Program-made: the position numbers and the translations under genes
Notes under the pieces: model-generated
What the model was told of the DNA's origin: nothing
Databases searched by the model: none
What the model saw: only the letters and a program-made list of their open reading frames with translations
Source of the DNA: Gemmatimonadaceae bacterium
Lineage (GTDB): Bacteria > Gemmatimonadota > Gemmatimonadetes > Gemmatimonadales > Gemmatimonadaceae
NCBI GenBank assembly: GCA_020846935.1
Contig: JADLCY010000001.1
Span: 372,001-436,000 of the forward strand
DNA: 64,000 nt
Direction of reading: 5' to 3'
Part shown: one piece after another, positions 1 to 64,000 of the stretch
Layout: each line of letters starts with the position of its first letter
How positions within the stretch are numbered: the stretch's first letter is position 1

Positions 1-1
1 G

Positions 2-1045
2 CCGTTCCAGACGCGACTCCTCGGGCGCACCGCGATCGGGGGATACGCCGAGGTGCACGCGCGCTACCAGCGCGTCAATGGTGTGAGCGAGGCATCGGGG
101 TTCGACGCCCGACGGTTCAATCTTTTCACGAACACCCGGGTGAGTGATGTCGTCACGATGGCGGCGGAGCTCGAGATCGAAGACGGCGGCCGCGAAATCA
201 CGCTCGAGTATGCCGCCATTGATCTCCGCGTACACCCGGCGCTCGCGATTCGCGGAGGTATGCTCCTCTCGCCGATCGGGCGATTCAACCTGACGCACGA
301 CAGTCCACTCAACGAGTTCACGGACCGACCGCTCGTCTCCACCGAAGTCCTCGGCGTGGCACTGTCGGAACCGGGGATCGGGGTGTATGGCCGTGCTCGC
401 ACGGGTCGAAGGGGGCGTGTCACCTGGGAGCTCTACGCCACCAACGGATTCCACGAAGGCCTGCTCGCCGACGCGGGCACGCGGATTCCGCTCGGCAAGG
501 CCAATACCGAAGACAACAACGGATCGCCCGCTGTGGTCGGACGCATCGCCTGGAGCCCCGGCGTCGCGCACGAAGTCGGCGTCTCGACGCACCGCGGGGC
601 GTGGAACGGCTTTCTCGCCGACGGGGCACGCATCGACGAGCAGCGAGATGTTCAGCTGACGGTGCTCGACGCCGAGACGGCGCTGTGGGGCGTCGAGCTG
701 CGTGGCGAGCTGGCGATGGCGCGCGTGGACGTGCCCAATGACCTGCGTGGCATCTACGCCGAACGCCAGCGCGGAGTGTATGCGGAGGCGACGCGGGCCT
801 TTGGTCGAGGATGGATCCGGACGTTGCCCACCTCGACCTTCCTGCTCAAGGCCCGCGCCGACCACGTCGACTTCGACCGCCAGCGCCCGGGCGACTCGGT
901 GGCGCAGTGGACCGTTGGGGTGAACTTTCGCCCCACCACCGACTCGGTCATCAAGTTCGACTACGTGCGCGGACGCTCACGCGACCGTTTCAACAATGCG
1001 AGCGACCACGCCTATCTGCTCGCGTCGCTCGCCACGTACTTCTAG
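2..1045 (+). CDS. outer-membrane beta-barrel porin-like protein, 5' end missing
   Basis: The reading frame is already open at base 2, so the true start lies outside the window; a GTG at 53 is internal (codons before it read GRTAIGGYAEV). About 347 residues are visible. Alternating polar and hydrophobic strands, repeated Gly/Arg-rich turns and a C-terminal ending in Tyr-Phe fit a beta-barrel recognised by the BAM machinery. A stretch near the middle (SPIGRFNLTHDSP) resembles the eyelet region of phosphate- and anion-type porins. It would form a channel in the outer membrane; the substrate cannot be told. It converges on the PDZ gene with only 12 bases between the stop codons. The broad class is fairly safe; the exact family is not. 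Confidence 0.7.
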   Translation, partial: PFQTRLLGRTAIGGYAEVHARYQRVNGVSEASGFDARRFNLFTNTRVSDVVTMAAELEIEDGGREITLEYAAIDLRVHPALAIRGGMLLSPIGRFNLTHDSPLNEFTDRPLVSTEVLGVALSEPGIGVYGRARTGRRGRVTWELYATNGFHEGLLADAGTRIPLGKANTEDNNGSPAVVGRIAWSPGVAHEVGVSTHRGAWNGFLADGARIDEQRDVQLTVLDAETALWGVELRGELAMARVDVPNDLRGIYAERQRGVYAEATRAFGRGWIRTLPTSTFLLKARADHVDFDRQRPGDSVAQWTVGVNFRPTTDSVIKFDYVRGRSRDRFNNASDHAYLLASLATYF

Positions 1046-1057
1046 CCCGTCGCCGCG

Positions 1058-2170
1058 TCATCGAATCTCGACACGCGGACGCACGCGGACCCGGGCATCG
1101 CGCAAGCGCGACATGGCGGAGCTGATCTGCTCCTCCACCATGGCACGGCGTTCCGGCGACAACCTGAGACGCACGTCGCCATCGTCGAGCCGATCGAAGT
1201 ACAGCAGGTCGCTCCCCTGCCCTTCGCGGAGGATGCGCGGAAGCGCCGGCATGCGGCCCTCCAGCGCGCGCCACGCATCACCGTCACCGAACGAAAAGCC
1301 AAAGCCGCCGTCCCCGGTGAAGAACGCACGGGCATCGCGGCCGGGGAGATCCTTCGCGGCGACGGTCTTCACGCGCACGGTTCGCGCCTGACCCCCGCGA
1401 ATGAGACGCAACTCGACCTCATCGCCAGCCTTGAGCTTGTCCAACGCCCTGGTGACCCGACGCATGCGGCTGTTGCTCACCGTCCAGTCGCCGGCATCGG
1501 CCGCCGGCACGCGCGTGTCGACGCCGTTGATGGCCGCGATCCGATCACCTTCCTCGATCCTTGCCTTGTCGGCCGGGCCGTCATCGGTCACGCTGGCGAT
1601 GAGGATCCCCAGGGTATCCCGTCGGCTTCCGGACGCACCGAGGCCGATGCCGATCGTTGCGCGATCTTCCGTGTCACGACGGACCTCCGCGACGGTGCGG
1701 CGCTCGGGCCGGAGTGACTCGGCGCTCACGGTCGTGAGCTTGACGCTGCGCACCTGACCCTCGCGGTACACGCGGAGGTCCACCGTGTCACCGACTTTGG
1801 ACTTGCCAAGCTCACGGACGAGACGCCGCGTTCCGATGCCGAGCATCTCCTCGTCTTCAACGTCTGCCGCGGCAAGCCGCAGCGACACGCCGTTGATGGC
1901 TTGCAGGCGGTCACCCTCCTCGACGCCCGCTTTCGCGGCCGGTCCACCGCTTGTGACGTCGGTGACGAGCAAGCCGAGCGTGTCGCGTGTACCGCCCGGC
2001 CCGGTGGACACGCCAATGCGCGGGCGGTCCTCGTCGGACGAGCGGAGGGTCAGTACGCGCGGCTGGGGTCGGCGCTCGCGTTCTTCGGGCGCACGGAGCT
2101 GCTGGGCCTCGACCTGCGCTGCGGTAGCGAGCGCCAGGGCGGCGGGGAGGATGAGTCTGCTGGTGGTCAT
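1058..2170 (-). CDS. exported protein with two PDZ domains
   Basis: The 370-residue product starts with a signal peptide (about residues 1 to 22, ending VEAQ). Two PDZ modules follow, at about residues 50 to 150 and 170 to 280. Each has the sequence order DTLG, a VT..GPA.KA patch, then EEGDR(L/I).AINGV, typical of HtrA-type PDZ repeats that bind C-terminal peptides. There is no protease domain with a catalytic Ser, so this is probably a periplasmic scaffold or peptide-binding protein. It is the last gene of a minus-strand run that begins with the cyclodeaminase-family gene, 90 bases after the metallo-hydrolase gene. The C-terminal 90 residues are charged and unassigned. Confidence 0.82.
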   Translation of the reverse strand: MTTSRLILPAALALATAAQVEAQQLRAPEERERRPQPRVLTLRSSDEDRPRIGVSTGPGGTRDTLGLLVTDVTSGGPAAKAGVEEGDRLQAINGVSLRLAAADVEDEEMLGIGTRRLVRELGKSKVGDTVDLRVYREGQVRSVKLTTVSAESLRPERRTVAEVRRDTEDRATIGIGLGASGSRRDTLGILIASVTDDGPADKARIEEGDRIAAINGVDTRVPAADAGDWTVSNSRMRRVTRALDKLKAGDEVELRLIRGGQARTVRVKTVAAKDLPGRDARAFFTGDGGFGFSFGDGDAWRALEGRMPALPRILREGQGSDLLYFDRLDDGDVRLRLSPERRAMVEEQISSAMSRLRDARVRVRPRVEIR

Positions 2171-2260
2171 GGTGGCCGGTGGGTGTCGGACACTCGTTCT
2201 GTCACGACGCGGCCGTCGGAAGGTTTCCGCGATCCGCCCCGACGGCCGTGGTCGACCTCG

Positions 2261-3193
2261 TCAATACACGGCCAGGTCACGCGCAGACTCCACGCGACCC
2301 GTGTATCCGGCCGCCCGTATCTCGCGCAGCAAGTCATCGTCGGAGCTGCCCCAGTAGAGCTGGTGGTACAGCACGAGCAGCTTTGGCCGCGCACGCGCCG
2401 CAAGGGCAGCGAGTTCCCTGGTCGAGGTGTGCGCACGCACGTGGTAGGCCTGCCAGGGCGCGGGCCGCGTCACGAAGCGCTCGGTACTATACACCTCGTG
2501 CAGCAGCACATCGCATCCATTGCAGGCCTGCACGACCGCATCGCTGGCCCGCGTGTCGCCCGACACCACGATCACGCGATCCCGTGTCTCGAAGCGATAG
2601 CCAAAGGCATGCGCCCAGTCTCCATGCGGCACGGCGAACGCCTTCACGGTCACGAGCGAATCGCGGTATACCACGCGCGCCCTGGCGACCTCGGTGCGCA
2701 CGCGATAGCCGGTCGTGTTGGCGGGCTCACGTCCGTCGACCCGGTTGCGCACATCGGCGGTCCATGCGGCCTCGATGTGGCGGACCATCTCCCGGATTCC
2801 CGGCGGGCCAACGACATGCAGCGGCGCCGTGCGTTCGAGCACCCAGGGTGAGTAGATCAGGTCCGGCAGACCCAGCGTGTGGTCGGAATGGAGGTGGGTG
2901 ATGAATACCCGGTCGAGCCGCGGCGCCGTGAGGGCGTCAATGCCTTGCCGCGCCGCCGCGGCCGCTCGTCGCACCACGCCCGGCCCCGCATCGACGAGGT
3001 AGGTGCGACCACCTGCGACGATCGCGACCGCGGGGCCGGAGCGGTCGGGGTCGGCGTTGGGCGTGCCGGTGCCGAGCATCACGACGCGGGCTCCCGTCGT
3101 CGGCGCCTGGGCATGGGCGACAAGGCCGCCCTGCGCGACGGTTGCGGCGAGTGCGGCCGCGCCGAGCCGGGCAGGCGGTATCCAGGGGGTCAT
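2261..3193 (-). CDS. exported metallo-beta-lactamase-fold hydrolase (tRNase Z/arylsulfatase-like)
   Basis: The 310-residue product has a signal peptide (to about AHAQ) and then the MBL core. The metal-binding motif HLHSDH lies near residue 100, preceded by FIT, with later His and Asp ligands in VVSGDTR and LLHEVYS and a final His near LLVLYHQ. The GTGTPNADP opening is typical of the ribonuclease Z/AtsA branch, but the signal peptide argues for a periplasmic hydrolase rather than a tRNA nuclease. I chose the ATG at 3193 because it overlaps the upstream stop as ATGA (3190 to 3193), which implies translational coupling. A longer open frame upstream only shadows the dehydratase gene. The substrate is unknown. 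Confidence 0.83.
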   Translation of the reverse strand: MTPWIPPARLGAAALAATVAQGGLVAHAQAPTTGARVVMLGTGTPNADPDRSGPAVAIVAGGRTYLVDAGPGVVRRAAAAARQGIDALTAPRLDRVFITHLHSDHTLGLPDLIYSPWVLERTAPLHVVGPPGIREMVRHIEAAWTADVRNRVDGREPANTTGYRVRTEVARARVVYRDSLVTVKAFAVPHGDWAHAFGYRFETRDRVIVVSGDTRASDAVVQACNGCDVLLHEVYSTERFVTRPAPWQAYHVRAHTSTRELAALAARARPKLLVLYHQLYWGSSDDDLLREIRAAGYTGRVESARDLAVY

Positions 3194-4155
3194 GCCAGCG
3201 TGCCCTCGATGATGGCGGCGAGCCTGCTCAGGTCGATGTTCCCGCCGGAGATCACGCACACCACCTTGCCGGTGCCGGCACTCCCCGTCCGCGCCGCCGC
3301 GACCGACGCCGCCCCGGCCCCCTCGGCCACCACATGCGCACGCGAGAGCAGGGCGCGCATGGCGTCGGCGACGTCCTCGAGCCCGACGACGATCGACCCG
3401 GACAGCAGCGATGACGCGAGTGGCCACATCTCCGTGAGGACACTGCGCCCGCCAATGCCGTCCACGAACGAAGCGACGTAGTCCACACCAAGCGGGCGTC
3501 CCGCGGCGAGCGACGCAGCGAGCGGTGCGGCCGTCGCCACCTCGGCGGCGTACACCGGCACACCGGGCCGCAGTGCGCCCAGCGCCGACGCCACACCGCA
3601 CGAGAGCCCGCCGCCGCCGTACGGCACCACCACCGCCGACACGTCGGGCAGGTCCTCCACGATCTCGGCGCCTACCGTTCCGTTGCCGGCAAGGACGTTG
3701 GCATCCGAGACCGGATGAATGAACACGCCGTCGAATCCGGGGGCGCCGTGACTCACGATGACCTGCCACCACTCCGCGAAGGGCAGGCGCACGATGCGCG
3801 CGCCCAGCCGCTCGACGGCGTCTGTCTTGGCGGCGGGCGCGTGGTCCGGGACGGCGACGGTGCACGGAATGCCCCGCTCACGCGCGCACCACGCCACCCC
3901 CTGCGCCATGTTGCCGGCGCTGGCCGTCCAGACGCCGCGCGCGAGAGCCGCGGGATCGGCCATCGCCATGGCGTTGGCCGCGCCGCGGATCTTGAACGAG
4001 CCGATCGGCTGCAGGCATTCCAGCTTGAGGTACAACTCGGCGGGCGCCTCGAGGTGGAGCCGCAGGAGGGGCGTGCGCACCGCCTGTCCGTCGATGCGCT
4101 CGCGCGCCGCCCGGATGGCCGCCAACGGGATCGGGTTTGGCAGCACCAGACTCAT
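3190..4155 (-). CDS. PLP-dependent threonine/serine dehydratase-family enzyme
   Basis: This 321-residue fold-type II PLP enzyme carries the Schiff-base lysine in GSFKIRGA (Lys55), the substrate loop SAGNMAQG and the phosphate-binding PYGGGGLSCG. It ends near the catalytic domain with no ACT regulatory domain, as in catabolic dehydratases, serine racemases and hydroxyaspartate dehydratases. SAGNMAQ replaces the usual SSGNHAQ, so the substrate may not be threonine. The ATG at 4155 overlaps the stop of the cyclodeaminase-family gene by ATGA and its own stop overlaps the next start, so three genes are tightly coupled. An ATG 24 bases upstream is possible but less likely. Pairing with an OCD-family gene recalls EutB/EutC and BhcB/BhcD. 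Confidence 0.85.
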   Translation of the reverse strand: MSLVLPNPIPLAAIRAARERIDGQAVRTPLLRLHLEAPAELYLKLECLQPIGSFKIRGAANAMAMADPAALARGVWTASAGNMAQGVAWCARERGIPCTVAVPDHAPAAKTDAVERLGARIVRLPFAEWWQVIVSHGAPGFDGVFIHPVSDANVLAGNGTVGAEIVEDLPDVSAVVVPYGGGGLSCGVASALGALRPGVPVYAAEVATAAPLAASLAAGRPLGVDYVASFVDGIGGRSVLTEMWPLASSLLSGSIVVGLEDVADAMRALLSRAHVVAEGAGAASVAAARTGSAGTGKVVCVISGGNIDLSRLAAIIEGTLA

Positions 4156-5150
4156 CGCAGCCCACCGAGGTCGACCCACGTACCCACGCCTTCGGCGCTC
4201 GCGCGCTCGTGGATCAGCCGCGCGCTCGCGACATCTTCGATGGCCAGGCCGAGCGACTTGAACAGGGTGACCTCGGCGCTGGAACGGCGGCCCACCACAC
4301 GACCGATGACGACGTCACCGAGTTCCGCGACGATGTGATCGTTCGCGATCGCCCCTTCATCACGGGGGATGAGGAAATCGCCGGCCTCGGCGAGCGTGGA
4401 CTCGCGGCGATCGACGAAGAGTCGTGAGCGAACGACCGCCTCGGTATCCAGTTCGCGCGCGGCGGCCACACTGGCGCCGACCGCGTTCACGTGGGAGCCC
4501 GGCCTCAGCCATTCACCCAGGAGGACGGGCTCCCGAGCGGCCGTCGTCGTGCACACGATGTCGGCGTCGCGAACCGCGCGCTCCGCGGTCGGCACGGCCT
4601 CCGCCACGACGCCGAACCGTGCCGCGGCATCACGTGCGAATCGCTCCGCGTTCTCACCGCGCCGGCTCCAGACGCGAACTCGTCTGATGTCTCGCACGCA
4701 GCGCATCGCCTCGAGGTGCGTCATGGCCTGAACACCACTGCCGAGGATGGCCAGCTCCGAGGCGTCGGCGCGCGAGAGCCATCGCGTCGCGAGGCCCGAG
4801 ACCGCCGCCGTCCGGATCGCGGTGACCGTGCTCGCATCAATGATGGCGAGCAGCCGGCCGTTGCGGTCATCGAAGTACAGCACCACCCCGATGTGCGATT
4901 CATACGGCGTTCCTTCGTTGGAGGGAAACACGGTGATGATCTTCGCCCCGATCGATGGCCCGAGCACGGCCGGCATGGCTGCGAGAGCGCTGCGGCCGTC
5001 ACCAAGGCGGATGACGGTGCGGAGGGGGAGGAGGGCATCGCCCCGTGCGAGCGACGCCAGGGCGTCGGCCATGAGGTCGATGCAGGCAGCCATCGGCAGA
5101 AGCCGCGGCACATCAGCATGTGAGACGATCAATGTTCGCGCGTCAGCCAC
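4152..5150 (-). CDS. ornithine cyclodeaminase/mu-crystallin family enzyme
   Basis: About 332 residues with the layout of the OCD/mu-crystallin/alanine dehydrogenase family: an N-terminal substrate domain (GAKIITVFPSN), then the hinge DASTVTAIRTAA and the NAD(P) Rossmann motif GSGVQA. It is followed by the family's CTTTAAREPVL and VNAVGA blocks. Members make proline from ornithine, reduce imines such as iminosuccinate, or act in ectoine breakdown. I placed the start at GTG 5150, giving normal family length; no clear Shine-Dalgarno sequence supports it, and TTG 5132 is an alternative. It opens a minus-strand operon with the dehydratase and exported hydrolase, divergent from the broken lipoprotein gene. 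Confidence 0.82.
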   Translation of the reverse strand: MADARTLIVSHADVPRLLPMAACIDLMADALASLARGDALLPLRTVIRLGDGRSALAAMPAVLGPSIGAKIITVFPSNEGTPYESHIGVVLYFDDRNGRLLAIIDASTVTAIRTAAVSGLATRWLSRADASELAILGSGVQAMTHLEAMRCVRDIRRVRVWSRRGENAERFARDAAARFGVVAEAVPTAERAVRDADIVCTTTAAREPVLLGEWLRPGSHVNAVGASVAAARELDTEAVVRSRLFVDRRESTLAEAGDFLIPRDEGAIANDHIVAELGDVVIGRVVGRRSSAEVTLFKSLGLAIEDVASARLIHERASAEGVGTWVDLGGLR

Positions 5151-5268
5151 GTCGGGGTAGGCAGGGAGGTTGTGAATGTGACTGGAACGTGCAGGTTTTG
5201 GCCAGCGCGTCCCCCTGGGGTGCCGCGTCCCGCCGAAGCAACGCCCGCCTCCCCTCACCACCTCACGT

Positions 5269-5931
5269 ATGCCACGTCTGTTGCCCGCGGTTCTCATCGT
5301 CGCGACCGTCGCCTGTGCGCGTGGCGAATCGCCCACCACCGATTCGTCTGTTGCCGCGGTGCCACCGGCATCGCCTAACGTGGTGACGATCGTCGCCCGG
5401 GACTTTGCCTTCGAGGCGCCGGACACGATCCCGGCCGGCATGACCACGCTCCAACTCGTGAACGCAGGACCGGACCTGCACCACGCGCTGCTCCTGCGGA
5501 TCGGCGAGGGCAAGACACTCGCCGATTTCACGGCGGCGGTACAGGGCATGAAGCCGGGCGAGCCGCCACCCAGCTGGCTGATCGACGAGGGTGGCCCCAA
5601 CCCGCCAGCCGTGGGTGACACGGTTCGCGTAACCCAGGATCTCGCGCCCGGCAATTACGCGCTGGTGTGTTTCGTGGACACGCCCGACCACATCCCTCAT
5701 GTGGCCAAGGGCATGGTGCGGCCGCTGACCGTGCGCGCGAACACGACGCCATCCGCGCCACCGCCGACGGAAGATGTGAAGGTGGTGATGACGGACTACG
5801 CCTGGGCCGTGACGCCTGCGCTGTCCGCCGGCAGACACGTCCTGCGGTTCGACAACGCCGCCGCACAGTCGCACGAGGTGCTCATCGTCAGGCTCGACGC
5901 GGGCAAGACCGTGGATGACTTCGCGAAGTGA
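5269..5931 (+). CDS. two-domain cupredoxin-like lipoprotein, cut short by in-frame TGA
   Basis: The ATG at 5269 opens a lipoprotein leader (lipobox ending TVAC, Cys16). Two similar beta-sandwich-like repeats follow. The first is complete and ends APGNYALVCFV...GMVRPLTV. The second begins TDYAWAV and continues to GKTVDDFAK, where a TGA (5929 to 5931) stops it. The same frame then stays open for 63 more codons that supply the expected second half, including PGNYLLVCFV. The repeats resemble plastocyanin-like domains common in soil bacteria, but I see no clear type 1 copper set. As read, the product is 220 residues with a truncated second domain and may be misfolded unless the stop is read through or is a sequencing error. 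Confidence 0.7.
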   Translation: MPRLLPAVLIVATVACARGESPTTDSSVAAVPPASPNVVTIVARDFAFEAPDTIPAGMTTLQLVNAGPDLHHALLLRIGEGKTLADFTAAVQGMKPGEPPPSWLIDEGGPNPPAVGDTVRVTQDLAPGNYALVCFVDTPDHIPHVAKGMVRPLTVRANTTPSAPPPTEDVKVVMTDYAWAVTPALSAGRHVLRFDNAAAQSHEVLIVRLDAGKTVDDFAK

Positions 5932-6123
5932 GGTCAGACATATCAGGGGCCGCCGCCGGGGCGGCCGCTGGGCGGAATCGCGCCGCTGCGCGCGGGTGGG
6001 ACCGCCTGGATGACGGTCGATCTCACACCGGGCAACTACCTGCTGGTGTGTTTCGTCCCTGATGCGAAGGATGGCAAGCCACACCTTGCACACGGGATGA
6101 TCACGACGCTCACGATCAGCTGA
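5932..6123 (+). pseudogene. in-frame remainder of the lipoprotein's second domain after TGA
   Basis: These 64 codons (63 residues plus TGA at 6121) continue without any frame change from the preceding gene. They encode GQTYQGPPPGRPLGG, then VDLTPGNYLLVCFV and KPHLAHGMITTLTIS. This matches the end of the first repeat almost motif for motif, so it is homologous coding sequence rather than chance. It has no own start codon with a ribosome site. A single TGG to TGA change at 5929 would explain the break; Trp would fit that position. Whether this is a true nonsense mutation, an assembly error or recoding cannot be decided from the sequence. Confidence 0.7.
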
Positions 6124-6129
6124 CGCGAC

Positions 6130-6168
6130 CGGTGGCCGGGTGGGCGCGCACTCCCGCCCGGCCCACCG
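6130..6168. terminator. bidirectional hairpin between converging genes
   Basis: An imperfect inverted repeat (arms near 6130 to 6144 and 6153 to 6168, CGGTGG.. with ..CCACCG) fills the 45 bases between the lipoprotein remnant and the histidine kinase stop. It has one bulge and one G-T pair, no T-run, and overlaps the kinase stop region. Confidence 0.45.
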
Positions 6169-8295
6169 TCACACCGGGTTCGACCGTTCGAGCGCACTCC
6201 GCACGGCGTGGGCGAGCGCTGTGTGATCGTACGGCTTGGAGAGCAGGTGTAGACTGGTCGCCGCGGTGCGGTGCTGGATGATGTCGAGCGAGTAGCCCGA
6301 GGTGAACAGCGCGGGAAGCTCGGGGCGCCTGGTTCGCAGTTCGGCAGCGAGTTCCAAACCGGAGAACGGGCCTGGCAACACCACGTCGGTGAACAGGAGA
6401 TCGATACGGGGCTCGGCGTGCGCACGCGCCATCGCTTCCGGTCCATCGGCGGCCGCGACGACGTGATACCCCAGTGACTCGAGCATGCGCGTCGCGCCGG
6501 CGCGCAACGCGCGATCGTCTTCGGCCAGGAGGATCACCTCACCGTGACCGCGCGGCGCGTCTGTCGCCCGGATGGGGTGCTCCTCGGTTGCGTCATCGGT
6601 GGTCAGGGGGAAATAGAGTTTGACCGTCGTACCCTGCCCGACCTCGCTGTACACCCTGGCGTGCCCGCCCGACTGGCGCACGAAGCCGTACACCATCGCC
6701 AGCCCGAGCCCCGTCCCCTCGTTCGCCGGCCGGGTGGTGAAGAACGGCTCGAAGACGTGCGGCAGGACGTCGGCAGGAATGCCCGTGCCCGTGTCGGCGA
6801 CGGAGACATAGCTGAAGTCTCCCGCCCTCGCATCGGGATTCGCCCGGGCGTAGTGCTCGTCCAGGTGCAGCCGACCGCTCTCGATCACGAGCAGCCCGCC
6901 GCGCGGCATCGCGTGTCGCGCGTTCACGACAAGGTTGAGGATCGCGGTGTCGAACTGCACGGGGTCGATCTTCGTGGCCCCGGCGTCCCGCAGGTTGAGC
7001 CGGAGCACCACGTCCTCCCCAACCGTGCGCTGCAGGAGTGGTTCCATCTGGCGCAGGACGTCGCTGACCGCGATGCGCCGCGGCTGCAGGGGCTGACGCC
7101 TCGCAAAGGCCAGGAGTTGTTTCGTCAGGTCGGACGCGCGTGTGGCCGCCGCGCGAATCTCGTCGATCGCCTCCTTGTCTTCCGTGAATGTGGGGCTCCG
7201 CGGATCGATACGGACCAGCGACGCGTAACCAAGGATCACCGCCAGCAGGTTGTTGAAGTCGTGCGCCACGCCACCGGTGAGGCGGCCGAGCACTTCGAGG
7301 TGCTGCGAGCGCTGGGCGGCGAGCTGCATCGCCACACGGCGATCCTGCAGCCTGAAGGCGGCGAGGAGAGACGCCGCGGCGACGAGCGTCAGAAAGCCGA
7401 GGATGACAGCAGACACCCGACCGTCGCGATCAACCCAGGCCAGCACCTCGCGCTCGCTGAGTGACACGGCGACGACCAGGGACTGCTCGCGCATCGCGAC
7501 GACACCGTTGCGCATGGCGGGCTGCGCGGGCGTTTCCGCGGTCCGAAGCGTTCCGGCCCCGTGCGCGAGCCCGAAGGCAAGCAGGGGATCCGCCGCGGCA
7601 TCGTCACCGATCGCCGCGCGCATCGAGGGCTCGCGCAGGAGCACGACGCCGTGTGCGTGCAGCAGCGACACCATGCCCTCGGCGCCCACGTCGATCGTGT
7701 GGAAGAAGGCCCGCAGCGAGTCGGGCCTCAGGGTCGCGATCACCATGCCGTCGAACGCGCCTCGGGCGTCCTCGAGGCGACGGCCAAGCGGAATCATCAG
7801 GCCACCACCGAACACCGCGCGCACGGGCGACGGCGTCGACGCCACGAGGCCGGCGCCGGCGTCCGAGGAGAGCACGCCGAACAGGTACCCGGCCCGGCGC
7901 GACTCGCCCACCATGGTGGGGAGCGTCGCGTGACAGATCACGCCGTCGCGATCCACGACCGAGATGCCGCCCACCGTGCCAATACCCGCGCGGGCCGCGG
8001 CGAGGAGCGGTTGCCATTCGCGCTCCGGGGCACGCGGTCCTCCGATCCGCGCGTTCGAGGCCGCGAGCTGTCGCAGCGCAGCGTCCTGCGCAGCGAATGC
8101 CTCGCGCACGTAGCGGGCGAGGATGTGCGCGAGGTCGAGGGCCCGCTGGTCGCTGGCCTGCAGCGCGCGGTCGCGCCGCAGTGCCAGCTCAAACCCCCTA
8201 AGCACGGACAGCAGCGCCAGCACCGCCACCGTGAGCAAGATCGCGTTCCGCCGGAAAGCACCGCGCGGGTCGCGTCGTGGACTGCCACCAGCCAT
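6169..8295 (-). CDS. hybrid sensor histidine kinase with receiver domain
   Basis: The 708-residue membrane sensor has a first TM helix at about residues 19 to 38, a periplasmic dCache-like region of some 240 residues, and a second TM helix near residues 300 to 320. The HisKA dimerisation box GGVAHDFNNLL holds the phospho-acceptor His345. An HATPase domain follows (VVNARHAM, DTGTGIP, EPFFTT, GTGLGLA), then a C-terminal receiver with the acidic pocket AEDD, phospho-acceptor Asp637 in FTDVVLP and conserved Lys in SKPYD. The start is ATG 8295; a longer frame only overlaps antisense DNA. No separate output regulator lies beside it, so the phosphorelay partner is encoded elsewhere. It lies 161 bases downstream of leuS on the same strand. 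Confidence 0.9.
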   Translation of the reverse strand: MAGGSPRRDPRGAFRRNAILLTVAVLALLSVLRGFELALRRDRALQASDQRALDLAHILARYVREAFAAQDAALRQLAASNARIGGPRAPEREWQPLLAAARAGIGTVGGISVVDRDGVICHATLPTMVGESRRAGYLFGVLSSDAGAGLVASTPSPVRAVFGGGLMIPLGRRLEDARGAFDGMVIATLRPDSLRAFFHTIDVGAEGMVSLLHAHGVVLLREPSMRAAIGDDAAADPLLAFGLAHGAGTLRTAETPAQPAMRNGVVAMREQSLVVAVSLSEREVLAWVDRDGRVSAVILGFLTLVAAASLLAAFRLQDRRVAMQLAAQRSQHLEVLGRLTGGVAHDFNNLLAVILGYASLVRIDPRSPTFTEDKEAIDEIRAAATRASDLTKQLLAFARRQPLQPRRIAVSDVLRQMEPLLQRTVGEDVVLRLNLRDAGATKIDPVQFDTAILNLVVNARHAMPRGGLLVIESGRLHLDEHYARANPDARAGDFSYVSVADTGTGIPADVLPHVFEPFFTTRPANEGTGLGLAMVYGFVRQSGGHARVYSEVGQGTTVKLYFPLTTDDATEEHPIRATDAPRGHGEVILLAEDDRALRAGATRMLESLGYHVVAAADGPEAMARAHAEPRIDLLFTDVVLPGPFSGLELAAELRTRRPELPALFTSGYSLDIIQHRTAATSLHLLSKPYDHTALAHAVRSALERSNPV

Positions 8296-8456
8296 CAGAA
8301 CCTGCCAAACGGCACCTGTACCACCTTCGGACCGACGGCCTGCCCGCATGGCCCGAAAACGCAAGATGGTTCCGGGGCCACCCGCGCGGCAGCGGACTCC
8401 TCGAACCTGGCGCAGCTTTCGAGGACGTCGCGCGGCCCGACCACCAGAATCAGCGG

Positions 8457-10910
8457 CTACACCACCAGACTCAGCAGTCGACCCGGCACGAACACGGTCT
8501 TTCGGATCGGGCCGGTGAGGAATCGGGCGATCCCGGCATCCGCCAGAGCCAGCGCGACCACCTCCTCCTGCGTCACCTGCGCTCCGACGGTGAGCGTCCC
8601 ACGGAGCTTGCCGTTCACCTGCACGGCAAGCTCGATCGAGGCGTCGCGCGCCAGCACGTCGTCGTACGCCGGCCATCCGCCGTCGAACACACTCGTATCG
8701 TGCCCAAGGCGTTCCCAGAGTTCTTCGGCGATGTGCGGCGCAAACGGCGCCACCATCTGGATCACCGGTTCCACCTCGGCGCGGTGTGGCCGTCGCTCTC
8801 CCTTTCGCAACACGTTCATGTACTCCATGAGCGCGGCGATTGCCGTGTTGTACCCGAGCTTTGGAATGTCGGCGCCGACCTTGCGGATCGTCTGGTGCAA
8901 CTTGCGCATCACGGGCTCGTCAGGCGCGCCATCGCCGTGGCACTGCGTGGCCGCCAGCCAGAGGCGATCGAGGAACCGGCTGACGCCGCTGATGCCGGCA
9001 TCGCGGAAATCTCCGCCTTCCTCGTACGGACCAAGGAACATGAGGTACGTGCGAAAAGCGTCCGCGCCCCACCGGTCGATGAACGTGTCCGGCACCACGA
9101 CGTTGCCCTTCGTCTTGGACATCTTGGCCCCGTCCTTGATGATCAGGCCGTGGGCGCGGAAGCGCGTGAAGGGCTCCTCGAAGTCCAGATACCCCATGTC
9201 GTGCAGCACCATGGTGATGAACCGCGAGTAGAGCAGGTGCAGCACGGCGTGTTCGTTCCCGCCGATATACGACGTGACCGGGAGCCAACGGCGCGTGAGT
9301 TCGCGGTCGAAGGCCACGTCATCGCGCGTGGCGCTGGGATAGCGCAGGAAGTACCAGCCACTGTCGAGGAACGTGTCCGACACGTCGGTCTCGCGCCGCC
9401 CCGGTCCGCCACAGCGCGGGCACGGCACGTGATACCACTCGGCGTGCCGCGCCAACGGCGAGATGCCCGAGTCGTCCGGCCGATAGTCCTCGATGTCCGG
9501 CAGCAGCACCGGAAGGTCCGACTCCGGCACCGGCTGCGGCCCGCACGCGTCGCAGTTGATCATCGGGATCGGTGGACCCCAGTAGCGCTGCCGCGAGATG
9601 CACCAGTCATGCAGGCGATAGTTCACGAGCGCCTTTCCCGCGCCGCGCTCCTCGAGCCACGCGATGATCTCGCGCTTGCCGTCGTCGACGGTGCGGCCGT
9701 CGAACGCGCCGCTGTTCACCAGGTGTCCGCCGTCGGTCTCGACCCGCGCTCCGGCGAGCGGCGTCGCGCCGTCTTCTCCCGGACCGGCCACGACCCGAAC
9801 GATCGGCAGCCCGAACGCGGCGGCGAACTCGAAGTCGCGTTCGTCGTGGCCCGGCACCGCCATGATCGCGCCGGTGCCGTATTCCATGAGCACGTAGTCG
9901 GAGATCCAGATCGGGATGGGTGCGCCCGTTGCCGGGTTCGTCGCGACGCTCCCGGTGAAAACGCCGGTCTTCTCCCGATTCACCTTGCGTGTCACGAGAT
10001 CCTGCCGCGCGGCCTTCGCGCGATACGCATCGACATCGGCGCGCTGCGCTGGCGTCGTCAACGCTTCGACCAGCGGGTGCTCCGGCGCAATCACCATGTA
10101 GGTCGCACCGAACACCGTGTCGGGCCGCGTGGTGAAGACCGGGATGGCGTGCGGCGTGCCCTCGACCCTGAACACGAGCTCAGCCCCTTCCGAGCGCCCG
10201 ATCCAGTTGCGCTGCGCGGTCTTGGTGGTCTCCGACCAGTCGATCTTCGCGAGGTTGTCGAGCAGACGCCCGGCGTAGTCGCTGATGCGGAAGAACCACT
10301 GCTCGAGGACGCGCTGCTCCACGGTGGTGCCGCACCGCTCGCACGCCCCGCCCACCACCTGCTCGTTGGCCAGGACGGTCTTGCAGCTCGGGCACCAGTT
10401 CACAGCCGCTTTCTTCTTGTAGGCAAGCCCGTGGCGGTGGAGCTGGAGAAAGACCCACTGCGTCCATTTGTAGTACGACGGGTCCGTGGTATCGACCTCA
10501 TGCCGCCAGTCGATCATGAGCCCCGCGCGCTCCACCTGACGGCGGAAGTTCGCGATGTTGCGCGGGATCAGCCGCATCGGGTGCATCCCGACCTTGAGCG
10601 CGTAGTTCTCGGAATGGATGCCGAACGCATCGTACCCGAACGGCTCGAAGACCTCGTGACCCTGGAGTCGGTGAAAGCGCGCGTACACGTCGTTGCCGGT
10701 GAAGGCAAACAGGTTCCCGACGTGCAGACCTTCCGCCGACGGATACGGGAACATCATGAGGGCGTAGAACGGACGCTTGCCGGACTGGAGGTCCGTGCGG
10801 TCCGTCCCGCGTTCGCGCCATCGTGCCTGCCACTTGGCCTCGACCGTCGCCGGTCGATATCCGTCGTCGATGGACCCGTGGGAGAGGCTCGCAGGCTCCG
10901 GGGTATGCAT
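8457..10910 (-). CDS. leuS: leucyl-tRNA synthetase
   Basis: This 817-residue class I aminoacyl-tRNA synthetase charges tRNA-Leu in the cytoplasm. It has the HIGH-type motif PYPSAEGLHVGN near residue 60, zinc-type cysteine pairs (CPSCKT, CERCG), the CP1 editing domain with the threonine-rich TTRPDTVFG, a second zinc module (CDACG, CPRCGG), the LeuRS segment SDTFLDSGWYF, and the KMSKS equivalent KMSKTKGN. Length is close to the bacterial norm. The ATG at 10910 gives a typical N-terminus ending in a WQARW helix. It is transcribed away from the chemoreceptor-like gene; the divergent 316-base spacer has a hairpin 40 bases upstream of the start. Confidence 0.97.
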   Translation of the reverse strand: MHTPEPASLSHGSIDDGYRPATVEAKWQARWRERGTDRTDLQSGKRPFYALMMFPYPSAEGLHVGNLFAFTGNDVYARFHRLQGHEVFEPFGYDAFGIHSENYALKVGMHPMRLIPRNIANFRRQVERAGLMIDWRHEVDTTDPSYYKWTQWVFLQLHRHGLAYKKKAAVNWCPSCKTVLANEQVVGGACERCGTTVEQRVLEQWFFRISDYAGRLLDNLAKIDWSETTKTAQRNWIGRSEGAELVFRVEGTPHAIPVFTTRPDTVFGATYMVIAPEHPLVEALTTPAQRADVDAYRAKAARQDLVTRKVNREKTGVFTGSVATNPATGAPIPIWISDYVLMEYGTGAIMAVPGHDERDFEFAAAFGLPIVRVVAGPGEDGATPLAGARVETDGGHLVNSGAFDGRTVDDGKREIIAWLEERGAGKALVNYRLHDWCISRQRYWGPPIPMINCDACGPQPVPESDLPVLLPDIEDYRPDDSGISPLARHAEWYHVPCPRCGGPGRRETDVSDTFLDSGWYFLRYPSATRDDVAFDRELTRRWLPVTSYIGGNEHAVLHLLYSRFITMVLHDMGYLDFEEPFTRFRAHGLIIKDGAKMSKTKGNVVVPDTFIDRWGADAFRTYLMFLGPYEEGGDFRDAGISGVSRFLDRLWLAATQCHGDGAPDEPVMRKLHQTIRKVGADIPKLGYNTAIAALMEYMNVLRKGERRPHRAEVEPVIQMVAPFAPHIAEELWERLGHDTSVFDGGWPAYDDVLARDASIELAVQVNGKLRGTLTVGAQVTQEEVVALALADAGIARFLTGPIRKTVFVPGRLLSLVV

Positions 10911-11226
10911 GCGCTGTCTGGGTGGGGTGAAGCTGCGAGTCGCGCCCTGCCGGCCACCGCGCCGGTGGCCGCTCGCTCAGGAGAATCTAGCAACACCGAG
11001 GCATCCGCCGTTGCCGCAAGGGCTTATGCAGACAGGAACGGGGAGGTCGCTGGCAGCAGGGGCCGCCGCACCTCGGGCGGATCGAGCGGGCGACGCCCTG
11101 TTGTGCCACAGGGATCCGCGGGATGATCGAGGCAGGGGTCAACACCGTGCCGGGAGTACGCTCCTCTCCGTCACACGGGACTCCGCGGCCTCGGCGCGAG
11201 CCGATGGCGCGGAGCGCCTTACCCGC
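10911..11226. other. divergent spacer between leuS and chemoreceptor-like gene, with hairpin
   Basis: No gene is supported here. A perfect 9-bp inverted repeat with a 3-base loop (10951 to 10971, CGGCCACCG and its complement) sits in what would be the leuS leader. I see no T-box features, no tRNA-like fold and no convincing -35/-10 pair, although the spacer must hold promoters for both directions. Confidence 0.5.
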
Positions 11227-12618
11227 ATGACCCCTGGGTCGTCCTCCGAGGAGCATTCGTCGCGTCGTTCCGGAGGTACGTTGCCGTCTCAACCACCGCA
11301 GCCGGGGGCTTCTGCCTCCACCGTGACCCTCGCGATTGGCGGGGTCGGCGCCGTTCTGCTGGTCGTCGGTGGCTGGTATGCCAGTCGTCAGCTCATCCAC
11401 GCCGACGCGTGGACGCTCGTCGCGATCGGCGCCACCGCGTTCGGAGCCGCGATGATGGTTGGCGCGGCGGTGCTCAGCGCCGCCACGCCCGCGCGTATTT
11501 CCGACGACGTCGCCGTCCTGCGCGCGGCGCTCGAAGCGGCGGCCGACGGCGATCTCGGCCTCGACGTTCCGGCCGCGGCATCGCACCAGCTTCAGCCCGC
11601 GGCCGCCGCGGCACAGCGCGCGATCTCGGCGCTTCGCGGGACGCTCGGCACGGTGGGGAGCGCGACGCGCGAATCTGCGCTACGTGCCGAGGAACTCGCG
11701 TCCCAGTGCAGCGTTGCGCACGTCGCGGCGCAACGCACCGCCGAGCAGGGTGGGAGCGTGAGTGAACAGGCTGGCGCCGCGATGGAGATGGCGCGCACGC
11801 TGCAGGAGGAGTTGAGCGGCGTCGCCCAGGGAATCGCGCAGGTCGAAGCCGACCTGCGCACGCGTCGCGATCACGCCGCGCGGCTCGAGACCCTTGGGGT
11901 GAGCGCCGCGTCGGGGCTGAGCGACGCGTCGGAGTCCCTCGATGAACTGACGTCACGTTTCGCCACCACCGCGACGGAGTTGACCAGTCTCGGCCGGGCG
12001 GTGGAGGACGTGCAGGAGTTCGTGGCGCTCGTTCGCAAGATGGCGCGCCAATCGAAGCTCCTCTCGCTCAACGCGGCAATGGAGGCCGCCCGCGCTGGTG
12101 AGCAGGGCAGCGGATTCGGCGTCGTAGCGGCGGAGGTTCGCCGCCTGGCCCGGAGTTCGTCCGAGGCCGCGGACCGGACGGAGAAACTCCTGCGCGACCT
12201 GCTGGCCCGCGCAGAGGTGGCTCAGGAGGCCTCGCGCGATACCCTCGCTCTCGCGCGCCGGACGCGCGAGTCGGTGGACCGGACCCGGACCGCAGTGACC
12301 GAGTTGCGCGCGCTGGACAGTCCGGCGTCGAGAGCGGTCAGCGATGTGTCGCCGTCGGCAGCGCTTGGCCCCACCGGTGCGCGCCTGGACCAGTTGGCGG
12401 CGACCCTTGCGACCCTCGCCCAGGCGTCGCGCGACGCCCGGGTGGCCGGCAGCGCCCAGGTGGCGCGCGCGCAGGACCTGATCGCGGCCGCGCATTCGTT
12501 AGGCAGGAGCACGGCGCGCGCCGCGGCGGCCCTGCCCGACGTCAGGATCGATCGAGCCATGCCGCCCGCATCGACGGGCAGCAGCGCCCCTCCATCGGCC
12601 GAACCCGTCCCCGCCTGA
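11227..12618 (+). CDS. methyl-accepting chemotaxis-like signalling protein without a sensor domain
   Basis: The 463-residue product has two TM helices at about residues 32 to 52 and 60 to 80, separated by only a short loop, so there is no periplasmic ligand domain. The rest is Ala/Glu/Arg-rich helical coiled coil containing the conserved MCP hairpin near residues 265 to 305 (LSLNAAMEAARAGEQ, then GFGVVAAEVRRLA). That tip contacts CheA and CheW in known receptors. Here the usual QTN before the hairpin is QSK. The ATG at 11227 is preferred; an open frame continues upstream but over non-coding-looking sequence. No che genes lie nearby. A GTTAGGC word supplies its TTA leucine codon near the end. 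Confidence 0.83.
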   Translation: MTPGSSSEEHSSRRSGGTLPSQPPQPGASASTVTLAIGGVGAVLLVVGGWYASRQLIHADAWTLVAIGATAFGAAMMVGAAVLSAATPARISDDVAVLRAALEAAADGDLGLDVPAAASHQLQPAAAAAQRAISALRGTLGTVGSATRESALRAEELASQCSVAHVAAQRTAEQGGSVSEQAGAAMEMARTLQEELSGVAQGIAQVEADLRTRRDHAARLETLGVSAASGLSDASESLDELTSRFATTATELTSLGRAVEDVQEFVALVRKMARQSKLLSLNAAMEAARAGEQGSGFGVVAAEVRRLARSSSEAADRTEKLLRDLLARAEVAQEASRDTLALARRTRESVDRTRTAVTELRALDSPASRAVSDVSPSAALGPTGARLDQLAATLATLAQASRDARVAGSAQVARAQDLIAAAHSLGRSTARAAAALPDVRIDRAMPPASTGSSAPPSAEPVPA

Positions 12619-12640
12619 CGCGTACCGGGGCGGCGCACGA

Positions 12641-13711
12641 TCAGGGCATCTTGCGCCCGTTGACCGGCCCGCGCGGTCGTTCGCTGTCCTTGTACAGGTA
12701 GACGGCCTTCTCGACGCGAGCGCCCGACGCGTCACAGACGGAGAACGTCCCGCCTTCGTAGGCACAGGAACCGGCGAACGTGCCGTCTTTCGCCACGGCG
12801 TAGAAGCTGAGATCGAAGAACGGTCGGCCCCGGTCGTCGAGCAGGCGCCGTTCGGTCATGGCGATGACCCGCTCCATCGTGTACATGAGCGCCTGCTCCG
12901 GCGTCTTCCCCATGCGCATCTGTTCCACGGCGAGGAAGGCGCCGCACACCTTGATGTTCGCCTCGCCGCGGCCGGTGGACCCGGCGGCACCGACCGTGTT
13001 GTCGCAATACTGGCCGGCGCCAATGATCGGGGAATCGCCCACCCGACCCGGAATCTTCCAGCTCATGCCGCTGGTCGTGGTCACCGACGAGATGTCGCCG
13101 CTGGCGCTGACGGCATTCATGTTGATGGTGCCGGTGTGGAACTTGATCCGCACGTCGTCGTCGTGGTCGAGCCAGAAGTCGCTCGCGTTGAGCCTGGCCT
13201 TCCAGCGCAGCCAGTCCTGCCGGCTCTTCTCGGTGAGCAGGTTCTGGGTCCTGAACCCCATGTCGATCGCGAATCGGCGTGCATCACGACCGACCAGCAT
13301 GATGTGATCGGTGTAGTCCATGATGGCCTTCGCCACCAGCGATGGCGTGGCAATGTCCTCGAGGCAGGCGACGGACCCCGCGCGGCGCGTGGGTCCGTGC
13401 ATGCACGACGCATCGAGCTGCACGACGCCGTCGGCGTTAGGCAGTCCGCCGAGTCCGACCGACTGGTCGTCCGGGTCGAGTTCCTGGATGTTGACGCCGG
13501 CAATGATCGCGTCCAGCGTGTCATCGCCGGCCACGATGCGATCGTAGGCGAGCCTGACGCCGCGAAGCCCGTTGGTCGACGCGATGACCACCGGCCGACC
13601 TGCCGGCGCGGGCGCCGGAATTGGAGTGGACTCTCCCCATGGCGAGGCCACGGCAAAACCAGCGGCGGCGGTGGCGCCGGCGGACAGAAAGTCTCGACGA
13701 TTGATGGACAC
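12641..13711 (-). CDS. Tat-exported N4-(beta-N-acetylglucosaminyl)-L-asparaginase family protein
   Basis: This 356-residue Ntn-hydrolase cleaves the GlcNAc-Asn bond of glycoasparagines, or related aspartyl bonds, after self-cleaving into two chains. The N-terminus SINRRDFLSAG is a twin-arginine leader, so the enzyme is exported folded. The autocleavage/catalytic threonine is Thr195 in HTGTINMN, where the classical enzymes have HDT. TTTSGMSWK and GRVGDSPIIGAG match the substrate pocket of the family. I chose GTG 13711 because a strong AGGAG lies 7 bases before it and the Tat motif then sits at residues 4 to 8. It is divergent from the Pro-rich exported protein across 136 bases. Confidence 0.88.
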   Translation of the reverse strand: MSINRRDFLSAGATAAAGFAVASPWGESTPIPAPAPAGRPVVIASTNGLRGVRLAYDRIVAGDDTLDAIIAGVNIQELDPDDQSVGLGGLPNADGVVQLDASCMHGPTRRAGSVACLEDIATPSLVAKAIMDYTDHIMLVGRDARRFAIDMGFRTQNLLTEKSRQDWLRWKARLNASDFWLDHDDDVRIKFHTGTINMNAVSASGDISSVTTTSGMSWKIPGRVGDSPIIGAGQYCDNTVGAAGSTGRGEANIKVCGAFLAVEQMRMGKTPEQALMYTMERVIAMTERRLLDDRGRPFFDLSFYAVAKDGTFAGSCAYEGGTFSVCDASGARVEKAVYLYKDSERPRGPVNGRKMP

Positions 13712-13847
13712 GATGACTCCTCGGGATCGGGGACGGGACGCGCCTGAACGCTCGCCACCACGCGTTCTCATCGCCAGTCCCGGCCCGCCACCCTTGCTGC
13801 GCAGCTCCACGCTCCCGAGGTTTGGAGTATCTCTCGCGGAGCGGGCC

Positions 13848-14504
13848 ATGTCTTCACTCCATCACCTCGGCGCGGCGTTCGCGGTCGTGCTGCTGCCCGC
13901 CGCGCTCGGTGCGCAGGGCCGAATCGTGGGGCCGCCACCGCCGGCCGGGCCCATCGGCGTGACGCTGCCTTCTCCCCCGCCGCCGCGACATGAGCCACGG
14001 TCACCGCACGTCGATGACCTCCGCCGCGGGTACGCGGTCGGTGGAGGATGGTCGTACCCGGTCGTGGTCGGCACGACGTACCAGGCGGCACCGCAGCCGG
14101 TTCCGTATCCCGTGCCGGTCCCCGTGTACTACCCGGCGCCGGCAGCGCGCGCCGAGCGTCCTGCGCCGCCGCCGATTCCCTACGACCCCACGCGGGCGCG
14201 CAGCGTGATGATCGGACGCGGCGGCGACGGTGGCGCCGGCGTCATGCGCCTTGAACGAACCCCTGGTGACTCGTTGCAGGTGACGTGGCGCGGCCCGGTG
14301 CGCCCGGTGCGGGCGGCTCGGCTCTATCTCGCCGACTCGCTCCATCACTCGGTGGTCGCCCGGCCGGTCTCGGCCGCGCGCCCGCGGGTCACGTTCGCGC
14401 TGCGACGACTCCCTTCCCCGGCCGCCTTCGTCGGCCTCGACGTCACGTACGCCGACGGCTCGCGGCACACCACGCTCGTTCCGCTCGACGCCTCCGATCG
14501 TTAG
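13848..14504 (+). CDS. exported proline-rich protein of unknown function
   Basis: The 218-residue product has a signal peptide (residues 1 to about 22, ending LGAQG), then a Pro/Tyr-rich linker (PYPVPVPVYYPAP) and a C-terminal domain of about 80 residues with beta-strand periodicity (DSLQVTWRGPVRPVRAARLYL, roughly, at residues 145 to 165). I recognise no catalytic motif. The linker may span peptidoglycan or adopt a polyproline helix. It starts 48 bases before the next gene's ATG, and its stop codon TAG is part of a GTTAGGC word. It is likely co-transcribed with the LVIVD protein downstream. Function is not inferred. Confidence 0.65.
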   Translation: MSSLHHLGAAFAVVLLPAALGAQGRIVGPPPPAGPIGVTLPSPPPPRHEPRSPHVDDLRRGYAVGGGWSYPVVVGTTYQAAPQPVPYPVPVPVYYPAPAARAERPAPPPIPYDPTRARSVMIGRGGDGGAGVMRLERTPGDSLQVTWRGPVRPVRAARLYLADSLHHSVVARPVSAARPRVTFALRRLPSPAAFVGLDVTYADGSRHTTLVPLDASDR

Positions 14505-14552
14505 GCAGGACCAGCGCTGCACCGACCTCGCACGCCCTCACCACGAGACTCC

Positions 14553-16550
14553 ATGTTCCCTCGCCGTCTCTCGCTCGTGCTCGCGGTCCCGTTTCTCGTC
14601 CAGGCATCGCCGGTTGCGGCGCAGGGGGTGTCCCGGTTGCGCATCATGCCCGCCGCGCGATCGGTCGCCGTTGGCGACTCGCTCCGACTCGTGGTCGAGG
14701 CGCTCGACCAAACTGGGCGCGTGATACCCGCAACGATCCGCTTCATCGTGCAGGGCGGACGCATGCAGGGTAGCGTGGACTCCCTGGGCTGGGTGCGCGC
14801 CGGTTCCCCGGGGACCATCCCGCTCTCGATCACCGCGACCACGCCAACGGGGCGCCCCTACGCCGAGAAGGTGGAAGTGCGGATCACGCCGGGCGCGACA
14901 ACCAGGATCGTGCTGGCTCCTGCGCGGACCCGGCTGCTCGTCGGGCAGAAGGTGCACGTCGAGGCGACGCCCCTGACGGCCAGCGGAGACGCGCGCACCG
15001 ATGCGCTCACGTGGACCAGCGCCAACCCGCGCGTCGCCACCATGGTCGATGGACTGCTCCATGCGGTTAGTGCGGGCCGAACCATGCTCACCGTGCGCGC
15101 CGGGACGGCCAGCGCGAGCTTGCCCGTCGAAGTGCTCACGGCGACCGGGGTGACCGTGGAACTCACGCCGCGGAACGTGACCGCGAGGCAGGGCGACGTG
15201 GTGCGCTTCTCGCTGATTGCACGTGACGCCCGCGGCGCGACCATCACCGGTCTGACGCCGACGTGGTCGATGTCACCCGGCCAGGGCACCATCGACACCG
15301 ACGGCGCCTTCGTCGGCAACGTGCCCGGCCGCTACCTGGTGACCGCAGGCCTGGGCTCGCGCGACGCGGCCTCCGTGGTGACACTCACGGCGCGCGACGT
15401 GCGGCGCCAGTCCACCGTCGTGGGCCGCCTGCCCCGCACCGCGTTCTACTCCAGCGAAGTCTGGATCCATCCCGATGGCCGGCACGCCTACCTCGGCACG
15501 ACGCTCGGCGGCGACCGCATCTACGCGATCGACATCAGCAACCCCGCGAGCCCGGTCGTGACCGACTCGATCATGGCCAATTCCCGGTCGATGAACGACA
15601 TCATGACCACGGCCGACGGCAAATGGATGGTGTTCACACGCGAGCAGGCCGCGGATCGGAAGAACGGCATCGTCATCGCCTCGACGGCGGATCCGGCACA
15701 CCCCAGGCCCGTCGCCGAGTTCACGGACGGCGTGACCGCCGGCGTGCATTCGGCGTTCGTGTACACGCAGCCAAAGCACGGCACGCACGTGTACCTCACC
15801 AACAGCGGCACCGGATCACTCGACATCATCGACATCAACGATCCGATGCACCCCAGGCGCGTGGGCACGTGGCAGTCCCGGGATACGCGCGCCGGGCGCT
15901 CCCTGCACGACGTCGACGTGAAGGACGGGATCGCCTACGTGAGTTACTGGAGCGACGGACTCGTCATCCTCGACGTCGGGAACGGGATGAAGGGCGGGAG
16001 CCCATCCCGCCCGGTGATGATCAGCAACTACCGCTACAACTCCGAAGCGCTCTACCCCGGCGCCGCGGCCGATTACGGGCCCGGCTTCATCAGCGGGACA
16101 CACACCGCGTGGCGGCACCGCAACTACGTCTTCATCGCCGACGAGGTGTTCCCGCCCTATGCCCCGACCGGCACGTGGGACGTGGCCAACATCCGCGCTT
16201 ACGGCCGACTGCAGGTGATCGACGTGAGCGACATCGAACGACCGAAGGCCGTGGCCTGGTACGAACCTGAATACGGCGGCGTGCACAACGTCTGGGCCGA
16301 AGGTGACACGCTGTACCTGGGTGCATACAACGGCGGCTTCCACGCCTTCGACGTGAGCGGCGAGCTGCGCGGCGACCTCAAGGCTCAGGGGCGCACCATC
16401 GCCGAACTTCGTCCCGCCGACGCCAACGGCGTGGTGCCGAACAAGGCCTTCACGTGGGGCGTGGTGGTGAAGAACGGGCTCGCGTTCGTGAACGACATGG
16501 TGACCGGGCTCTGGGTCGTGAAAATCGAGCCACGCCCGGTGGTGCCGTAG
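14553..16550 (+). CDS. exported Ig-like/LVIVD beta-propeller protein
   Basis: The 665-residue product has a signal peptide ending PVAAQG. The first 290 residues form about three Ig-like (BIG2-type) modules, seen from repeated phrases such as TSANPRVATM, VSAGRTMLTVRAG and DARGATITGLTPTWS. From about residue 300 the protein becomes a propeller of LVIVD repeats (YAIDISNPASPVV, LDIIDINDPMHPRRVG, LVILDVGNG, LQVIDVSDIERPKAV). Such proteins are surface-exposed or periplasmic and probably bind proteins or polysaccharide; no enzyme site is visible. A GVHSAFV and GVHNVWAEG pair hints at conserved His residues at blade edges. It follows the Pro-rich gene by 48 bases and converges on the S41-like gene. 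Confidence 0.8.
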   Translation: MFPRRLSLVLAVPFLVQASPVAAQGVSRLRIMPAARSVAVGDSLRLVVEALDQTGRVIPATIRFIVQGGRMQGSVDSLGWVRAGSPGTIPLSITATTPTGRPYAEKVEVRITPGATTRIVLAPARTRLLVGQKVHVEATPLTASGDARTDALTWTSANPRVATMVDGLLHAVSAGRTMLTVRAGTASASLPVEVLTATGVTVELTPRNVTARQGDVVRFSLIARDARGATITGLTPTWSMSPGQGTIDTDGAFVGNVPGRYLVTAGLGSRDAASVVTLTARDVRRQSTVVGRLPRTAFYSSEVWIHPDGRHAYLGTTLGGDRIYAIDISNPASPVVTDSIMANSRSMNDIMTTADGKWMVFTREQAADRKNGIVIASTADPAHPRPVAEFTDGVTAGVHSAFVYTQPKHGTHVYLTNSGTGSLDIIDINDPMHPRRVGTWQSRDTRAGRSLHDVDVKDGIAYVSYWSDGLVILDVGNGMKGGSPSRPVMISNYRYNSEALYPGAAADYGPGFISGTHTAWRHRNYVFIADEVFPPYAPTGTWDVANIRAYGRLQVIDVSDIERPKAVAWYEPEYGGVHNVWAEGDTLYLGAYNGGFHAFDVSGELRGDLKAQGRTIAELRPADANGVVPNKAFTWGVVVKNGLAFVNDMVTGLWVVKIEPRPVVP

Positions 16551-16595
16551 GCGAGGGGATCGTCGGGCAACGAGTCACGCGCCAGCGGACGCGGA

Positions 16596-18008
16596 TCAGC
16601 GCAGGATCGCCGCGATCGCCTCCAGGCCGGGATCGCGCCCGGCGCGGTACACCTCGATCGTCCATCGTGCCACGATGTCGGGAGCCAGCGACTTCACCGC
16701 GATCGCGTGCTGCACCACGGATGGGTGGCAATCCGGAAAGGGGCGGCACCCGGTCGCGTAGTCGTGTCGCTCGGTCGCACGGCCGATCACGATGCCGGTG
16801 TTTGGCAGCGTCGCCGAACCGCCCTCGGCGAAGAACATCAATCGGTCGCCCACCAGCTCGCCCACGATCGTCACGCGATCCGGAGCTGCCTGCTCGAGGT
16901 AGCCGAGGCCGGAGATCGCCGCAGAAAACGTGTACGGGCTCGTGAGGGCGAAGATGCGCCCGGGCACCAGACTCGGCAGCCGCATCATGAAGGCTCGCGT
17001 CGTGTTGAGGTCTCCGCCGCCGTTGATGCGGAGATCGACGATCGCATGGGTCGGCTTGCGCTGTCGGATCTCAGACTCCACGCGGGCCAGAAACTCGGCA
17101 ATTGGCCGGCCCGGTGCGTTGGCCGTCTGCCGGAGCTCGATGTGGACCGCGTGCAACTCGGGGATTTCACGCCAGCGGAAGGGTTCGCCGATGTCCTGCA
17201 ACGCCCACGGCGCCGCCTCGCGCGCCAGCAGTGAGCGCCAGCCCGGTCCCTCGTTGGGCAGCGCGACGTCGGGGAACATCCATCGCGCCGTTCCGTTGCG
17301 CGGCCGGTTCGCGTCGGGAGCATCAGCGACGAGACGACGGTCGACGAGGCGACCATCGCCGAGCGCAAAGCGGTACGTGGCCGCGCCCGGCTCACGCGCG
17401 ACGCCCAGGGCGTGCAACTGCTGTGGACTCTCGAACGCGTAGGGCACGAACCGGTCTCGCCACCCGTCGGTGCCACCGGTCAACGTGTGCACGATGTGGC
17501 GCACCTCATCCACGCCTCGCTCGTCGATGGCGACGAGGCGTGCGCCCAGAAGGTCGGCGAGCGGTCCCCGGGCGCGGAGTACATGGAAGCCGTCGCCCAG
17601 CGGCGTCAGACGGAGCGCGATCCGGTTGAAGCGCGTGGACCGACTCGCTGCCTGCGCGTTGGAGTGACCGTTGTCGGCCAGTGCGACGAGGCGTGTCAGT
17701 TCCAGCTCGAACCACGCCACTGATACCGTGTCCAGCGCCGCCTCGAGGACGGCCAGTCGACGCTGGACCTGGCCACGCGCGTCGGCCGTGTACGCCTTGT
17801 CGCCTGCGATGATCGCACGAAACGCGGCGAGATCCTCGCGCAGGGCACTCGATGGAAGCCGCGCCCCCTGCGACGCCGCCAGCGCCGGCGCAAGAAACGC
17901 CAGCGCGGCGAGACGGTGGAGCGCACGTATGGTGCGCCGCGAGGGTGAAAGGGCCTGCGGCGCTTGCTCACGACCGCTCACCCGCGCGCGCCGCGCGATG
18001 CCGCTCAC
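16596..18008 (-). CDS. exported S41-family peptidase-like protein
   Basis: About 470 residues with an N-terminal leader (hydrophobic LHRLAALAFLAPALAAS). The S41 (C-terminal processing protease/tricorn) core is recognised by VDLRINGGGD and the nucleophile block LTSPYTFSAAI, where the Ser after TYTF-like residues is the expected catalytic Ser. An upstream ADNGHSNAQ resembles the cap segment of S41 proteins. No separate PDZ is obvious. GTG 18008 overlaps the RidA stop as GTGA, so translation is coupled; GTG 17981 would also leave a full leader. It probably cleaves peptides in the periplasm. The base-specificity residues are not clear, so an inactive homologue cannot be excluded. Confidence 0.78.
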   Translation of the reverse strand: MSGIARRARVSGREQAPQALSPSRRTIRALHRLAALAFLAPALAASQGARLPSSALREDLAAFRAIIAGDKAYTADARGQVQRRLAVLEAALDTVSVAWFELELTRLVALADNGHSNAQAASRSTRFNRIALRLTPLGDGFHVLRARGPLADLLGARLVAIDERGVDEVRHIVHTLTGGTDGWRDRFVPYAFESPQQLHALGVAREPGAATYRFALGDGRLVDRRLVADAPDANRPRNGTARWMFPDVALPNEGPGWRSLLAREAAPWALQDIGEPFRWREIPELHAVHIELRQTANAPGRPIAEFLARVESEIRQRKPTHAIVDLRINGGGDLNTTRAFMMRLPSLVPGRIFALTSPYTFSAAISGLGYLEQAAPDRVTIVGELVGDRLMFFAEGGSATLPNTGIVIGRATERHDYATGCRPFPDCHPSVVQHAIAVKSLAPDIVARWTIEVYRAGRDPGLEAIAAILR

Positions 18009-18427
18009 GGCATGGCAGCCGTGCACTCGATCTCGACCTTCGCGTTGGGGACCACGAGCGCCGCAACGACGACCGTCGAGCGTGCGGGCGGCGACGCCGG
18101 GAAGAAGGTGCGATAGACCTCGTTCATGCCGCCAAAGTCCTTCACGTCCGTGAGGAAGACGGTGCACTTCACCGCGTTCGCCGTCGTCGTGCCGGCCTGT
18201 TCGAACACGCGCTTGATGTTCTCGAGCGCGAGCCGCGTCTGGCCCTGGATCGTGGTGTCGGGGTTGTCGCGGCTCATGCCGAGCTGACCCGATCCGTACA
18301 CGAGGTTGCCGACGCGGATGGCCGGCGTGAGGGTGGGGCTCGAGGTGCCGATGGGTTGGCGGCCCTGGGCCAGCGCCGCAGGAGCGATGGCACACACGAG
18401 CACGGCGAGCAGGGGCAGTCGACGCAT
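18005..18427 (-). CDS. secreted RidA/YjgF/UK114-family protein
   Basis: The 140-residue product is a standard RidA domain (RVGNLVYGSGQLG, ENIKRVFEQAG, KCTVFLTD, NEVYRTFFP) with the conserved arginine in PARSTVVV. It is preceded by an unusual signal peptide of about 20 residues (LLAVLVCAIAPAALAQG). RidA enzymes normally work in the cytoplasm and hydrolyse reactive enamine/imine intermediates made by PLP enzymes. The leader places this one in the periplasm or outside. It is the first gene of a two-gene unit with the S41-like protein, overlapping by 4 bases. The catalytic site residues are present; the substrate is unknown. Confidence 0.88.
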   Translation of the reverse strand: MRRLPLLAVLVCAIAPAALAQGRQPIGTSSPTLTPAIRVGNLVYGSGQLGMSRDNPDTTIQGQTRLALENIKRVFEQAGTTTANAVKCTVFLTDVKDFGGMNEVYRTFFPASPPARSTVVVAALVVPNAKVEIECTAAMP

Positions 18428-18722
18428 GACGGGGTGGAGTGAACGGGATGGTGGAGTTCGAACCCGGCGAACGACAGGAAGCTAGGCGCCAGCCGCACCC
18501 GTGCCAGACCTCTGGCCCCGCATGGTCGGGTGTGCCCGGATGACACCACGAGGGAGCAACCTGGTGCGCAGTCTTCTTCTCCTGCAGTTCGCGTCTCCCA
18601 TCTGCTGCACGAGGAGCACGACACCCTCGTGATGCGGCGACGGTTGCCAGCTGCGCCCTCGCCAAGTGTGTGAGCGGCGCTCATACTCATCCATTCACCC
18701 TTTCGCCTCCTCGGAGCCCGCC

Positions 18723-20792
18723 ATGTCTCCGCGTCTCGCGTACGGCTTCTTCGCCGTCGCCCTGCTCGCTGCGCCCCTGCGCGCGCAACGCCCCATGTCG
18801 ATCGACGACATCATGGACCTGAGGAACGTGGGCGCGGTGCAAGTGTCGCCGGACGGATCCCGCATCCTCTATACGATCAGCGCCTGGGAGCATCCGGCCG
18901 CTCGCGACACCAGCAAGGGAGACCGTCACGACATGCGCTCGCACGTCTGGATCGTGCAGCGCGACGGCACAAACAATCGGCAACTGACATTTGGCGAACG
19001 AGGCGAGAGCGCTCCCCAATGGTCGCCCGACGGCCGGTTCATCTCGTTCGTGACCGCACGCGGGACCGCGACCGGTGAAGACGGCCCGCGACCGCAGGTG
19101 TGGCTCATGCACGCCGATGGCGGCGAGGCCTTCCAGCTCACCACCGCGCGGGACGGTGCGACGGGCTACGCGTGGTCGCCGGACTCGAAGTCGATCGTGT
19201 ACCTCACCACGGATTCGCTCACCCGCGACGCCGAGGCCCGGACCAGACGCCGCGATGATCCGAAGGTATACGAGGGTGACATGCGCATGTCGCACGCGTG
19301 GGTGATCGACGTCGGCACGAAGAAGGCCACGAAGGTCACCACCGGGGACTTCACCGTGGCCGGAACCCCGGCGTGGTCCCCCGACGGCACGCGCCTCGCC
19401 TACCTCGCGCGCCCCACCACGCTCATCCGCGACGAGCGACGGGAGGGCTGGATCGTGACCGTGGCGACGAAGGCGACCGAGCGCATCGCGACGGCCCCCA
19501 ACTCGACGATGCAGGGCACGCCGACCTGGTCACCCGACGGGCGCACGCTCGCCTTTGGCGCGATCACCGAAGACTGGAAGCCCAACGCCGATGGGATGTA
19601 CCCCCGTTCGCTCCGCAACACGGTGCTCTACCTGTACGACATCGCCTCGAAGGCTGCGCGAAGCGCCGCGGACCCGTCGCTCGACAACTCCGTGGGCGCG
19701 ATCCGATGGTCGAAGGACGGCACCCGGTTGTTCCTCGGCGTGCAGGAGCACGTGTATTCGAGCGTCTACGAATACGCACCGGCGACGCGGCGGTATCGCC
19801 GCCTGACGAGCGAGCGCCTGGTGCGCGCCCCATCGTTCTCGGACGACGAGCGCACGGTGGCCTTTGCGATGGACTCGCCGGCCTCGCCCGCCGACGTCTA
19901 CGTGACCGACGCGTCGTTCGCCGAACCGCGACGACTCACCACCGTGAATCCGCAGCTCGCCCAGATCGCGCTGGGTGAACACGAAGTCGTCACCTGGAAG
20001 AGCCCCGACGGCTGGACGGTCGAGGGCGTGCTGCTCAAGCCGGTCGGGTACGTGGCCGGCACGCGCTATCCGCTCAAGGTCGACGTCCATGGCGGCCCCA
20101 CCGGCGCGCATACCAATGGCTTCAAGGCCAGCTGGGCCTCGCCCGGTCAGTTCTACGCGGGCCAGGGATGGGCCGTGCTCTACCCCAACCCGCGCGGCAG
20201 CACCGGGTACGGCGAGACGTTCATGCGCGGCAACATCAAGGACTGGGGCGCGGGTGACTACCGCGACATCATGGCCGGCGTCGACGCCCTCGTGAAGCGC
20301 GGCATCGCCGACTCCACGCGCCTCGCCGTCACCGGCTGGAGCTACGGCGGCTACATGACCGGCTGGGTCGTGTCACAGACCGGACGGTTCAAGGCCGCCA
20401 TGATGGGCGCCGGCCTCGCGAACATGGAAAGCATGTATGGCACGACGGACATCCCCGGCTACATCGGAACCTTCTACGACGGCATGCCTCAGCTCGATGG
20501 ATCGCTGACCAACAAGTCCCTCGAGTTCTACCGCTCGCGCTCCGCCATCCAGTACGCATCGAAGGTGACCACACCGCTGCTCATGCTCCACGGCGGCAAT
20601 GACGAACGCGTGCCGATTGGCCAGCCCATGGAGTACTTCCGGAACCTCAAGGACCGCGGCAAGACCGTGGACCTCGTGTTCTACCCGCGCGAAGGCCACG
20701 GGCTGGGCGAGTACTACCACCAGATCGACAAGATCCGGCGCGAACACGCCTGGCTCACCCGGTACACGTTAGGCAACCGTGTCCTGCAATAG
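18723..20792 (+). CDS. S9-family prolyl oligopeptidase/dipeptidyl peptidase
   Basis: The 689-residue exported serine peptidase begins with a signal peptide ending LRAQ. Residues 30 to 420 form a WD40-like PD40 propeller (repeats of SPDGSRI, WSPDGRF, WSPDSKS, WSPDGTRLAY). An alpha/beta-hydrolase domain follows: nucleophile Ser540 in GWSYGGYM, Asp627 in GGNDERVP and His659 in EGHGLG. The order and spacing match acylaminoacyl and dipeptidyl peptidases of family S9. It probably trims oligopeptides in the periplasm. The ATG at 18723 is favoured by the leader. A strong hairpin follows the stop. Codon 682 or so is a rare TTA within GTTAGGC. Confidence 0.92.
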   Translation: MSPRLAYGFFAVALLAAPLRAQRPMSIDDIMDLRNVGAVQVSPDGSRILYTISAWEHPAARDTSKGDRHDMRSHVWIVQRDGTNNRQLTFGERGESAPQWSPDGRFISFVTARGTATGEDGPRPQVWLMHADGGEAFQLTTARDGATGYAWSPDSKSIVYLTTDSLTRDAEARTRRRDDPKVYEGDMRMSHAWVIDVGTKKATKVTTGDFTVAGTPAWSPDGTRLAYLARPTTLIRDERREGWIVTVATKATERIATAPNSTMQGTPTWSPDGRTLAFGAITEDWKPNADGMYPRSLRNTVLYLYDIASKAARSAADPSLDNSVGAIRWSKDGTRLFLGVQEHVYSSVYEYAPATRRYRRLTSERLVRAPSFSDDERTVAFAMDSPASPADVYVTDASFAEPRRLTTVNPQLAQIALGEHEVVTWKSPDGWTVEGVLLKPVGYVAGTRYPLKVDVHGGPTGAHTNGFKASWASPGQFYAGQGWAVLYPNPRGSTGYGETFMRGNIKDWGAGDYRDIMAGVDALVKRGIADSTRLAVTGWSYGGYMTGWVVSQTGRFKAAMMGAGLANMESMYGTTDIPGYIGTFYDGMPQLDGSLTNKSLEFYRSRSAIQYASKVTTPLLMLHGGNDERVPIGQPMEYFRNLKDRGKTVDLVFYPREGHGLGEYYHQIDKIRREHAWLTRYTLGNRVLQ

Positions 20793-20805
20793 CGCACGGC
20801 GGCAA

Positions 20806-20833
20806 CGTGGCCCGGCCGAAAGGCCGGGCCACG
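20806..20833 (+). terminator. hairpin with GAAA loop after the S9 peptidase gene
   Basis: A perfect 12-bp GC-rich stem (CGTGGCCCGGCC and complement) with a GAAA tetraloop begins 14 bases after the stop codon. No T-run follows, as with other hairpins in this window. Confidence 0.65.
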
Positions 20834-20937
20834 CGGGGCCTCCGGCGTGACCGGCGTGCATCGAGCGATGCCCGCGTGCCCCCGACCGATTACCGTCCGT
20901 CACCCGGGCACCCGCACTCCCTCCAACGTCCTTTTTC

Positions 20938-21309
20938 GTGGCTTCCTGGCTCTGCACTCACTGCGGCACCGACGCTCCGAATCCGCCGCGGCAGGGGTCC
21001 AACTGGATCGCGCTCGCCCTGGCCTGCGCGTTCGTCGTTCCAGGGGTCGTCTACCTCGCCTGGCGCTACACCCAGGGACGCCGAGCCTGTCCGATCTGCG
21101 GCCACGCCGAGATGATTCCCACCGACGCGCCGCTCGCGCGCACCTGGCGAGCCGCTGGCTGGCTCCCCGGTCAGCACGCGCCAACGGGTGCCACGGACCC
21201 GCGCATGGAGCGCATCGAGCAAGCCATCGACGCCATCGCGGTCGAGGTCGAGCGGGTCGGGCGACTGCAGTCCCAACCTCGCCTTCGCGACGATCGACCG
21301 CTGCCCTGA
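20938..21309 (+). CDS. small zinc-ribbon membrane protein
   Basis: A 123-residue product from GTG 20938. Order: a CxxC pair (LCTHCG), a single TM helix at about residues 25 to 44 (WIALALACAFVVPGVVYLAW), a second CxxC pair (CPICG), then a cytosolic-looking helix with heptad character (RMERIEQAIDAIAVEVERV). The two CxxC pairs flank the membrane helix, so they would either meet around one zinc at the membrane surface or be on opposite sides. I recognise no named family. No Shine-Dalgarno sequence is seen before the GTG, and the coding call rests on the clear domain pattern. It lies 85 bases upstream of the aspartase fusion and may share its transcript. Confidence 0.65.
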   Translation: MASWLCTHCGTDAPNPPRQGSNWIALALACAFVVPGVVYLAWRYTQGRRACPICGHAEMIPTDAPLARTWRAAGWLPGQHAPTGATDPRMERIEQAIDAIAVEVERVGRLQSQPRLRDDRPLP

Positions 21310-21394
21310 GCGTGGTACAGCTCGCTGGCGCCGCGCTCGCGACCCCGAGAGCCCGAAACTACCTTCACCTTCCCCTCAGCCGTCGGTCTCCTGC

Positions 21395-23251
21395 GTGCCC
21401 TCCAGTATTCGCGAACACCTCCGCCAGCTCGACTTCCTCAGCGGCTTCACCGACACCGCGATCCATCAGCTGGCCCAGCACGTCGAGCGTCGGCAGTATG
21501 CCTCGAATGACCTGATATTCCAGCAGGGTGCACCACGCGAGCTGATGGCCCTGCTGGTCGACGGCGCGGTCGCCGTGGAGAAGGCCGTCAGCGATCGCCC
21601 GATGCGGCTCGTGACGGTCGGCGTGGGCGAAGCGGTCGGTGAAGGGATCCTGCTCGACGAACTGCCGCATGGAACCACGGCGCGCGTCCTCCAGGCCACC
21701 ACCGCGTACGTCCTGACAAAGGCCAAGGTCCAGGGGATCGTGAAGGATCACCCGCAGCTCTACGCAGCGCTGGTTGGCCGAGCCGCGCGCGCGATCTCGC
21801 GACGCCTCGCGGCCACCGACGCCACGTTGGTGGGCCGCGGGCGCGTGCTCGGCTTTGGTGGCTCGCGATCGAGACAGGAAAAGGATCTTCTGGGCACGCG
21901 GGAGGTTCCCGACGACGCGCTCTATGGCGTGCAGACGCTGCGTGCGCTCGAGAACTTTCCGATCACGGGAACGCCGATCCGCGAGTTGCCCGCGCTGGTC
22001 GAGGCGCTTGCCGCCGTGAAGGAAGCGGCCGCGCTGGCCAACGCCGAGCTGGGGCTGTTGGACGATGTGCGGTGTCGCGCGATCGTCGACGCTGCGCGGG
22101 AGATCCGCGCCGGCCGCCATCACGAGCACTTCCTGGTGGACGTGATCCAGGGTGGCGCGGGCACCTCAACCAACATGAACGGCAACGAGGTGATCGCGAA
22201 CCGCGCGCTGGAACTCATGGGGCACCGTCGCGGCGACTACGAACACCTGCACCCGAACGAGCACGTCAACCTGAGCCAGTCCACCAACGACGTGTATCCC
22301 ACGGCGGTGCGGCTGGCGCTCTACGGCGCGATCGAGCGGCTGCGCCTGGCCACGCGCACGCTGGCGCAGTCGTTCAAGACCAAGGGAGCGGAGTTCGCGC
22401 CCCTCCTCAAGATGGGTCGCACGCAGCTGCAGGACGCCGTGCCCATGACCCTGGGCCAGGAGTTTGCGGCCTTTGGGCACACCATGCTCGAGGACGTCGA
22501 CCGACTCGGCGAAGCGCTCTCGCTCATCCGCGAGATCAACATGGGCGCGACCGCGATCGGTACCGGCATCACCGCGCCGCCGGGTTACACCGAGTCGGTG
22601 CGCAAGCACCTCTCGGCGGTGACCGGGATCGAGTTGATCACCGCGCCGGACCTCGTGGAGGCGACGTCGGACACCGGGGCCTTCGTTCAGCTGAGCGGCG
22701 TGCTCAAACGCTGCGCCGTCAAGCTCTCCAAGATCTGCAACGACCTGCGACTGCTCTCGTCGGGGCCGCGCGCGGGGCTCGGCGAGATCAACCTGCCGCC
22801 GATGCAGCCCGGATCGTCGATCATGCCGGGGAAAGTGAACCCCGTCATCCCCGAGGTAGTGAATCAGGTGTGCTTTGACGTGATCGGGGGCGACATGACG
22901 GTCACGATGGCCGCCGAGGCGGGGCAGTTCCAGCTGAACGCGTTCGAGCCCGTGATCGCCTACCGGCTGCTCAAGGGCATCGAGAGTCTGGTGAGCGCGT
23001 GCGACGTGCTGCGGACCAGGTGCGTGGACGGCATCACGGCCAACCCCGACCGGCTCAAGCGATTCGTGGAGGAGTCGATCGGCATTGTGACCGCCCTGGT
23101 GCCTGTGCTGGGCTACGAGACGGCGACCGGCGTGGCCAAGGAGGCGCTGACGAGCGGCCGCGGGGTCTACGACGTGGTCATCGGGAGGAACCTGATGACG
23201 CGCGAGAAACTCGACGAAGTGCTCAACCCGGCATCGATGGTTGGTCGGTGA
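21395..23251 (+). CDS. aspA: aspartate ammonia-lyase fused to N-terminal cyclic-nucleotide-binding-like domain
   Basis: The 618-residue product has two parts. Residues 1 to about 125 look like a CRP/cNMP-binding beta-roll (LDFLSGFTDTAIHQLA, LIFQQGAPRE, LVDGAVAVEK, VGEGILLDELP). The arginine that usually holds the cyclic phosphate appears to be absent. Residues 150 to 615 are a full aspartase of the fumarase/aspartase superfamily: GAGTSTNMNGNEV, HVNLSQSTNDVYPTA, GRTQLQDAVPMTLG and the catalytic-loop signature GSSIMPGKVNP (473 to 483). The enzyme interconverts aspartate with fumarate plus ammonia. Ordinary AspA is about 470 residues, so the extra domain is a real fusion. GTG 21395 gives a start at the domain edge. 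Its stop overlaps the next start. Confidence 0.9.
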   Translation: MPSSIREHLRQLDFLSGFTDTAIHQLAQHVERRQYASNDLIFQQGAPRELMALLVDGAVAVEKAVSDRPMRLVTVGVGEAVGEGILLDELPHGTTARVLQATTAYVLTKAKVQGIVKDHPQLYAALVGRAARAISRRLAATDATLVGRGRVLGFGGSRSRQEKDLLGTREVPDDALYGVQTLRALENFPITGTPIRELPALVEALAAVKEAAALANAELGLLDDVRCRAIVDAAREIRAGRHHEHFLVDVIQGGAGTSTNMNGNEVIANRALELMGHRRGDYEHLHPNEHVNLSQSTNDVYPTAVRLALYGAIERLRLATRTLAQSFKTKGAEFAPLLKMGRTQLQDAVPMTLGQEFAAFGHTMLEDVDRLGEALSLIREINMGATAIGTGITAPPGYTESVRKHLSAVTGIELITAPDLVEATSDTGAFVQLSGVLKRCAVKLSKICNDLRLLSSGPRAGLGEINLPPMQPGSSIMPGKVNPVIPEVVNQVCFDVIGGDMTVTMAAEAGQFQLNAFEPVIAYRLLKGIESLVSACDVLRTRCVDGITANPDRLKRFVEESIGIVTALVPVLGYETATGVAKEALTSGRGVYDVVIGRNLMTREKLDEVLNPASMVGR

Positions 23252-23616
23252 AGAAGCTCGACGGGGCGGGCCTGGCCAAGATGCAGACGCTGGAAGTCGC
23301 GCTGGCTCACCTGCAGCGGGTCCATGGTATCGTCGAGCGCATGGCGCTGGCCGTGAGATCGCGACAGGACACGGCGCAGTTCCGGCAGCAGATCACGCGG
23401 GCGGCCACGCCGCTGGTGGGAGCGCTCAAGGCGCAGTTCGGCATGATTGCCGATCAGGTGGCGGCGTTGCTGCTCGTGCTCACGCGCGGCGGGAGCGACC
23501 AGACGCGGCTTCGATCGCTCCGAGAGTACGTGGCCCAGATCCGAACGGCCCTGGAGATCGCCGTGGCCAAGGTGGATGAGCAACACGCGGCGGATGACGC
23601 CAAGCCAGGGCCGTGA
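23248..23616 (+). CDS. small helical protein translationally coupled to the aspartase fusion
   Basis: A 122-residue product from GTG 23248, whose GTGA overlaps the aspartase TGA. It is almost entirely predicted helix (LEVALAHLQRVHGIVERMAL, then LKAQFGMIADQVAALLLVL), rich in Ala, Gln, Leu and Arg with heptad spacing, and has no signal peptide or membrane span. I recognise no family. The tight coupling suggests it is made with the aspartase and perhaps binds it or the cNMP-like domain; that is inference. An acidic tail follows (KVDEQHAADD). Confidence 0.6.
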   Translation: MKKLDGAGLAKMQTLEVALAHLQRVHGIVERMALAVRSRQDTAQFRQQITRAATPLVGALKAQFGMIADQVAALLLVLTRGGSDQTRLRSLREYVAQIRTALEIAVAKVDEQHAADDAKPGP

Positions 23617-23708
23617 CGGTCCGTGGGCACGACGCGATCGCGCGCCCGTGGCGCGCTGATGGCGTGCTAAGTCGTTGCTGGCCAACGGGCAGAAAGCTCC
23701 AGGCAAGC

Positions 23709-23737
23709 TTGATTGCGTTCTGTTCCACCGGTAGTTT
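23709..23737 (+). promoter_or_regulatory. sigma70-like promoter candidate of the cytochrome oxidase operon
   Basis: TTGATT (23709) and TAGTTT (23732) are separated by exactly 17 bases in the most AT-rich part of the 189-base spacer before coxB. A hairpin (23754 to 23782, GGGAG..CCGTCGC-GTT-GCGACGG..CTCCC) follows in the predicted leader. The -10 match is weak, so this is tentative. Confidence 0.35.
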
Positions 23738-23805
23738 CAGGCGGTTTTTCCCTGGGAGTCCCGTCGCGTTGCGACGGCTCCCACCCCCCACCCTCCGGAT
23801 AGAGA

Positions 23806-25083
23806 ATGACACGGAATTTTCGACCGCGTCAGCTCGCAGGCGTCGCGCTGCCGGCGCTGCTCCTCCTGGCTGCCGCGTGTGGCGGCAACTACCCGAACTC
23901 CACGTTTCTTCCAACGACGGAGTTCAACCGTGACCTGACCAGCATCTGGAACAGCATGCTGTTCTGGGGCACGATCGTGTTCGTGGTGGTCGAGGTGATT
24001 CTCGTCGTCGCGATCGTGCGGTATCGTCGGCGACCCGGTTCGCCCGATCCGAAGCACGTCCACGGGAGCACGTTGATGGAGATCACGTGGACGGTGCTCC
24101 CGATCGTCATCCTGGCGATCATCTCGGTGCCGACCGTGCGCGGGATCTGGAAGTACCAGACCGGAGCGCCGACCAATGCGCTGCAGGTGCAGGTGATCGG
24201 GCACCAGTGGTGGTGGGAGTTCCGGTATCCGGAATACAACCTCGTGACGGCCAACGAGCTGTACATGCCGATCGGCCGTCCGGTGAACTTCGAGCTGCGC
24301 ACGGCAGACGTCATTCACTCGTTCTGGATGCCGGCCCTTGGCGGCAAGCGCGACCTGATCTCGAACCGCACCAACCATCTGTGGTTCACGCCGGATTCTA
24401 CCGGGGAGAACGCCTTCAACGGCAGCTGCAACGAGTACTGCGGCTCGAGCCACGCGAACATGAAGTTCCGCGCCTACACCGTGTCGGCGGAGAACTTCGA
24501 GAGCTGGGCGCGCCACCAGGCGGCGAACGCGGTGTTCCCCATCGCTCCGCCGGCGCCAGCGACGTCGGCCACGACGCCGGCGGTGCCCGCGAGCAACCCG
24601 ACGCCCGCCGCACAGGCCGCTCCCGCGCCGGTGGCGCCGCCTGCGCCTGTCTCGTCCGGTTTCGAGTTCCCGGTCGATCGCCTGGGCGCGTGGAACGTAC
24701 CGGCGACGCCGCTGCCTGCCGGTCTCACCATCAGCGACGCCGTGATCGCCGCTGGCGATGCGCAGCGCGGCTTCGAGACGTTCTCACGTTCGGCGTGCAT
24801 CGGGTGCCACAAGATCCGCGGCAACCGCTCGGCCCTCGGCATCCTGGGGCCTGACCTGACGCACATCGCGTCGCGGCACACCATCGCCGCGGGGCTCTTC
24901 CCCAACGATGCAAAGCATCTGGCGCACTGGATCAAGAACGCGCCGCTCATGAAGCCGGGCGCGAAGATGCAGGCACTGGGCAAGGGTCAGTTCGACCCGG
25001 TCCTCAAGATGACGGTGAGTGTCGGCGGCCTGACCGACGAACAGATCGCCGACGTCGTGGCGTACCTGAGAACGCTGAAATAG
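23806..25083 (+). CDS. coxB: cytochrome c oxidase subunit II with fused cytochrome c (caa3 type)
   Basis: The 425-residue lipoprotein (lipobox Cys25 in LLAAACGG) has two TM helices at about residues 45 to 70 and 90 to 110. A periplasmic cupredoxin domain holds the CuA site: His171, then CNEYCGSSHANM (Cys208, Cys212, His216, Met219), with the aromatic docking patch GHQWWWEF. A Pro/Ala-rich linker leads to a cytochrome c domain with heme motif CIGCH (331 to 335). Such fusions accept electrons from soluble cytochrome c or directly from complex III and define caa3-type oxidases. It is the first gene of a four-gene operon and is followed by a long hairpin. Confidence 0.96.
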   Translation: MTRNFRPRQLAGVALPALLLLAAACGGNYPNSTFLPTTEFNRDLTSIWNSMLFWGTIVFVVVEVILVVAIVRYRRRPGSPDPKHVHGSTLMEITWTVLPIVILAIISVPTVRGIWKYQTGAPTNALQVQVIGHQWWWEFRYPEYNLVTANELYMPIGRPVNFELRTADVIHSFWMPALGGKRDLISNRTNHLWFTPDSTGENAFNGSCNEYCGSSHANMKFRAYTVSAENFESWARHQAANAVFPIAPPAPATSATTPAVPASNPTPAAQAAPAPVAPPAPVSSGFEFPVDRLGAWNVPATPLPAGLTISDAVIAAGDAQRGFETFSRSACIGCHKIRGNRSALGILGPDLTHIASRHTIAAGLFPNDAKHLAHWIKNAPLMKPGAKMQALGKGQFDPVLKMTVSVGGLTDEQIADVVAYLRTLK

Positions 25084-25141
25084 GGCGGACCGGGCGGATC
25101 GCGGGTGGAACTCACCCGCGGCTCGCCCTGACCGTCCGCCC
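25083..25141 (+). other. long hairpin in the coxB-ctaD spacer
   Basis: Outer arms GGGCGGAC (25083 to 25090) and GTCCGCCC (25134 to 25141) enclose a perfect inner stem CGCGGGTG/CACCCGCG (25100 to 25107, 25113 to 25120, 5-base loop). The structure starts within the coxB stop codon and ends 30 bases before the ctaD ATG. It may be an RNA-processing or attenuating element rather than a full terminator, since the operon continues. Confidence 0.6.
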
Positions 25142-25171
25142 ACTCTCCCACTCGCCCCAGACCTGACCCAT

Positions 25172-27130
25172 ATGGCTACCGTCGCAGCATCCCCCACCTA
25201 CGCCGGCCACGCGACCGGTGAGAAGGAAGGGATCATGGCGTGGTTGACGACGACCGATCACAAGAAGATCGGGACGCTCTACCTCCACACCTCGCTCCTG
25301 TTCTTCATCATCGGCGGCCTCGAGGCCGTACTGATGCGCTGGCAGTTGATGAAGCCGAACCAGACGCTCGTGACCGCGGAGCAGTTCAACCAGCTGTTCA
25401 CGATGCACGGCACGACGATGGTGTTCCTCGCCATCATGCCGCTGTCGGCGGCATTCTTCAACTACCTCATCCCGCTGCAGCTCGGTGCGCGGGACGTGGC
25501 GTTCCCGCGGCTCAACGCGTTCAGCTACTGGGTCTACGTGTTCGGCGGCATCTTCATCACCGCGCCGATCCTGTTCTGGGTAGCCCCGGACGGCGGGTGG
25601 TTCGCCTATGCACCCCTTTCGTCGCGCACGTACTCCCCGGGCATCAACATGGATTTCTGGGTGCTCGGCATCCAGATCCTCGGTATCTCGTCGCTGGCCG
25701 CCGCGTTCAACTTTGCGACGACGGTGATCAACATGCGTGCGCCGGGCATGAACCTGATGCGCATGCCGATGTTCACGTGGATGTCGTTCGTCACGCAGTT
25801 CCTGATCATCCTCGCGTTCCCGGTCATCACGATCGCGCTGGTGTTCCTGCAGTTCGATCGCTTCTTCGGGACCAACTTCTACCAGGTCTCCGCCGGCGCC
25901 GATCCGCTCCTCTGGCAGCACCTGTTCTGGATCTTCGGTCACCCCGAGGTCTACATCCTCATCCTGCCGGCGTTCGGCCTCGTTTCCGAGGTGCTCCCGA
26001 CCAACTCGAAGAAGCCGCTCTTCGGCTATCCGGTGATGGCCTACTCCGGTATCCTGATCGGCTTCCTCGGCTTTGGCGTCTGGGCGCACCACATGTTCTC
26101 GGTGGGCATGGGCCCGATCGCCGACACGGTCTTCGGCCTGACGACGATGCTGATCGCCATCCCCACCGGCGTGAAGATCTTCAACTGGATCTTCACCATG
26201 TGGGGCGGCTCGATCCGCTTCACCGCGGCGACCAAGTTCGCCATCGGCCTGATCGCGCTCTTCACCATCGGCGGCATCTCCGGCATCACCCACGCCTCGC
26301 CGCCGTCCGACCTGCAACAGACCGACACGTACTACATCGTCGCGCACTTCCATTACGTGCTCTTCGGCGGTGCGATCATGGGCATCTTCTCCGGGATCTA
26401 TCACTACTTCCCGAAGATGTACGGCCGCTACATGAACGAGCGCCTCGGCACCTGGCACTTCTGGCTGAACTTCATCGCGATGAACCTGACGTTCTTCCCG
26501 ATGCACTTCAGCGGCATGCTCGGCATGCCTCGCCGTATCTACACGTACGATGCCGGCCAGGGCTGGGATACGTTCAACATGATCTCCTCGGTCGGCGCGT
26601 TCCTGCTGATGCCGGCCACCCTGATCTTTGTCTACAACTTCTTCACGTCCAAGCGCGGTGGCGCGCCGGCGCCGGCCAACGCGTGGGACGCAGCCACGCT
26701 CGAGTGGTCGATTCCGTCACCGCCGCCGGAGTACAACTTCGCCAGGATCCCGGTGGTGCACTCGCGGTACCCGCTGTGGGATCTCACGCACCCGGACCGT
26801 ACGAAGGATCTGCCACACTCCGACGAGGGCTGGAAGGCCGCCGAGCGTCACACCGGTGAGCACCACGTGGCGGGGCACGATGACCTGGGCGACATCGCCG
26901 AGATGCATATCGAGACCGAGCGTCGCACGGCGAAGGAGCTTGGTATTCCCATGCCGTCGGCCACGATCAAGCCGCTGTGGACCGCCCTCGGCATCGTGGT
27001 CATGTTCACCGGCCTGCTCGTGTGGCCGCACAACAAGTCGGCCGGGTACGCCGGCATGGCAGCGGGAGCCGCGATGCTCGTCGGCTTCCTCTACGCCTGG
27101 CTCACGACCCCGCTCGAGGAGCACCACTAG
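25172..27130 (+). CDS. ctaD: cytochrome c oxidase subunit I
   Basis: The 652-residue membrane protein carries the heme a, heme a3 and CuB sites of the heme-copper oxidase. Visible landmarks are the first low-spin heme ligand in MHGTTMVF, the CuB/Tyr element GHPEVYILILPAFG, the adjacent HH of WAHHMFS, and the heme ligands in HFHYVLFGG. About 12 TM helices are present. A hydrophilic stretch near residues 500 to 590 rich in His and acidic residues precedes two extra C-terminal hydrophobic helices, so the tail resembles enzymes with part of subunit III or IV fused. It pumps protons while reducing O2 to water. ATG 25172 is the natural start. Confidence 0.97.
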   Translation: MATVAASPTYAGHATGEKEGIMAWLTTTDHKKIGTLYLHTSLLFFIIGGLEAVLMRWQLMKPNQTLVTAEQFNQLFTMHGTTMVFLAIMPLSAAFFNYLIPLQLGARDVAFPRLNAFSYWVYVFGGIFITAPILFWVAPDGGWFAYAPLSSRTYSPGINMDFWVLGIQILGISSLAAAFNFATTVINMRAPGMNLMRMPMFTWMSFVTQFLIILAFPVITIALVFLQFDRFFGTNFYQVSAGADPLLWQHLFWIFGHPEVYILILPAFGLVSEVLPTNSKKPLFGYPVMAYSGILIGFLGFGVWAHHMFSVGMGPIADTVFGLTTMLIAIPTGVKIFNWIFTMWGGSIRFTAATKFAIGLIALFTIGGISGITHASPPSDLQQTDTYYIVAHFHYVLFGGAIMGIFSGIYHYFPKMYGRYMNERLGTWHFWLNFIAMNLTFFPMHFSGMLGMPRRIYTYDAGQGWDTFNMISSVGAFLLMPATLIFVYNFFTSKRGGAPAPANAWDAATLEWSIPSPPPEYNFARIPVVHSRYPLWDLTHPDRTKDLPHSDEGWKAAERHTGEHHVAGHDDLGDIAEMHIETERRTAKELGIPMPSATIKPLWTALGIVVMFTGLLVWPHNKSAGYAGMAAGAAMLVGFLYAWLTTPLEEHH

Positions 27131-27179
27131 GCATGCTTGCCACCCCTGACTCTCTCTTTCGCCCGGAGCAATTCCTGAC

Positions 27180-27863
27180 GTGACCGCTACCACGCACGGT
27201 GCCCACGGCGAACACCATCACTACACGACCACCGGCCTCGATCACCGGAAGATCGCCGTCTGGGCCTTCATCGGGTCGGAGTGCATGCTGTTCGCGTCCC
27301 TCATCTCCACGTACCTCATCTACAAGGGACGGAGCCTCGTCGGGCCGTTCCCGCACACGCCGTGGACCAACCCCACGACGGGTCAGGTGTTCAAGCCGAT
27401 CCTGAACATCCCGATCACGTCGGCGTCGACGTTCGTGCTCCTGATGTCGTCGCTCGCGATGGTGCTCGCCCTCGCGGCGGTGGAGAACAAGGACACGCCC
27501 GTCCCGGCCAACGCCGGCCTCGGCGACCGCATGCTGGCCTCCTCCAAGCTCTGGCTGTGGGCCACCTGCATCCTCGGCGCAACGTTCCTCGCCTTCCAGG
27601 CCTACGAGTTCACCTCGTTCGTGCACGAAGGCCTGACGATCCGGACCAACCTCTTCGGATCCACGTTCTTCACCCTCACCGGTTTCCACGGCGCGCACGT
27701 GACGGCCGGTGTGATCTGGCTCGGCTCGCTCCTCGCCATCGACTACCGGCGCGGCCTCGGACCCAAGGACGCGCTCAACGTCGACATCGCCGCGCTGTAC
27801 TGGCACTTTGTCGACGTCGTGTGGATCGCGATCTTCACGCTCCTCTACCTCATTCCGGACTGA
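27180..27863 (+). CDS. ctaE: cytochrome c oxidase subunit III
   Basis: The 227-residue membrane protein has the subunit III pattern: five TM helices, an N-terminal His-rich stretch, WAFIGSECMLF, the lipid-binding/proton-antenna GFHGAHVTAGVIWL, and the closing ALYWHFVDVVWIAIFTLLYL. It stabilises subunit I and helps proton uptake. The start is GTG 27180; GGAG lies about 11 bases upstream. It is 49 bases from ctaD and 5 bases from the subunit IV gene, fitting one operon. Confidence 0.95.
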   Translation: MTATTHGAHGEHHHYTTTGLDHRKIAVWAFIGSECMLFASLISTYLIYKGRSLVGPFPHTPWTNPTTGQVFKPILNIPITSASTFVLLMSSLAMVLALAAVENKDTPVPANAGLGDRMLASSKLWLWATCILGATFLAFQAYEFTSFVHEGLTIRTNLFGSTFFTLTGFHGAHVTAGVIWLGSLLAIDYRRGLGPKDALNVDIAALYWHFVDVVWIAIFTLLYLIPD

Positions 27864-27868
27864 GCCCC

Positions 27869-28177
27869 ATGGCTGCGCACGAAACGGAGCACTACCACCC
27901 GACGTGGAAGGAGTACAAGTGGGTCGCCCTGTGGCTCACGCTGATCACGGTCGCCGAAGTGTGGGCCTACTACATCCCGTCCTTCGTCGCGTCGAGTGCG
28001 TTCGTCCCGATCCTCCTGACCATGTCGGCCGTGAAGTTCGCGATGGTGGTCATGTTCTACATGCACCTAAAGTACGACCACAAACTGTTCCGCGCGCTCT
28101 TCACCGGGCCGCTGATCGTCGCGATCCTGACCCTCCTCGGCCTCCTCCTGCTCTTCGCGAAGTTCTCGGGGAAGTAG
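27869..28177 (+). CDS. ctaF: cytochrome c oxidase subunit IV-like membrane protein
   Basis: The 102-residue product has three hydrophobic helices (WVALWLTLITVAEVWAYY, VPILLTMSAVKFAMVVMFYM, GPLIVAILTLLGLLLLF) and the family signature KFAMVVMFYMHLKYDHKLF of prokaryotic subunit IV (CyoD/CtaF). ATG 27869 follows the ctaE stop by 5 bases. It completes the caa3 operon. No assembly factors (Sco, CtaG, heme A synthase) are in this cluster. Confidence 0.9.
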   Translation: MAAHETEHYHPTWKEYKWVALWLTLITVAEVWAYYIPSFVASSAFVPILLTMSAVKFAMVVMFYMHLKYDHKLFRALFTGPLIVAILTLLGLLLLFAKFSGK

Positions 28178-28241
28178 GCGGCGCAGCACGAAACCCGCTG
28201 ACACGAAGCCGGCGCGCTGAAGGGGACGGAAAACCGTAGAG

Positions 28242-28282
28242 GCACAAGGGACTCGATGCGCATGCGTCGGGTCCCTTTGTGC
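28242..28282 (+). terminator. hairpin terminator after the oxidase operon
   Basis: Arms GCACAAGGGACTCGATGCGC and the complementary GCGTCGGGTCCCTTTGTGC pair over about 17 bases with small mismatches and a short ATGC loop, 64 bases after the ctaF stop. Only two T residues follow. The rest of the 295-base spacer to the minus-strand membrane gene (28178 to 28472) shows nothing else. Confidence 0.65.
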
Positions 28283-28472
28283 TTCCGCCAGCCAGCGCGC
28301 GTGAGCCTCAGACCGGATTCCGGTCGAAGCCGGGCCGCGATGTCGTCCGTGCATTGCACCCACCGGCGAGATCGAGCAGGAGCCTTCCAGGCCAGTGCCC
28401 GGCTGGTGCTCTCGTTCGACGCTGGAAACTCGAAGGCTACGGTGTCATGGCCCTGGATCGATCAGGCGCAAC

Positions 28473-28964
28473 TCAGGTTCGACCCGCCAGGGCGTCATCG
28501 AGCCGGTGCAGCGCACCCGGATGGGCGCGAAAGAGGTAGCGACCCATGGCGATCGCAGCGAGCACGTTGGCCACGCCAACCTGATACCACGCGATGTCCA
28601 CGAACTGGCCGCGTCGCGACAACGCGTAGACGCACAGGTGAAAGCCCAGCTCGAACGCGATGAAGAGCAGGAACAGCCCTGCGAGGTGGGACGGCTCGCG
28701 ATCCGACGCGTTGACCATCCACGCCACGAGGATTCCACCGATGGTGAAGGCAACGACGTGGATCAGCGTATACAGCGCGACCACCTCGACCATGCCTTGA
28801 CCACGCTGCAGCCCGAGCACCGCGAGCACAGCCTCACCGAGCGCAAATGGCGTGTGCATGGGCCGTCCGCCCACGACGTCGACGACAAGAAACCACAGCG
28901 CGACCACGGCCGCGCCCAGGAGCCCGGCGTGCACTCCTTCGCTGATCGTGCGATTCCGACCCAT
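28473..28964 (-). CDS. four-helix integral membrane protein of unknown function
   Basis: The 163-residue product has four predicted TM helices (about residues 12 to 32, 60 to 82, 95 to 115 and 128 to 145) with short loops and no charged catalytic residues. I know no family for it, though small four-helix proteins with a GRNRTISEGV-like opening and a HVVAFTIGG helix recur in soil bacteria. ATG 28964 is favoured by GAGGAG 5 bases upstream; an extra 10 codons would be open. It faces away from the acyltransferase gene across 173 bases. Function is not inferred. Confidence 0.65.
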   Translation of the reverse strand: MGRNRTISEGVHAGLLGAAVVALWFLVVDVVGGRPMHTPFALGEAVLAVLGLQRGQGMVEVVALYTLIHVVAFTIGGILVAWMVNASDREPSHLAGLFLLFIAFELGFHLCVYALSRRGQFVDIAWYQVGVANVLAAIAMGRYLFRAHPGALHRLDDALAGRT

Positions 28965-29137
28965 GACCACTCCTCGCGTGCGGTTCCTCCACAATGCGAA
29001 CCGGGGCGAGTCGCGGTCAATCGTTCATGGGCCCAAGGCCGGGAACGCGGCCGAACTCAGCCGTGGCGTGGCGGCGTGCCGCGCACCGGCGTTATCGTAG
29101 CCCTCGACGCCGCGTCGCGCCCCTGACCCTGCCAAGC

Positions 29138-30340
29138 ATGGCCACTGCGGTCGCCTCCGAACCTGCCCGTTCCCATCGCCCACTCGAGGGGGCGACCGCT
29201 GCCGCGCCTCCCGCGCGTCGTGAACGCCTCGTCGCACTCGACGTGTTTCGCGGGCTCACCGTGGCGGGGATGCTCCTGGTCAACAATCCCGGAACCTGGA
29301 GCGCCATCTATCCGCCGTTGGCCCACGCGACGTGGCATGGCTGGACGCCGACCGACCTGATCTTCCCGTTCTTCCTGTTCATCGTCGGCGTAACCACACA
29401 CCTGTCGCTCGAGGCGCGGCGCGCGCGCGGCGACGACGAGTCCGCGCTGCTGCGCCAGGTGCTCGTTCGCGGTTCGCTGATCATCCTCTTCGGCCTGTTG
29501 CTCGCGTCGTTTCCATGGTGGCCGATCTCGCGCATCACCACCGTGCGCTTTCCCGGCGTGCTCCAGCGGATCGGACTGGCGTACATGGCGGGCGCGTTGT
29601 TGACGCGGCGTACTACCTGGAGGCAGCAGGTTGGGATCCTTGGCGCCCTGCTGCTCGGATACTGGGCGCTCATGACACTCGTACCCGTACCGGGATACGG
29701 GCTCGGTCCGCAGAATCTCGACGACCCGTCTGCGTCACTCGCGGCGTGGCTCGATCGCGCGGTGTTCGGCTCGCACCTGTGGCGCAGTTCGGTCACGTGG
29801 GATCCCGAGGGGCTCCTCAGCACGATGCCCGCCGTGGGTACGGTGGTCCTTGGCGTGCTCGCCGGGCGCTGGCTGGGCGAACCGCGGCCATTGTCCGAGC
29901 GGCTCACGGGCCTGTTCGGCGCGGGATCGATCCTGATGGTTGCGGGTCTCATGTGGCATTGGGGCTTTCCGATCAACAAGAGCCTGTGGACCAGCAGCTA
30001 CGTGCTTTTCACCGGCGGCATGGCGGCGGTGGCGCTCGCGACTTGCACGTGGCTCATCGATGTGTTAGGCATAACGAGTTGGACCGTTCCGTTCCGTTGG
30101 TACGGGATGAACCCGATGGTGGCGTTCCTCGGGTCGGGGGCGATGGCGCGCCTGATGGGACTGATCACGGTCCCGGTGGATGGTGCTCCTGTTCCCCTGC
30201 AGCGCGTGATTTTCGACCGCGGATTTGCGAGTTGGCTCGCCCCGCGGCCGGCGTCGTTGCTGTACGCCGTGTCTTTCGTCCTCGTGTGGGCAGGCATCCT
30301 CGGGTGGCTGTACCGCAAGCGTGTATTCTTCAAGGTCTAG
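29138..30340 (+). CDS. HGSNAT/NagX-like membrane acyltransferase (DUF5009 type)
   Basis: The 400-residue polytopic protein has ten or more TM helices. The opening RLVALDVFRGLTVAGMLLVNNPG and the block WHGWTPTDLIFPFFLFIVGVT are the hallmark of the family that includes heparan-alpha-glucosaminide N-acetyltransferase and bacterial NagX/YeiB-type proteins. In that family a membrane-facing His transfers acyl groups across the membrane; here H is present in HATWHGW. Likely role: acylating or exporting cell-wall amino sugars. ATG 29138 has no strong ribosome site. The next gene, dacB, is 44 bases downstream, so a peptidoglycan link is plausible. A TTA codon sits in a GTTAGGC word at 30064. Confidence 0.82.
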   Translation: MATAVASEPARSHRPLEGATAAAPPARRERLVALDVFRGLTVAGMLLVNNPGTWSAIYPPLAHATWHGWTPTDLIFPFFLFIVGVTTHLSLEARRARGDDESALLRQVLVRGSLIILFGLLLASFPWWPISRITTVRFPGVLQRIGLAYMAGALLTRRTTWRQQVGILGALLLGYWALMTLVPVPGYGLGPQNLDDPSASLAAWLDRAVFGSHLWRSSVTWDPEGLLSTMPAVGTVVLGVLAGRWLGEPRPLSERLTGLFGAGSILMVAGLMWHWGFPINKSLWTSSYVLFTGGMAAVALATCTWLIDVLGITSWTVPFRWYGMNPMVAFLGSGAMARLMGLITVPVDGAPVPLQRVIFDRGFASWLAPRPASLLYAVSFVLVWAGILGWLYRKRVFFKV

Positions 30341-30384
30341 GTAGCGTCGCCAACGAGCGCGGCGCGAGGAGGCAGGCCCAAAGG

Positions 30385-31986
30385 ATGCTCCCGCTCCGCG
30401 TCGCGACGCTGAACCTCCGGTCCCTGCTTTGCGCGGGGTTGCTGGCCCTGGTCAGCCTTCCCGCCCCGTCGAGCGGTCAGGCCTCGACCAGCGATGCCGG
30501 CGGTGGCAGTCGCAGCGTGGTCCGTCGCGGCACCGTCGCGCGGGCACGACCAAAGGCCCGGCGCGCGGCGCGACGCCCCCCGCCTCCTCCCCTCGTCGCC
30601 ACGACGCCGTTCGGCATCGCCGCCCTTCGCAGCGACCTCGGCAGTTTGCTCGAGGCGCGCGTCAAGCAGGGCACCTGGGGCGTCCTCGTGACGTCGGTCT
30701 CGCGAGGCGATACGCTGTTTGGCCGGAACGCCGATCAACCACTCAGGCCGGCGTCCACGCAAAAGCTGTTCACCACGGTACTCGCGTTCGAGCGACTCGG
30801 CGTTCATCACCAGATCGTCACCGAAGTCCTTCGCGATGGATCGCTGGACGCCGACGGCACGCTGCGCGGCTCGCTGGTCTTGCGAGGCGGTGGTGACCCT
30901 GCGCTCGCCGGCCGCTTCCTCGGCGGGTCGCCGGAGTCACCCATGCGAGCGCTCGCCCAGATGGTCGCGAACGCCGGCATCCGACGTGTGACAGGCGACG
31001 TCGTCGGCGACGCGTCAGCGTTCGAGAACCAACGCATCCCCGATGGCTGGCTCTCCCGCTACCTGGGCGCGAGTTATGCCGCGCGCGTGTCCGCGCTCTC
31101 GCTCAACGCAAACCTCCTGCACGTAGCCGTCGCGCCGGGCAAGGGAACACGCCCGACCGTGTCATTGCATCCCGGCCTCGCGGGATTCCCGGTGGTGAAC
31201 AACGCACGTGTCACGGGCACCAGCCGCAGCGCCAGGCTGGTCGTGAGCCGGCGCTCGGACCGCACGATCGTGGTCTCCGGTTGGATCGGCAAACGCTCGG
31301 AGACGCGCGTGTACACCGTGGTCGTCGAAGATCCGGCGACCTTTGCGACGGCCGCGTTCAGGCAGGCGCTGGAGGACGCGGGCATCGACGTCGCGGGCAA
31401 AGTTCGGCTCGGCACGGCGCCGGCGCAGGCGATCACGGTCGGCGCGCTCACGTCTCCGCCGATCGCGCAGCTCGCGCGCGTGATGAACGGTGAAAGCGAC
31501 AACCACTTCGCCGAGCTGCTCCTGCGCGACGCCGCCCGCGGGCGCGATCCCGCGATCGTCGGCAGCGCACGGCTTGGCAACGAGCAGCTGCGCGCGCTCC
31601 TCGCCGAGCGCGCCGGAACGACGCCGGCAGGGATCAGCATCGCCGATGGCAGCGGGCTTTCCTCGCTGAACCGCGTCACACCACGCGCCCTGACCGAACT
31701 CCTGATGTACGCCGACCGCGCGCCCTGGTCTCGCGAATTCCATGAGTCGCTTCCGATCGCCGGCGCCTCCGAAACGCTGCGATCGCGGATGGTCGGCACG
31801 TCGGCCCAGCGGAACCTCCACGCCAAGACCGGTACGACCAACGACGTGATTTCGCTCGGCGGCTATGTGACGTCGCGCGGCGGCGAGCTTCTCGCCTTCA
31901 CGGTGTTCTACAACGGCAGCGAGCGCTGGAACGCTCGCGAAACGATCGACGCCATTGGCGCGACGCTGGCAGGGTTTGCCCGCTAG
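30385..31986 (+). CDS. dacB: D-alanyl-D-alanine carboxypeptidase/endopeptidase (PBP4, S13 family)
   Basis: The 533-residue periplasmic class C penicillin-binding protein has a leader, a basic/proline-rich linker (residues 40 to 70), then the three active-site motifs in order. These are SxxK in PASTQK (Ser124, Lys127), SxN in GESDNHFAE (Ser371, Asn373) and KTG in HAKTGTT (Lys481). Between motif 1 and motif 2 lies the roughly 240-residue insert typical of S13 enzymes. It removes terminal D-Ala or cuts DD-crosslinks in peptidoglycan. ATG 30385 is preceded by AGGAGG about 13 bases away and AAAGG directly. It ends at a converging gene pair with a shared hairpin. Confidence 0.93.
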   Translation: MLPLRVATLNLRSLLCAGLLALVSLPAPSSGQASTSDAGGGSRSVVRRGTVARARPKARRAARRPPPPPLVATTPFGIAALRSDLGSLLEARVKQGTWGVLVTSVSRGDTLFGRNADQPLRPASTQKLFTTVLAFERLGVHHQIVTEVLRDGSLDADGTLRGSLVLRGGGDPALAGRFLGGSPESPMRALAQMVANAGIRRVTGDVVGDASAFENQRIPDGWLSRYLGASYAARVSALSLNANLLHVAVAPGKGTRPTVSLHPGLAGFPVVNNARVTGTSRSARLVVSRRSDRTIVVSGWIGKRSETRVYTVVVEDPATFATAAFRQALEDAGIDVAGKVRLGTAPAQAITVGALTSPPIAQLARVMNGESDNHFAELLLRDAARGRDPAIVGSARLGNEQLRALLAERAGTTPAGISIADGSGLSSLNRVTPRALTELLMYADRAPWSREFHESLPIAGASETLRSRMVGTSAQRNLHAKTGTTNDVISLGGYVTSRGGELLAFTVFYNGSERWNARETIDAIGATLAGFAR

Positions 31987-32057
31987 GGGCGCAGCCTAAC
32001 GTCCGCACGACGTGTGGATGGATGACGGAGAGTGCGCCTTCTGAGTGAAGAAATGCA

Positions 32058-32090
32058 ACGGGGACTCGCGCATTCACGCGAAGTCCCCGT
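32058..32090. terminator. shared hairpin between dacB and the converging dehydrogenase gene
   Basis: ACGGGGACT..CGCG and CGCGAAGTCCCCGT (32058 to 32090) form a stem of 9 plus 4 pairs with one bulge and a short loop. It lies in the middle of the 155-base convergent spacer and could stop transcription from both sides. Confidence 0.65.
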
Positions 32091-32141
32091 GCTGCTTGCG
32101 CGCAGCGGCGCCGCGGCCGGCAGCCGCCTTGCCACACCCCT

Positions 32142-33302
32142 CTATCCGCCCACCCGTACACCGGCCTCTACAAGCCTCACACCCCGCTTGGCCAGTTCTC
32201 CGATGTACGCGGCCCCGGGCATCGCCTCATCCGGCGTGAGTACGCCAGGTCCGGCAACCTCTTGGCGAACCTGCATCAGGCCCGTGATCGCCAGCGAGTA
32301 GCCGGTGCAGCGCATCATGGCGGAGATGCCGTGCTGCTCATCATACCGATCGACGAGGTTCCATTCGATGGTTGCGGGCTTGCCCGCCTTCGTCCCGCTG
32401 ACCGAGACCCTCAGCGCCACCAGGTCCCGGCCTTCGGGTCGCGTCAGCCGCGGGCCCATCGCGGCGACCGCGACGTCGCGAGGCCGCACCTCTGCGCCCT
32501 TGACCCTGATGGGCTCGAGGTCGAGCAACCCGAGATCGCGGATCGCTTCCATGATCTTTGCATGGCCAGGATAGCGCAGCGTCTTGTACTCCATCGTCGG
32601 GATCTTCCCCTCGTAGCGGAACCCGAGCGTCGACAGACCGCCGGCCGTATGAAAAGCCTCCAGCGTGCCTAACGGCGCCGGAAACTCCACCGGCACGATC
32701 TCCGACAGCGCCTTCACCTGCGTACGCCGCCCGTCGCGGATGATCCACGACAAGGTGGTGTAATAGTCGAGCACGCCTTCGAGCGAATAGACGATCTGGT
32801 AGTTGAGCGGGGGTTCGGGGTGCTGCGGCAGTCCGCCCACGTAGATGCGTACGGCGTCGACCGTGTCGAGCCGCTCGATCCCGTGTTGCGCGAGGATGTT
32901 CACCATGCCCGGCGCCACGCCGCAGTCGGGGACTACCGAGACGCCGGCAGCCACGGCCCGATCGTGGAGGGCCTTCTGCTCGAAGACGATGTCGGTGTTG
33001 CCCCCAAGGTCCGAGAAATGGCACGTGCCCTCGATGGCCCACTCCGCCAGGTCGCGGTTGAGGTAATACGGGGCGGCGCTCATCACGGCATCGCAGGCCT
33101 GCATGTGCGGCAGTGTGGCGGCCTTGTCGCGCAGGTCGAGCTGGACGGGTACGAGGCGCTTGCCGATGTACGGCGCGAGGAAGGCGGGCAGACGGTCGAC
33201 ACGGAGGTCGGCCAGCCGTACCTCGGTGACATCGTCGTTCTGCAAGAGGTCAAAGGCGCAGGCCGAGCCCTGCAGGCCGGCGCCGAGGACGAGCATTTTC
33301 AT
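32142..33302 (-). CDS. saccharopine dehydrogenase/lysine-6-dehydrogenase-family protein
   Basis: The 386-residue NAD(P)-dependent enzyme begins directly with the Rossmann motif GAGLQGSA and continues in the saccharopine dehydrogenase pattern (ACDAVMSAAPYYLN, HFSDLGGNTD, VVPDCGVAPGMVN). It is close in layout to L-lysine 6-dehydrogenase and other lysine-pathway oxidoreductases of that fold. Exact substrate is open. It is the distal gene of a minus-strand run that follows the M1 peptidase by 38 bases, so peptide breakdown and amino-acid oxidation may be linked. Start ATG 33302; an ATG two codons later (MLVLG) would also do. A TTA codon occurs in a GTTAGGC word. Confidence 0.85.
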   Translation of the reverse strand: MKMLVLGAGLQGSACAFDLLQNDDVTEVRLADLRVDRLPAFLAPYIGKRLVPVQLDLRDKAATLPHMQACDAVMSAAPYYLNRDLAEWAIEGTCHFSDLGGNTDIVFEQKALHDRAVAAGVSVVPDCGVAPGMVNILAQHGIERLDTVDAVRIYVGGLPQHPEPPLNYQIVYSLEGVLDYYTTLSWIIRDGRRTQVKALSEIVPVEFPAPLGTLEAFHTAGGLSTLGFRYEGKIPTMEYKTLRYPGHAKIMEAIRDLGLLDLEPIRVKGAEVRPRDVAVAAMGPRLTRPEGRDLVALRVSVSGTKAGKPATIEWNLVDRYDEQHGISAMMRCTGYSLAITGLMQVRQEVAGPGVLTPDEAMPGAAYIGELAKRGVRLVEAGVRVGG

Positions 33303-33340
33303 TGTTCGGGGTGTGACGGGTGATGGCGAAATCTAGCCGA

Positions 33341-34981
33341 CTACTTCACCGTCAGCTTTCCCAGCAGCGACGCGTCCGGGTCGAATACGATGCGTGTTGG
33401 CGCGCCGTCCAGCTTCACGGGAAGGTGCATGGTCGACACACGGCCCGCGGGGACGTTCACGCGCACGCGATGCACCACACCCTTCGCGTCGGTGACGTCT
33501 GCTGACAGGTCGAGGCGGTAGGGCTCACCCACCTCCTGGGTCAAGGTGAGAATGACCGACCGCTGCCGCGGATCCCAGAGCCAGGAAATGGTGGGAGCCG
33601 CCACGCCGGAGCGACGCATCCACTGCGCGAAGAACCAGTCGAGCTTCGTCCCCGATGCCGCCTCGACCTCGCGCATGAAGTCGTCCGTCATCGCGTTCGC
33701 GTGACGGTACTTCGCGTAGTACGATCGCACGCCACGATAAAATGCCGAGTCGCCGACTTCGCGACGCAGCATATGCAGCACGAAGCCCGCTTTCTGGTAA
33801 ACGTTGCTGTTCAGCACCCGGCCGAGGTTGTCGAGGCCCTCATCGACGATGGGCTTCTCGTTCGTGATGCGCGCGGTGAGCACCGTCTCGCGCATTCGTC
33901 GCATCTCCGCGAGAAACGCGCTGTCGCCCTGCGAGTGTTCGGTCCAGAGCGCGGCGAAGTAGGTCGCGAAACCTTCGGACAACCACACGTGCGGCCACTC
34001 ACGCTCGGTCACGGCGTCGCCGAACCACTGATGCGCTGCTTCGTGGGCGATGAGCCCTTCGCTCATGTTGCGCTGCCGGTAGATCGCGTCCGCGTAGAAG
34101 ATCGCCGAGGCGTTCTCCATGCCGCCGTATCGCGTCGTTGACTGCACGTGGGCGAGCTTCTCGTACGGGAACGGGCCCACCAGCCGCGAATACAGGGCCA
34201 CGATCTGGCCGGCCTTCGCGAACGGCCCCGGCATATAGTCGCGCACGTCCGGCGTGATCCACACGGACTGCGGCACGCACCCAGGTCGCTCGGCGAGGCT
34301 GCACGCCGTGTCGCCGAGCTCGAACACGCCAAACCGCGCGACCCCGATCACCATCACCGAGGTGTAGAGCGGCCGTGTGCTCTTCCATCGCGTGACGATG
34401 CGATCCGTTGCACCCGGCGACGGCGTTTCCTCCAGCAGCTCTCCGTTGGCGATCACGCGGTAGCGGCCCGGATGGTGAACGGTCCACTCCACGAGCGCTT
34501 TGTCGCTCGGGTGATCGACGACCGCGAGCCACTGCCGCGCGCGATCGGGGAAGTTGTCACCGAAGGCGGTCCAGCCACCGGCACTGTCGGACCGGATGAT
34601 GAGGCCGTCGGCCGGGATACCCCGATAGCGGACGCTCACTCGGATCGAGTCGCCGGATTCGGGTGGCAGCGCGACGACGACCTGGTCGCCCGGGCGCGTG
34701 AACGCAGCCGCTCTGCCGTTCACCTCCACCTGGCCAACGTGCATCGTCGACACGAGGTCGAGCGCGAGGGATGCTGTCCCGCCGGCGCGGCGTGCGATGG
34801 TGGTCGCGACAAACCGCACGGTGTCGGGCATTGGCCCCGACGGCAGGTCCACGTCGAACGCGTACTGCAACACGTCGATCCCGGGGCGACGGGCCCCGGT
34901 GAGACTCCGGGCCTGAGCCAACAGCGGTGCCGCATGCGCCGTGGCAATGGCGGTGAGCGCGGCGAGAGCGAAGATGCGCAT
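33341..34981 (-). CDS. exported M1-family zinc aminopeptidase
   Basis: The 546-residue metallopeptidase has a signal peptide (ending PLLAQ), a beta-sandwich N-terminal domain, and the gluzincin core: substrate anchor GGMENASA, zinc ligands His313, His317 and Glu336 in HEAAH-X18-E, catalytic Glu314, and a later transition-state Tyr region (YQKAGFVLHMLR). It lacks the long C-terminal HEAT-repeat domain of PepN, and ends with a beta-rich domain of about 100 residues. It should remove N-terminal residues from peptides in the periplasm. A longer open frame upstream is not used because the leader begins at ATG 34981. Confidence 0.92.
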   Translation of the reverse strand: MRIFALAALTAIATAHAAPLLAQARSLTGARRPGIDVLQYAFDVDLPSGPMPDTVRFVATTIARRAGGTASLALDLVSTMHVGQVEVNGRAAAFTRPGDQVVVALPPESGDSIRVSVRYRGIPADGLIIRSDSAGGWTAFGDNFPDRARQWLAVVDHPSDKALVEWTVHHPGRYRVIANGELLEETPSPGATDRIVTRWKSTRPLYTSVMVIGVARFGVFELGDTACSLAERPGCVPQSVWITPDVRDYMPGPFAKAGQIVALYSRLVGPFPYEKLAHVQSTTRYGGMENASAIFYADAIYRQRNMSEGLIAHEAAHQWFGDAVTEREWPHVWLSEGFATYFAALWTEHSQGDSAFLAEMRRMRETVLTARITNEKPIVDEGLDNLGRVLNSNVYQKAGFVLHMLRREVGDSAFYRGVRSYYAKYRHANAMTDDFMREVEAASGTKLDWFFAQWMRRSGVAAPTISWLWDPRQRSVILTLTQEVGEPYRLDLSADVTDAKGVVHRVRVNVPAGRVSTMHLPVKLDGAPTRIVFDPDASLLGKLTVK

Positions 34982-35072
34982 CCGACGGGTGACCGGGTTG
35001 ATGGTTCCGAAATGTCTGGATCGACGGCCGAACTTGCTCGTGCGATCGCCCCATGCAAGGCGCTGTTGAACG

Positions 35073-36569
35073 CTACACGGCCGGACCGGAGCCCTCGACC
35101 CCGCGCACGCGGTTCCGCCCTTCCGCTTTCGCGCGGTAGAGCGCCTGGTCTGCGCCGGCAAGAAAGTCCTCGACGGTCTCCCAACCTACGGAGGGAAACG
35201 TGGCGACGCCGATACTCGCGGTGAGCTGGAGCGTCCCGCCCGCGCCACGGGAGAATGCATGGGCCTCGATCAGTTCACGCAATCGCTCGGCAAAGCGCAT
35301 CGCACCGTCGGTGCCGGTCTCCGGCAGCACGACCACGAACTCTTCGCCGCCGTACCGGGCCACGACGTCGACCGCGCGGACCGCCCCCTGCAGCAGGGAC
35401 GCCATCTCCATCAGCACGTCGTCGCCGACGAGGTGGCCGTGGTTGTCGTTGACCCGCTTGAAGTGGTCGAGGTCGATGAGCAGCAGCGACACCGCCGATT
35501 CGTACCGGCGAACGCGCCCCATTTCCGCGGCCAGCCGGTCGGTGAGCGCCCGCCGGTTGAGGACCTTGGTCAGCGGGTCGGTGAGCGCGAGCTGTTCGAG
35601 GCGACGATTGTCGGCGATGGTCATCTCCAGCACCTGCGCCCGCTGGACCGCGGCCACCGCCGCCTTGACGACCGTGTCCGCGAACTCCACGTCTTCGCGA
35701 CCGAGCGGTGGCTCGTTCACGCTGCGACGCAGAAAGAACACGCCGGCCTGCGTGGGCTCGAGGGCGAACGGCAGGGCGATGATCGACTGGATCGACACGC
35801 GCGTGCCCTCGCGCTTCCAGCGTTCGCGCACCTCGCTGTAGAGCGGGCTGGTCCGCACGTCCTCCACGAGCACGGGCCGGCCGCTTTCGAGCGCGGCGCG
35901 AATCTCGGGGTAGCGATCGAGTTCGAGTTCGAGCGTGCCTTCCACCGCGGTCTCGAACGCCGTGGCCACGACGCGCGGCCGCTCACCGTCGCGTGCGAGA
36001 ATCACCGAGCAGTGCGTGAGTTCGAGGGCACGCGCGACGCGCCGGGCGAGGAGGTGATAGATCTCGTCCGACGACAGGTCGTTGGTGACGTCGTGCAGGA
36101 TGTCCACCAGCTTGCGACGGTTCTCGGCTTCTTCGCGCACCCGCTCCAGCTCGCGTTCCACCGAATGCAGGGCGTCGTTGGCCGATCGCAGGATGGTGCG
36201 CATGCGCAGCTGCGCCTGGATACGGGCCAGCAGTTCCTTGACCCGGAACGGCTTCTTGACGAAGTCGGCGGCGCCGAGTCCGAGCGTCCGAACCGCGGCC
36301 TCCTCGGGCGGGAGGCTGGAGACCATCAGCACCGGGATGTCGCGCCAGCGGGCGTCGGCCTTGATGCGTTCGAGGATCTGATAGCCGTCGGCGTCGGGGA
36401 ACATGACATCGAGCAGCACCAGGTCTGCGGTGCGCTCTTCGAGCAGGTCGAGGACCTTGCTCCCTTCGCGCGCCGACGCAACGTCGTAGCCGTGCTCCTT
36501 GAGCACCCACGACATCGTCTGGAGGATCGACGCGTCGTCGTCGGCGATCAGGATGCGCGCGTTAGGCAT
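35073..36569 (-). CDS. response regulator with REC, GAF and GGDEF domains (diguanylate cyclase)
   Basis: The 498-residue cytoplasmic protein reads REC (1 to 120; acidic pocket DDD 10 to 12, phospho-acceptor Asp54, Lys in VKKPF), a coiled linker, GAF (about 165 to 315), and GGDEF (325 to 490). The cyclase motif is GGEEF at 407 to 411, an active variant. The inhibitory RxxD is present at 398 to 401, exactly five residues before it, so product feedback is likely. It makes cyclic di-GMP in response to phosphorylation and a GAF ligand. ATG 36569 overlaps the preceding dehydratase stop by 8 bases. No cognate kinase is adjacent. Confidence 0.93.
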   Translation of the reverse strand: MPNARILIADDDASILQTMSWVLKEHGYDVASAREGSKVLDLLEERTADLVLLDVMFPDADGYQILERIKADARWRDIPVLMVSSLPPEEAAVRTLGLGAADFVKKPFRVKELLARIQAQLRMRTILRSANDALHSVERELERVREEAENRRKLVDILHDVTNDLSSDEIYHLLARRVARALELTHCSVILARDGERPRVVATAFETAVEGTLELELDRYPEIRAALESGRPVLVEDVRTSPLYSEVRERWKREGTRVSIQSIIALPFALEPTQAGVFFLRRSVNEPPLGREDVEFADTVVKAAVAAVQRAQVLEMTIADNRRLEQLALTDPLTKVLNRRALTDRLAAEMGRVRRYESAVSLLLIDLDHFKRVNDNHGHLVGDDVLMEMASLLQGAVRAVDVVARYGGEEFVVVLPETGTDGAMRFAERLRELIEAHAFSRGAGGTLQLTASIGVATFPSVGWETVEDFLAGADQALYRAKAEGRNRVRGVEGSGPAV

Positions 36570-37533
36570 TGCCCAGCAACTCCTGCAGGCCGCCCCACTC
36601 GATGTTGCCGCCGGAGAGGATGCAGACCGTTCGGGCCGTGGGCGCGACGCGACCTTCGCGCAGCGCGGCCACCGTGATCGCCCCGCTCGGCTCGGCCACG
36701 AGCTTCGCGCGGTCGAGCAGGGAGCGCACCGCGTCGCGAATGGCGCCCTCGCTCACCGTGACGACGTCGTCGACGTAGGCCTGGTGATGCGCAAAAGGCA
36801 GGGTGCCGACGCGCACGGCCATGAGGCCATCGGCGATGCTGGACGTCGATTCGAGCGTCACGGGCTCTCCGGCGAGTCGGGCACGGGAGAGTTTGGGCGC
36901 GCCTTCGGGCTCGACGCCCACGACGCGGGCGCGAGGCAGGAGCAGCTTGACGGCCGCGGCCACGCCGGAGCTGAGTCCTCCGCCACCGACCGGCACGAGC
37001 ACCTGATCGACCTCGGGGAAGTCCTCCACGATCTCCACGCCCGTGGTCCCCTGCCCTGCGATGATCCACGGGTGGTCATAGGGCGGCACCAGCACGAACC
37101 CGTGCTGGTCCACGAGTTCCTGCGCGCGGTCCGCCCGGTGCTTCGTGTTCGTTCCGGCCAGCTCGATGGCTGCGCCCAGCCGCTCGGCGCCGCCTCGCTT
37201 GGCGGCCGTCACGGTGGTGGGCATGACGACCGTGGCCTTGACCCCGAACAGTCGCGCTGCGAGGGCGACCGCCTGGGCATGGTTGCCCGACGACGGCGCG
37301 ATGACGCCGCGCGCGCGATCGGCCGGCGCGAGTCGCGACAGGAAGTGGTACGCTCCCCGAAACTTGAAGGCCCCGCCGCGCTGCAGCATCTCCGGCTTGA
37401 GCCAGATCGGAGTTCCCGCAACCTCGAACGGCAGCAGCGGCGTGCGGACCGCCACACCAGCCAGCGTCGCGGCGGCGGTGCGCAGATCCTGCTCCGAAAC
37501 GAGGGTCGCCGAGGGTTCGAGCTGGGTCGCCAT
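36562..37533 (-). CDS. threonine ammonia-lyase-like PLP enzyme without ACT domain
   Basis: The 323-residue fold-type II PLP enzyme has Schiff-base Lys57 in GGAFKFRGAY, the substrate loop SSGNHAQAVA and the phosphate loop PVGGGGLSSG. It matches catabolic threonine dehydratase and serine racemase, converting L-threonine or serine to ammonia plus the oxo-acid. The ACT regulatory domain of biosynthetic IlvA is missing. ATG 37533 is preferred over an upstream GTG that would add 11 residues. Its stop TAA lies inside a GCCTAAC word overlapping the next gene's start. It is a distant paralogue of the dehydratase at 3.2 kb. Confidence 0.88.
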   Translation of the reverse strand: MATQLEPSATLVSEQDLRTAAATLAGVAVRTPLLPFEVAGTPIWLKPEMLQRGGAFKFRGAYHFLSRLAPADRARGVIAPSSGNHAQAVALAARLFGVKATVVMPTTVTAAKRGGAERLGAAIELAGTNTKHRADRAQELVDQHGFVLVPPYDHPWIIAGQGTTGVEIVEDFPEVDQVLVPVGGGGLSSGVAAAVKLLLPRARVVGVEPEGAPKLSRARLAGEPVTLESTSSIADGLMAVRVGTLPFAHHQAYVDDVVTVSEGAIRDAVRSLLDRAKLVAEPSGAITVAALREGRVAPTARTVCILSGGNIEWGGLQELLGNA

Positions 37534-37631
37534 GAAGAAGTCGTAAGATGTGTAAGCTCGTGTCACACTGCGCGATGGCGCATTGCGTGGGTGGCCGGAA
37601 ATATCACGCGCGAGCCCCCACGCTCGTAGGC

Positions 37632-37659
37632 TTGCGGAATCCGCCTACAGGCGTACGAT
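37632..37659 (+). promoter_or_regulatory. promoter candidate with palindrome before the SusC-like gene
   Basis: TTGCGG (37632) and TACGAT (37654) are spaced by 16 bases. The spacer contains the inverted repeat CGCCT-AC-AGGCG (37642 to 37653), which could be an operator. The divergent gene is the threonine ammonia-lyase-like enzyme. The match to sigma70 elements is partial. Confidence 0.35.
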
Positions 37660-37718
37660 CTCCCCGTCTGCCCCCGAAAACCGGGCCTACGCGGGCCCAA
37701 CAAACCCAGGAGGTGCAT

Positions 37719-40700
37719 GTGTCTCCTTTCGCGTTGAGGCGTTGGGGAGGTACGGCGTTGCTGATGGCCGGGGTACTGCTGACCAGCCGCGCGGCCCAGG
37801 CGCAGCAGGGCACCGTGAGCGGTCGGGTCACGGCCCAGGAGTCGGCGGAACCGCTCAGTGACGTTCGCGTCCTGGTCGTTGGCACGACCGTGTTCGCGAT
37901 CACGAATGCCGAGGGAAGGTTCACGCTGCGCAATGTACCTCCCGGCTCGCACGAGGTTCGGGTGTTGCGCGTAGGCTACGTCGAGCAGAAGAAGCGCGTG
38001 GCCGTGACGGGTGGCCAGTCGGCCACGCTGGACTTCGCGCTCGATCGCGCGGTGATCCAGCTGCAGGAGGTTGTCACCACCGCGACCGGCGAATCGCGCA
38101 AGGTCGAGCTGGGCAACACCGTCGCCACGATCGACGTGGCGAAGAAGCTCGAGGATGCGCCGATCAAGAACATGGGCGACCTCCTCGTGGCCAAGGCGCC
38201 CGGGGTGCAGGTGCTGCCAGCCAACATGACCGGCGGCGGCTCCCGCGTGCGGATCCGCGGCACCAACTCGATTTCGCTGAACAACGACCCGATCTACATC
38301 ATCGATGGCGTGCGCATGACGTCGAACAGCAGCTCGACGGGCATCGGCGTCGGCGGAACGTCGCCAAGTCGCGTGAACGACATCAACCCCGAGGACATCG
38401 AGAACATCGAGGTCGTCAAGGGGCCGTCGGCGGCGACGCTCTACGGTACCGACGCCGCGAACGGCGTGATCGTGATCACGACGCGCAAGGGCCGCGCGGG
38501 TCGGCCGGTGTGGTCGGTGTATGGTGACTACGGCCTGATCCAGGACCGCAACACCTATCCGACGATGTACGCGATCCTCGGCAAGTCGCCGGGCTCGACG
38601 ACGCAGCGCAAGTGCCTGCTCAAGGAAGTGGCACTCAACCAGTGCGTGGTGGACAGCACCACGTCGCTCAACGTCTTCGAGGAAGACGATCTGTCGCCCA
38701 TCGGTGACGGGTCCCGTGGCCAGCTCGGCGGGCAGATCTCGGGCGGCACGGATCTCTTTCGTTTCTTCGTTGGCGGCGACTTCGAGCGCGAGACGGGTCC
38801 GTTCCAGTTCCCGGAGTTCGACCGCAAGCGCTTTGCGGCGTCGCAGATCGACATCCGTGACGAATGGGATCGGCCGAACCTGCTCACGAAGGGCTCGTAT
38901 CGGGCCAACCTGAACCTCGCCCCGCACTCGAGCGTGGACGTGTCGGTGCAGGCCGGCTACACCAAGATGGACCAGCGCCTGCCGCAGGTGGACAACAATG
39001 TGAACAGCTTCTGGTACAACGGGACGGTGGGTCCCGGCTTCCGCGGCCCTGGCCCCGGGTACACGGGCATCGGCTCACTGGGTCAGAAGCTCCAGGGGTA
39101 CGCAGGTTACACGCCCGGAGACATCTATCAGTTCACCACCACTCAGGGCGTGGATCGCTTCATCGGCAGCACCAACGCCAACTGGCGCCCCACGTCGTGG
39201 CTGCAGAACCGCGCCGACTTCGGGGTCGACTTCACCGATCGGCTCGACTTTGGCCTCTGCCGGTTCTCCGAGTGCTCCGATTTCGGCACGAACCGACTGG
39301 GCCGCGCCAACGACGTGCGCGCCAATCTGCGCAACATCACGGCCAATCTCGGGAGCACGGCCAACTTCACGCCGATGCCGTGGCTCAACCTCAAGACCAC
39401 AGTGGGCGCGCAGTTCGTGAACTACCAGATCACCCAGAGCCAGGCGCAGGGGTCGACGCTGCCGCCGGGAGCGCAGACGCCGTCCGCAGGTTCGATCCCG
39501 CTCGTGGGGTCGGCGACGCAGCTGCAGAAGACGCTTGGGCTGTTCATCGAGCAGGGCGCCGCATTCAACGACCGCATGTTCCTCACCGCGGCCGTGCGCA
39601 CCGACCAGAACAGCGCGTTCGGTACGAACTTCCAGCGTGTGTACTACCCCAAGGTCTCCGGGTCGTGGGTGCTGTCGGACGAGAGCTTCTTCCCCAAGGC
39701 GAGCTGGCTGGACCAGTTCCGTTTCCGGGCAGCGATGGGGTCGTCCGGCGTGCAGCCCGGGCCGAACGACGCCGACCGGACCTTCTCGGTGACAACGACG
39801 AACATCGCGTCAGCCGACGTGGGCGGGCTCCGCTCCAATCAGCTCGGCAACGCCGACCTCAAGCCGGAGCGTTCCACCGAGTTCGAGACCGGCATCGACT
39901 CGCGCCTGTTCGGCGGCCGCGTGAACTGGGAGATCACGTACTATCGCAAGCAGACCAAGGACGCGCTCATCGCCATGCCGATCGCGCCGTCGTCGGGCGC
40001 GGCGGTGACGTCGCAACTCACCAACCTGGGCGCGGTGAAGAACTGGGGCTGGGAGAACCTGCTCACAGCCCAGCTCTTCGATCGTCGCAACCTCTCGTGG
40101 GACATGACGTTCAACCTGTCCCACAACAGCAACGAATTGCTGACGCTGGGCAACGACGCCACGGGCAAGCCGATTCCCACCATCGGCACGGGCAACACGC
40201 GCCAGGCCGAGGGCTATCCGCTCAACAGCGTCTGGACGCGCCGATACAAGTTCAGCGACGCCAATGGCGACAAGATCATCGTGCCCGACGAGGTGACGGT
40301 CGACACGGCCTTCACGTACCTGGGCTATCAACAGCCCCGCCTCGAGCTGTCGATCGTGAACGGCATCGACCTGTTCAACCGTCGGCTCCGCATCACGTCG
40401 CTGCTCGACCACAAGAGCGGCTACATCGTGCTGAACAACGAGCAGTCATTCCTGTGTCAGCAGAGCACGTCGTGCCCCGCCACGTCGACGCTCAACCCGT
40501 CGCTCTTCCTGCAGGCCCGCACGATCGCGCTGCGCGACGGCACGCGCGTCGCCGGTGCCGTGTACACGACGAACGACGGCTTCTACGAAGCGCCGAACTT
40601 CTGGCGTCTGCGCGAAGTGGCGCTGGCCTACACGTTCGCGGACGACGTCGCGCAGCGGTTCTTCAAGGTGCGCGGCGCCAGCATCAATGTCGCCGCCCGC

Positions 40701-40832
40701 AACCTGAAGATCTGGACGGACTGGACGGGCGTGGATCCCGAGCAGAACTACAGCCAGGGCGACACGCAGGCCACGCTCCTGACCGCCGGCCCGCCGATGT
40801 ACATCACCGCTCGCTTCAACTTCCGCTTCTAA
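37719..40832 (+). CDS. SusC/RagA-type TonB-dependent outer-membrane transporter
   Basis: The 1037-residue outer-membrane protein has a signal peptide ending AAQAQ, a carboxypeptidase-like regulatory domain (TVSGRVTAQESAEPLSDVRV to about residue 100), the plug (VRIRGTNSISLNNDPIYIIDG, IEVVKGPSAATLYGTDAANG) and a long 22-strand barrel ending in Phe. Together with the SusD-like lipoprotein it would import a large ligand (glycan or peptide) with TonB energy. GTG 37719 is chosen because AGGAGG lies five bases before it; the earlier GTG at 37713 is too close. No glycoside hydrolase, regulator or anti-sigma gene sits with it, so the ligand cannot be inferred. Confidence 0.95.
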   Translation: MSPFALRRWGGTALLMAGVLLTSRAAQAQQGTVSGRVTAQESAEPLSDVRVLVVGTTVFAITNAEGRFTLRNVPPGSHEVRVLRVGYVEQKKRVAVTGGQSATLDFALDRAVIQLQEVVTTATGESRKVELGNTVATIDVAKKLEDAPIKNMGDLLVAKAPGVQVLPANMTGGGSRVRIRGTNSISLNNDPIYIIDGVRMTSNSSSTGIGVGGTSPSRVNDINPEDIENIEVVKGPSAATLYGTDAANGVIVITTRKGRAGRPVWSVYGDYGLIQDRNTYPTMYAILGKSPGSTTQRKCLLKEVALNQCVVDSTTSLNVFEEDDLSPIGDGSRGQLGGQISGGTDLFRFFVGGDFERETGPFQFPEFDRKRFAASQIDIRDEWDRPNLLTKGSYRANLNLAPHSSVDVSVQAGYTKMDQRLPQVDNNVNSFWYNGTVGPGFRGPGPGYTGIGSLGQKLQGYAGYTPGDIYQFTTTQGVDRFIGSTNANWRPTSWLQNRADFGVDFTDRLDFGLCRFSECSDFGTNRLGRANDVRANLRNITANLGSTANFTPMPWLNLKTTVGAQFVNYQITQSQAQGSTLPPGAQTPSAGSIPLVGSATQLQKTLGLFIEQGAAFNDRMFLTAAVRTDQNSAFGTNFQRVYYPKVSGSWVLSDESFFPKASWLDQFRFRAAMGSSGVQPGPNDADRTFSVTTTNIASADVGGLRSNQLGNADLKPERSTEFETGIDSRLFGGRVNWEITYYRKQTKDALIAMPIAPSSGAAVTSQLTNLGAVKNWGWENLLTAQLFDRRNLSWDMTFNLSHNSNELLTLGNDATGKPIPTIGTGNTRQAEGYPLNSVWTRRYKFSDANGDKIIVPDEVTVDTAFTYLGYQQPRLELSIVNGIDLFNRRLRITSLLDHKSGYIVLNNEQSFLCQQSTSCPATSTLNPSLFLQARTIALRDGTRVAGAVYTTNDGFYEAPNFWRLREVALAYTFADDVAQRFFKVRGASINVAARNLKIWTDWTGVDPEQNYSQGDTQATLLTAGPPMYITARFNFRF

Positions 40833-40854
40833 CCTCACCCGAACCGACACTCAT

Positions 40855-42249
40855 ATGCACAGCATGATTTGCCGGGCTCGGACGTGGACCTGGGCCCTCG
40901 CACTCGCAGCCGTCGCCCCGATGACCGGGTGCAGCAGCCTGCGGGAAGACCTGCTGAAGGCAGACGACCCCGACATCATTTCGCCGGACGCCGTCAAGTC
41001 GGCAGCTGGCGCCGACGCGTTGCGCCTGGGCGCGCTGAGCCGCTTGCGCGACGTCGGCCCCGGCGGCGGCGGCAGCAACGGCACCGCCTGGACGCAGGGC
41101 GGGCTCCTCGTCGACGAATGGAAATCGGCCAATACCTTCTTCCAGCACAACGAGACCGACGAACGCAAGGTGCAGGACAACAACTCGGTCGTGCTCGCGA
41201 TGCTCCGCGATGCCTATCGCGCACGCACCTCGGCGCGCGAAGCCATCAACGGGCTGCGCGAGTTCAAGCCGTCCCCCGCGTCGAACATCGGACAGATGTA
41301 CTTCGCAACGGCCTTCGCCGAGATGACGCTGGCGGAGAACTTCTGCAATGGCACGCCACTCGGTGACGCGTCGACGGGGGCGATCGAATACGGTCCGCCC
41401 CTGAGCAACCAGGCCGTGTTCACCCTCGCCCTGGCCCACGCGGACAGCGGGCTCGCGCTCGCCACCGCAACCGACGCGGCGACGGTGGCAATCAACAACC
41501 AGCTGCGGGTGCTCAAGGGTCGCATCCTGATCAACCTCGGTCGCTTCACCGACGTGACCGCGGTCGTATCAAGCGTCCCCACGAGCTTCATCTTCAACGC
41601 GACGTTTGCCCTCACGTCCGGCGACAACGCGGTCTGGAGCATGAACACCAACCAGAAGCGATTCGTCGTTGGTGACAGCGTCGACCCCGCCGGCCGCATC
41701 GCGAACGCCATCCCCTTCGTGTCAGCACGCGACCCCCGCGTGCCGACCCAGGGGAGTTCCACCGGCACGTCGTCGCAGGGACGTGGGTTCGACAACTTCA
41801 CCAACATGGTCCGTCAGGACGTCTTCCAGCGTTCCGATGCCATACCCTACGTCTCGGGCATCGATGCACGGCTGCAGGAGGCCGAGGTGCTCCTCCGCGC
41901 GGACAACTACACCGGCATGTTGGCGATCCTGAACGCGCTGCGCGCTTCACCGCAGAGCCTCGGGACCATCAGCACTCCGGCCATGGCTGCCCTGCCACTG
42001 CCGGCAACCCGGGATGCCGCGATCAACCTCTACTTCCGCGAGAAGGCGTTCTGGACGTTCAGCCGCGGTCAGCGACTGCCGGACCTGCGCCGACTCGTCA
42101 GGCAGTACGGGCGTACCGAACCACAGGTCTTCCCGACCGGCACGTTCTTCAAGACCAACCAGCCCTACGGAGACGCCGTGAACTTCCCCGTCATGCGCGA
42201 GGAGCTGGCAAATCCGAACTTCACCGGCTGCACCGACAGAAAGGCCTGA
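40855..42249 (+). CDS. SusD/RagB-like surface lipoprotein
   Basis: The 464-residue lipoprotein has its lipobox ending at Cys26 (APMTGCSS). It is followed by a helical, TPR-like solenoid typical of SusD: an N-terminal D.ISPDAVKS motif, ARTSAREAING and the C-terminal INLYFREKAFWTFSRGQRLPDLRRLVRQ block. It sits on the outer surface above the SusC channel and helps capture the ligand. It starts 22 bases after the transporter stop, so the pair is one operon. A 15-bp hairpin follows the stop. Confidence 0.9.
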   Translation: MHSMICRARTWTWALALAAVAPMTGCSSLREDLLKADDPDIISPDAVKSAAGADALRLGALSRLRDVGPGGGGSNGTAWTQGGLLVDEWKSANTFFQHNETDERKVQDNNSVVLAMLRDAYRARTSAREAINGLREFKPSPASNIGQMYFATAFAEMTLAENFCNGTPLGDASTGAIEYGPPLSNQAVFTLALAHADSGLALATATDAATVAINNQLRVLKGRILINLGRFTDVTAVVSSVPTSFIFNATFALTSGDNAVWSMNTNQKRFVVGDSVDPAGRIANAIPFVSARDPRVPTQGSSTGTSSQGRGFDNFTNMVRQDVFQRSDAIPYVSGIDARLQEAEVLLRADNYTGMLAILNALRASPQSLGTISTPAMAALPLPATRDAAINLYFREKAFWTFSRGQRLPDLRRLVRQYGRTEPQVFPTGTFFKTNQPYGDAVNFPVMREELANPNFTGCTDRKA

Positions 42250-42264
42250 TCGATCCGCTCACGG

Positions 42265-42295
42265 CCCCCCGGTTCGTCGTCGACGAGCCGGGGGG
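42265..42295. terminator. bidirectional terminator between SusD-like and ECF42 genes
   Basis: A near-perfect 15-bp inverted repeat (CCCCCCGG..CGTCG with ..CCGGGGGG, one G-T pair) lies in the 78-base convergent spacer, followed by a T-rich stretch (TTCGTGTTT) on the plus strand. Confidence 0.75.
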
Positions 42296-42327
42296 TTCGT
42301 GTTTCCCGCCGCGGCCTCCGCGACCCC

Positions 42328-43578
42328 TCAGGATTCTCGGAGCTGCCGCAGCGCTTCCTCCACGAACCGCCGCTCGGGCGCCTGCGTGGCAAGCGGCCAC
42401 GCGCGTTCGTACGCCTCGATCGCCTCGTCGCGACGCCCTAAGCGCCGCAACAGCTGCGCGCGCGCCGTATGCGCGTGCAGGTACCCGGCGAGCTCTCCGC
42501 GCGCCAGGATCGTGTCGATCATCGCGAGACCAACGCCCGGACCGCTCGCCATCGCATAGGCCGCCGCGCGATTCAACTCCACGATCGGGGTGCGCGCGAC
42601 GCGCCACAACACGTCATACAGGGCCGCGATCTGCGGCCAGTCGGTCTCGGCGGCCATGCGAGCCTCGGCGTGCACGGCAGCAATCGAAGCCTGCAGCGCG
42701 AACGCCCCGATCCGCCCACTGCCCAGCGCCTGCCTGACGAGGACGAGCCCTTCGTTGATCTGCGGGCGATGCCATCGGGCACGATCCTGATCCTCGAGCA
42801 ACACGAGGTCGCCGCGGGGGCCTGTGCGTGCGTCGCGTCGGGCGTCGTGCAACAACATGAGCGCGAGCAGACCGCGCACCTCGCTATCGTCGAGCAGTTC
42901 GAGAAGCAGACGGCCGAGCCGGATCGCCTCCCCGGCGAGGTCCGCCCGCGTGATCTCCGCCCCGAACGACGCCGAGTAGGCCTCGTTGAAGACGAGATAG
43001 ATCACGTGGAGCACCGCGTCGAGGCGTTCCGGCAACTCGGAGCGACCAGGCACCGCATACGGGATGCGCGCATCGCGGATCTTGTTCTTTGCGCGAACGA
43101 TGCGCTGCGCGAGCGTCGGCGTCGGCACGAGATACGCGCGGGCAATCTCCTCGGTCGTGAGTCCGCACACCGTGCGCAGCGTGAGCGGCACCTGTGCCTC
43201 CAGCGCCAGGGCGGGGTGGCAACACGTGAAGATCAGGCGAAGCCGGTCGTCGTCCACGCCATCGTCGATGAGGTCGGGCTGCCGCGCCTGGGACTCGAGC
43301 TCGCGCGCGACCTCCGAGAGCCGCGCGTCCCACGCCGCGCGTCGACGGACGTGGTCGATGGCCTTGAAGCGCCCCGCAGACACGAGCCAGGCGCGCGGGT
43401 TCGCGGGAATGCCGTCCCGCGGCCAGCGATCGCACGCGGCCACGAACGCCTCGTGGAGCGCCTCTTCGGCGAGGTCAAAGTCCCGCAGCAGGCGGATGAG
43501 CGTCGCAAGGACCCGGCGCGACTCGGATCGATAGATCGCGTCGATCCGGTCGCGCAGGTCACTGGGGGTTTCGGTCAC
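42328..43578 (-). CDS. ECF42-type RNA polymerase sigma factor with C-terminal helical extension
   Basis: The 416-residue protein is twice the length of a normal ECF sigma. Region 2 (residues 10 to 80: LIRLLRDFDLAEEALHEAF, WLVSAGRFKAIDHVRR) and region 4 (about 110 to 180: VPLTLRTVCGLTTEEIARAYL, TLAQRIVRAKNKIRDARIP) recognise the promoter. The remaining 220 residues are Ala/Leu/Arg-rich helices like the TPR-type extension of the ECF42 group, ending in repeats around LHAHTARAQLLRRLGRRDEAIEAYERA. ECF42 sigma factors are accompanied by DGPF (YCII) proteins, as here. GTG 43578 overlaps the DGPF stop as GTGA. No anti-sigma gene is present; the extension is thought to regulate activity. Confidence 0.92.
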   Translation of the reverse strand: MTETPSDLRDRIDAIYRSESRRVLATLIRLLRDFDLAEEALHEAFVAACDRWPRDGIPANPRAWLVSAGRFKAIDHVRRRAAWDARLSEVARELESQARQPDLIDDGVDDDRLRLIFTCCHPALALEAQVPLTLRTVCGLTTEEIARAYLVPTPTLAQRIVRAKNKIRDARIPYAVPGRSELPERLDAVLHVIYLVFNEAYSASFGAEITRADLAGEAIRLGRLLLELLDDSEVRGLLALMLLHDARRDARTGPRGDLVLLEDQDRARWHRPQINEGLVLVRQALGSGRIGAFALQASIAAVHAEARMAAETDWPQIAALYDVLWRVARTPIVELNRAAAYAMASGPGVGLAMIDTILARGELAGYLHAHTARAQLLRRLGRRDEAIEAYERAWPLATQAPERRFVEEALRQLRES

Positions 43579-43934
43579 TGCATCGTGCTGAAGTCGATGA
43601 TGGGGCGCACCTCGACGCAGCCGTAGCGCGCCCCGGGGATCCGCGACCCCACCTGGATCGCCTCGTTCAGGTCCTTTGCCTCGACCAGGTAGTAGCCGCC
43701 CAGCTGCTCCTTGGTCTCGGCGAACGGACCATCGGTCGTTTGCACCTTGCCGTTGCGGACCCGGACCGTGGTGGCCGACGACGTCGGCTGGAGGGCTTCA
43801 CCGCCGAGGAGGTGTCCCGTCTTCTTGATATCCTCGGTGAAGGTGAAGTACTCGCCGAAGATGGCGTCCATCTCTTCCTTGGGCACGGCGGCGGCCGCGG
43901 CTTCGTTTTCGTAGATGAGGCAGAGGTACTTCAT
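43575..43934 (-). CDS. DGPF/YCII-domain protein paired with the ECF42 sigma factor
   Basis: The 119-residue protein starts MKYLCLIYENE and carries the family signature TTDGPFAETKEQLGGYYLVEA, a ferredoxin-like YCII fold. DGPF proteins are consistently encoded with ECF42 sigma factors and are their targets; their biochemical role is not settled. ATG 43934 has CGGAG 8 bases upstream. Its own promoter carries the reported ECF42 target pattern (see the adjacent site), which implies the sigma factor drives its own operon. Confidence 0.92.
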   Translation of the reverse strand: MKYLCLIYENEAAAAAVPKEEMDAIFGEYFTFTEDIKKTGHLLGGEALQPTSSATTVRVRNGKVQTTDGPFAETKEQLGGYYLVEAKDLNEAIQVGSRIPGARYGCVEVRPIIDFSTMQ

Positions 43935-43963
43935 GGTTGGCTCCGGTGAAGGGTTCGAGAGTG

Positions 43964-43990
43964 GTCGAACGGGATGTCGGGGAATCGACA
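43964..43990 (-). promoter_or_regulatory. ECF42-type autoregulatory promoter
   Basis: On the minus strand, TGTCGA (43990 to 43985) is followed after exactly 17 bases by CGAC (43967 to 43964). From memory, the pattern reported for ECF42 targets is TGTCGA at -35 and CGAC or CGTC at -10. The predicted start of transcription is about 20 to 25 bases before the DGPF ATG, leaving room for the CGGAG ribosome site. Confidence 0.6.
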
Positions 43991-44002
43991 GGTGGACGGC
44001 TT

Positions 44003-44056
44003 GACGGATGGCTGCGGGCGAACGCTGGCGGCGACGGACGGATGGGTGCCGGATGG
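44003..44056 (+). repeat. three short GGATGG direct repeats in a divergent promoter region
   Basis: GACGGATGG occurs at 44003 to 44011 and 44037 to 44045, and GCCGGATGG at 44048 to 44056. They lie between the ECF42 operon promoter and the BNR propeller gene. A further repeat, TTGGCGCC, occurs twice nine bases apart at 44122 to 44138. These may be binding sites; no regulator is known. Confidence 0.4.
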
Positions 44057-44168
44057 ACGGGTGAGCTGGTGTACGGGCGGCACCCGAAGGGGTGCTCCCA
44101 ACTTCTGTTCCCTGAGGCAGATTGGCGCCGTTGGCGCCATCGATCTGACACCTCACCGGGAATCTCCC

Positions 44169-47100
44169 ATGCGCTCCCTCCTCCTGGCGACGAGCCTCCT
44201 TCTTCCGACTGCTACGGCGGCGGCGCAGGATCTCTCCCGGCTTCCCTGGCGCGAGATCGGCCCCGCGTCGTTCGGCGGTCGGATCGACGACATCGAGTCG
44301 ATCCCGGGAAACCTGTCGACGATCTTCATCGGCACGGCGGGGGGCGGGGTCTATCGGTCCACCAACCGGGGCACGACGTGGACCGCCGTGTTCGACCGTG
44401 ATGGAACCTCCACCTCCATCGGGGACATTGCCATCGCCCCCAGCGACCCGAACGTGGTGTGGGTGGGCACGGGCGAGGCGAACAACCGTCAGAGCTCCAC
44501 CTGGGGCGATGGCATCTACCGCTCGCTTGACGGTGGCGAGACGTGGAAGCACATGGGCCTCCGCGAGACGCAGCACATCGGGCGGATCGTGATCCATCCG
44601 CGGGATCCGAACACGGTCTTTGTGGCAGCCGTGGGTCACCTGTGGGGGAGCAATCCGCAGCGCGGGCTGTACCGCACCCGCGACGCGGGGCGCACGTGGG
44701 AACGGGTCCTCACGGGCAACGACGTTACCGGCGCGATCGACGTCGCGCTGGACCCCGACGGCCGCACGCTCTACGCCGCGATGTATCAGCGTCAGCGCAA
44801 GGGTTACGGCTTTGTGGGCGGGGGCCCGGGCAGCGGCTTGTTCCGGTCTCGCGACGGCGGCGATACCTGGGAGCGCCTCGCGGGTGGACTACCCACCGGC
44901 AACATGGGCCGCATCGGTCTCGCCATTGCCCCGAGCCAGCCGGCCACGCTGTACGCGATCGTGGAGGCCAGACAGGGCGGGCTCTTTCGCTCCGACGATC
45001 GGGGCAACACCTGGCGCCGCACGACGTCGCTCAATCCTCGGCCCATGTACTACTCCAACGTGCGCGTCGACCCGCGGCATCCTGACCGGGTGTGGATCGT
45101 GGGGAGCAGCCTGCACCTCTCGACCGACGGTGGCCGCACATTCACGACGGAGAGCACGGGTGAGCGCATCCACGTCGATCACCACGCCCTGTGGATCAAT
45201 CCCGCCGACGGTGATCACATGCTCATCGGCAACGATGGCGGGTTCTACATCACCTACGACGGCGCCCGCAACTGGGACTTTGTCGACAACCTGCCGATCG
45301 GCCAGTTCTACGACATCGACGTCGACGATCGCGATCCGTACTACGTCTACGGCGGCACGCAGGACAACGGCACCTGGGGCGTGCCGGTGCGCACGCACAA
45401 TCTCGTCGGGATCACCAACGCCGACGTGATCAATCTGGCCTACGGCGACGGCTTCTACACGGTGACCGACCCCTCGGACCCGCGCTACGTCTACGCGAAC
45501 TCCCAGAACGGACGTGCCTACCGAGTGCACCTCGCGACGCGCGAGGAACGCGGCATTCGCCCCGTGCCCGCCGACGCAAAGGATACGCTGCGATGGAACT
45601 GGAGCACGCCGATGCACCGGTCCCCGCATGACCCCAAGACGATCTACTACGGCGCGCAGCGCCTCCTGCGCACGCGGGATGCGGGACAGACGTGGACCGC
45701 GATCAGCGGCGATCTCTCGCGCCGCCTGGCCTGGCAGAAGCTCCCGATCATGGGGATCGTGCGCGACTCCACGACGCTTTCGCGCGACGATGGCGTTGGG
45801 GACTACGGCACGATCACCACGATCAGCGAGTCACCCAGGACCGCCGGCACCATCCTCATAGGGACTGACGACGGCAACGTGCAGCTGACGACCGATGCCG
45901 GCGCGACATGGACGAACATCACCGCGCGCATCCGCGTCCCCGCACCGCGCTGGGTGAGTCGCGTACTCTGGTCGCAGCACGACGCGCGCGTGGCGTACGT
46001 GGTTCTTGACGGCCACTACGACGACGACATGACGCCCTACCTGTTCCGCACGGCGGACGGTGGCACCACGTGGACGGCGATCGCGGGCGACCTCCCGGCT
46101 GGCAACTCGATCAAGACCATCGAGGAGCACCCCGGCAACGCCCAGGTGCTCTTTGCGGGCACGGAGTTCGGGCTGTACGTGACGTTTACCGGCGGGCGAA
46201 GCTGGCAGCACGTCGGCGGCAACCTTCCCCGCGTGCGCATCGATGACATCGCGGTGCACCCACGCACCCGCGATCTCATCCTCGGGACGCACGGCCGCAG
46301 CATCATCGTACTGGACGATATCGGACTGTTCGACGCCGGGGCGCAAGCCGTCGCCGCCGGCGAGGCGACGCTCTTCCCCGTGCGACCGAGCCGGCAGCGC
46401 TACCTCGCGCGCATGTTGCCCACACCCGGCGCGCGCGCGTTCCAGGCGCCCAACCCGCCCGAAGGCGCGCTCGTCACCTACGCGTTAGGCACCGGCGCGG
46501 CCTCCGACTCCGTCGCGAAGTTCACGGTCACGGCGCCGGCGGGTGAGGTGATCCGCTCGTTCACCGGACCGGGCACGGCCGGCATCCATCGCGTTGCGTG
46601 GGACCTGCGCTACGACCGTGCGGCCGGCGTCACCGATGCCGACGAAGGCTGGTTTGGCCCGCCACGCGGGGCATGGGTGCTCCCCGGCACGTACACGCTC
46701 ACGCTCGAGGCGCGCGGTCGAAAGGTGTCGCGTCCCATCGAGGTACTGGGCGAGGACCGCGTCGAGGTCGCGACCACCGCGGCCGCCGAGCGCCACAGCG
46801 CCGAGCGTCGGCTGGCGGGTCTCATCGGGTCGTTCAACGACGGTGTGCAGCTCTGGCAGAAGATGGACGCCGAGCGCAAGCGGGTGGAGGAGTCGCTGAA
46901 GGACCAGCCGGCCCGCCGCGACTCCCTCGCGCCGACCATGAAGACGCTCGCGCTACAGCTCGACTCACTCGGCGCGCGATTCCGGCCGGGCTTTGGCGGT
47001 CCCAAGTTCGGCTTTCTCGACCTCGACGGCTCCATGCAGGCGTCGTCGGCCGGACCAACGGAGGCGCAGATCCGGACGATCGACCAGCTCGGCGCGCAGC

Positions 47101-47210
47101 TGCGCACCGACCTGCAAGCGCTCAACGCATTCCTGGCCGGCGCGTTCGCCGAGTTCCAGCGGCGGACCGCGGGTGTCGCCGGCGCGCTGCAGCCGGTGCG
47201 AGTGCCGTGA
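44169..47210 (+). CDS. large exported BNR/sortilin-like beta-propeller protein
   Basis: The 1013-residue product has a signal peptide (ending TATAAAQ). Two propellers are built from BNR/Asp-box repeats such as GVYRSTNRGTTW, GIYRSLDGGETWK, GLYRTRDAGRTWE, GLFRSRDGGDTWE and LLRTRDAGQTWT, covering residues 20 to 720. An Ig-like/FlgD-like module around 810 to 860 is followed by a helical tail with KRVEESLKDQ. This is the layout of VPS10/sortilin-type or xyloglucanase-type proteins without catalytic acids, usually surface-bound in Gemmatimonadota. It probably binds glycans or proteins. It is homologous to the last gene of the window and shares TYPE GRIVIHPRDPNTVFVA with it. A TTA codon sits in GTTAGGC. 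Confidence 0.88.
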   Translation: MRSLLLATSLLLPTATAAAQDLSRLPWREIGPASFGGRIDDIESIPGNLSTIFIGTAGGGVYRSTNRGTTWTAVFDRDGTSTSIGDIAIAPSDPNVVWVGTGEANNRQSSTWGDGIYRSLDGGETWKHMGLRETQHIGRIVIHPRDPNTVFVAAVGHLWGSNPQRGLYRTRDAGRTWERVLTGNDVTGAIDVALDPDGRTLYAAMYQRQRKGYGFVGGGPGSGLFRSRDGGDTWERLAGGLPTGNMGRIGLAIAPSQPATLYAIVEARQGGLFRSDDRGNTWRRTTSLNPRPMYYSNVRVDPRHPDRVWIVGSSLHLSTDGGRTFTTESTGERIHVDHHALWINPADGDHMLIGNDGGFYITYDGARNWDFVDNLPIGQFYDIDVDDRDPYYVYGGTQDNGTWGVPVRTHNLVGITNADVINLAYGDGFYTVTDPSDPRYVYANSQNGRAYRVHLATREERGIRPVPADAKDTLRWNWSTPMHRSPHDPKTIYYGAQRLLRTRDAGQTWTAISGDLSRRLAWQKLPIMGIVRDSTTLSRDDGVGDYGTITTISESPRTAGTILIGTDDGNVQLTTDAGATWTNITARIRVPAPRWVSRVLWSQHDARVAYVVLDGHYDDDMTPYLFRTADGGTTWTAIAGDLPAGNSIKTIEEHPGNAQVLFAGTEFGLYVTFTGGRSWQHVGGNLPRVRIDDIAVHPRTRDLILGTHGRSIIVLDDIGLFDAGAQAVAAGEATLFPVRPSRQRYLARMLPTPGARAFQAPNPPEGALVTYALGTGAASDSVAKFTVTAPAGEVIRSFTGPGTAGIHRVAWDLRYDRAAGVTDADEGWFGPPRGAWVLPGTYTLTLEARGRKVSRPIEVLGEDRVEVATTAAAERHSAERRLAGLIGSFNDGVQLWQKMDAERKRVEESLKDQPARRDSLAPTMKTLALQLDSLGARFRPGFGGPKFGFLDLDGSMQASSAGPTEAQIRTIDQLGAQLRTDLQALNAFLAGAFAEFQRRTAGVAGALQPVRVP

Positions 47211-47241
47211 GGGCGGCGCAGCCACCGAAGGCGACATGACG

Positions 47242-47272
47242 ACGAACGGCCCGGAGATTCCGGGCCGTTCGT
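47242..47272. terminator. perfect 14-bp bidirectional terminator between BNR gene and gyrA
   Basis: ACGAACGGCCCGGA (47242 to 47255), loop GAT, and its exact complement (47259 to 47272) fill most of the 83-base convergent spacer. The stem is fully symmetric, so both converging genes can use it. Confidence 0.8.
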
Positions 47273-47293
47273 GCAACGATGGTGGAGGAGGTT

Positions 47294-49816
47294 CTAGCCT
47301 TCGTCGTCTGCGCCATCCGGCGACGCCGACTCGACCTCCTCCCCTTCGGCCCCGGCATCCTTGTCGTCGTCCGGGACGACACGCGCGACCGCCATGACCA
47401 CGTCACCGTTGTCGAGGTTCACGAGCTTCACGCCCTGCGTGTTGCGTCCCGCCACGCGCACCTGCGAAACCGGGGACCGGATGATCATCCCCGACTTCGT
47501 GATGATCATGATCTCGTCTTCGGCGAGGACCTCCATCAGTGTCACCACGTTCCCGGTCTTTTCGGTGCGGTTGACGGTAATGATGCCCTTGCCGCCGCGC
47601 TTCTGCACACGATAGTCGCCGATGCTCGTGCACTTGCCGAGCCCCTTCTGGGTGACGACGAGGAGCGTGGCGTCGCGCAGGACGACGACCATGCCCACCA
47701 CACGATCATCCGGCGCGAGTTCGATGCCCTTGACGCCCGTGGTGTCGCGGCCCATCTCGCGCACGTCACTCTCGTGGAACCGGACGGACATACCATGCCA
47801 GGTGGCCAGCACGATGTCGTTGGTGCCGTGCGTGATCTGCACGTCGATCAGCTCATCGCCCTCTTCGATCTTGATCGCCTTGATCCCGGTCGACCGTGGA
47901 TTCGAATACTCGGAGAGCGCCGTCTTCTTGACGGTGCCGTTGCGCGTGCAGAACAGCAGGTACTGGTCGGCCGGGAAGTTCCGGACGAAGACCATCGACT
48001 GGATCTTCGTGTCGGCCGACACGTTGATCAGGTTGACGATCGGCTTGCCCTTGGTGGCGCGGCCGGCCTGCGGGATCTCGTAGACCTTGAGCCAGTAGCA
48101 GCGCCCGTCGTCGGTGAACACGAGGATGTAGTCGTGCGTCGACCCGACGTAGAGCCGCTCGATGAAGTCCTCGTCGCGAAGCTCCGCGCCGGTGAGGCCT
48201 TTGCCCCCGCGGCGCTGTTTCTTGTAGGTCGAGATCGAGGTGCGCTTGATGTACCCCGAGTGCGACACGGTGACCACCATGTCCTCCTCGGCAATCAGGT
48301 CCTCGATGGTGAAGTCGCCCTGGTCGCTGGTGATCTCGGTCCGCCGATCGTCGCCGTACTGTTCGCCGATTGCCGTGAGTTCGTCGCGCATGAGCTTGAG
48401 GCGCTTTGGCTTCGACTCGAGGAGGGCGCGCAGTCCCTTGATGGTGGCGCGGACTTCCCCGAGTTCCTCCTCGAGCTTCTCGATCTCCAGGCCGGTGAGC
48501 TTGGCGAGGCGCATGTTGAGGATCGCCTCGGCCTGCCGTTCCGTGAGCTTGAAGCGGGACTGCAGCTGCGTGCTGGCCGTCTCGGTGGAATCCGCCGCGC
48601 GGATCAGCTTGATGACCGCGTCGATGTTGTCGACGGCGATCTTGAGGCCCTCGAGGATGTGCTCGCGATCGAGCGCCTTGTCGAGGTCGAACTGTGTGCG
48701 CCGGACGATGACCTCGTGCCGGTGATTGATGTAGTGCGTGAGGGCTTCCTTGAGCCCCATCACCTTCGGGACCAGCTGACGTGTGTGCGGGTCAGGCACG
48801 AGGGCGAGCATGATCACGCCAAACGACGACTGCATCTGCGTGTGCTTGTACAGCTGGTTGAGCACCACGCGCGGGATCGCGTCGCGTTTGAGCTCGATCA
48901 CGATGCGCATGCCGTCCCGGTCCGACTCGTTGCGCAGGTCGGAGATGCCCTCGACCTTCTTTTCCTTCACCAGGTCGACGACTTCCTTGATGATGTTGTT
49001 CGGATTGACCTGGTACGGCACCTCGGTGACCACGATCTGCGACTTGTTCGAGGACTCCTTCTCTTCGATCAGCGCTCGGGCGCGCATCACGATCTTGCCG
49101 CGACCGGTCTCCTGGTAGTCAGCGATGCCGTTGCGACCGTAGATGTAGCCGCCCGTCGGGAAGTCGGGCCCCTTCACGTATTGCCGCAGGTCCGAGGTGG
49201 CCAGGTCCGGGTTGTCGATGAGCGCGATTGTGGCCGCAATCACTTCCCGCATGTTGTGTGGCGGGATGTTCGTCGCCATGCCGACCGCAATGCCCGACGA
49301 GCCGTTCACCAGCAGGTTGGGGAACGCGGCCGGAAGGACTTTGGGCTCCTCGAGCCGGTCGTCGAAGTTCGGCGTGGTATCGACGGTGTTCTTGTCGATA
49401 TCGGCGAGCAGCTCCATCGCCATCGCCGTCAGCTTGGACTCCGTGTAGCGATACGCCGCGGCGTCGTCGCCCTCGATGGAGCCAAAATTGCCCTGGCCAT
49501 CCACGAGCGGATAGCGCAGCGAGAAGTCCTGCACCATGCGCACGAGCGCGTCGTACACCGCGGTGTCGCCGTGCGGGTGGTACTTGCCGAGCACCTCACC
49601 CACCACGGTCGCGCACTTCTTGTAGGGACGCCCCGGCACGAGCCCGAGGTCGTTCATCGCGAACAGGATGCGCCGGTGCACGGGCTTGAGACCATCGCGT
49701 ACATCGGGCAGCGCCCGGGACACGATGACGCTCATCGAGTAGTTGATGAACGATTCCTTGATCTCTTCGTCGATGAGGCGCGGCAGGATACGCTCGCGCT
49801 GATTCGGAGCCGTCAT
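47294..49816 (-). CDS. gyrA: DNA gyrase subunit A
   Basis: The 840-residue type II topoisomerase subunit has the catalytic Tyr124 in [10 protein letters not shown], the quinolone region [15 protein letters not shown] and the GyrA-box QRRGGKG in the C-terminal wrapping domain, which separates it from ParC. A second box-like VQKRGGKG and an acidic tail ([12 protein letters not shown]) follow. It cuts and reseals DNA to introduce negative supercoils with GyrB. The residue equal to E. coli Ser83 is Thr85, and the Asp87 equivalent is Asp89. ATG 49816 lacks an obvious Shine-Dalgarno sequence. A TATACT promoter element lies 48 bases upstream. Confidence 0.97.
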
Positions 49817-49863
49817 TTCTGGGGGCTATGGCCTGGTCCGCGGACGATCCACGGGAAGGGCGA

Positions 49864-49869
49864 AGTATA
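49864..49869 (-). promoter_or_regulatory. gyrA -10 element
   Basis: TATACT on the minus strand, about 48 bases before the gyrA ATG, is the best -10 match in the window; the -35 region 17 bases upstream is poor (TTG absent). It lies in the 428-base gene-free divergent spacer 49817 to 50244, where the remainder shows only GC-rich sequence and, near 50212, a GTAGTT element before the PQQ dehydrogenase start. Confidence 0.45.
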
Positions 49870-50244
49870 CCCGAAACCCGGCCGAAACTCCAGTGCCATG
49901 CAGCACCTCAAACCAAGTGGCGGCAACGACTTATGACGGGCGACGCAACCGACGCTGACGCCCCTCGCCGACAAGTGGGCATGCCCCGGCCGCGGCGCTG
50001 CGCGTCCCCCGCCTGCCCCCGCGTGGGACCGGCATTGGGGCCCGCCCCGGCCGCGGAGGCGCGCTGGTGCAGGAGGTGACCAGACGATCCTGCGCAACGG
50101 GCGAGTATCCGCTCGCGCTCCGCCGAGGGCGCGCGGTGCCCTTCTCCAAGACGCAGCTGGAAGAGGTCGCGCCAAACTCACGGTTGCCCCTCGCGATTCG
50201 GCCCGAAACGTGTAGTTCCCTCGGCGCCACTCACCGCACTCCAC

Positions 50245-52320
50245 ATGCGATTGCCCATCCTCCTGCTCTGTGGTCTCCCGGCGGCGCTTGCACCGCTTCA
50301 CGCTCAATCGCGCGTGACGCCAGCGACCCGGAGTGTCGACTGGCCGGTGTATCAGGGCGACGACGACCACACGCACTACACCACGCTCGATCAGATCTCG
50401 CCCGCCAACGTCGCGCGACTTCGCGAGGCGTGGATCTACGACACCCGGGACGCGTTTCCAGGATCGGAAATGCAGTCCAACCCGGTCATCCTCGACGGCG
50501 TGCTGTATGCCGTGTCGCCCAAACAGCGCGCGTTCGCACTCGACGCCGCCACGGGACGTGAACTGTGGAGCTTCGATCCCACCGGCGGACAGTTCACGGG
50601 ACCGCGGATCCGCTATCGCGGCGTCGTCGTGCATGACGACCGGGTGTACTTCAACTACCGGCATCGACTCTTTGCGCTCGATGCGCGCACCGGCAGGAAG
50701 GCCACGGGATGGGGGAACGACAGCGGCTGGGTCGACCTTCGTGCAGGACTCGGCCGTCCCGTTGACGGACTCTCGGTGAGTTCGAGTACGCCGGGTGCCG
50801 TCTACAAGGATCTGCTCATCGTCGGCACCACGGTACCCGAGGCGCTTCCATCTGCGCCCGGCGACATCCGGGCGTACGATGTGAAGACCGGCGCCCTTCG
50901 CTGGACGTTCCACACCATTCCGCACCCAGGCGAATACGGCTACGAAACGTGGTCCCCGGACGCGTGGAAGATTGTGGGTGGCGCCAACGCGTGGGCGGGC
51001 GTGACCGTCGACCAGCGTCGCGGCATGGTGTTTTTTGCCACGGGTTCTGCCTCGTACGACTTCTACGGAGCCAATCGGCTGGGCGACAATCTGTTCGCCA
51101 ACAGCGTCGTCGCGCTCGACGCCAGCACGGGCAGGCGCATCTGGCACTTCCAGGGCCTCAAGCACGACTTGTGGGACCGTGACTTTCCGGCGTCGCCGAC
51201 CCTCGTGACGGTCACACGGAACGGGCGGCGCGTGGACGCGGTCGCGCAGGTGACCAAGACGGGACACGTGTGGCTCCTCGATCGTACCACCGGGCGCGAA
51301 CTCTTTCCCAGCGAATGGAAACGCATGCCCAAGGCCACGCTCGATGGCGACGTCGCGGCCGATTCGCAGCCATTCCCGGTACGCCCGCCGCCGTTCGCGC
51401 GCCAGCAGTTGACCGAAGAAGGTCTCACGGATCGGACGCCCGAGGCACGCGCGGCGGCGCTCCGGATCTTCAGGGAAAACCCGACTCCACACCCGTTCAC
51501 GCCCCCCAACACCACCGGCATCCTGATCTTCCCGGGCGTTGACGGCGGCGCCGAGTACGGTGGACCGGCGTTCGATCGGGAAACGGGCCTGCTGTACGTC
51601 AACTCCAACGAGATGGCGTGGCTGCTCAAGATCGTTCCTCGTGAGGATGCGACGACGTTTGGCAGGTATTGCGCCGAGTGTCATGGTGCAAAGGATTCAC
51701 CGATGGCGCCTTCGCTCACCGGGGTGGGCCAGCGCCTGACGAGGGAGCAGATCGCGAAGACGATTCGCGAAGGAACGGGGCGCATGCCGGCGTTTGCCTC
51801 GGCGCTCGACAACGTCGCGGTGGGCGACCTGGTGGAGTTCCTCGTTACCGGCAAGGACGTCGCGTCCACCGCAGGGTCCAACCCGTTCTACGTGAAGTAT
51901 CGCAACACCGTGTTCGACATCTTCCTCGATCACGAGGGGTACCCCGCGATCAAGCCGCCCTGGGGCACGCTGAACGCCATCGATATCAACCGTGGCACGA
52001 TCCGGTGGAGTATCCCGTTCGGGGAGTACCCCAAGCTGGTGGCACAGGGGCTGCGCAACACGGGGAGCGACAGCTATGGCGGGGCGATCGTGACCCGTAA
52101 CGGATTGCTCATCATCGCGGCCACCACCTATGACAACAAGATTCGCGCGTTCGACAAGCGAAACGGTCGCGTGCTATGGGAAGCGGCGCTGCCAGCGGCG
52201 GGCATGACCACGCCGGCCACGTACATGGTGCACGGCAAGCAGTACATCGTCATCGCCGCGGGCGGTGGCAAGAACGGCACGCCAAGCGGCGGGAAGCTGG
52301 TTGCGTTCGCTCTGCCGTAG
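50245..52320 (+). CDS. PQQ-dependent dehydrogenase with inserted cytochrome c domain
   Basis: The 691-residue exported quinoprotein has a signal peptide ending PLHAQ. The first 450 residues form the beta-propeller of PQQ alcohol/glucose dehydrogenases, with tryptophan-docking phrases such as ALDAATGRELWSF, AYDVKTGALRWTF and ALDASTGRRIWHF. A cytochrome c domain (heme motif CAECH, Cys476, Cys479, His480) is inserted at about residues 465 to 550. The propeller then resumes (GTLNAIDINRGTIRWS, KIRAFDKRNGRVLWEA). It should oxidise an alcohol or sugar in the periplasm and pass electrons through its own heme. Substrate is unknown, and no pqq biosynthesis genes are in view. Confidence 0.88.
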   Translation: MRLPILLLCGLPAALAPLHAQSRVTPATRSVDWPVYQGDDDHTHYTTLDQISPANVARLREAWIYDTRDAFPGSEMQSNPVILDGVLYAVSPKQRAFALDAATGRELWSFDPTGGQFTGPRIRYRGVVVHDDRVYFNYRHRLFALDARTGRKATGWGNDSGWVDLRAGLGRPVDGLSVSSSTPGAVYKDLLIVGTTVPEALPSAPGDIRAYDVKTGALRWTFHTIPHPGEYGYETWSPDAWKIVGGANAWAGVTVDQRRGMVFFATGSASYDFYGANRLGDNLFANSVVALDASTGRRIWHFQGLKHDLWDRDFPASPTLVTVTRNGRRVDAVAQVTKTGHVWLLDRTTGRELFPSEWKRMPKATLDGDVAADSQPFPVRPPPFARQQLTEEGLTDRTPEARAAALRIFRENPTPHPFTPPNTTGILIFPGVDGGAEYGGPAFDRETGLLYVNSNEMAWLLKIVPREDATTFGRYCAECHGAKDSPMAPSLTGVGQRLTREQIAKTIREGTGRMPAFASALDNVAVGDLVEFLVTGKDVASTAGSNPFYVKYRNTVFDIFLDHEGYPAIKPPWGTLNAIDINRGTIRWSIPFGEYPKLVAQGLRNTGSDSYGGAIVTRNGLLIIAATTYDNKIRAFDKRNGRVLWEAALPAAGMTTPATYMVHGKQYIVIAAGGGKNGTPSGGKLVAFALP

Positions 52321-52680
52321 GTACAGCAGCGTCTGCCGCCTGGGGCGCTGGGCGATCCCGCTTGCGACCCGCGACCCGACAAGCCGGGCGCTCCGCCTGC
52401 ACCGCCGACGCAACAACGCGGGCGCACCAACGTGCGCCCGGCCAGGCAACAACGGGGCGATCCAGCTCGTACCGTGCGAGACGACACCGAGCGCGATCCA
52501 CCCCTCCCGGTCGCAACGCTCGGAGTGGCATGGCGTTCCACTGTCGTCGCGCCCTGTCGGCATGTGGCCAACTGGCGACCGGCCCAGTCGTCGCGGACCC
52601 GTGTCATATGCCGGGGCCCCCTCTCGCACTCAGGCCCATCACGACGCCAGCCACTCACTCCCGCGAGGGGACGTATACCC
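52321..52680 (+). other. 360-base spacer with one hairpin
   Basis: No coding sequence is supported. A perfect 9-bp stem with CAAC loop (52419 to 52440, CGGGCGCAC and complement) lies 98 bases after the dehydrogenase stop and may end its transcript. No other structured element or clear promoter stands out before the lipoprotein ATG at 52681, which has GAGGGG about 12 bases before it. Confidence 0.45.
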
Positions 52681-53796
52681 ATGAGACGAGCCACGCATCG
52701 CACCACCAGCCGCGCCCTGGTGCCCGCGCTGATCCTTCTATCGGCGCTCGCGGCCTGTGAGCCGGCCACGGCCCCGACGGAGTCACCGCTGAACGCGCGC
52801 GAAGCACTGGCCGACTACCAGGCGATGCAGAAGGTCTTCACCACGCAAGGATGGGCCGGACTCCAGGCGCTCGGCGGTCGCACGCCGCTCGCCGCCGGCG
52901 CCGCGGCAACCGTCCTGCGAACGCTTCCCGGCGTTCCCGGCGAGCGCACCGGCCGCAACTTCACCGTCGCCTTCCTTCGCGACCTCGCCGCAGTCAAGGC
53001 CAGCCACGGGACGCAGGAGACGCTCGCACGCACTGTGATCTCACCGGTGCACCTCGGGCGCACCTGGGTCTATGACGCCGCCCTCGACCGCTATGTGATC
53101 GACCCGCGCCGTACCGGCGCCCCCGCCAACGGCACGCGCTTCATCGTCTATGAACTCGACGCGGCGAAGAAGCCGATCGTCTCGCGCGAGATCGGACACG
53201 CCGACCTCCTCGATGAGGGCGCCAACACCGGCTCCGCCGTCGTGCTTCGCCTTATTCTGGTCGAGCGCGGGCGTACCATCGTGGACTATCGGACGCGCGC
53301 CGATCTCAAGGGCGACATGGGCGAGGTCGACGTCGACGGGTACGGAATGGACGAGAAGGGTACGCGCCTCTCGTTCGATATCGACGTGACGGCTCGCCAG
53401 CTCGGCGGCGATACGCGCATCGACGCCGACTTCGAACTCGCCCTCGAGCCGCGTGGATTCACCGCGACCGGCGCGGTGCGCGGCGTGAAGGAAGGCAACG
53501 GCGGTGGTGGCAGCATTTCGCTCACCCTGCGCCACGAAGCGAACGTGCTCAAGGTGCAGGCGACCGAGGCGAACCAGAAGATCGACGGCTCCATGGAGCT
53601 CAACGGCAAGCTCTTCGTACGCATCACGGGCGATGCCAAGGCACCGACCCTGCGGGGCCCGAACGGCGAACCGCTCACCAACGAACAGCTCGCCTTCGTG
53701 GCGGCCATCGTCGTGATGTCAGAAGACGTGTTCGATCTCGTGGAGGACCTGGTGGAGCCGGTGGACAACCTGCTCCTGCTCGGCTGGATCCTCTGA
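52681..53796 (+). CDS. lipoprotein of unknown function
   Basis: The 371-residue product has a lipobox ending at Cys26 (SALAACEP). The mature part alternates loop and strand segments, with a repetitive middle (DLKGDMGEVDVDGYGM, LSFDIDVTARQLGGDTRIDADFELALEP) that suggests a beta-barrel-like or beta-sandwich fold, and a C-terminal acidic helix (VMSEDVFDLVEDLVEPVDNLLLL). I do not recognise a family. It may be an outer-membrane-associated structural lipoprotein. A strong hairpin follows, before the beta-barrel gene. Confidence 0.6.
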   Translation: MRRATHRTTSRALVPALILLSALAACEPATAPTESPLNAREALADYQAMQKVFTTQGWAGLQALGGRTPLAAGAAATVLRTLPGVPGERTGRNFTVAFLRDLAAVKASHGTQETLARTVISPVHLGRTWVYDAALDRYVIDPRRTGAPANGTRFIVYELDAAKKPIVSREIGHADLLDEGANTGSAVVLRLILVERGRTIVDYRTRADLKGDMGEVDVDGYGMDEKGTRLSFDIDVTARQLGGDTRIDADFELALEPRGFTATGAVRGVKEGNGGGGSISLTLRHEANVLKVQATEANQKIDGSMELNGKLFVRITGDAKAPTLRGPNGEPLTNEQLAFVAAIVVMSEDVFDLVEDLVEPVDNLLLLGWIL

Positions 53797-53830
53797 TCAC
53801 CGACTGCGACAATCCTCGGTAGTTTGCATC

Positions 53831-53861
53831 GTTCCTCCGGCGACTCGCTCGCCGGAGGAAC
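53831..53861 (+). terminator. 13-bp hairpin between lipoprotein and beta-barrel genes
   Basis: GTTCCTCCGGCGA (53831 to 53843), loop CTCGC, and its exact complement (53849 to 53861) are followed by a pyrimidine-rich tract. It ends only 20 bases before the next ATG, so it is either a terminator or the first structure of the next gene's leader. Confidence 0.6.
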
Positions 53862-53881
53862 TGTCCCTTTCCCCCCGTCTC

Positions 53882-54511
53882 ATGCGCCGCTCATTCCGCT
53901 GGTCCACGCTCGTGCCGATGGCGACTTTCGTCGTGCTTCCCGTCGCGTCGCACGCCCAGGTCTCCACCACGCGAGGCTTGTCAATTGGCGTCCACGCGAT
54001 CGGAACTTCGCTGACCGCCGAAGGCAACGACACGCGCAACGGAGGCGGCCTGAGCGCGCGCATCGGTTACGGCTTCAACCGCATTGTGACGGGGTTCGTG
54101 CACATCGACGGCTCGGAGATCGAGATCCCCGAAGCATCGTCCGACGGCACGGGAATCACCGGCGCCTGGAGCATGGGCCACGCGGAGATCGGCGCACGCT
54201 TTCACTTCGCCAATTCGCTCCGGCGCTGGGTTCCCTACCTCGAGACGTCGGCGGGCGCGCGCGTCGTGTCGGTGAACGATGCCAGGGTGAACGGACAGAC
54301 CGCCGGCAAGGTGGACTTCAAGGGCGGCGCGTTCACGTTAGGCGGTGGGCTCTCCGCATTCTTCCGGCCGAATCTCGCCTTTGACGCGTCGCTCAAGTTC
54401 ACGAGCGGCGAGTTCACGGAAGTCGACCTGGGAGGCGTCTCCCTGCAGAACCTGGAGATCGAAGCCACGTCGGTGCGCTTTGGCCTCGGCCTGATCTGGT
54501 GGCCCAAGTAG
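53882..54511 (+). CDS. small outer-membrane beta-barrel protein
   Basis: The 209-residue product has a signal peptide ending ASHAQ and about eight to ten amphipathic strands with Gly-rich turns (GLSARIGYGFNRIVTGFVHI, AEIGARFHF, FTLGGGLSAFFRPNLAFDASLKF). It ends with an aromatic-rich strand (FGLGLIWWPK). This matches OmpA/OmpW-type small barrels of unknown pore function. It may stabilise the outer membrane. A TTA codon in GTTAGGC occurs at 54337. No Shine-Dalgarno sequence is visible. Confidence 0.72.
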   Translation: MRRSFRWSTLVPMATFVVLPVASHAQVSTTRGLSIGVHAIGTSLTAEGNDTRNGGGLSARIGYGFNRIVTGFVHIDGSEIEIPEASSDGTGITGAWSMGHAEIGARFHFANSLRRWVPYLETSAGARVVSVNDARVNGQTAGKVDFKGGAFTLGGGLSAFFRPNLAFDASLKFTSGEFTEVDLGGVSLQNLEIEATSVRFGLGLIWWPK

Positions 54512-54621
54512 GCCGTCACGCAGTTCTCGGCCGCAGCTCTACGGAGCCTGCGTCCGCCAGATTGAGCTGCGCAAGTGGACGGGCGACAGGCTCATCGCGG
54601 ACGAGGACATGCGCGTGCCGC

Positions 54622-55065
54622 TCAGGGTGATTCGGCGCGCAGCTTCTTCAGAGCGTCCTGCTGTTCCGGTTTGAGGAGGTTCTTGATGCGCACGAGGAGC
54701 GTGAGGTGCGCCTCCTTGATGCGGCGCTCCACCTGAAGTACGCGACCCATCTGGTCCTGCGCCCGATCCAGGTCGACGCGGGGCCGGCTGAGCTCGACGG
54801 ACAGCGCTTCGGTGTGTTCCTTGAGGTCCCACTGCAGGCTGACGACCTGACCCTGCAGGTCGCGGATGAGCCGGCTGATGGCGTCACGCTGCTCGTCGCT
54901 GAGGCCGATGGCCCTGCGATGCTTCATGATCAGCTCCGGCTCGAACAGCGCACGATTGATCGGGTCATCGACGCTCGGTACCGCCTGCGTGTGTGCGAGC
55001 TGTGGCGCCGCCACGAGCGTGGCGAGCACCAGGGTCATCCGCACGAGGGAGCGACGCGGGGTCAT
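54622..55065 (-). CDS. periplasmic Spy/CpxP-like helical protein
   Basis: The 147-residue product has a signal peptide ending QLAHTQ. The mature part is helical with LTxxQ-type elements (LSDEQRDAISRL near residue 55, LKPEQQDALKKL near residue 135), a signature of Spy, CpxP and CnrX-like chaperone/sensor proteins. Histidines in MKHRR, KEHTE and EAHLT could bind metal. It overlaps the upstream gene's stop as ATGA and is the third gene of a sigma/membrane-protein/Spy-like unit. Confidence 0.75.
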   Translation of the reverse strand: MTPRRSLVRMTLVLATLVAAPQLAHTQAVPSVDDPINRALFEPELIMKHRRAIGLSDEQRDAISRLIRDLQGQVVSLQWDLKEHTEALSVELSRPRVDLDRAQDQMGRVLQVERRIKEAHLTLLVRIKNLLKPEQQDALKKLRAESP

Positions 55066-55448
55066 GACCCTCTCCGGTTGCTGGTGCCCGGCAGCGAGAG
55101 GCCGCGGCCGATGAACTCCGACCCCGGCACCGACAGGAGCCCATCGGTCGGCGAATGCAGCGACGATTCGAGGCGTGACCACTCCTCCACGGTCCGGTCG
55201 AACTCGCGATTCTTCAGGCGCTCCGGCACCACGAGGATCGCCGCCAATCCGGCTGCCGCGACAAAGGGCGCGGCCCACACCAGTACGCGGCGGCGCGACC
55301 AGCGCTCCGGGAGTACGGGCACTCGTTCGTCGCTCGCTCGCGCCGCGGCCAGCATCGCATCAAACGCAGGCGCACGGGCAGCGTCGAGCGCCTGCTGCCT
55401 CGTGTAGTGAGCCCGCAGTCGCTCGTCGAGTTCACGCGTTTCGATCAT
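55062..55448 (-). CDS. single-span membrane protein, possible anti-sigma factor
   Basis: The 128-residue product has a cytosolic N-terminal half rich in Arg/Ala helices (residues 1 to 50), one TM helix (about 55 to 75, LVWAAPFVAAAGLAAILVV), and a periplasmic tail of about 50 residues. That layout fits a membrane anti-sigma factor, although no zinc-type ZAS motif is visible. It sits between an ECF sigma gene and a Spy-like gene with 4-base overlaps on both sides. By position it resembles CnrY; this is inference from context. Confidence 0.6.
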   Translation of the reverse strand: MIETRELDERLRAHYTRQQALDAARAPAFDAMLAAARASDERVPVLPERWSRRRVLVWAAPFVAAAGLAAILVVPERLKNREFDRTVEEWSRLESSLHSPTDGLLSVPGSEFIGRGLSLPGTSNRRGS

Positions 55449-56044
55449 GGTGTCCTCCGCGGACGATTGGTCGCGGCATCGCCGGCGCCCTTTGGTTCAA
55501 CGGCCGATTGATTCGGATCGGCCGGGTCGCCGGCCTGCGTCGGCGACAGCATGGTGCGCAGACGCTGCTTGCCGCGCTCATAGTGCGTTCGTGCCGAGCC
55601 CAGCGACACACCCATGACCACGGCGGCTTCGGCAATGCTCACGTCCTGATAGAAAACGAGGTGCAGGACTTCCTGCTGTCGTGGCGCCAGGCGCTGCAGG
55701 GCTTGACGCAACGCCTCGCCCTGCTCCGCCTCGATATAGGCCACGTCGACTGGCTCCGTGGCGCGCTCGTCGTCGTCCGGCGCGCCGGGATACAGGTGAC
55801 GAGTGCGATCGCGCGAGCGTTCGAGGGCGGTCAGCCGGATCACACCGAAGAACCACGTCTTGAACGACGAGCGGCCACCAAACCGAGCCGTCCCCGTCAG
55901 CACCTTGGCGTAGGCCGTCTGCAGCGCGTCGGCCGCCTCGTCGGCGTCTCCGCGACAGCAACTGCATGCCCAGCCAAAGCTCGCCTCGTGGAGCGAGGCG
56001 AGCGTGGCCTCGAGGTCGACTGCTGGCGGCTGGGGCAGCGCCAT
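55445..56044 (-). CDS. ECF-family RNA polymerase sigma factor
   Basis: The 199-residue protein has region 2 (EAADALQTAYAKVL and SSFKTWFFGVIRLTALERSR at about residues 35 to 75) and region 4 (LAPRQQEVLHLVFYQDVSIAEAAVVMGVSLGSARTHYERGKQRL, roughly residues 115 to 160, helix-turn-helix). It is the first gene of a triad coupled through ATGA overlaps. The long acidic linker (PGAPDDDERATEP) and basic C-terminal tail are unremarkable. It would respond to an envelope or metal signal through the next gene. The 309 bases upstream (56045 to 56353) hold no other gene. Confidence 0.9.
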   Translation of the reverse strand: MALPQPPAVDLEATLASLHEASFGWACSCCRGDADEAADALQTAYAKVLTGTARFGGRSSFKTWFFGVIRLTALERSRDRTRHLYPGAPDDDERATEPVDVAYIEAEQGEALRQALQRLAPRQQEVLHLVFYQDVSIAEAAVVMGVSLGSARTHYERGKQRLRTMLSPTQAGDPADPNQSAVEPKGAGDAATNRPRRTP

Positions 56045-56353
56045 CCGGTGGGGCTGAGGGTCTCATCCGGGATTGGTGCGCCCCGGTGGTGGAACATATG
56101 ACACCGGCTCCGTGCGGTCGCCTTGGCCGTGCGGGGTACGCGGGGAGGAACCCCTCGTCGACCCCCGTGTGGATCGGGAACCATACCGATCGAGCCGGCC
56201 GTGATCACGAAACACATGGCCCCGGGGCGTATTGCGACGTCCAGCAGGTGACTCGAATGCTTCGCCCCAGCCTCCCCGGTGGGCCGGGTCCGTGAACCCT
56301 ACGGTGGCGGGTGGATCAGATGAGCGGACGGCCGTGCGCGCCTCAGTCGTGGG
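56045..56353. other. gene-free spacer upstream of the ECF sigma gene
   Basis: I see no gene. On the minus strand toward the sigma start there is no convincing promoter; three GGAAC words (56091, 56147, 56177) lie on the wrong strand for it. The rest is unremarkable GC-rich sequence. Confidence 0.4.
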
Positions 56354-56824
56354 TCAGTCGACCTGGATGACCTCGACCAGGTGCCGACGTCGGTCCGGCG
56401 CACACCAGGCGGCGCGAGCAGCGACCGACGAGACGAGATCGTAGGAGTACCACTCCTTGAAGAGCGCCCGCTGACCTGCGAAGGCGTACCAGGCCAATCG
56501 TGCGGCCTCGACGCGTCCGCAGTCGGCCGGCACGGTGGCGAGGAACCCCGCGATGGCGCCGAGCCAGAGGCGTGTGAGCGTCTCATGGTACCCACTCGTC
56601 GCCGTGTTCCGGCCGCCCTGACGCTCGTTGTAGTGCCGAATGGCCTCGCGCGCGACGGTGAGCGCGTGCGGAACGGCGTGACGCCACAGGACGCCGACTG
56701 CCATCACGACGTGCGCGCCATGCGTCCATTGCGCGATCGGAAACGTTCCGTCGTGGAAGCCGGCGAGAAAGGCATCCAGCGTGGCCTCACTCTCGAGGTA
56801 GGCTGGTTCGGGAGGAACACTCAT
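56354..56824 (-). CDS. conserved hypothetical protein with paired-histidine motif
   Basis: The 156-residue cytosolic protein has the block WTHGAHVVMAVGVLW near residue 40 and GYHETLTRLWL near residue 90. These match an uncharacterised family in which a conserved HxxH-like pair is followed by an alpha-helical core. No nucleotide or cofactor site is seen. ATG 56824 gives the natural family start; an upstream ATG would add 26 less conserved residues. It is 110 bases downstream of the DUF1015 gene. Function is not inferred. Confidence 0.65.
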   Translation of the reverse strand: MSVPPEPAYLESEATLDAFLAGFHDGTFPIAQWTHGAHVVMAVGVLWRHAVPHALTVAREAIRHYNERQGGRNTATSGYHETLTRLWLGAIAGFLATVPADCGRVEAARLAWYAFAGQRALFKEWYSYDLVSSVAARAAWCAPDRRRHLVEVIQVD

Positions 56825-56934
56825 GGGCTCTGGCGCACGCGTACCCCCTGTGGGCATCGCGATGCACGAAAGATCATCCCAACACGCTTCGCCGTCCACC
56901 ACGCATCACTCGCGACCCATGCTCCACGCGCTCG

Positions 56935-58179
56935 TCATGGGTGTAGAAGCGCCATCACAAGGCCCGTCCTGATCTTGGGAACGAACCAGGTGGACTTGGG
57001 CGGCATGAGTTTGTCCTGGAGACAGACCTTCACGAACTGGGCCATGGTCACCGGCGCAAGCGTGACGGCGATGTCGTGGCGGCCAGCGTCTACCTCACCC
57101 TGTAGCCACGCTTCATCGCGGTTGGCCCCCACGTAGGTGATCCGCTCGTCGCGCGCGTCGGCGATGCCGAGCACGAGATCGAACAGATGTCGCTGCACGA
57201 TGTCGGCATCGATGTCCTGCGCGGCGTCGTTGGGGTCGTACGTGCCGGCGCGCGGGCGGAGCCGCAGCCAGCGTTCCCCGTCGTACAGGCCGATGTCGTG
57301 CGTGTGCCAGGGCTGCCAGGGGCCGACAACCGGCGCGGCCTCGACCTCGAAGGGCCCGGCCAGCCGACGGCGGAGTTCGACGCGAGCGAGCTTGCCGGTG
57401 TCCACGAGGCGATTGTACGGCGCGATGGTCATGGTGCGGGCCGGAAAGAACACGGTGAGGAAGTGTTCGTTGCCGAGCATCGCCGCCGCCGCGCTGCGAT
57501 GGTTGCCGTCGGCGACGTAGGCCCGCGGTTCCCGCGCCAGGATGTCGCGCAGTCGTGTCGACTGCCCCGCGTCCTCCACGATCCACACGCGGTGCCGGTT
57601 GCCGGTTTCGTCGTGCGTTTCGAACGAGACCGGATGATTGCGCGCGTGGAGATCGAGGGCCGAGTAGAAGTCGCCGTCCACGTCGTCCACGGCGTTGTTG
57701 ACCATGCCCATGTCGGCGCCCGTCGCGCGCGTGAGGTCGGCGCGACCGCGCGCCTTGTCGTCGCGCACTCCTTCGTTGCGGATGATCGAGCCGCCGGGGT
57801 TGGCCGCGGTGCGGATCTCGCGCGTGCGGCCCATGCCGCCCAGCCCGATCTGTCGGATCGATGGATCGCTCGGCACCGTGATCTCGTAGACCCAGACCAT
57901 GTCGGTGACCGTCCGCGTGAGCGGGTCGACGCGCAGCGCGGCCAGGTTTGCCCCCGCCTTCGCCAGGGTGGCCGCAGCGTGTTCGTCGAGAATGCCGTCG
58001 CGCGATGGGACGTCGCATTGCGGCATGGTGATGCGCAGCACCGACTTAGGGTGCTGCTGCAGGATCTCCCAGACCTCCTCGTCGCTCTGGAACTCATCGT
58101 AGTTTGGGGCGCCGATGGCATCGGCGGCCGCCGAGTCGACGGGGACGAGGGCGAGCGGGACGGGATCGAGGGTTGGCAT
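56935..58179 (-). CDS. DUF1015-family protein
   Basis: The 414-residue protein is recognised by the DUF1015 blocks: an N-terminal VPLALVP plus APNYDEF, VADGNHRSAAA in the middle, and the C-terminal MPPKSTWFVPK. Length is normal for the family (about 410 residues). Members are often linked to serine or phosphoserine genes, but their enzymology is unsettled. ATG 58179 fits family starts. It diverges from the Tat-leader aminotransferase across 158 bases. Confidence 0.86.
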   Translation of the reverse strand: MPTLDPVPLALVPVDSAAADAIGAPNYDEFQSDEEVWEILQQHPKSVLRITMPQCDVPSRDGILDEHAAATLAKAGANLAALRVDPLTRTVTDMVWVYEITVPSDPSIRQIGLGGMGRTREIRTAANPGGSIIRNEGVRDDKARGRADLTRATGADMGMVNNAVDDVDGDFYSALDLHARNHPVSFETHDETGNRHRVWIVEDAGQSTRLRDILAREPRAYVADGNHRSAAAAMLGNEHFLTVFFPARTMTIAPYNRLVDTGKLARVELRRRLAGPFEVEAAPVVGPWQPWHTHDIGLYDGERWLRLRPRAGTYDPNDAAQDIDADIVQRHLFDLVLGIADARDERITYVGANRDEAWLQGEVDAGRHDIAVTLAPVTMAQFVKVCLQDKLMPPKSTWFVPKIRTGLVMALLHP

Positions 58180-58337
58180 GCGGGCGGTTGGGCGACTGGT
58201 CGTGCAGGGGACAGGGTGCGATGCGGCCAAGAAAATACGCGCGGGCCGCGGGCATTCCACTGGTGTGCCCAGGTCCTCCTGTCCGCGCCTGAGTGATCGG
58301 TCGTATCTTCGAGGCCATCCCGGCTCCGAGGACGACC

Positions 58338-59501
58338 ATGCCGCAGTCCCGCCGCGCTTTCCTCGCCACCGCTGCCGTGAGCGGCGCCTCACTGGTCCCG
58401 GCGCTTCAGGCTCGGGGGCTCGAGGCCTCCTGGACCGGGCGCGATGCTCTCCACACCGCGATGGCCCGCGGCGTTGACCCGAACGGCGTCATCCGGCTCA
58501 ACAGCAACGAAAACCCGTACGGACCGGCGAGCAATGCGATCGACGCGATCATGCAATCGTTCGGCGCATCGAATCGGTATCCGCGAGACAGCGACGCCGC
58601 TCTCCGTACCGCGATCGCGCGGCGACACGGCGTGAAGGACGAAAACGTCCTGATCGGTGCCGGCTCCGGCGAGACCCTGCGCATCGCCACCGAAGCGTTT
58701 ACGTCCGCCAGTGCGCATCTCGTGGCCGCGGCGCCGACGTTCGAGAATCCGATTGCCACGGCCACGCGCCTGGGTCGCCAGGTGAAGGCCCCGCGCGTGG
58801 ACGCCCGGCTGCGGCTCGACCTCGATGCCATGGCTGCGGCAGCGCCGGGCGCCGGGCTCGTCTTTGTGTGCAACCCGAACAACCCGACGGGCACGGTCTG
58901 GCCCCTGAGCGACGTCCTCGCGCTCATCAGTACGATCAACCGCACCTCGCCTTCGACACGCATCCTGGTCGACGAGGCCTACTTCGAATACTGCGACCTG
59001 CCCGGCTACGACACGGCCATCCCCGCGGCGCTGGCGAACCCGTCGATCCTCGTGACGCGGACGTTCTCCAAGATCTTCGGGCTGGCCGGCATGCGCGTGG
59101 GCTACGCGATCGCGCACGCCGACACGATCCGCGCGCTCGAGCCCTGGCGCATGGCGAACGGCGTCAGCGCCCTGTCAGCGGCCGCGGCGATCGCGTCGTG
59201 CGAATTGCCGGACCACGCGCAACGACAGGCGGCGCTCAACCGCGAGGTCCGCGACTACACGATCAAGACGATCAACGCCGCGGGGATCCCTGCCGAACGC
59301 ACGCACACGAACTTCATCCTGGCGGACGTGGGCCGCGACCCCAATGCGTTCCAGCAGGCATGCCTCGCCCAGGGCGTCGCGATCGGCCGGGCATTCCCGC
59401 CGCTCGACCGACACGCCCGTATCTCGATCGGGACCATGGACGAGATGAAGCGTGCGCTCCCGATCGTGATCGGCCTGGCCGGCGGGCGCGCGAGCGGATA
59501 G
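58338..59501 (+). CDS. Tat-leader class I/II aminotransferase (histidinol-phosphate aminotransferase-like)
   Basis: The 387-residue PLP enzyme has the HisC-type pattern: RLNSNENPYGP, GSGETLRIA, VCNPNNPTGT, DEAYFEY and the Schiff-base Lys245 in TFSKIFGLAGMRVGY. The N-terminus (SRRAFLATAAVSG) is a twin-arginine leader, so it is exported with cofactor bound. A PLP aminotransferase outside the cytoplasm would need an external amino donor and acceptor, so the in vivo role is unclear. ATG 58338 follows GAGGA; the upstream ATG adds 15 non-family residues. Histidinol phosphate is unlikely as substrate in the periplasm. Confidence 0.85.
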   Translation: MPQSRRAFLATAAVSGASLVPALQARGLEASWTGRDALHTAMARGVDPNGVIRLNSNENPYGPASNAIDAIMQSFGASNRYPRDSDAALRTAIARRHGVKDENVLIGAGSGETLRIATEAFTSASAHLVAAAPTFENPIATATRLGRQVKAPRVDARLRLDLDAMAAAAPGAGLVFVCNPNNPTGTVWPLSDVLALISTINRTSPSTRILVDEAYFEYCDLPGYDTAIPAALANPSILVTRTFSKIFGLAGMRVGYAIAHADTIRALEPWRMANGVSALSAAAAIASCELPDHAQRQAALNREVRDYTIKTINAAGIPAERTHTNFILADVGRDPNAFQQACLAQGVAIGRAFPPLDRHARISIGTMDEMKRALPIVIGLAGGRASG

Positions 59502-59712
59502 GGGGGGTCGCGGACGCGCCCGGCGCTGTCAGACGCGACAGGTGCCCTCGCGCCATCAGATGCGGCCGGTGCCCTCGCACCGGAGCCGGAGCACAGCGCG
59601 TGTCGATGTGGGCGGGAAGTCGCTGCGCGGCCCTGGTGCCCCGGCGCCGGGGACAGCGCACGACGGGTCCGACGGCTACACTAGTCCTGTCGCCTTTGCT
59701 CCCGATCTCGCC

Positions 59713-61257
59713 ATGACACTGACGCATCCTGTTTCGACCGCGGACTCCGACCCCGAGACCGTACCGTTCATCCACCACGTGATCGGCGGGGCCCGCGTGC
59801 TCCAGGAGGTCGAGCGGTGGGGCGCGGTGTTCGATCCGTCCACCGGCCGGCAGTCGGCCGCGGTGCCGCTGGCGTCGGCGGCCGACGCGGACGCAGCGGT
59901 CCAGGACGCGCACCGTGCGTTCCTCGAATGGAGCGCGGTGACGCCGCTCCGTCGTGCGCGGGTGATGTTCCGCTTCAAGGAGCTGATCGAGGCCCACATC
60001 GACGAGATCGCGCGCCTGATCTCGACCGAACACGGAAAGATCTTCGCCGATGCCCGCGGCGAAGTGCAGCGAGGACTCGAGGTCGTCGAGTTTTGCTGCG
60101 GCATTCCGCACCTGCTCAAGGGAGAGTTCACCGAGAGCGTCGGCACCGGGATCGACTCGTGGTCGATGCGCCAGCCGCTCGGCGTTGGCGTGGGGATCAC
60201 GCCGTTCAACTTCCCGGTGATGGTGCCCCTGTGGATGCTGGCGCCGGCCATTGCCTGCGGCAACACGTTCGTCATCAAGCCGTCGGAGAAGGACCCGTCC
60301 TCCACCGTCCGGCTCGCCGAACTGCTGGTCGAAGCCGGCGCGCCGCCGGGCGTGCTGAACGTCCTGCAGGGCGACAAGACGGCGGTCGATGCCCTCATCA
60401 GCCATCCGCTGGTGCAGGCCGTGAGCTTTGTCGGGTCGACGCCGATCGCGCGCTACATCTACGAAACGTGCGCGCGGCACGGGAAGCGCGTTCAGGCGAT
60501 GGGCGGAGCCAAGAACCACCTGATCGTCATGCCGGACGCCGACCTCGACCAGGCCACCGATGGTCTGATCGGCGCTGCCTACGGGTCCGCGGGCGAACGC
60601 TGCATGGCGATTTCGGTGGCGGTGCCGGTGGGCGAGGCGACCGCCAATGCGCTCGTGGCCAGGCTCGCGCAACGCGTGCGCGAACTCAGGATTGGACCGT
60701 CGCTCTCGTCAGGCATCGACATGGGGCCGCTCGTCACCGCGGCGCACCACGAGCGCGTCGTGAGCTACGTCGACCTCGGCGTTCGAGAGGGCGCCGACCT
60801 CGTGGTCGATGGCCGTGGCTGCACCGTCGCCGGTCATGAGGGCGGCTACTTCCTCGGCGGGTGCCTCTTTGACCACGTGACCCCGGCGATGCGCATCTAT
60901 CAGGAGGAGATCTTCGGGCCGGTGCTCACTGTGGTGCGCGCCAGGTCGTTCGACGAAGCCCTCGGCCTCGCCGATGATCACGCGTTCGGCAACGGCGTCT
61001 CGATCTACACGCGTGATGGCGATGCCGCTCGAGAGTTCGTGAGCCGCGTGCAGGTGGGCATGGTCGGCGTGAACGTACCGATTCCCGTGCCGCTGGCGTT
61101 CCATTCGTTCGGCGGATGGAAGCAGAGCGCCTTTGGCGACATGAACCAGCACGGCATGGAAGGCGTGCGGTTCTGGACGAAGCTCAAGACCGTGACGTCG
61201 CGCTGGCCACGGGGCATTCGCGCCGGCAGCGAGTTCACCATGCCCGTGATGCAGTGA
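59713..61257 (+). CDS. mmsA: CoA-acylating methylmalonate-semialdehyde dehydrogenase
   Basis: The 514-residue aldehyde dehydrogenase has the MMSDH features: ITPFNFPVMVPLWM, the catalytic Cys297 in GERCMAIS (the family's C-M-A signature), and the CoA-type terminal motif FWTKLKTVTSRW. It converts methylmalonate or malonate semialdehyde to propionyl- or acetyl-CoA, as in valine, thymine and inositol breakdown. No other genes of those pathways are adjacent. ATG 59713 is preferred; a longer frame upstream is not supported by homology. A hairpin follows the stop. Confidence 0.92.
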   Translation: MTLTHPVSTADSDPETVPFIHHVIGGARVLQEVERWGAVFDPSTGRQSAAVPLASAADADAAVQDAHRAFLEWSAVTPLRRARVMFRFKELIEAHIDEIARLISTEHGKIFADARGEVQRGLEVVEFCCGIPHLLKGEFTESVGTGIDSWSMRQPLGVGVGITPFNFPVMVPLWMLAPAIACGNTFVIKPSEKDPSSTVRLAELLVEAGAPPGVLNVLQGDKTAVDALISHPLVQAVSFVGSTPIARYIYETCARHGKRVQAMGGAKNHLIVMPDADLDQATDGLIGAAYGSAGERCMAISVAVPVGEATANALVARLAQRVRELRIGPSLSSGIDMGPLVTAAHHERVVSYVDLGVREGADLVVDGRGCTVAGHEGGYFLGGCLFDHVTPAMRIYQEEIFGPVLTVVRARSFDEALGLADDHAFGNGVSIYTRDGDAAREFVSRVQVGMVGVNVPIPVPLAFHSFGGWKQSAFGDMNQHGMEGVRFWTKLKTVTSRWPRGIRAGSEFTMPVMQ

Positions 61258-61295
61258 GCCCGATGTCCGCGGCCGCGGTCGATCGTGGTCGTGGA

Positions 61296-61332
61296 GGGCC
61301 GCACGAGTCCAGCGACTGAACTCGTGCGGTCC
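61296..61332. terminator. hairpin between mmsA and the converging BNR gene
   Basis: GGGCCGCACGAGT (61296 to 61308) and ACTCGTGCGGTCC (61320 to 61332) pair over 13 bases with one G-T pair and an 11-base loop; outer GTGGTC/GACCAC arms extend it. It serves both converging genes. Confidence 0.7.
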
Positions 61333-61344
61333 TGACCACCGGCC

Positions 61345-64000
61345 CTACATCGTGGTGAAGCGGCCCAGGTATCGCCGGACCCGCTCCAGGGCGTCACGCA
61401 GCTCAACGGCCAGGTCCTGACCGAGCTTTCGCTGGGCAGGTGTGGGCGGGAAGTTGCCGGAGTCCACGTTGCGCAGCAGCGCCCCGATGCGATCGCTGAT
61501 GCGCGGCCCGTCGCTCCAGAACGGAACCCTGGCCGGCTTCACGAGCAGGTCGAGCAGGGAGTCGGCCTGGGCGATCTCCTTCGTGAGGTCGGCGACGACG
61601 GCGGCGCCCTTTCCTTCGGGAATCGCCTGGGCGGATCGGCGACGCACCTCCAACTCCGCCTTGCGTCCATCCAGCGCGCGCAAGGTGTCGTTGGCCAGGG
61701 ACTGCAGGTTGCGCAGCTCCATCGCCACCGTGAATTGCTCGGTGAGCGCTGCGGGCGTGGTCTTCGACGTGGGATCGACGCGCACGGTCACCGGCTGCTC
61801 CACGCGTTCGCTCCCGACGGTCAGCCGCACGACGTAGCGCCCCGGCAGCACGCGGGGCCCGGCCGGCGCGCCAAAGAAGCGGACGGTGGGATCGTCCGGG
61901 TCGATCGGCCGCCGCGGTCGCGCCGGCGCGTAGCCCAGATCCCACGCCGTCGTGTTGATGCCGGCCTCGCGTGGTGCCCGGGCAAGTTCGCGCACGAGCT
62001 GCCCCTGCGCGTCGAACACTTCGAGCTTCACATCGGTACCAGCCGCGGGCCGCGTCCGGAGGTTGTACCGGATGATCGCGCCATAGGGCGGATTCGGGCC
62101 CATGAAGAGCGACTGGCCGAGTGAGCCCTTGTTCTGCTTGGTGGCAAAGCGCGTGGCGGTGCGCATGCTGAAGAGGGTCACCGGCCGCGCCGCCGCCGCA
62201 GCGAGTTCCTGAATGACCGACGCGTCGTCGAGGATGAAGATCCCACGCGCGTGCGTCGCCACGATCAGGTCGTTCTCGCGGCCGTGCACGAGCACCTCAT
62301 GTACCGGCACCGCCGGCAGATTGCCGCCGAGCCGGAACCAGTCACCTCCACCCGTCACGCTGACGTACAGTCCTGCTTCCGTGCCGGCATACAGCACCTG
62401 GGGATTCTTCGGGTCTTCGCGCAGCACCTGGAGGTAGGCGCCCTCCGGGATGTTCCCCGCGATGTTCGTCCACGTCGTGCCGCAATCCGTGGTTTTGTAG
62501 ATGTAGGCCTTGAGGTCGTCCATGAACTTACGCTCGAACGTGGCGTACGCGGTGCACGCCGCGGTGCGGCTGGCCTCCACGTGGCTCACCACGGCTTCGG
62601 GGCCAACACCGGTCACGTTGCGGTCCACGCGCGTCCAGTTGGCGCCGTCATTGCGCGTGATGTGCAGGTTGCCGTCGTCGGTGCCGGCCCAGATCAGCCC
62701 GCGCTGCACGGGCGACTCGCTCACCGCGTACAGGGTGTTGTAGTACTCCGCGGTCGTGGCCTCGGTGATCGCCGGCCCGCCGGCCCATCCCTGGCGTGAC
62801 GGATCGTTCTTCGTGAGGTCGGGAGAAATCACGCTCCACGTGCTCCCGAAGTCCTTCGACCTGAACAGCACCTGCGCGCCGAAGTACAGTGTCTTGCCGT
62901 CGTGCGGCGAGGCGACGATGGGGGCGTTCCAGTTGAAGCGATACTGCAGCGCGTTCACGGGGGCGCCGTCGTTGCGTCGCGGCTGCGGCGAAATGTCCTC
63001 CTGCTCGCGCGTCCGCATCTGCGTGCGCGTGATCATCCCACCCTGCGACTCCGTCACCATGAAGTCGGGGTCGTCGGGGTGCGACAGCTGATAGTAGCCG
63101 TCGCCGTAGCTGATCAGGTTCCAGTCGTCGACCAGCACGCCCAGGGGATCGCGCGTGCGATTCGGCCCCATCCAGTTGCCGTTGTCCTGAAGCCCGCCGC
63201 CCAGGTAGTAGAACGGCTCGCGGTTGTCGGCGTGCAGCTGATAGAACTGCGCGAGCGCAAAGTTGTTCGGGAAGCTCCACGTCACGCCACGATCGCGCGA
63301 CTCGGCGATCCCACCGTCGTTCACCTGCCAGATGCGACCCGGGTCCGTGGGATCGATCCAGAGCCCGTGGTGGTCGCCGTGGACGCTCTGGGAGATCGGG
63401 CGGAAGTTGCGCCCACCGTCGATCGACACCGACAGGTTGCACGCGATGGCGTATACCCGATCGGCGTTCACGGGATCGACGCGCAGATCCGCGTAGTAGA
63501 AGCCGCGGCACAGCGTTGCCGCGTCGTCGCTCGTCTTGCGCCAGTTCTCGCCAAAGTCGTCGCTGCGCCAGACGTAGCCCTCCTTCGACTCGGCGATCGC
63601 ATACACGATGTTCGGCGACGACGGCGCGACCTTCACGCCAACGCGTCCGAGCAGCCGCGGCAACCCGCCACCAAGCTTCTTCCAGGTGGCGCCGCCATCG
63701 ACCGACTTGAAGATCCCTCCCTGCTCGGATCCGCTGGTGAACGTCCACTGCTTGCGATCGAAGTGCCAGCCGACCGCATACACGACGTTCGGGTTGTTCG
63801 GGTCGATATCCAGGTCGGCGCAGCCGTGTCGATCGTCGATGAACAGGGTGCGCGTCCAGGTCTCGCCGGCATCGCGGGACACGAACACCCCGCGCTCGGG
63901 GTTCGGGCCGGCCATGTGGCCGACGGCGCACACGAAGACGGTTCGCGGATCGCGCGGACTGACCATCACGCGGGCGATGTGGCGCGTGTCGGCCAGGCCG
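61345..64000 (-). CDS. large BNR/sortilin-like propeller protein, 5' end outside the window
   Basis: At least 884 residues are visible, and the frame stays open to base 64000 (GLADTRHIARVMVSPRDPR), so the start and signal peptide lie beyond. BNR/Asp-box repeats (GVFVSRDAGETW, GIFKSVDGGATWK, YVWRSDDFGENWRK, VLFRSKDFGSTWS, YIYKTTDCGTTWT) build the propellers. A FlgD-like Ig segment (AGINTTAWDLGYAP) and a helical C-terminus follow. It is a paralogue of the protein at 44.2 kb, sharing the same order and the SPRDPRTVFVC block near the propeller start. It is probably exported and surface-associated. An ATG at 63969 is internal. Confidence 0.88.
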   Translation of the reverse strand, partial: GLADTRHIARVMVSPRDPRTVFVCAVGHMAGPNPERGVFVSRDAGETWTRTLFIDDRHGCADLDIDPNNPNVVYAVGWHFDRKQWTFTSGSEQGGIFKSVDGGATWKKLGGGLPRLLGRVGVKVAPSSPNIVYAIAESKEGYVWRSDDFGENWRKTSDDAATLCRGFYYADLRVDPVNADRVYAIACNLSVSIDGGRNFRPISQSVHGDHHGLWIDPTDPGRIWQVNDGGIAESRDRGVTWSFPNNFALAQFYQLHADNREPFYYLGGGLQDNGNWMGPNRTRDPLGVLVDDWNLISYGDGYYQLSHPDDPDFMVTESQGGMITRTQMRTREQEDISPQPRRNDGAPVNALQYRFNWNAPIVASPHDGKTLYFGAQVLFRSKDFGSTWSVISPDLTKNDPSRQGWAGGPAITEATTAEYYNTLYAVSESPVQRGLIWAGTDDGNLHITRNDGANWTRVDRNVTGVGPEAVVSHVEASRTAACTAYATFERKFMDDLKAYIYKTTDCGTTWTNIAGNIPEGAYLQVLREDPKNPQVLYAGTEAGLYVSVTGGGDWFRLGGNLPAVPVHEVLVHGRENDLIVATHARGIFILDDASVIQELAAAAARPVTLFSMRTATRFATKQNKGSLGQSLFMGPNPPYGAIIRYNLRTRPAAGTDVKLEVFDAQGQLVRELARAPREAGINTTAWDLGYAPARPRRPIDPDDPTVRFFGAPAGPRVLPGRYVVRLTVGSERVEQPVTVRVDPTSKTTPAALTEQFTVAMELRNLQSLANDTLRALDGRKAELEVRRRSAQAIPEGKGAAVVADLTKEIAQADSLLDLLVKPARVPFWSDGPRISDRIGALLRNVDSGNFPPTPAQRKLGQDLAVELRDALERVRRYLGRFTTM

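Follow-up and report, generated by a model that had tools for sequence, protein, structure and literature searches.

A conserved ECF sigma factor, putative anti-sigma factor and Spy/CnrX-fold protein triad with a characteristic promoter signature and a predicted lipoprotein/beta-barrel output

In the window, i.e. the whole stretch of 64,000 nucleotides from a Gemmatimonadaceae bacterium that was analyzed, three minus-strand genes for an ECF sigma factor, a single-span membrane protein (hereafter the middle protein) and a Spy-like periplasmic protein form an operon. It is convergent with the operon of a lipoprotein gene and a beta-barrel gene, the latter probably co-transcribed with the former. 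The relevant features are as follows.

52603..52632, plus strand: GTCATAT-N17-CACTCA, the other perfect match to the promoter signature, separated by 48 nt from the lipoprotein ATG
52681..53796, plus strand: predicted target lipoprotein, 371 aa, lipobox LSALAAC
53882..54511, plus strand: predicted target outer-membrane beta-barrel, 209 aa, PF13505 with 31.7 bits
54622..55065, minus strand: gene of the Spy/CnrX-fold periplasmic protein, 147 aa, PF13801 superfamily
55062..55448, minus strand: middle gene, putative anti-sigma factor, 128 aa
55445..56044, minus strand: ECF sigma factor gene, 199 aa, regions 2 and 4 only
56073..56102, minus strand: GTCATAT-N17-CACCAA, predicted ECF promoter under autoregulation, with 28 nt between its end and the sigma ATG

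The initial annotation had described three minus-strand genes joined by ATGA at 54622-56044. These coordinates were exact, and the ORF boundaries placed the two overlaps at 55445-55448 (sigma/middle) and 55062-55065 (middle/Spy-like). A genome search returned a single copy of the triad. A sigma70-type promoter was looked for at the locus and none was found, the one terminator site detected was within chance expectation, and no RNA structure was evident 3' of the Spy-like gene (z 0.01). What looks like a PQQ-type dehydrogenase ORF with a C-terminal CAECH haem motif (50245-52320) lies directly before the lipoprotein operon.

The sigma factor matched Sigma70_r2 (33 bits, residues 31-82) and Sigma70_r4_2 (50 bits, residues 110-162) in Pfam, both above the cut-off. 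The absence of region 3 and the short linker identify it as an ECF (group IV sigma70) factor, and its group is marked by the stretches FGWAxSCC, RSSFxTWxFGVIR, RQxEVLHLVFY and GSARTHYERGK. The middle protein gave no meaningful match in the PDB, Pfam or NCBIfam. HxxxCxxC, the zinc motif of ZAS anti-sigma factors, was absent from the window protein and from nearly all of its relatives; in the middle slot it was seen only in the two hybrids described below and in two Myxococcota. AlphaFold2 modeled helices at residues 2-25 and 29-41, which make up a head with an APxF kink, a membrane helix at 55-73 and a periplasmic helix at 76-96. Confidence was high for the head (pLDDT 87-96) and low for the tail, which appears flexible. 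An alignment of 54 middle sequences yielded the consensus LRxxFxxLRxxDxxxAPxF for the head and W-x-[SA]PT-D-x-LL-x-x-PG-x-x-LL-x-x-x-P for the periplasmic tail. The earlier suggestion that the middle gene, lacking a ZAS motif, may encode a new type of anti-sigma factor is supported as to a candidate, and the protein fits a putative anti-sigma factor of a candidate family absent from Pfam.

The Spy-like protein carries a signal peptide (about residues 1-27). Its match to PF13801 (Metal_resist, 26.8 bits) was just below the cut-off of 29.2, and 56 of 57 Spy-like relatives matched this family at E <= 0.01. The AlphaFold2 model (pLDDT 89) had CpxP, CnrX, ZraP, Spy and NccX as its closest solved folds in Foldseek, with E values of 0.05-0.3 that are modest and usual for small helical folds. 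CnrX entries were among the best fold matches (TMt 0.65-0.71, probability 0.99-1.00, E 0.07-0.3), and the Spy-like profile found E. coli Spy with an E value of 7.5e-5. Unrelated helical bundles were interspersed among the VIA-align matches, and these matches were excluded from the evidence. Domains and fold matches support the combination of ECF sigma factor, single-span membrane protein and CnrX-fold protein for which the initial annotation had proposed a CnrH/CnrY/CnrX-like triad.

Conservation of the gene order (sigma factor, one-span membrane protein, Spy-like protein) is strong and reciprocal and extends across phyla. Scanning named genome contigs with the Spy-like alignment yielded 67 loci labeled as Gemmatimonadota, Acidobacteriota (including Chloracidobacterium), Myxococcota/Deltaproteobacteria, Verrucomicrobia and others, and almost all of those with sufficient upstream DNA had the order sigma, middle, Spy. 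A -4 overlap was present at 38 sigma/middle and 41 middle/Spy joins of these loci, and the ATGA overlap between sigma and middle genes is the majority condition. The reverse search gave 28 loci selected through the middle gene, with the sigma gene upstream and the Spy-like gene downstream wherever the contig was long enough. All three genes were present together at 117 loci, which were reduced to 100 non-redundant ones by removing near-identical sigma genes; full triads were mostly found in Gemmatimonadota, Acidobacteriota and Myxococcota. Middle-gene homologues were detected in 11 of 149 relatives by single-sequence search, two of these (L022 and L023) being spurious antisense chance matches that were rejected, and in 42 of 298 genomes within the phylum by profile. 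Profile searches found relatives of the Spy-like protein in 29/297 genomes of an Acidobacteriota set and 23/188 of a Myxococcota set, mostly as members of triads. An unconserved gene order had been named beforehand as grounds against the triad; the order was kept across phyla.

The sigma genes share a promoter signature. GTC[AC]TAT-N17-[CG]AC[TC][CA]A occurred 5' of 82 of the 100 non-redundant sigma genes versus 8.35 per 100 in Markov shuffles, as counted with a fixed matcher (GTC[AC]TAT, spacer and [CG]AC, mostly extended to [CG]AC[TC][CA]A). The spacer was exactly 17 nt in 75 of the 82. No promoter lay immediately 5' of the other 18 sigma genes; some Myxococcota have it before an upstream lipoprotein gene instead. 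A classical ECF promoter (GAAC...CGT) was also considered for the position before the sigma gene and was rejected, as it showed no enrichment over shuffles; the signature differs from the AAC/CGT hallmark of such promoters (PMC8103513). Exactly two perfect copies of the signature exist in the 4.5-Mb genome. Both lie in the window, 3.5 kb apart, one before the sigma gene and one before the lipoprotein gene, at a background for the perfect pattern of about one site per genome elsewhere. Paired sites at the triad locus were seen in G000, G015, G053, G061 and G228 among 27 triad genomes examined. A perfect second site preceded the lipoprotein gene in 10 other loci, and in most of the 11 it was located 41-60 nt before the homologous lipoprotein. 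In the window genome, the second copy predicts a regulon that appears to comprise only the triad and the adjoining lipoprotein operon.

The lipoprotein itself had no match in Pfam, NCBIfam or the PDB. Homologues of lipoprotein and barrel adjoin the triad in many relatives, and in L039 and L055 (Gemmatimonadota) the lipoprotein gene lies 3' of the Spy-like gene and shares its strand. In the Myxococcota loci L072, L074, L078, L079 and L082, the promoter precedes a DUF4349-type lipoprotein gene located ahead of the sigma gene, the type having been checked with Pfam for L082 and assigned by similarity for the other four. L049 and L077, also from Myxococcota, have the promoter before another lipoprotein gene placed ahead of the sigma gene. 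The arrangement suggests that an unrelated lipoprotein takes the output slot in the DUF4349 loci. The lipoprotein family extends more widely than the triad: it occurs in 53 of 149 relatives, and some genomes have several copies. In L034, the lipoprotein ORF (about 7088-8158) is split across two frames in the assembly and has no perfect second site.

Head and tail of the middle protein are modular. In two loci labeled Acidobacteria, L056 and L067, a ZAS head with HxxxCxxC replaces the usual head; zf-HC2 was recognized with 24.1 bits, above the cut-off, in L067 and with 15.6 bits, below it, in L056. A tail-only HMM built without these two sequences still detected the tail in both (E 2e-9 and 1e-7), and a Spy-like gene still follows the hybrid middle gene. 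The accompanying sigma factors are different ECF factors, with sigma-profile E values of 4e-14 and 3e-4 versus about 1e-60 elsewhere, and the promoter signature was not found at either locus. The swap is seen in two metagenome-assembled loci, in one of which (L067) the sigma gene is frame-broken in the assembly; both swaps probably go back to one event, and no further ZAS hybrid was clearly found in Acidobacteriota. ZAS heads are known sigma-binding domains (PMC4598750). Because its head can be exchanged for such a domain, the middle gene appears to fill the anti-sigma slot. The head changes with sigma and the tail stays with the Spy-like protein; of the indirect evidence, this speaks most strongly for a head that binds sigma and a tail that the Spy-like protein reads. 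Distance matrices (mirror-tree) pointed the same way for the head, which tracked sigma rather than Spy (partial-correlation contrast 0.12, bootstrap 0.01-0.25). For tail with Spy, the contrast of 0.095 (interval -0.05 to 0.23) had the right direction and was not significant. In L175 and L177 (Myxococcota), a ZAS-type membrane protein adjoins a more distant Spy-like protein and lacks the tail motif; this may be another pairing of ZAS and Spy.

We regard it as likely that the locus encodes an envelope-stress ECF switch, autoregulated, with the Spy-like protein as partner and a one-locus output. The two-helix cytoplasmic head of the membrane protein would keep sigma inactive, and the periplasmic tail with its SPT-D-x-LL-x-x-PG motif would be read by the Spy/CnrX-fold protein. 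A change in the state of the latter, e.g. upon binding of unfolded envelope protein or another ligand, would cause the head to free sigma, which would then take RNA polymerase to promoters of the signature type. Its own operon would be switched on in a positive feedback, and expression of the lipoprotein and beta-barrel genes would be the output. Unfolded envelope protein is favored as the signal because Spy and CpxP, which stress induces in E. coli, act as chaperones or adaptors. A narrower version, which we put forward tentatively and hold to be possible rather than probable, is a widespread system with the Spy-type chaperone as the direct sensor that grips the tail peptide; the sigma-binding head would be exchangeable for a zinc-finger one, head and tail would evolve independently, and client load would report envelope protein damage to RNA polymerase. 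If the Spy-like protein is the sensor, chaperone occupancy would be linked directly to an ECF sigma factor, and signaling by CnrX-fold proteins devoid of metal ligands would be explained.

Rather unlikely, in our view, is a Spy-like protein that is a mere output chaperone or a CpxP-like feedback damper, with the membrane protein sensing alone, e.g. through regulated proteolysis of its tail. The roles of Spy and CpxP in E. coli would agree with this, the Spy-like gene sits behind the promoter predicted to be autoregulated, and the flexible tail is a possible protease target. However, the tail motif accompanies the Spy gene when head and sigma change, and it is kept in the Myxococcota that have an unrelated target lipoprotein. 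That the motif survives both exchanges argues for a direct link between tail and Spy-like protein.

The initial annotation had left metal and envelope stress as alternative signals. Envelope stress stands as a possibility, and metal sensing of the CnrX kind is not supported. A true CnrX-type sensor would bind Co, Ni, Zn or Cu and free sigma via the membrane protein. The fold is indeed that of CnrX, ZraP and NccX, PF13801 bears the name 'heavy-metal resistance', and histidines are common at positions 49 and 120 (21/27 and 20/27 Spy-like proteins in a sample drawn independently of the pattern; the figure of 62/63 for H49 from the scan is inflated since the scan pattern included this residue). 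Of the metal ligands of CnrX (H42, H46, E63, H119 and M123), the four compared are not retained, though: residues aligned to H42, H46, H119 and M123 of the pMOL28 protein are I/V/L, Q/R, L and I, respectively. Q or N, both poor metal ligands, frequently stand in place of H49 and H120, and the case for these two as a metal pair was weakened by how often this happens in samples not chosen by pattern. Neither an efflux nor a metal gene was found at the triad locus, and the predicted output is a lipoprotein and a barrel. Since the CnrX ligand positions examined are unconserved and H49/H120 are too often Q or N, Co/Ni sensing of the CnrX type is not supported by the alignments, and we consider a metal sensor improbable. 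Still less probable is a middle protein that serves as an accessory membrane anchor with sigma controlled otherwise, which would accord with the lack of a sequence match to known anti-sigma families; the bona fide ZAS head in its place in L056 and L067 and the ATGA overlap with sigma in most loci speak against it.

Among characterized systems, CnrYXH (Cupriavidus metallidurans pMOL28, cobalt/nickel) resembles the triad in having an ECF sigma factor, a one-span anti-sigma factor with a short non-zinc head, a CnrX-fold partner and overlapping genes. It differs in its order, which is Y-X-H rather than sigma, anti-sigma, sensor, and in its regulon; the triad has neither the metal ligands of CnrX nor an RND pump. 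CnrY and the triad head showed no detectable sequence kinship (8 bits, from the membrane helix only). The triad was not filed as Cnr because ligands, gene order and output fail the defining features of that system. Class II (CnrY-like) anti-sigma domains wrap sigma2 and sigma4 with a short, zinc-free head of two helices; of these traits, the middle head shows two helices in the model and no zinc motif. The class I ZAS proteins (ChrR, RsrA, RsiW) share with the middle protein the slot behind an ECF gene and, in the two hybrids, supply the head on a triad tail, whereas the window protein lacks a zinc motif and its head consists of just two helices. Spy, CpxP and ZraP share the fold and LTXXQ-like motifs with the Spy-like protein; they belong to two-component systems, whereas the triad protein accompanies an ECF/anti-sigma pair. 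ECF41 likewise has its own promoter signature and a one-locus regulon, but its signature, TGTCACA-n16-CGTC (PMC3426412), is different, and ECF41 has no anti-sigma factor but a regulator fused at its C-terminus. The RpoE8 operon of Azospirillum brasilense is annotated as sigma factor, hypothetical protein and 'periplasmic heavy metal sensor' (PMC12826043) and, by annotation alone, has the gene order of the triad. With this precedent, the order is not new by itself; the novelty lies in the candidate anti-sigma family and its tail motif, in the ZAS hybrids, and in the promoter and predicted regulon. The locus offers a candidate anti-sigma family in several little-studied phyla together with a promoter and a minimal predicted regulon, and few constructs would be needed to test whether sigma is bound, whether the promoter is used and what the Spy-like protein does.

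The sigma group may belong to those that PMC8103513 describes as unstudied and may already have a place in the existing ECF classification. Neither the triad promoter nor a link between DUF4349 and a sigma factor was named in the open literature searched. At L038 (5153-5923), one reading frame joins region 2 of the sigma factor to the middle protein, and region 4 is absent; the promoter is still present 5' and the Spy gene 3' of the fusion. Gene decay, an artifact of the assembly or a natural fusion of sigma2 with the anti-sigma factor would account for it.
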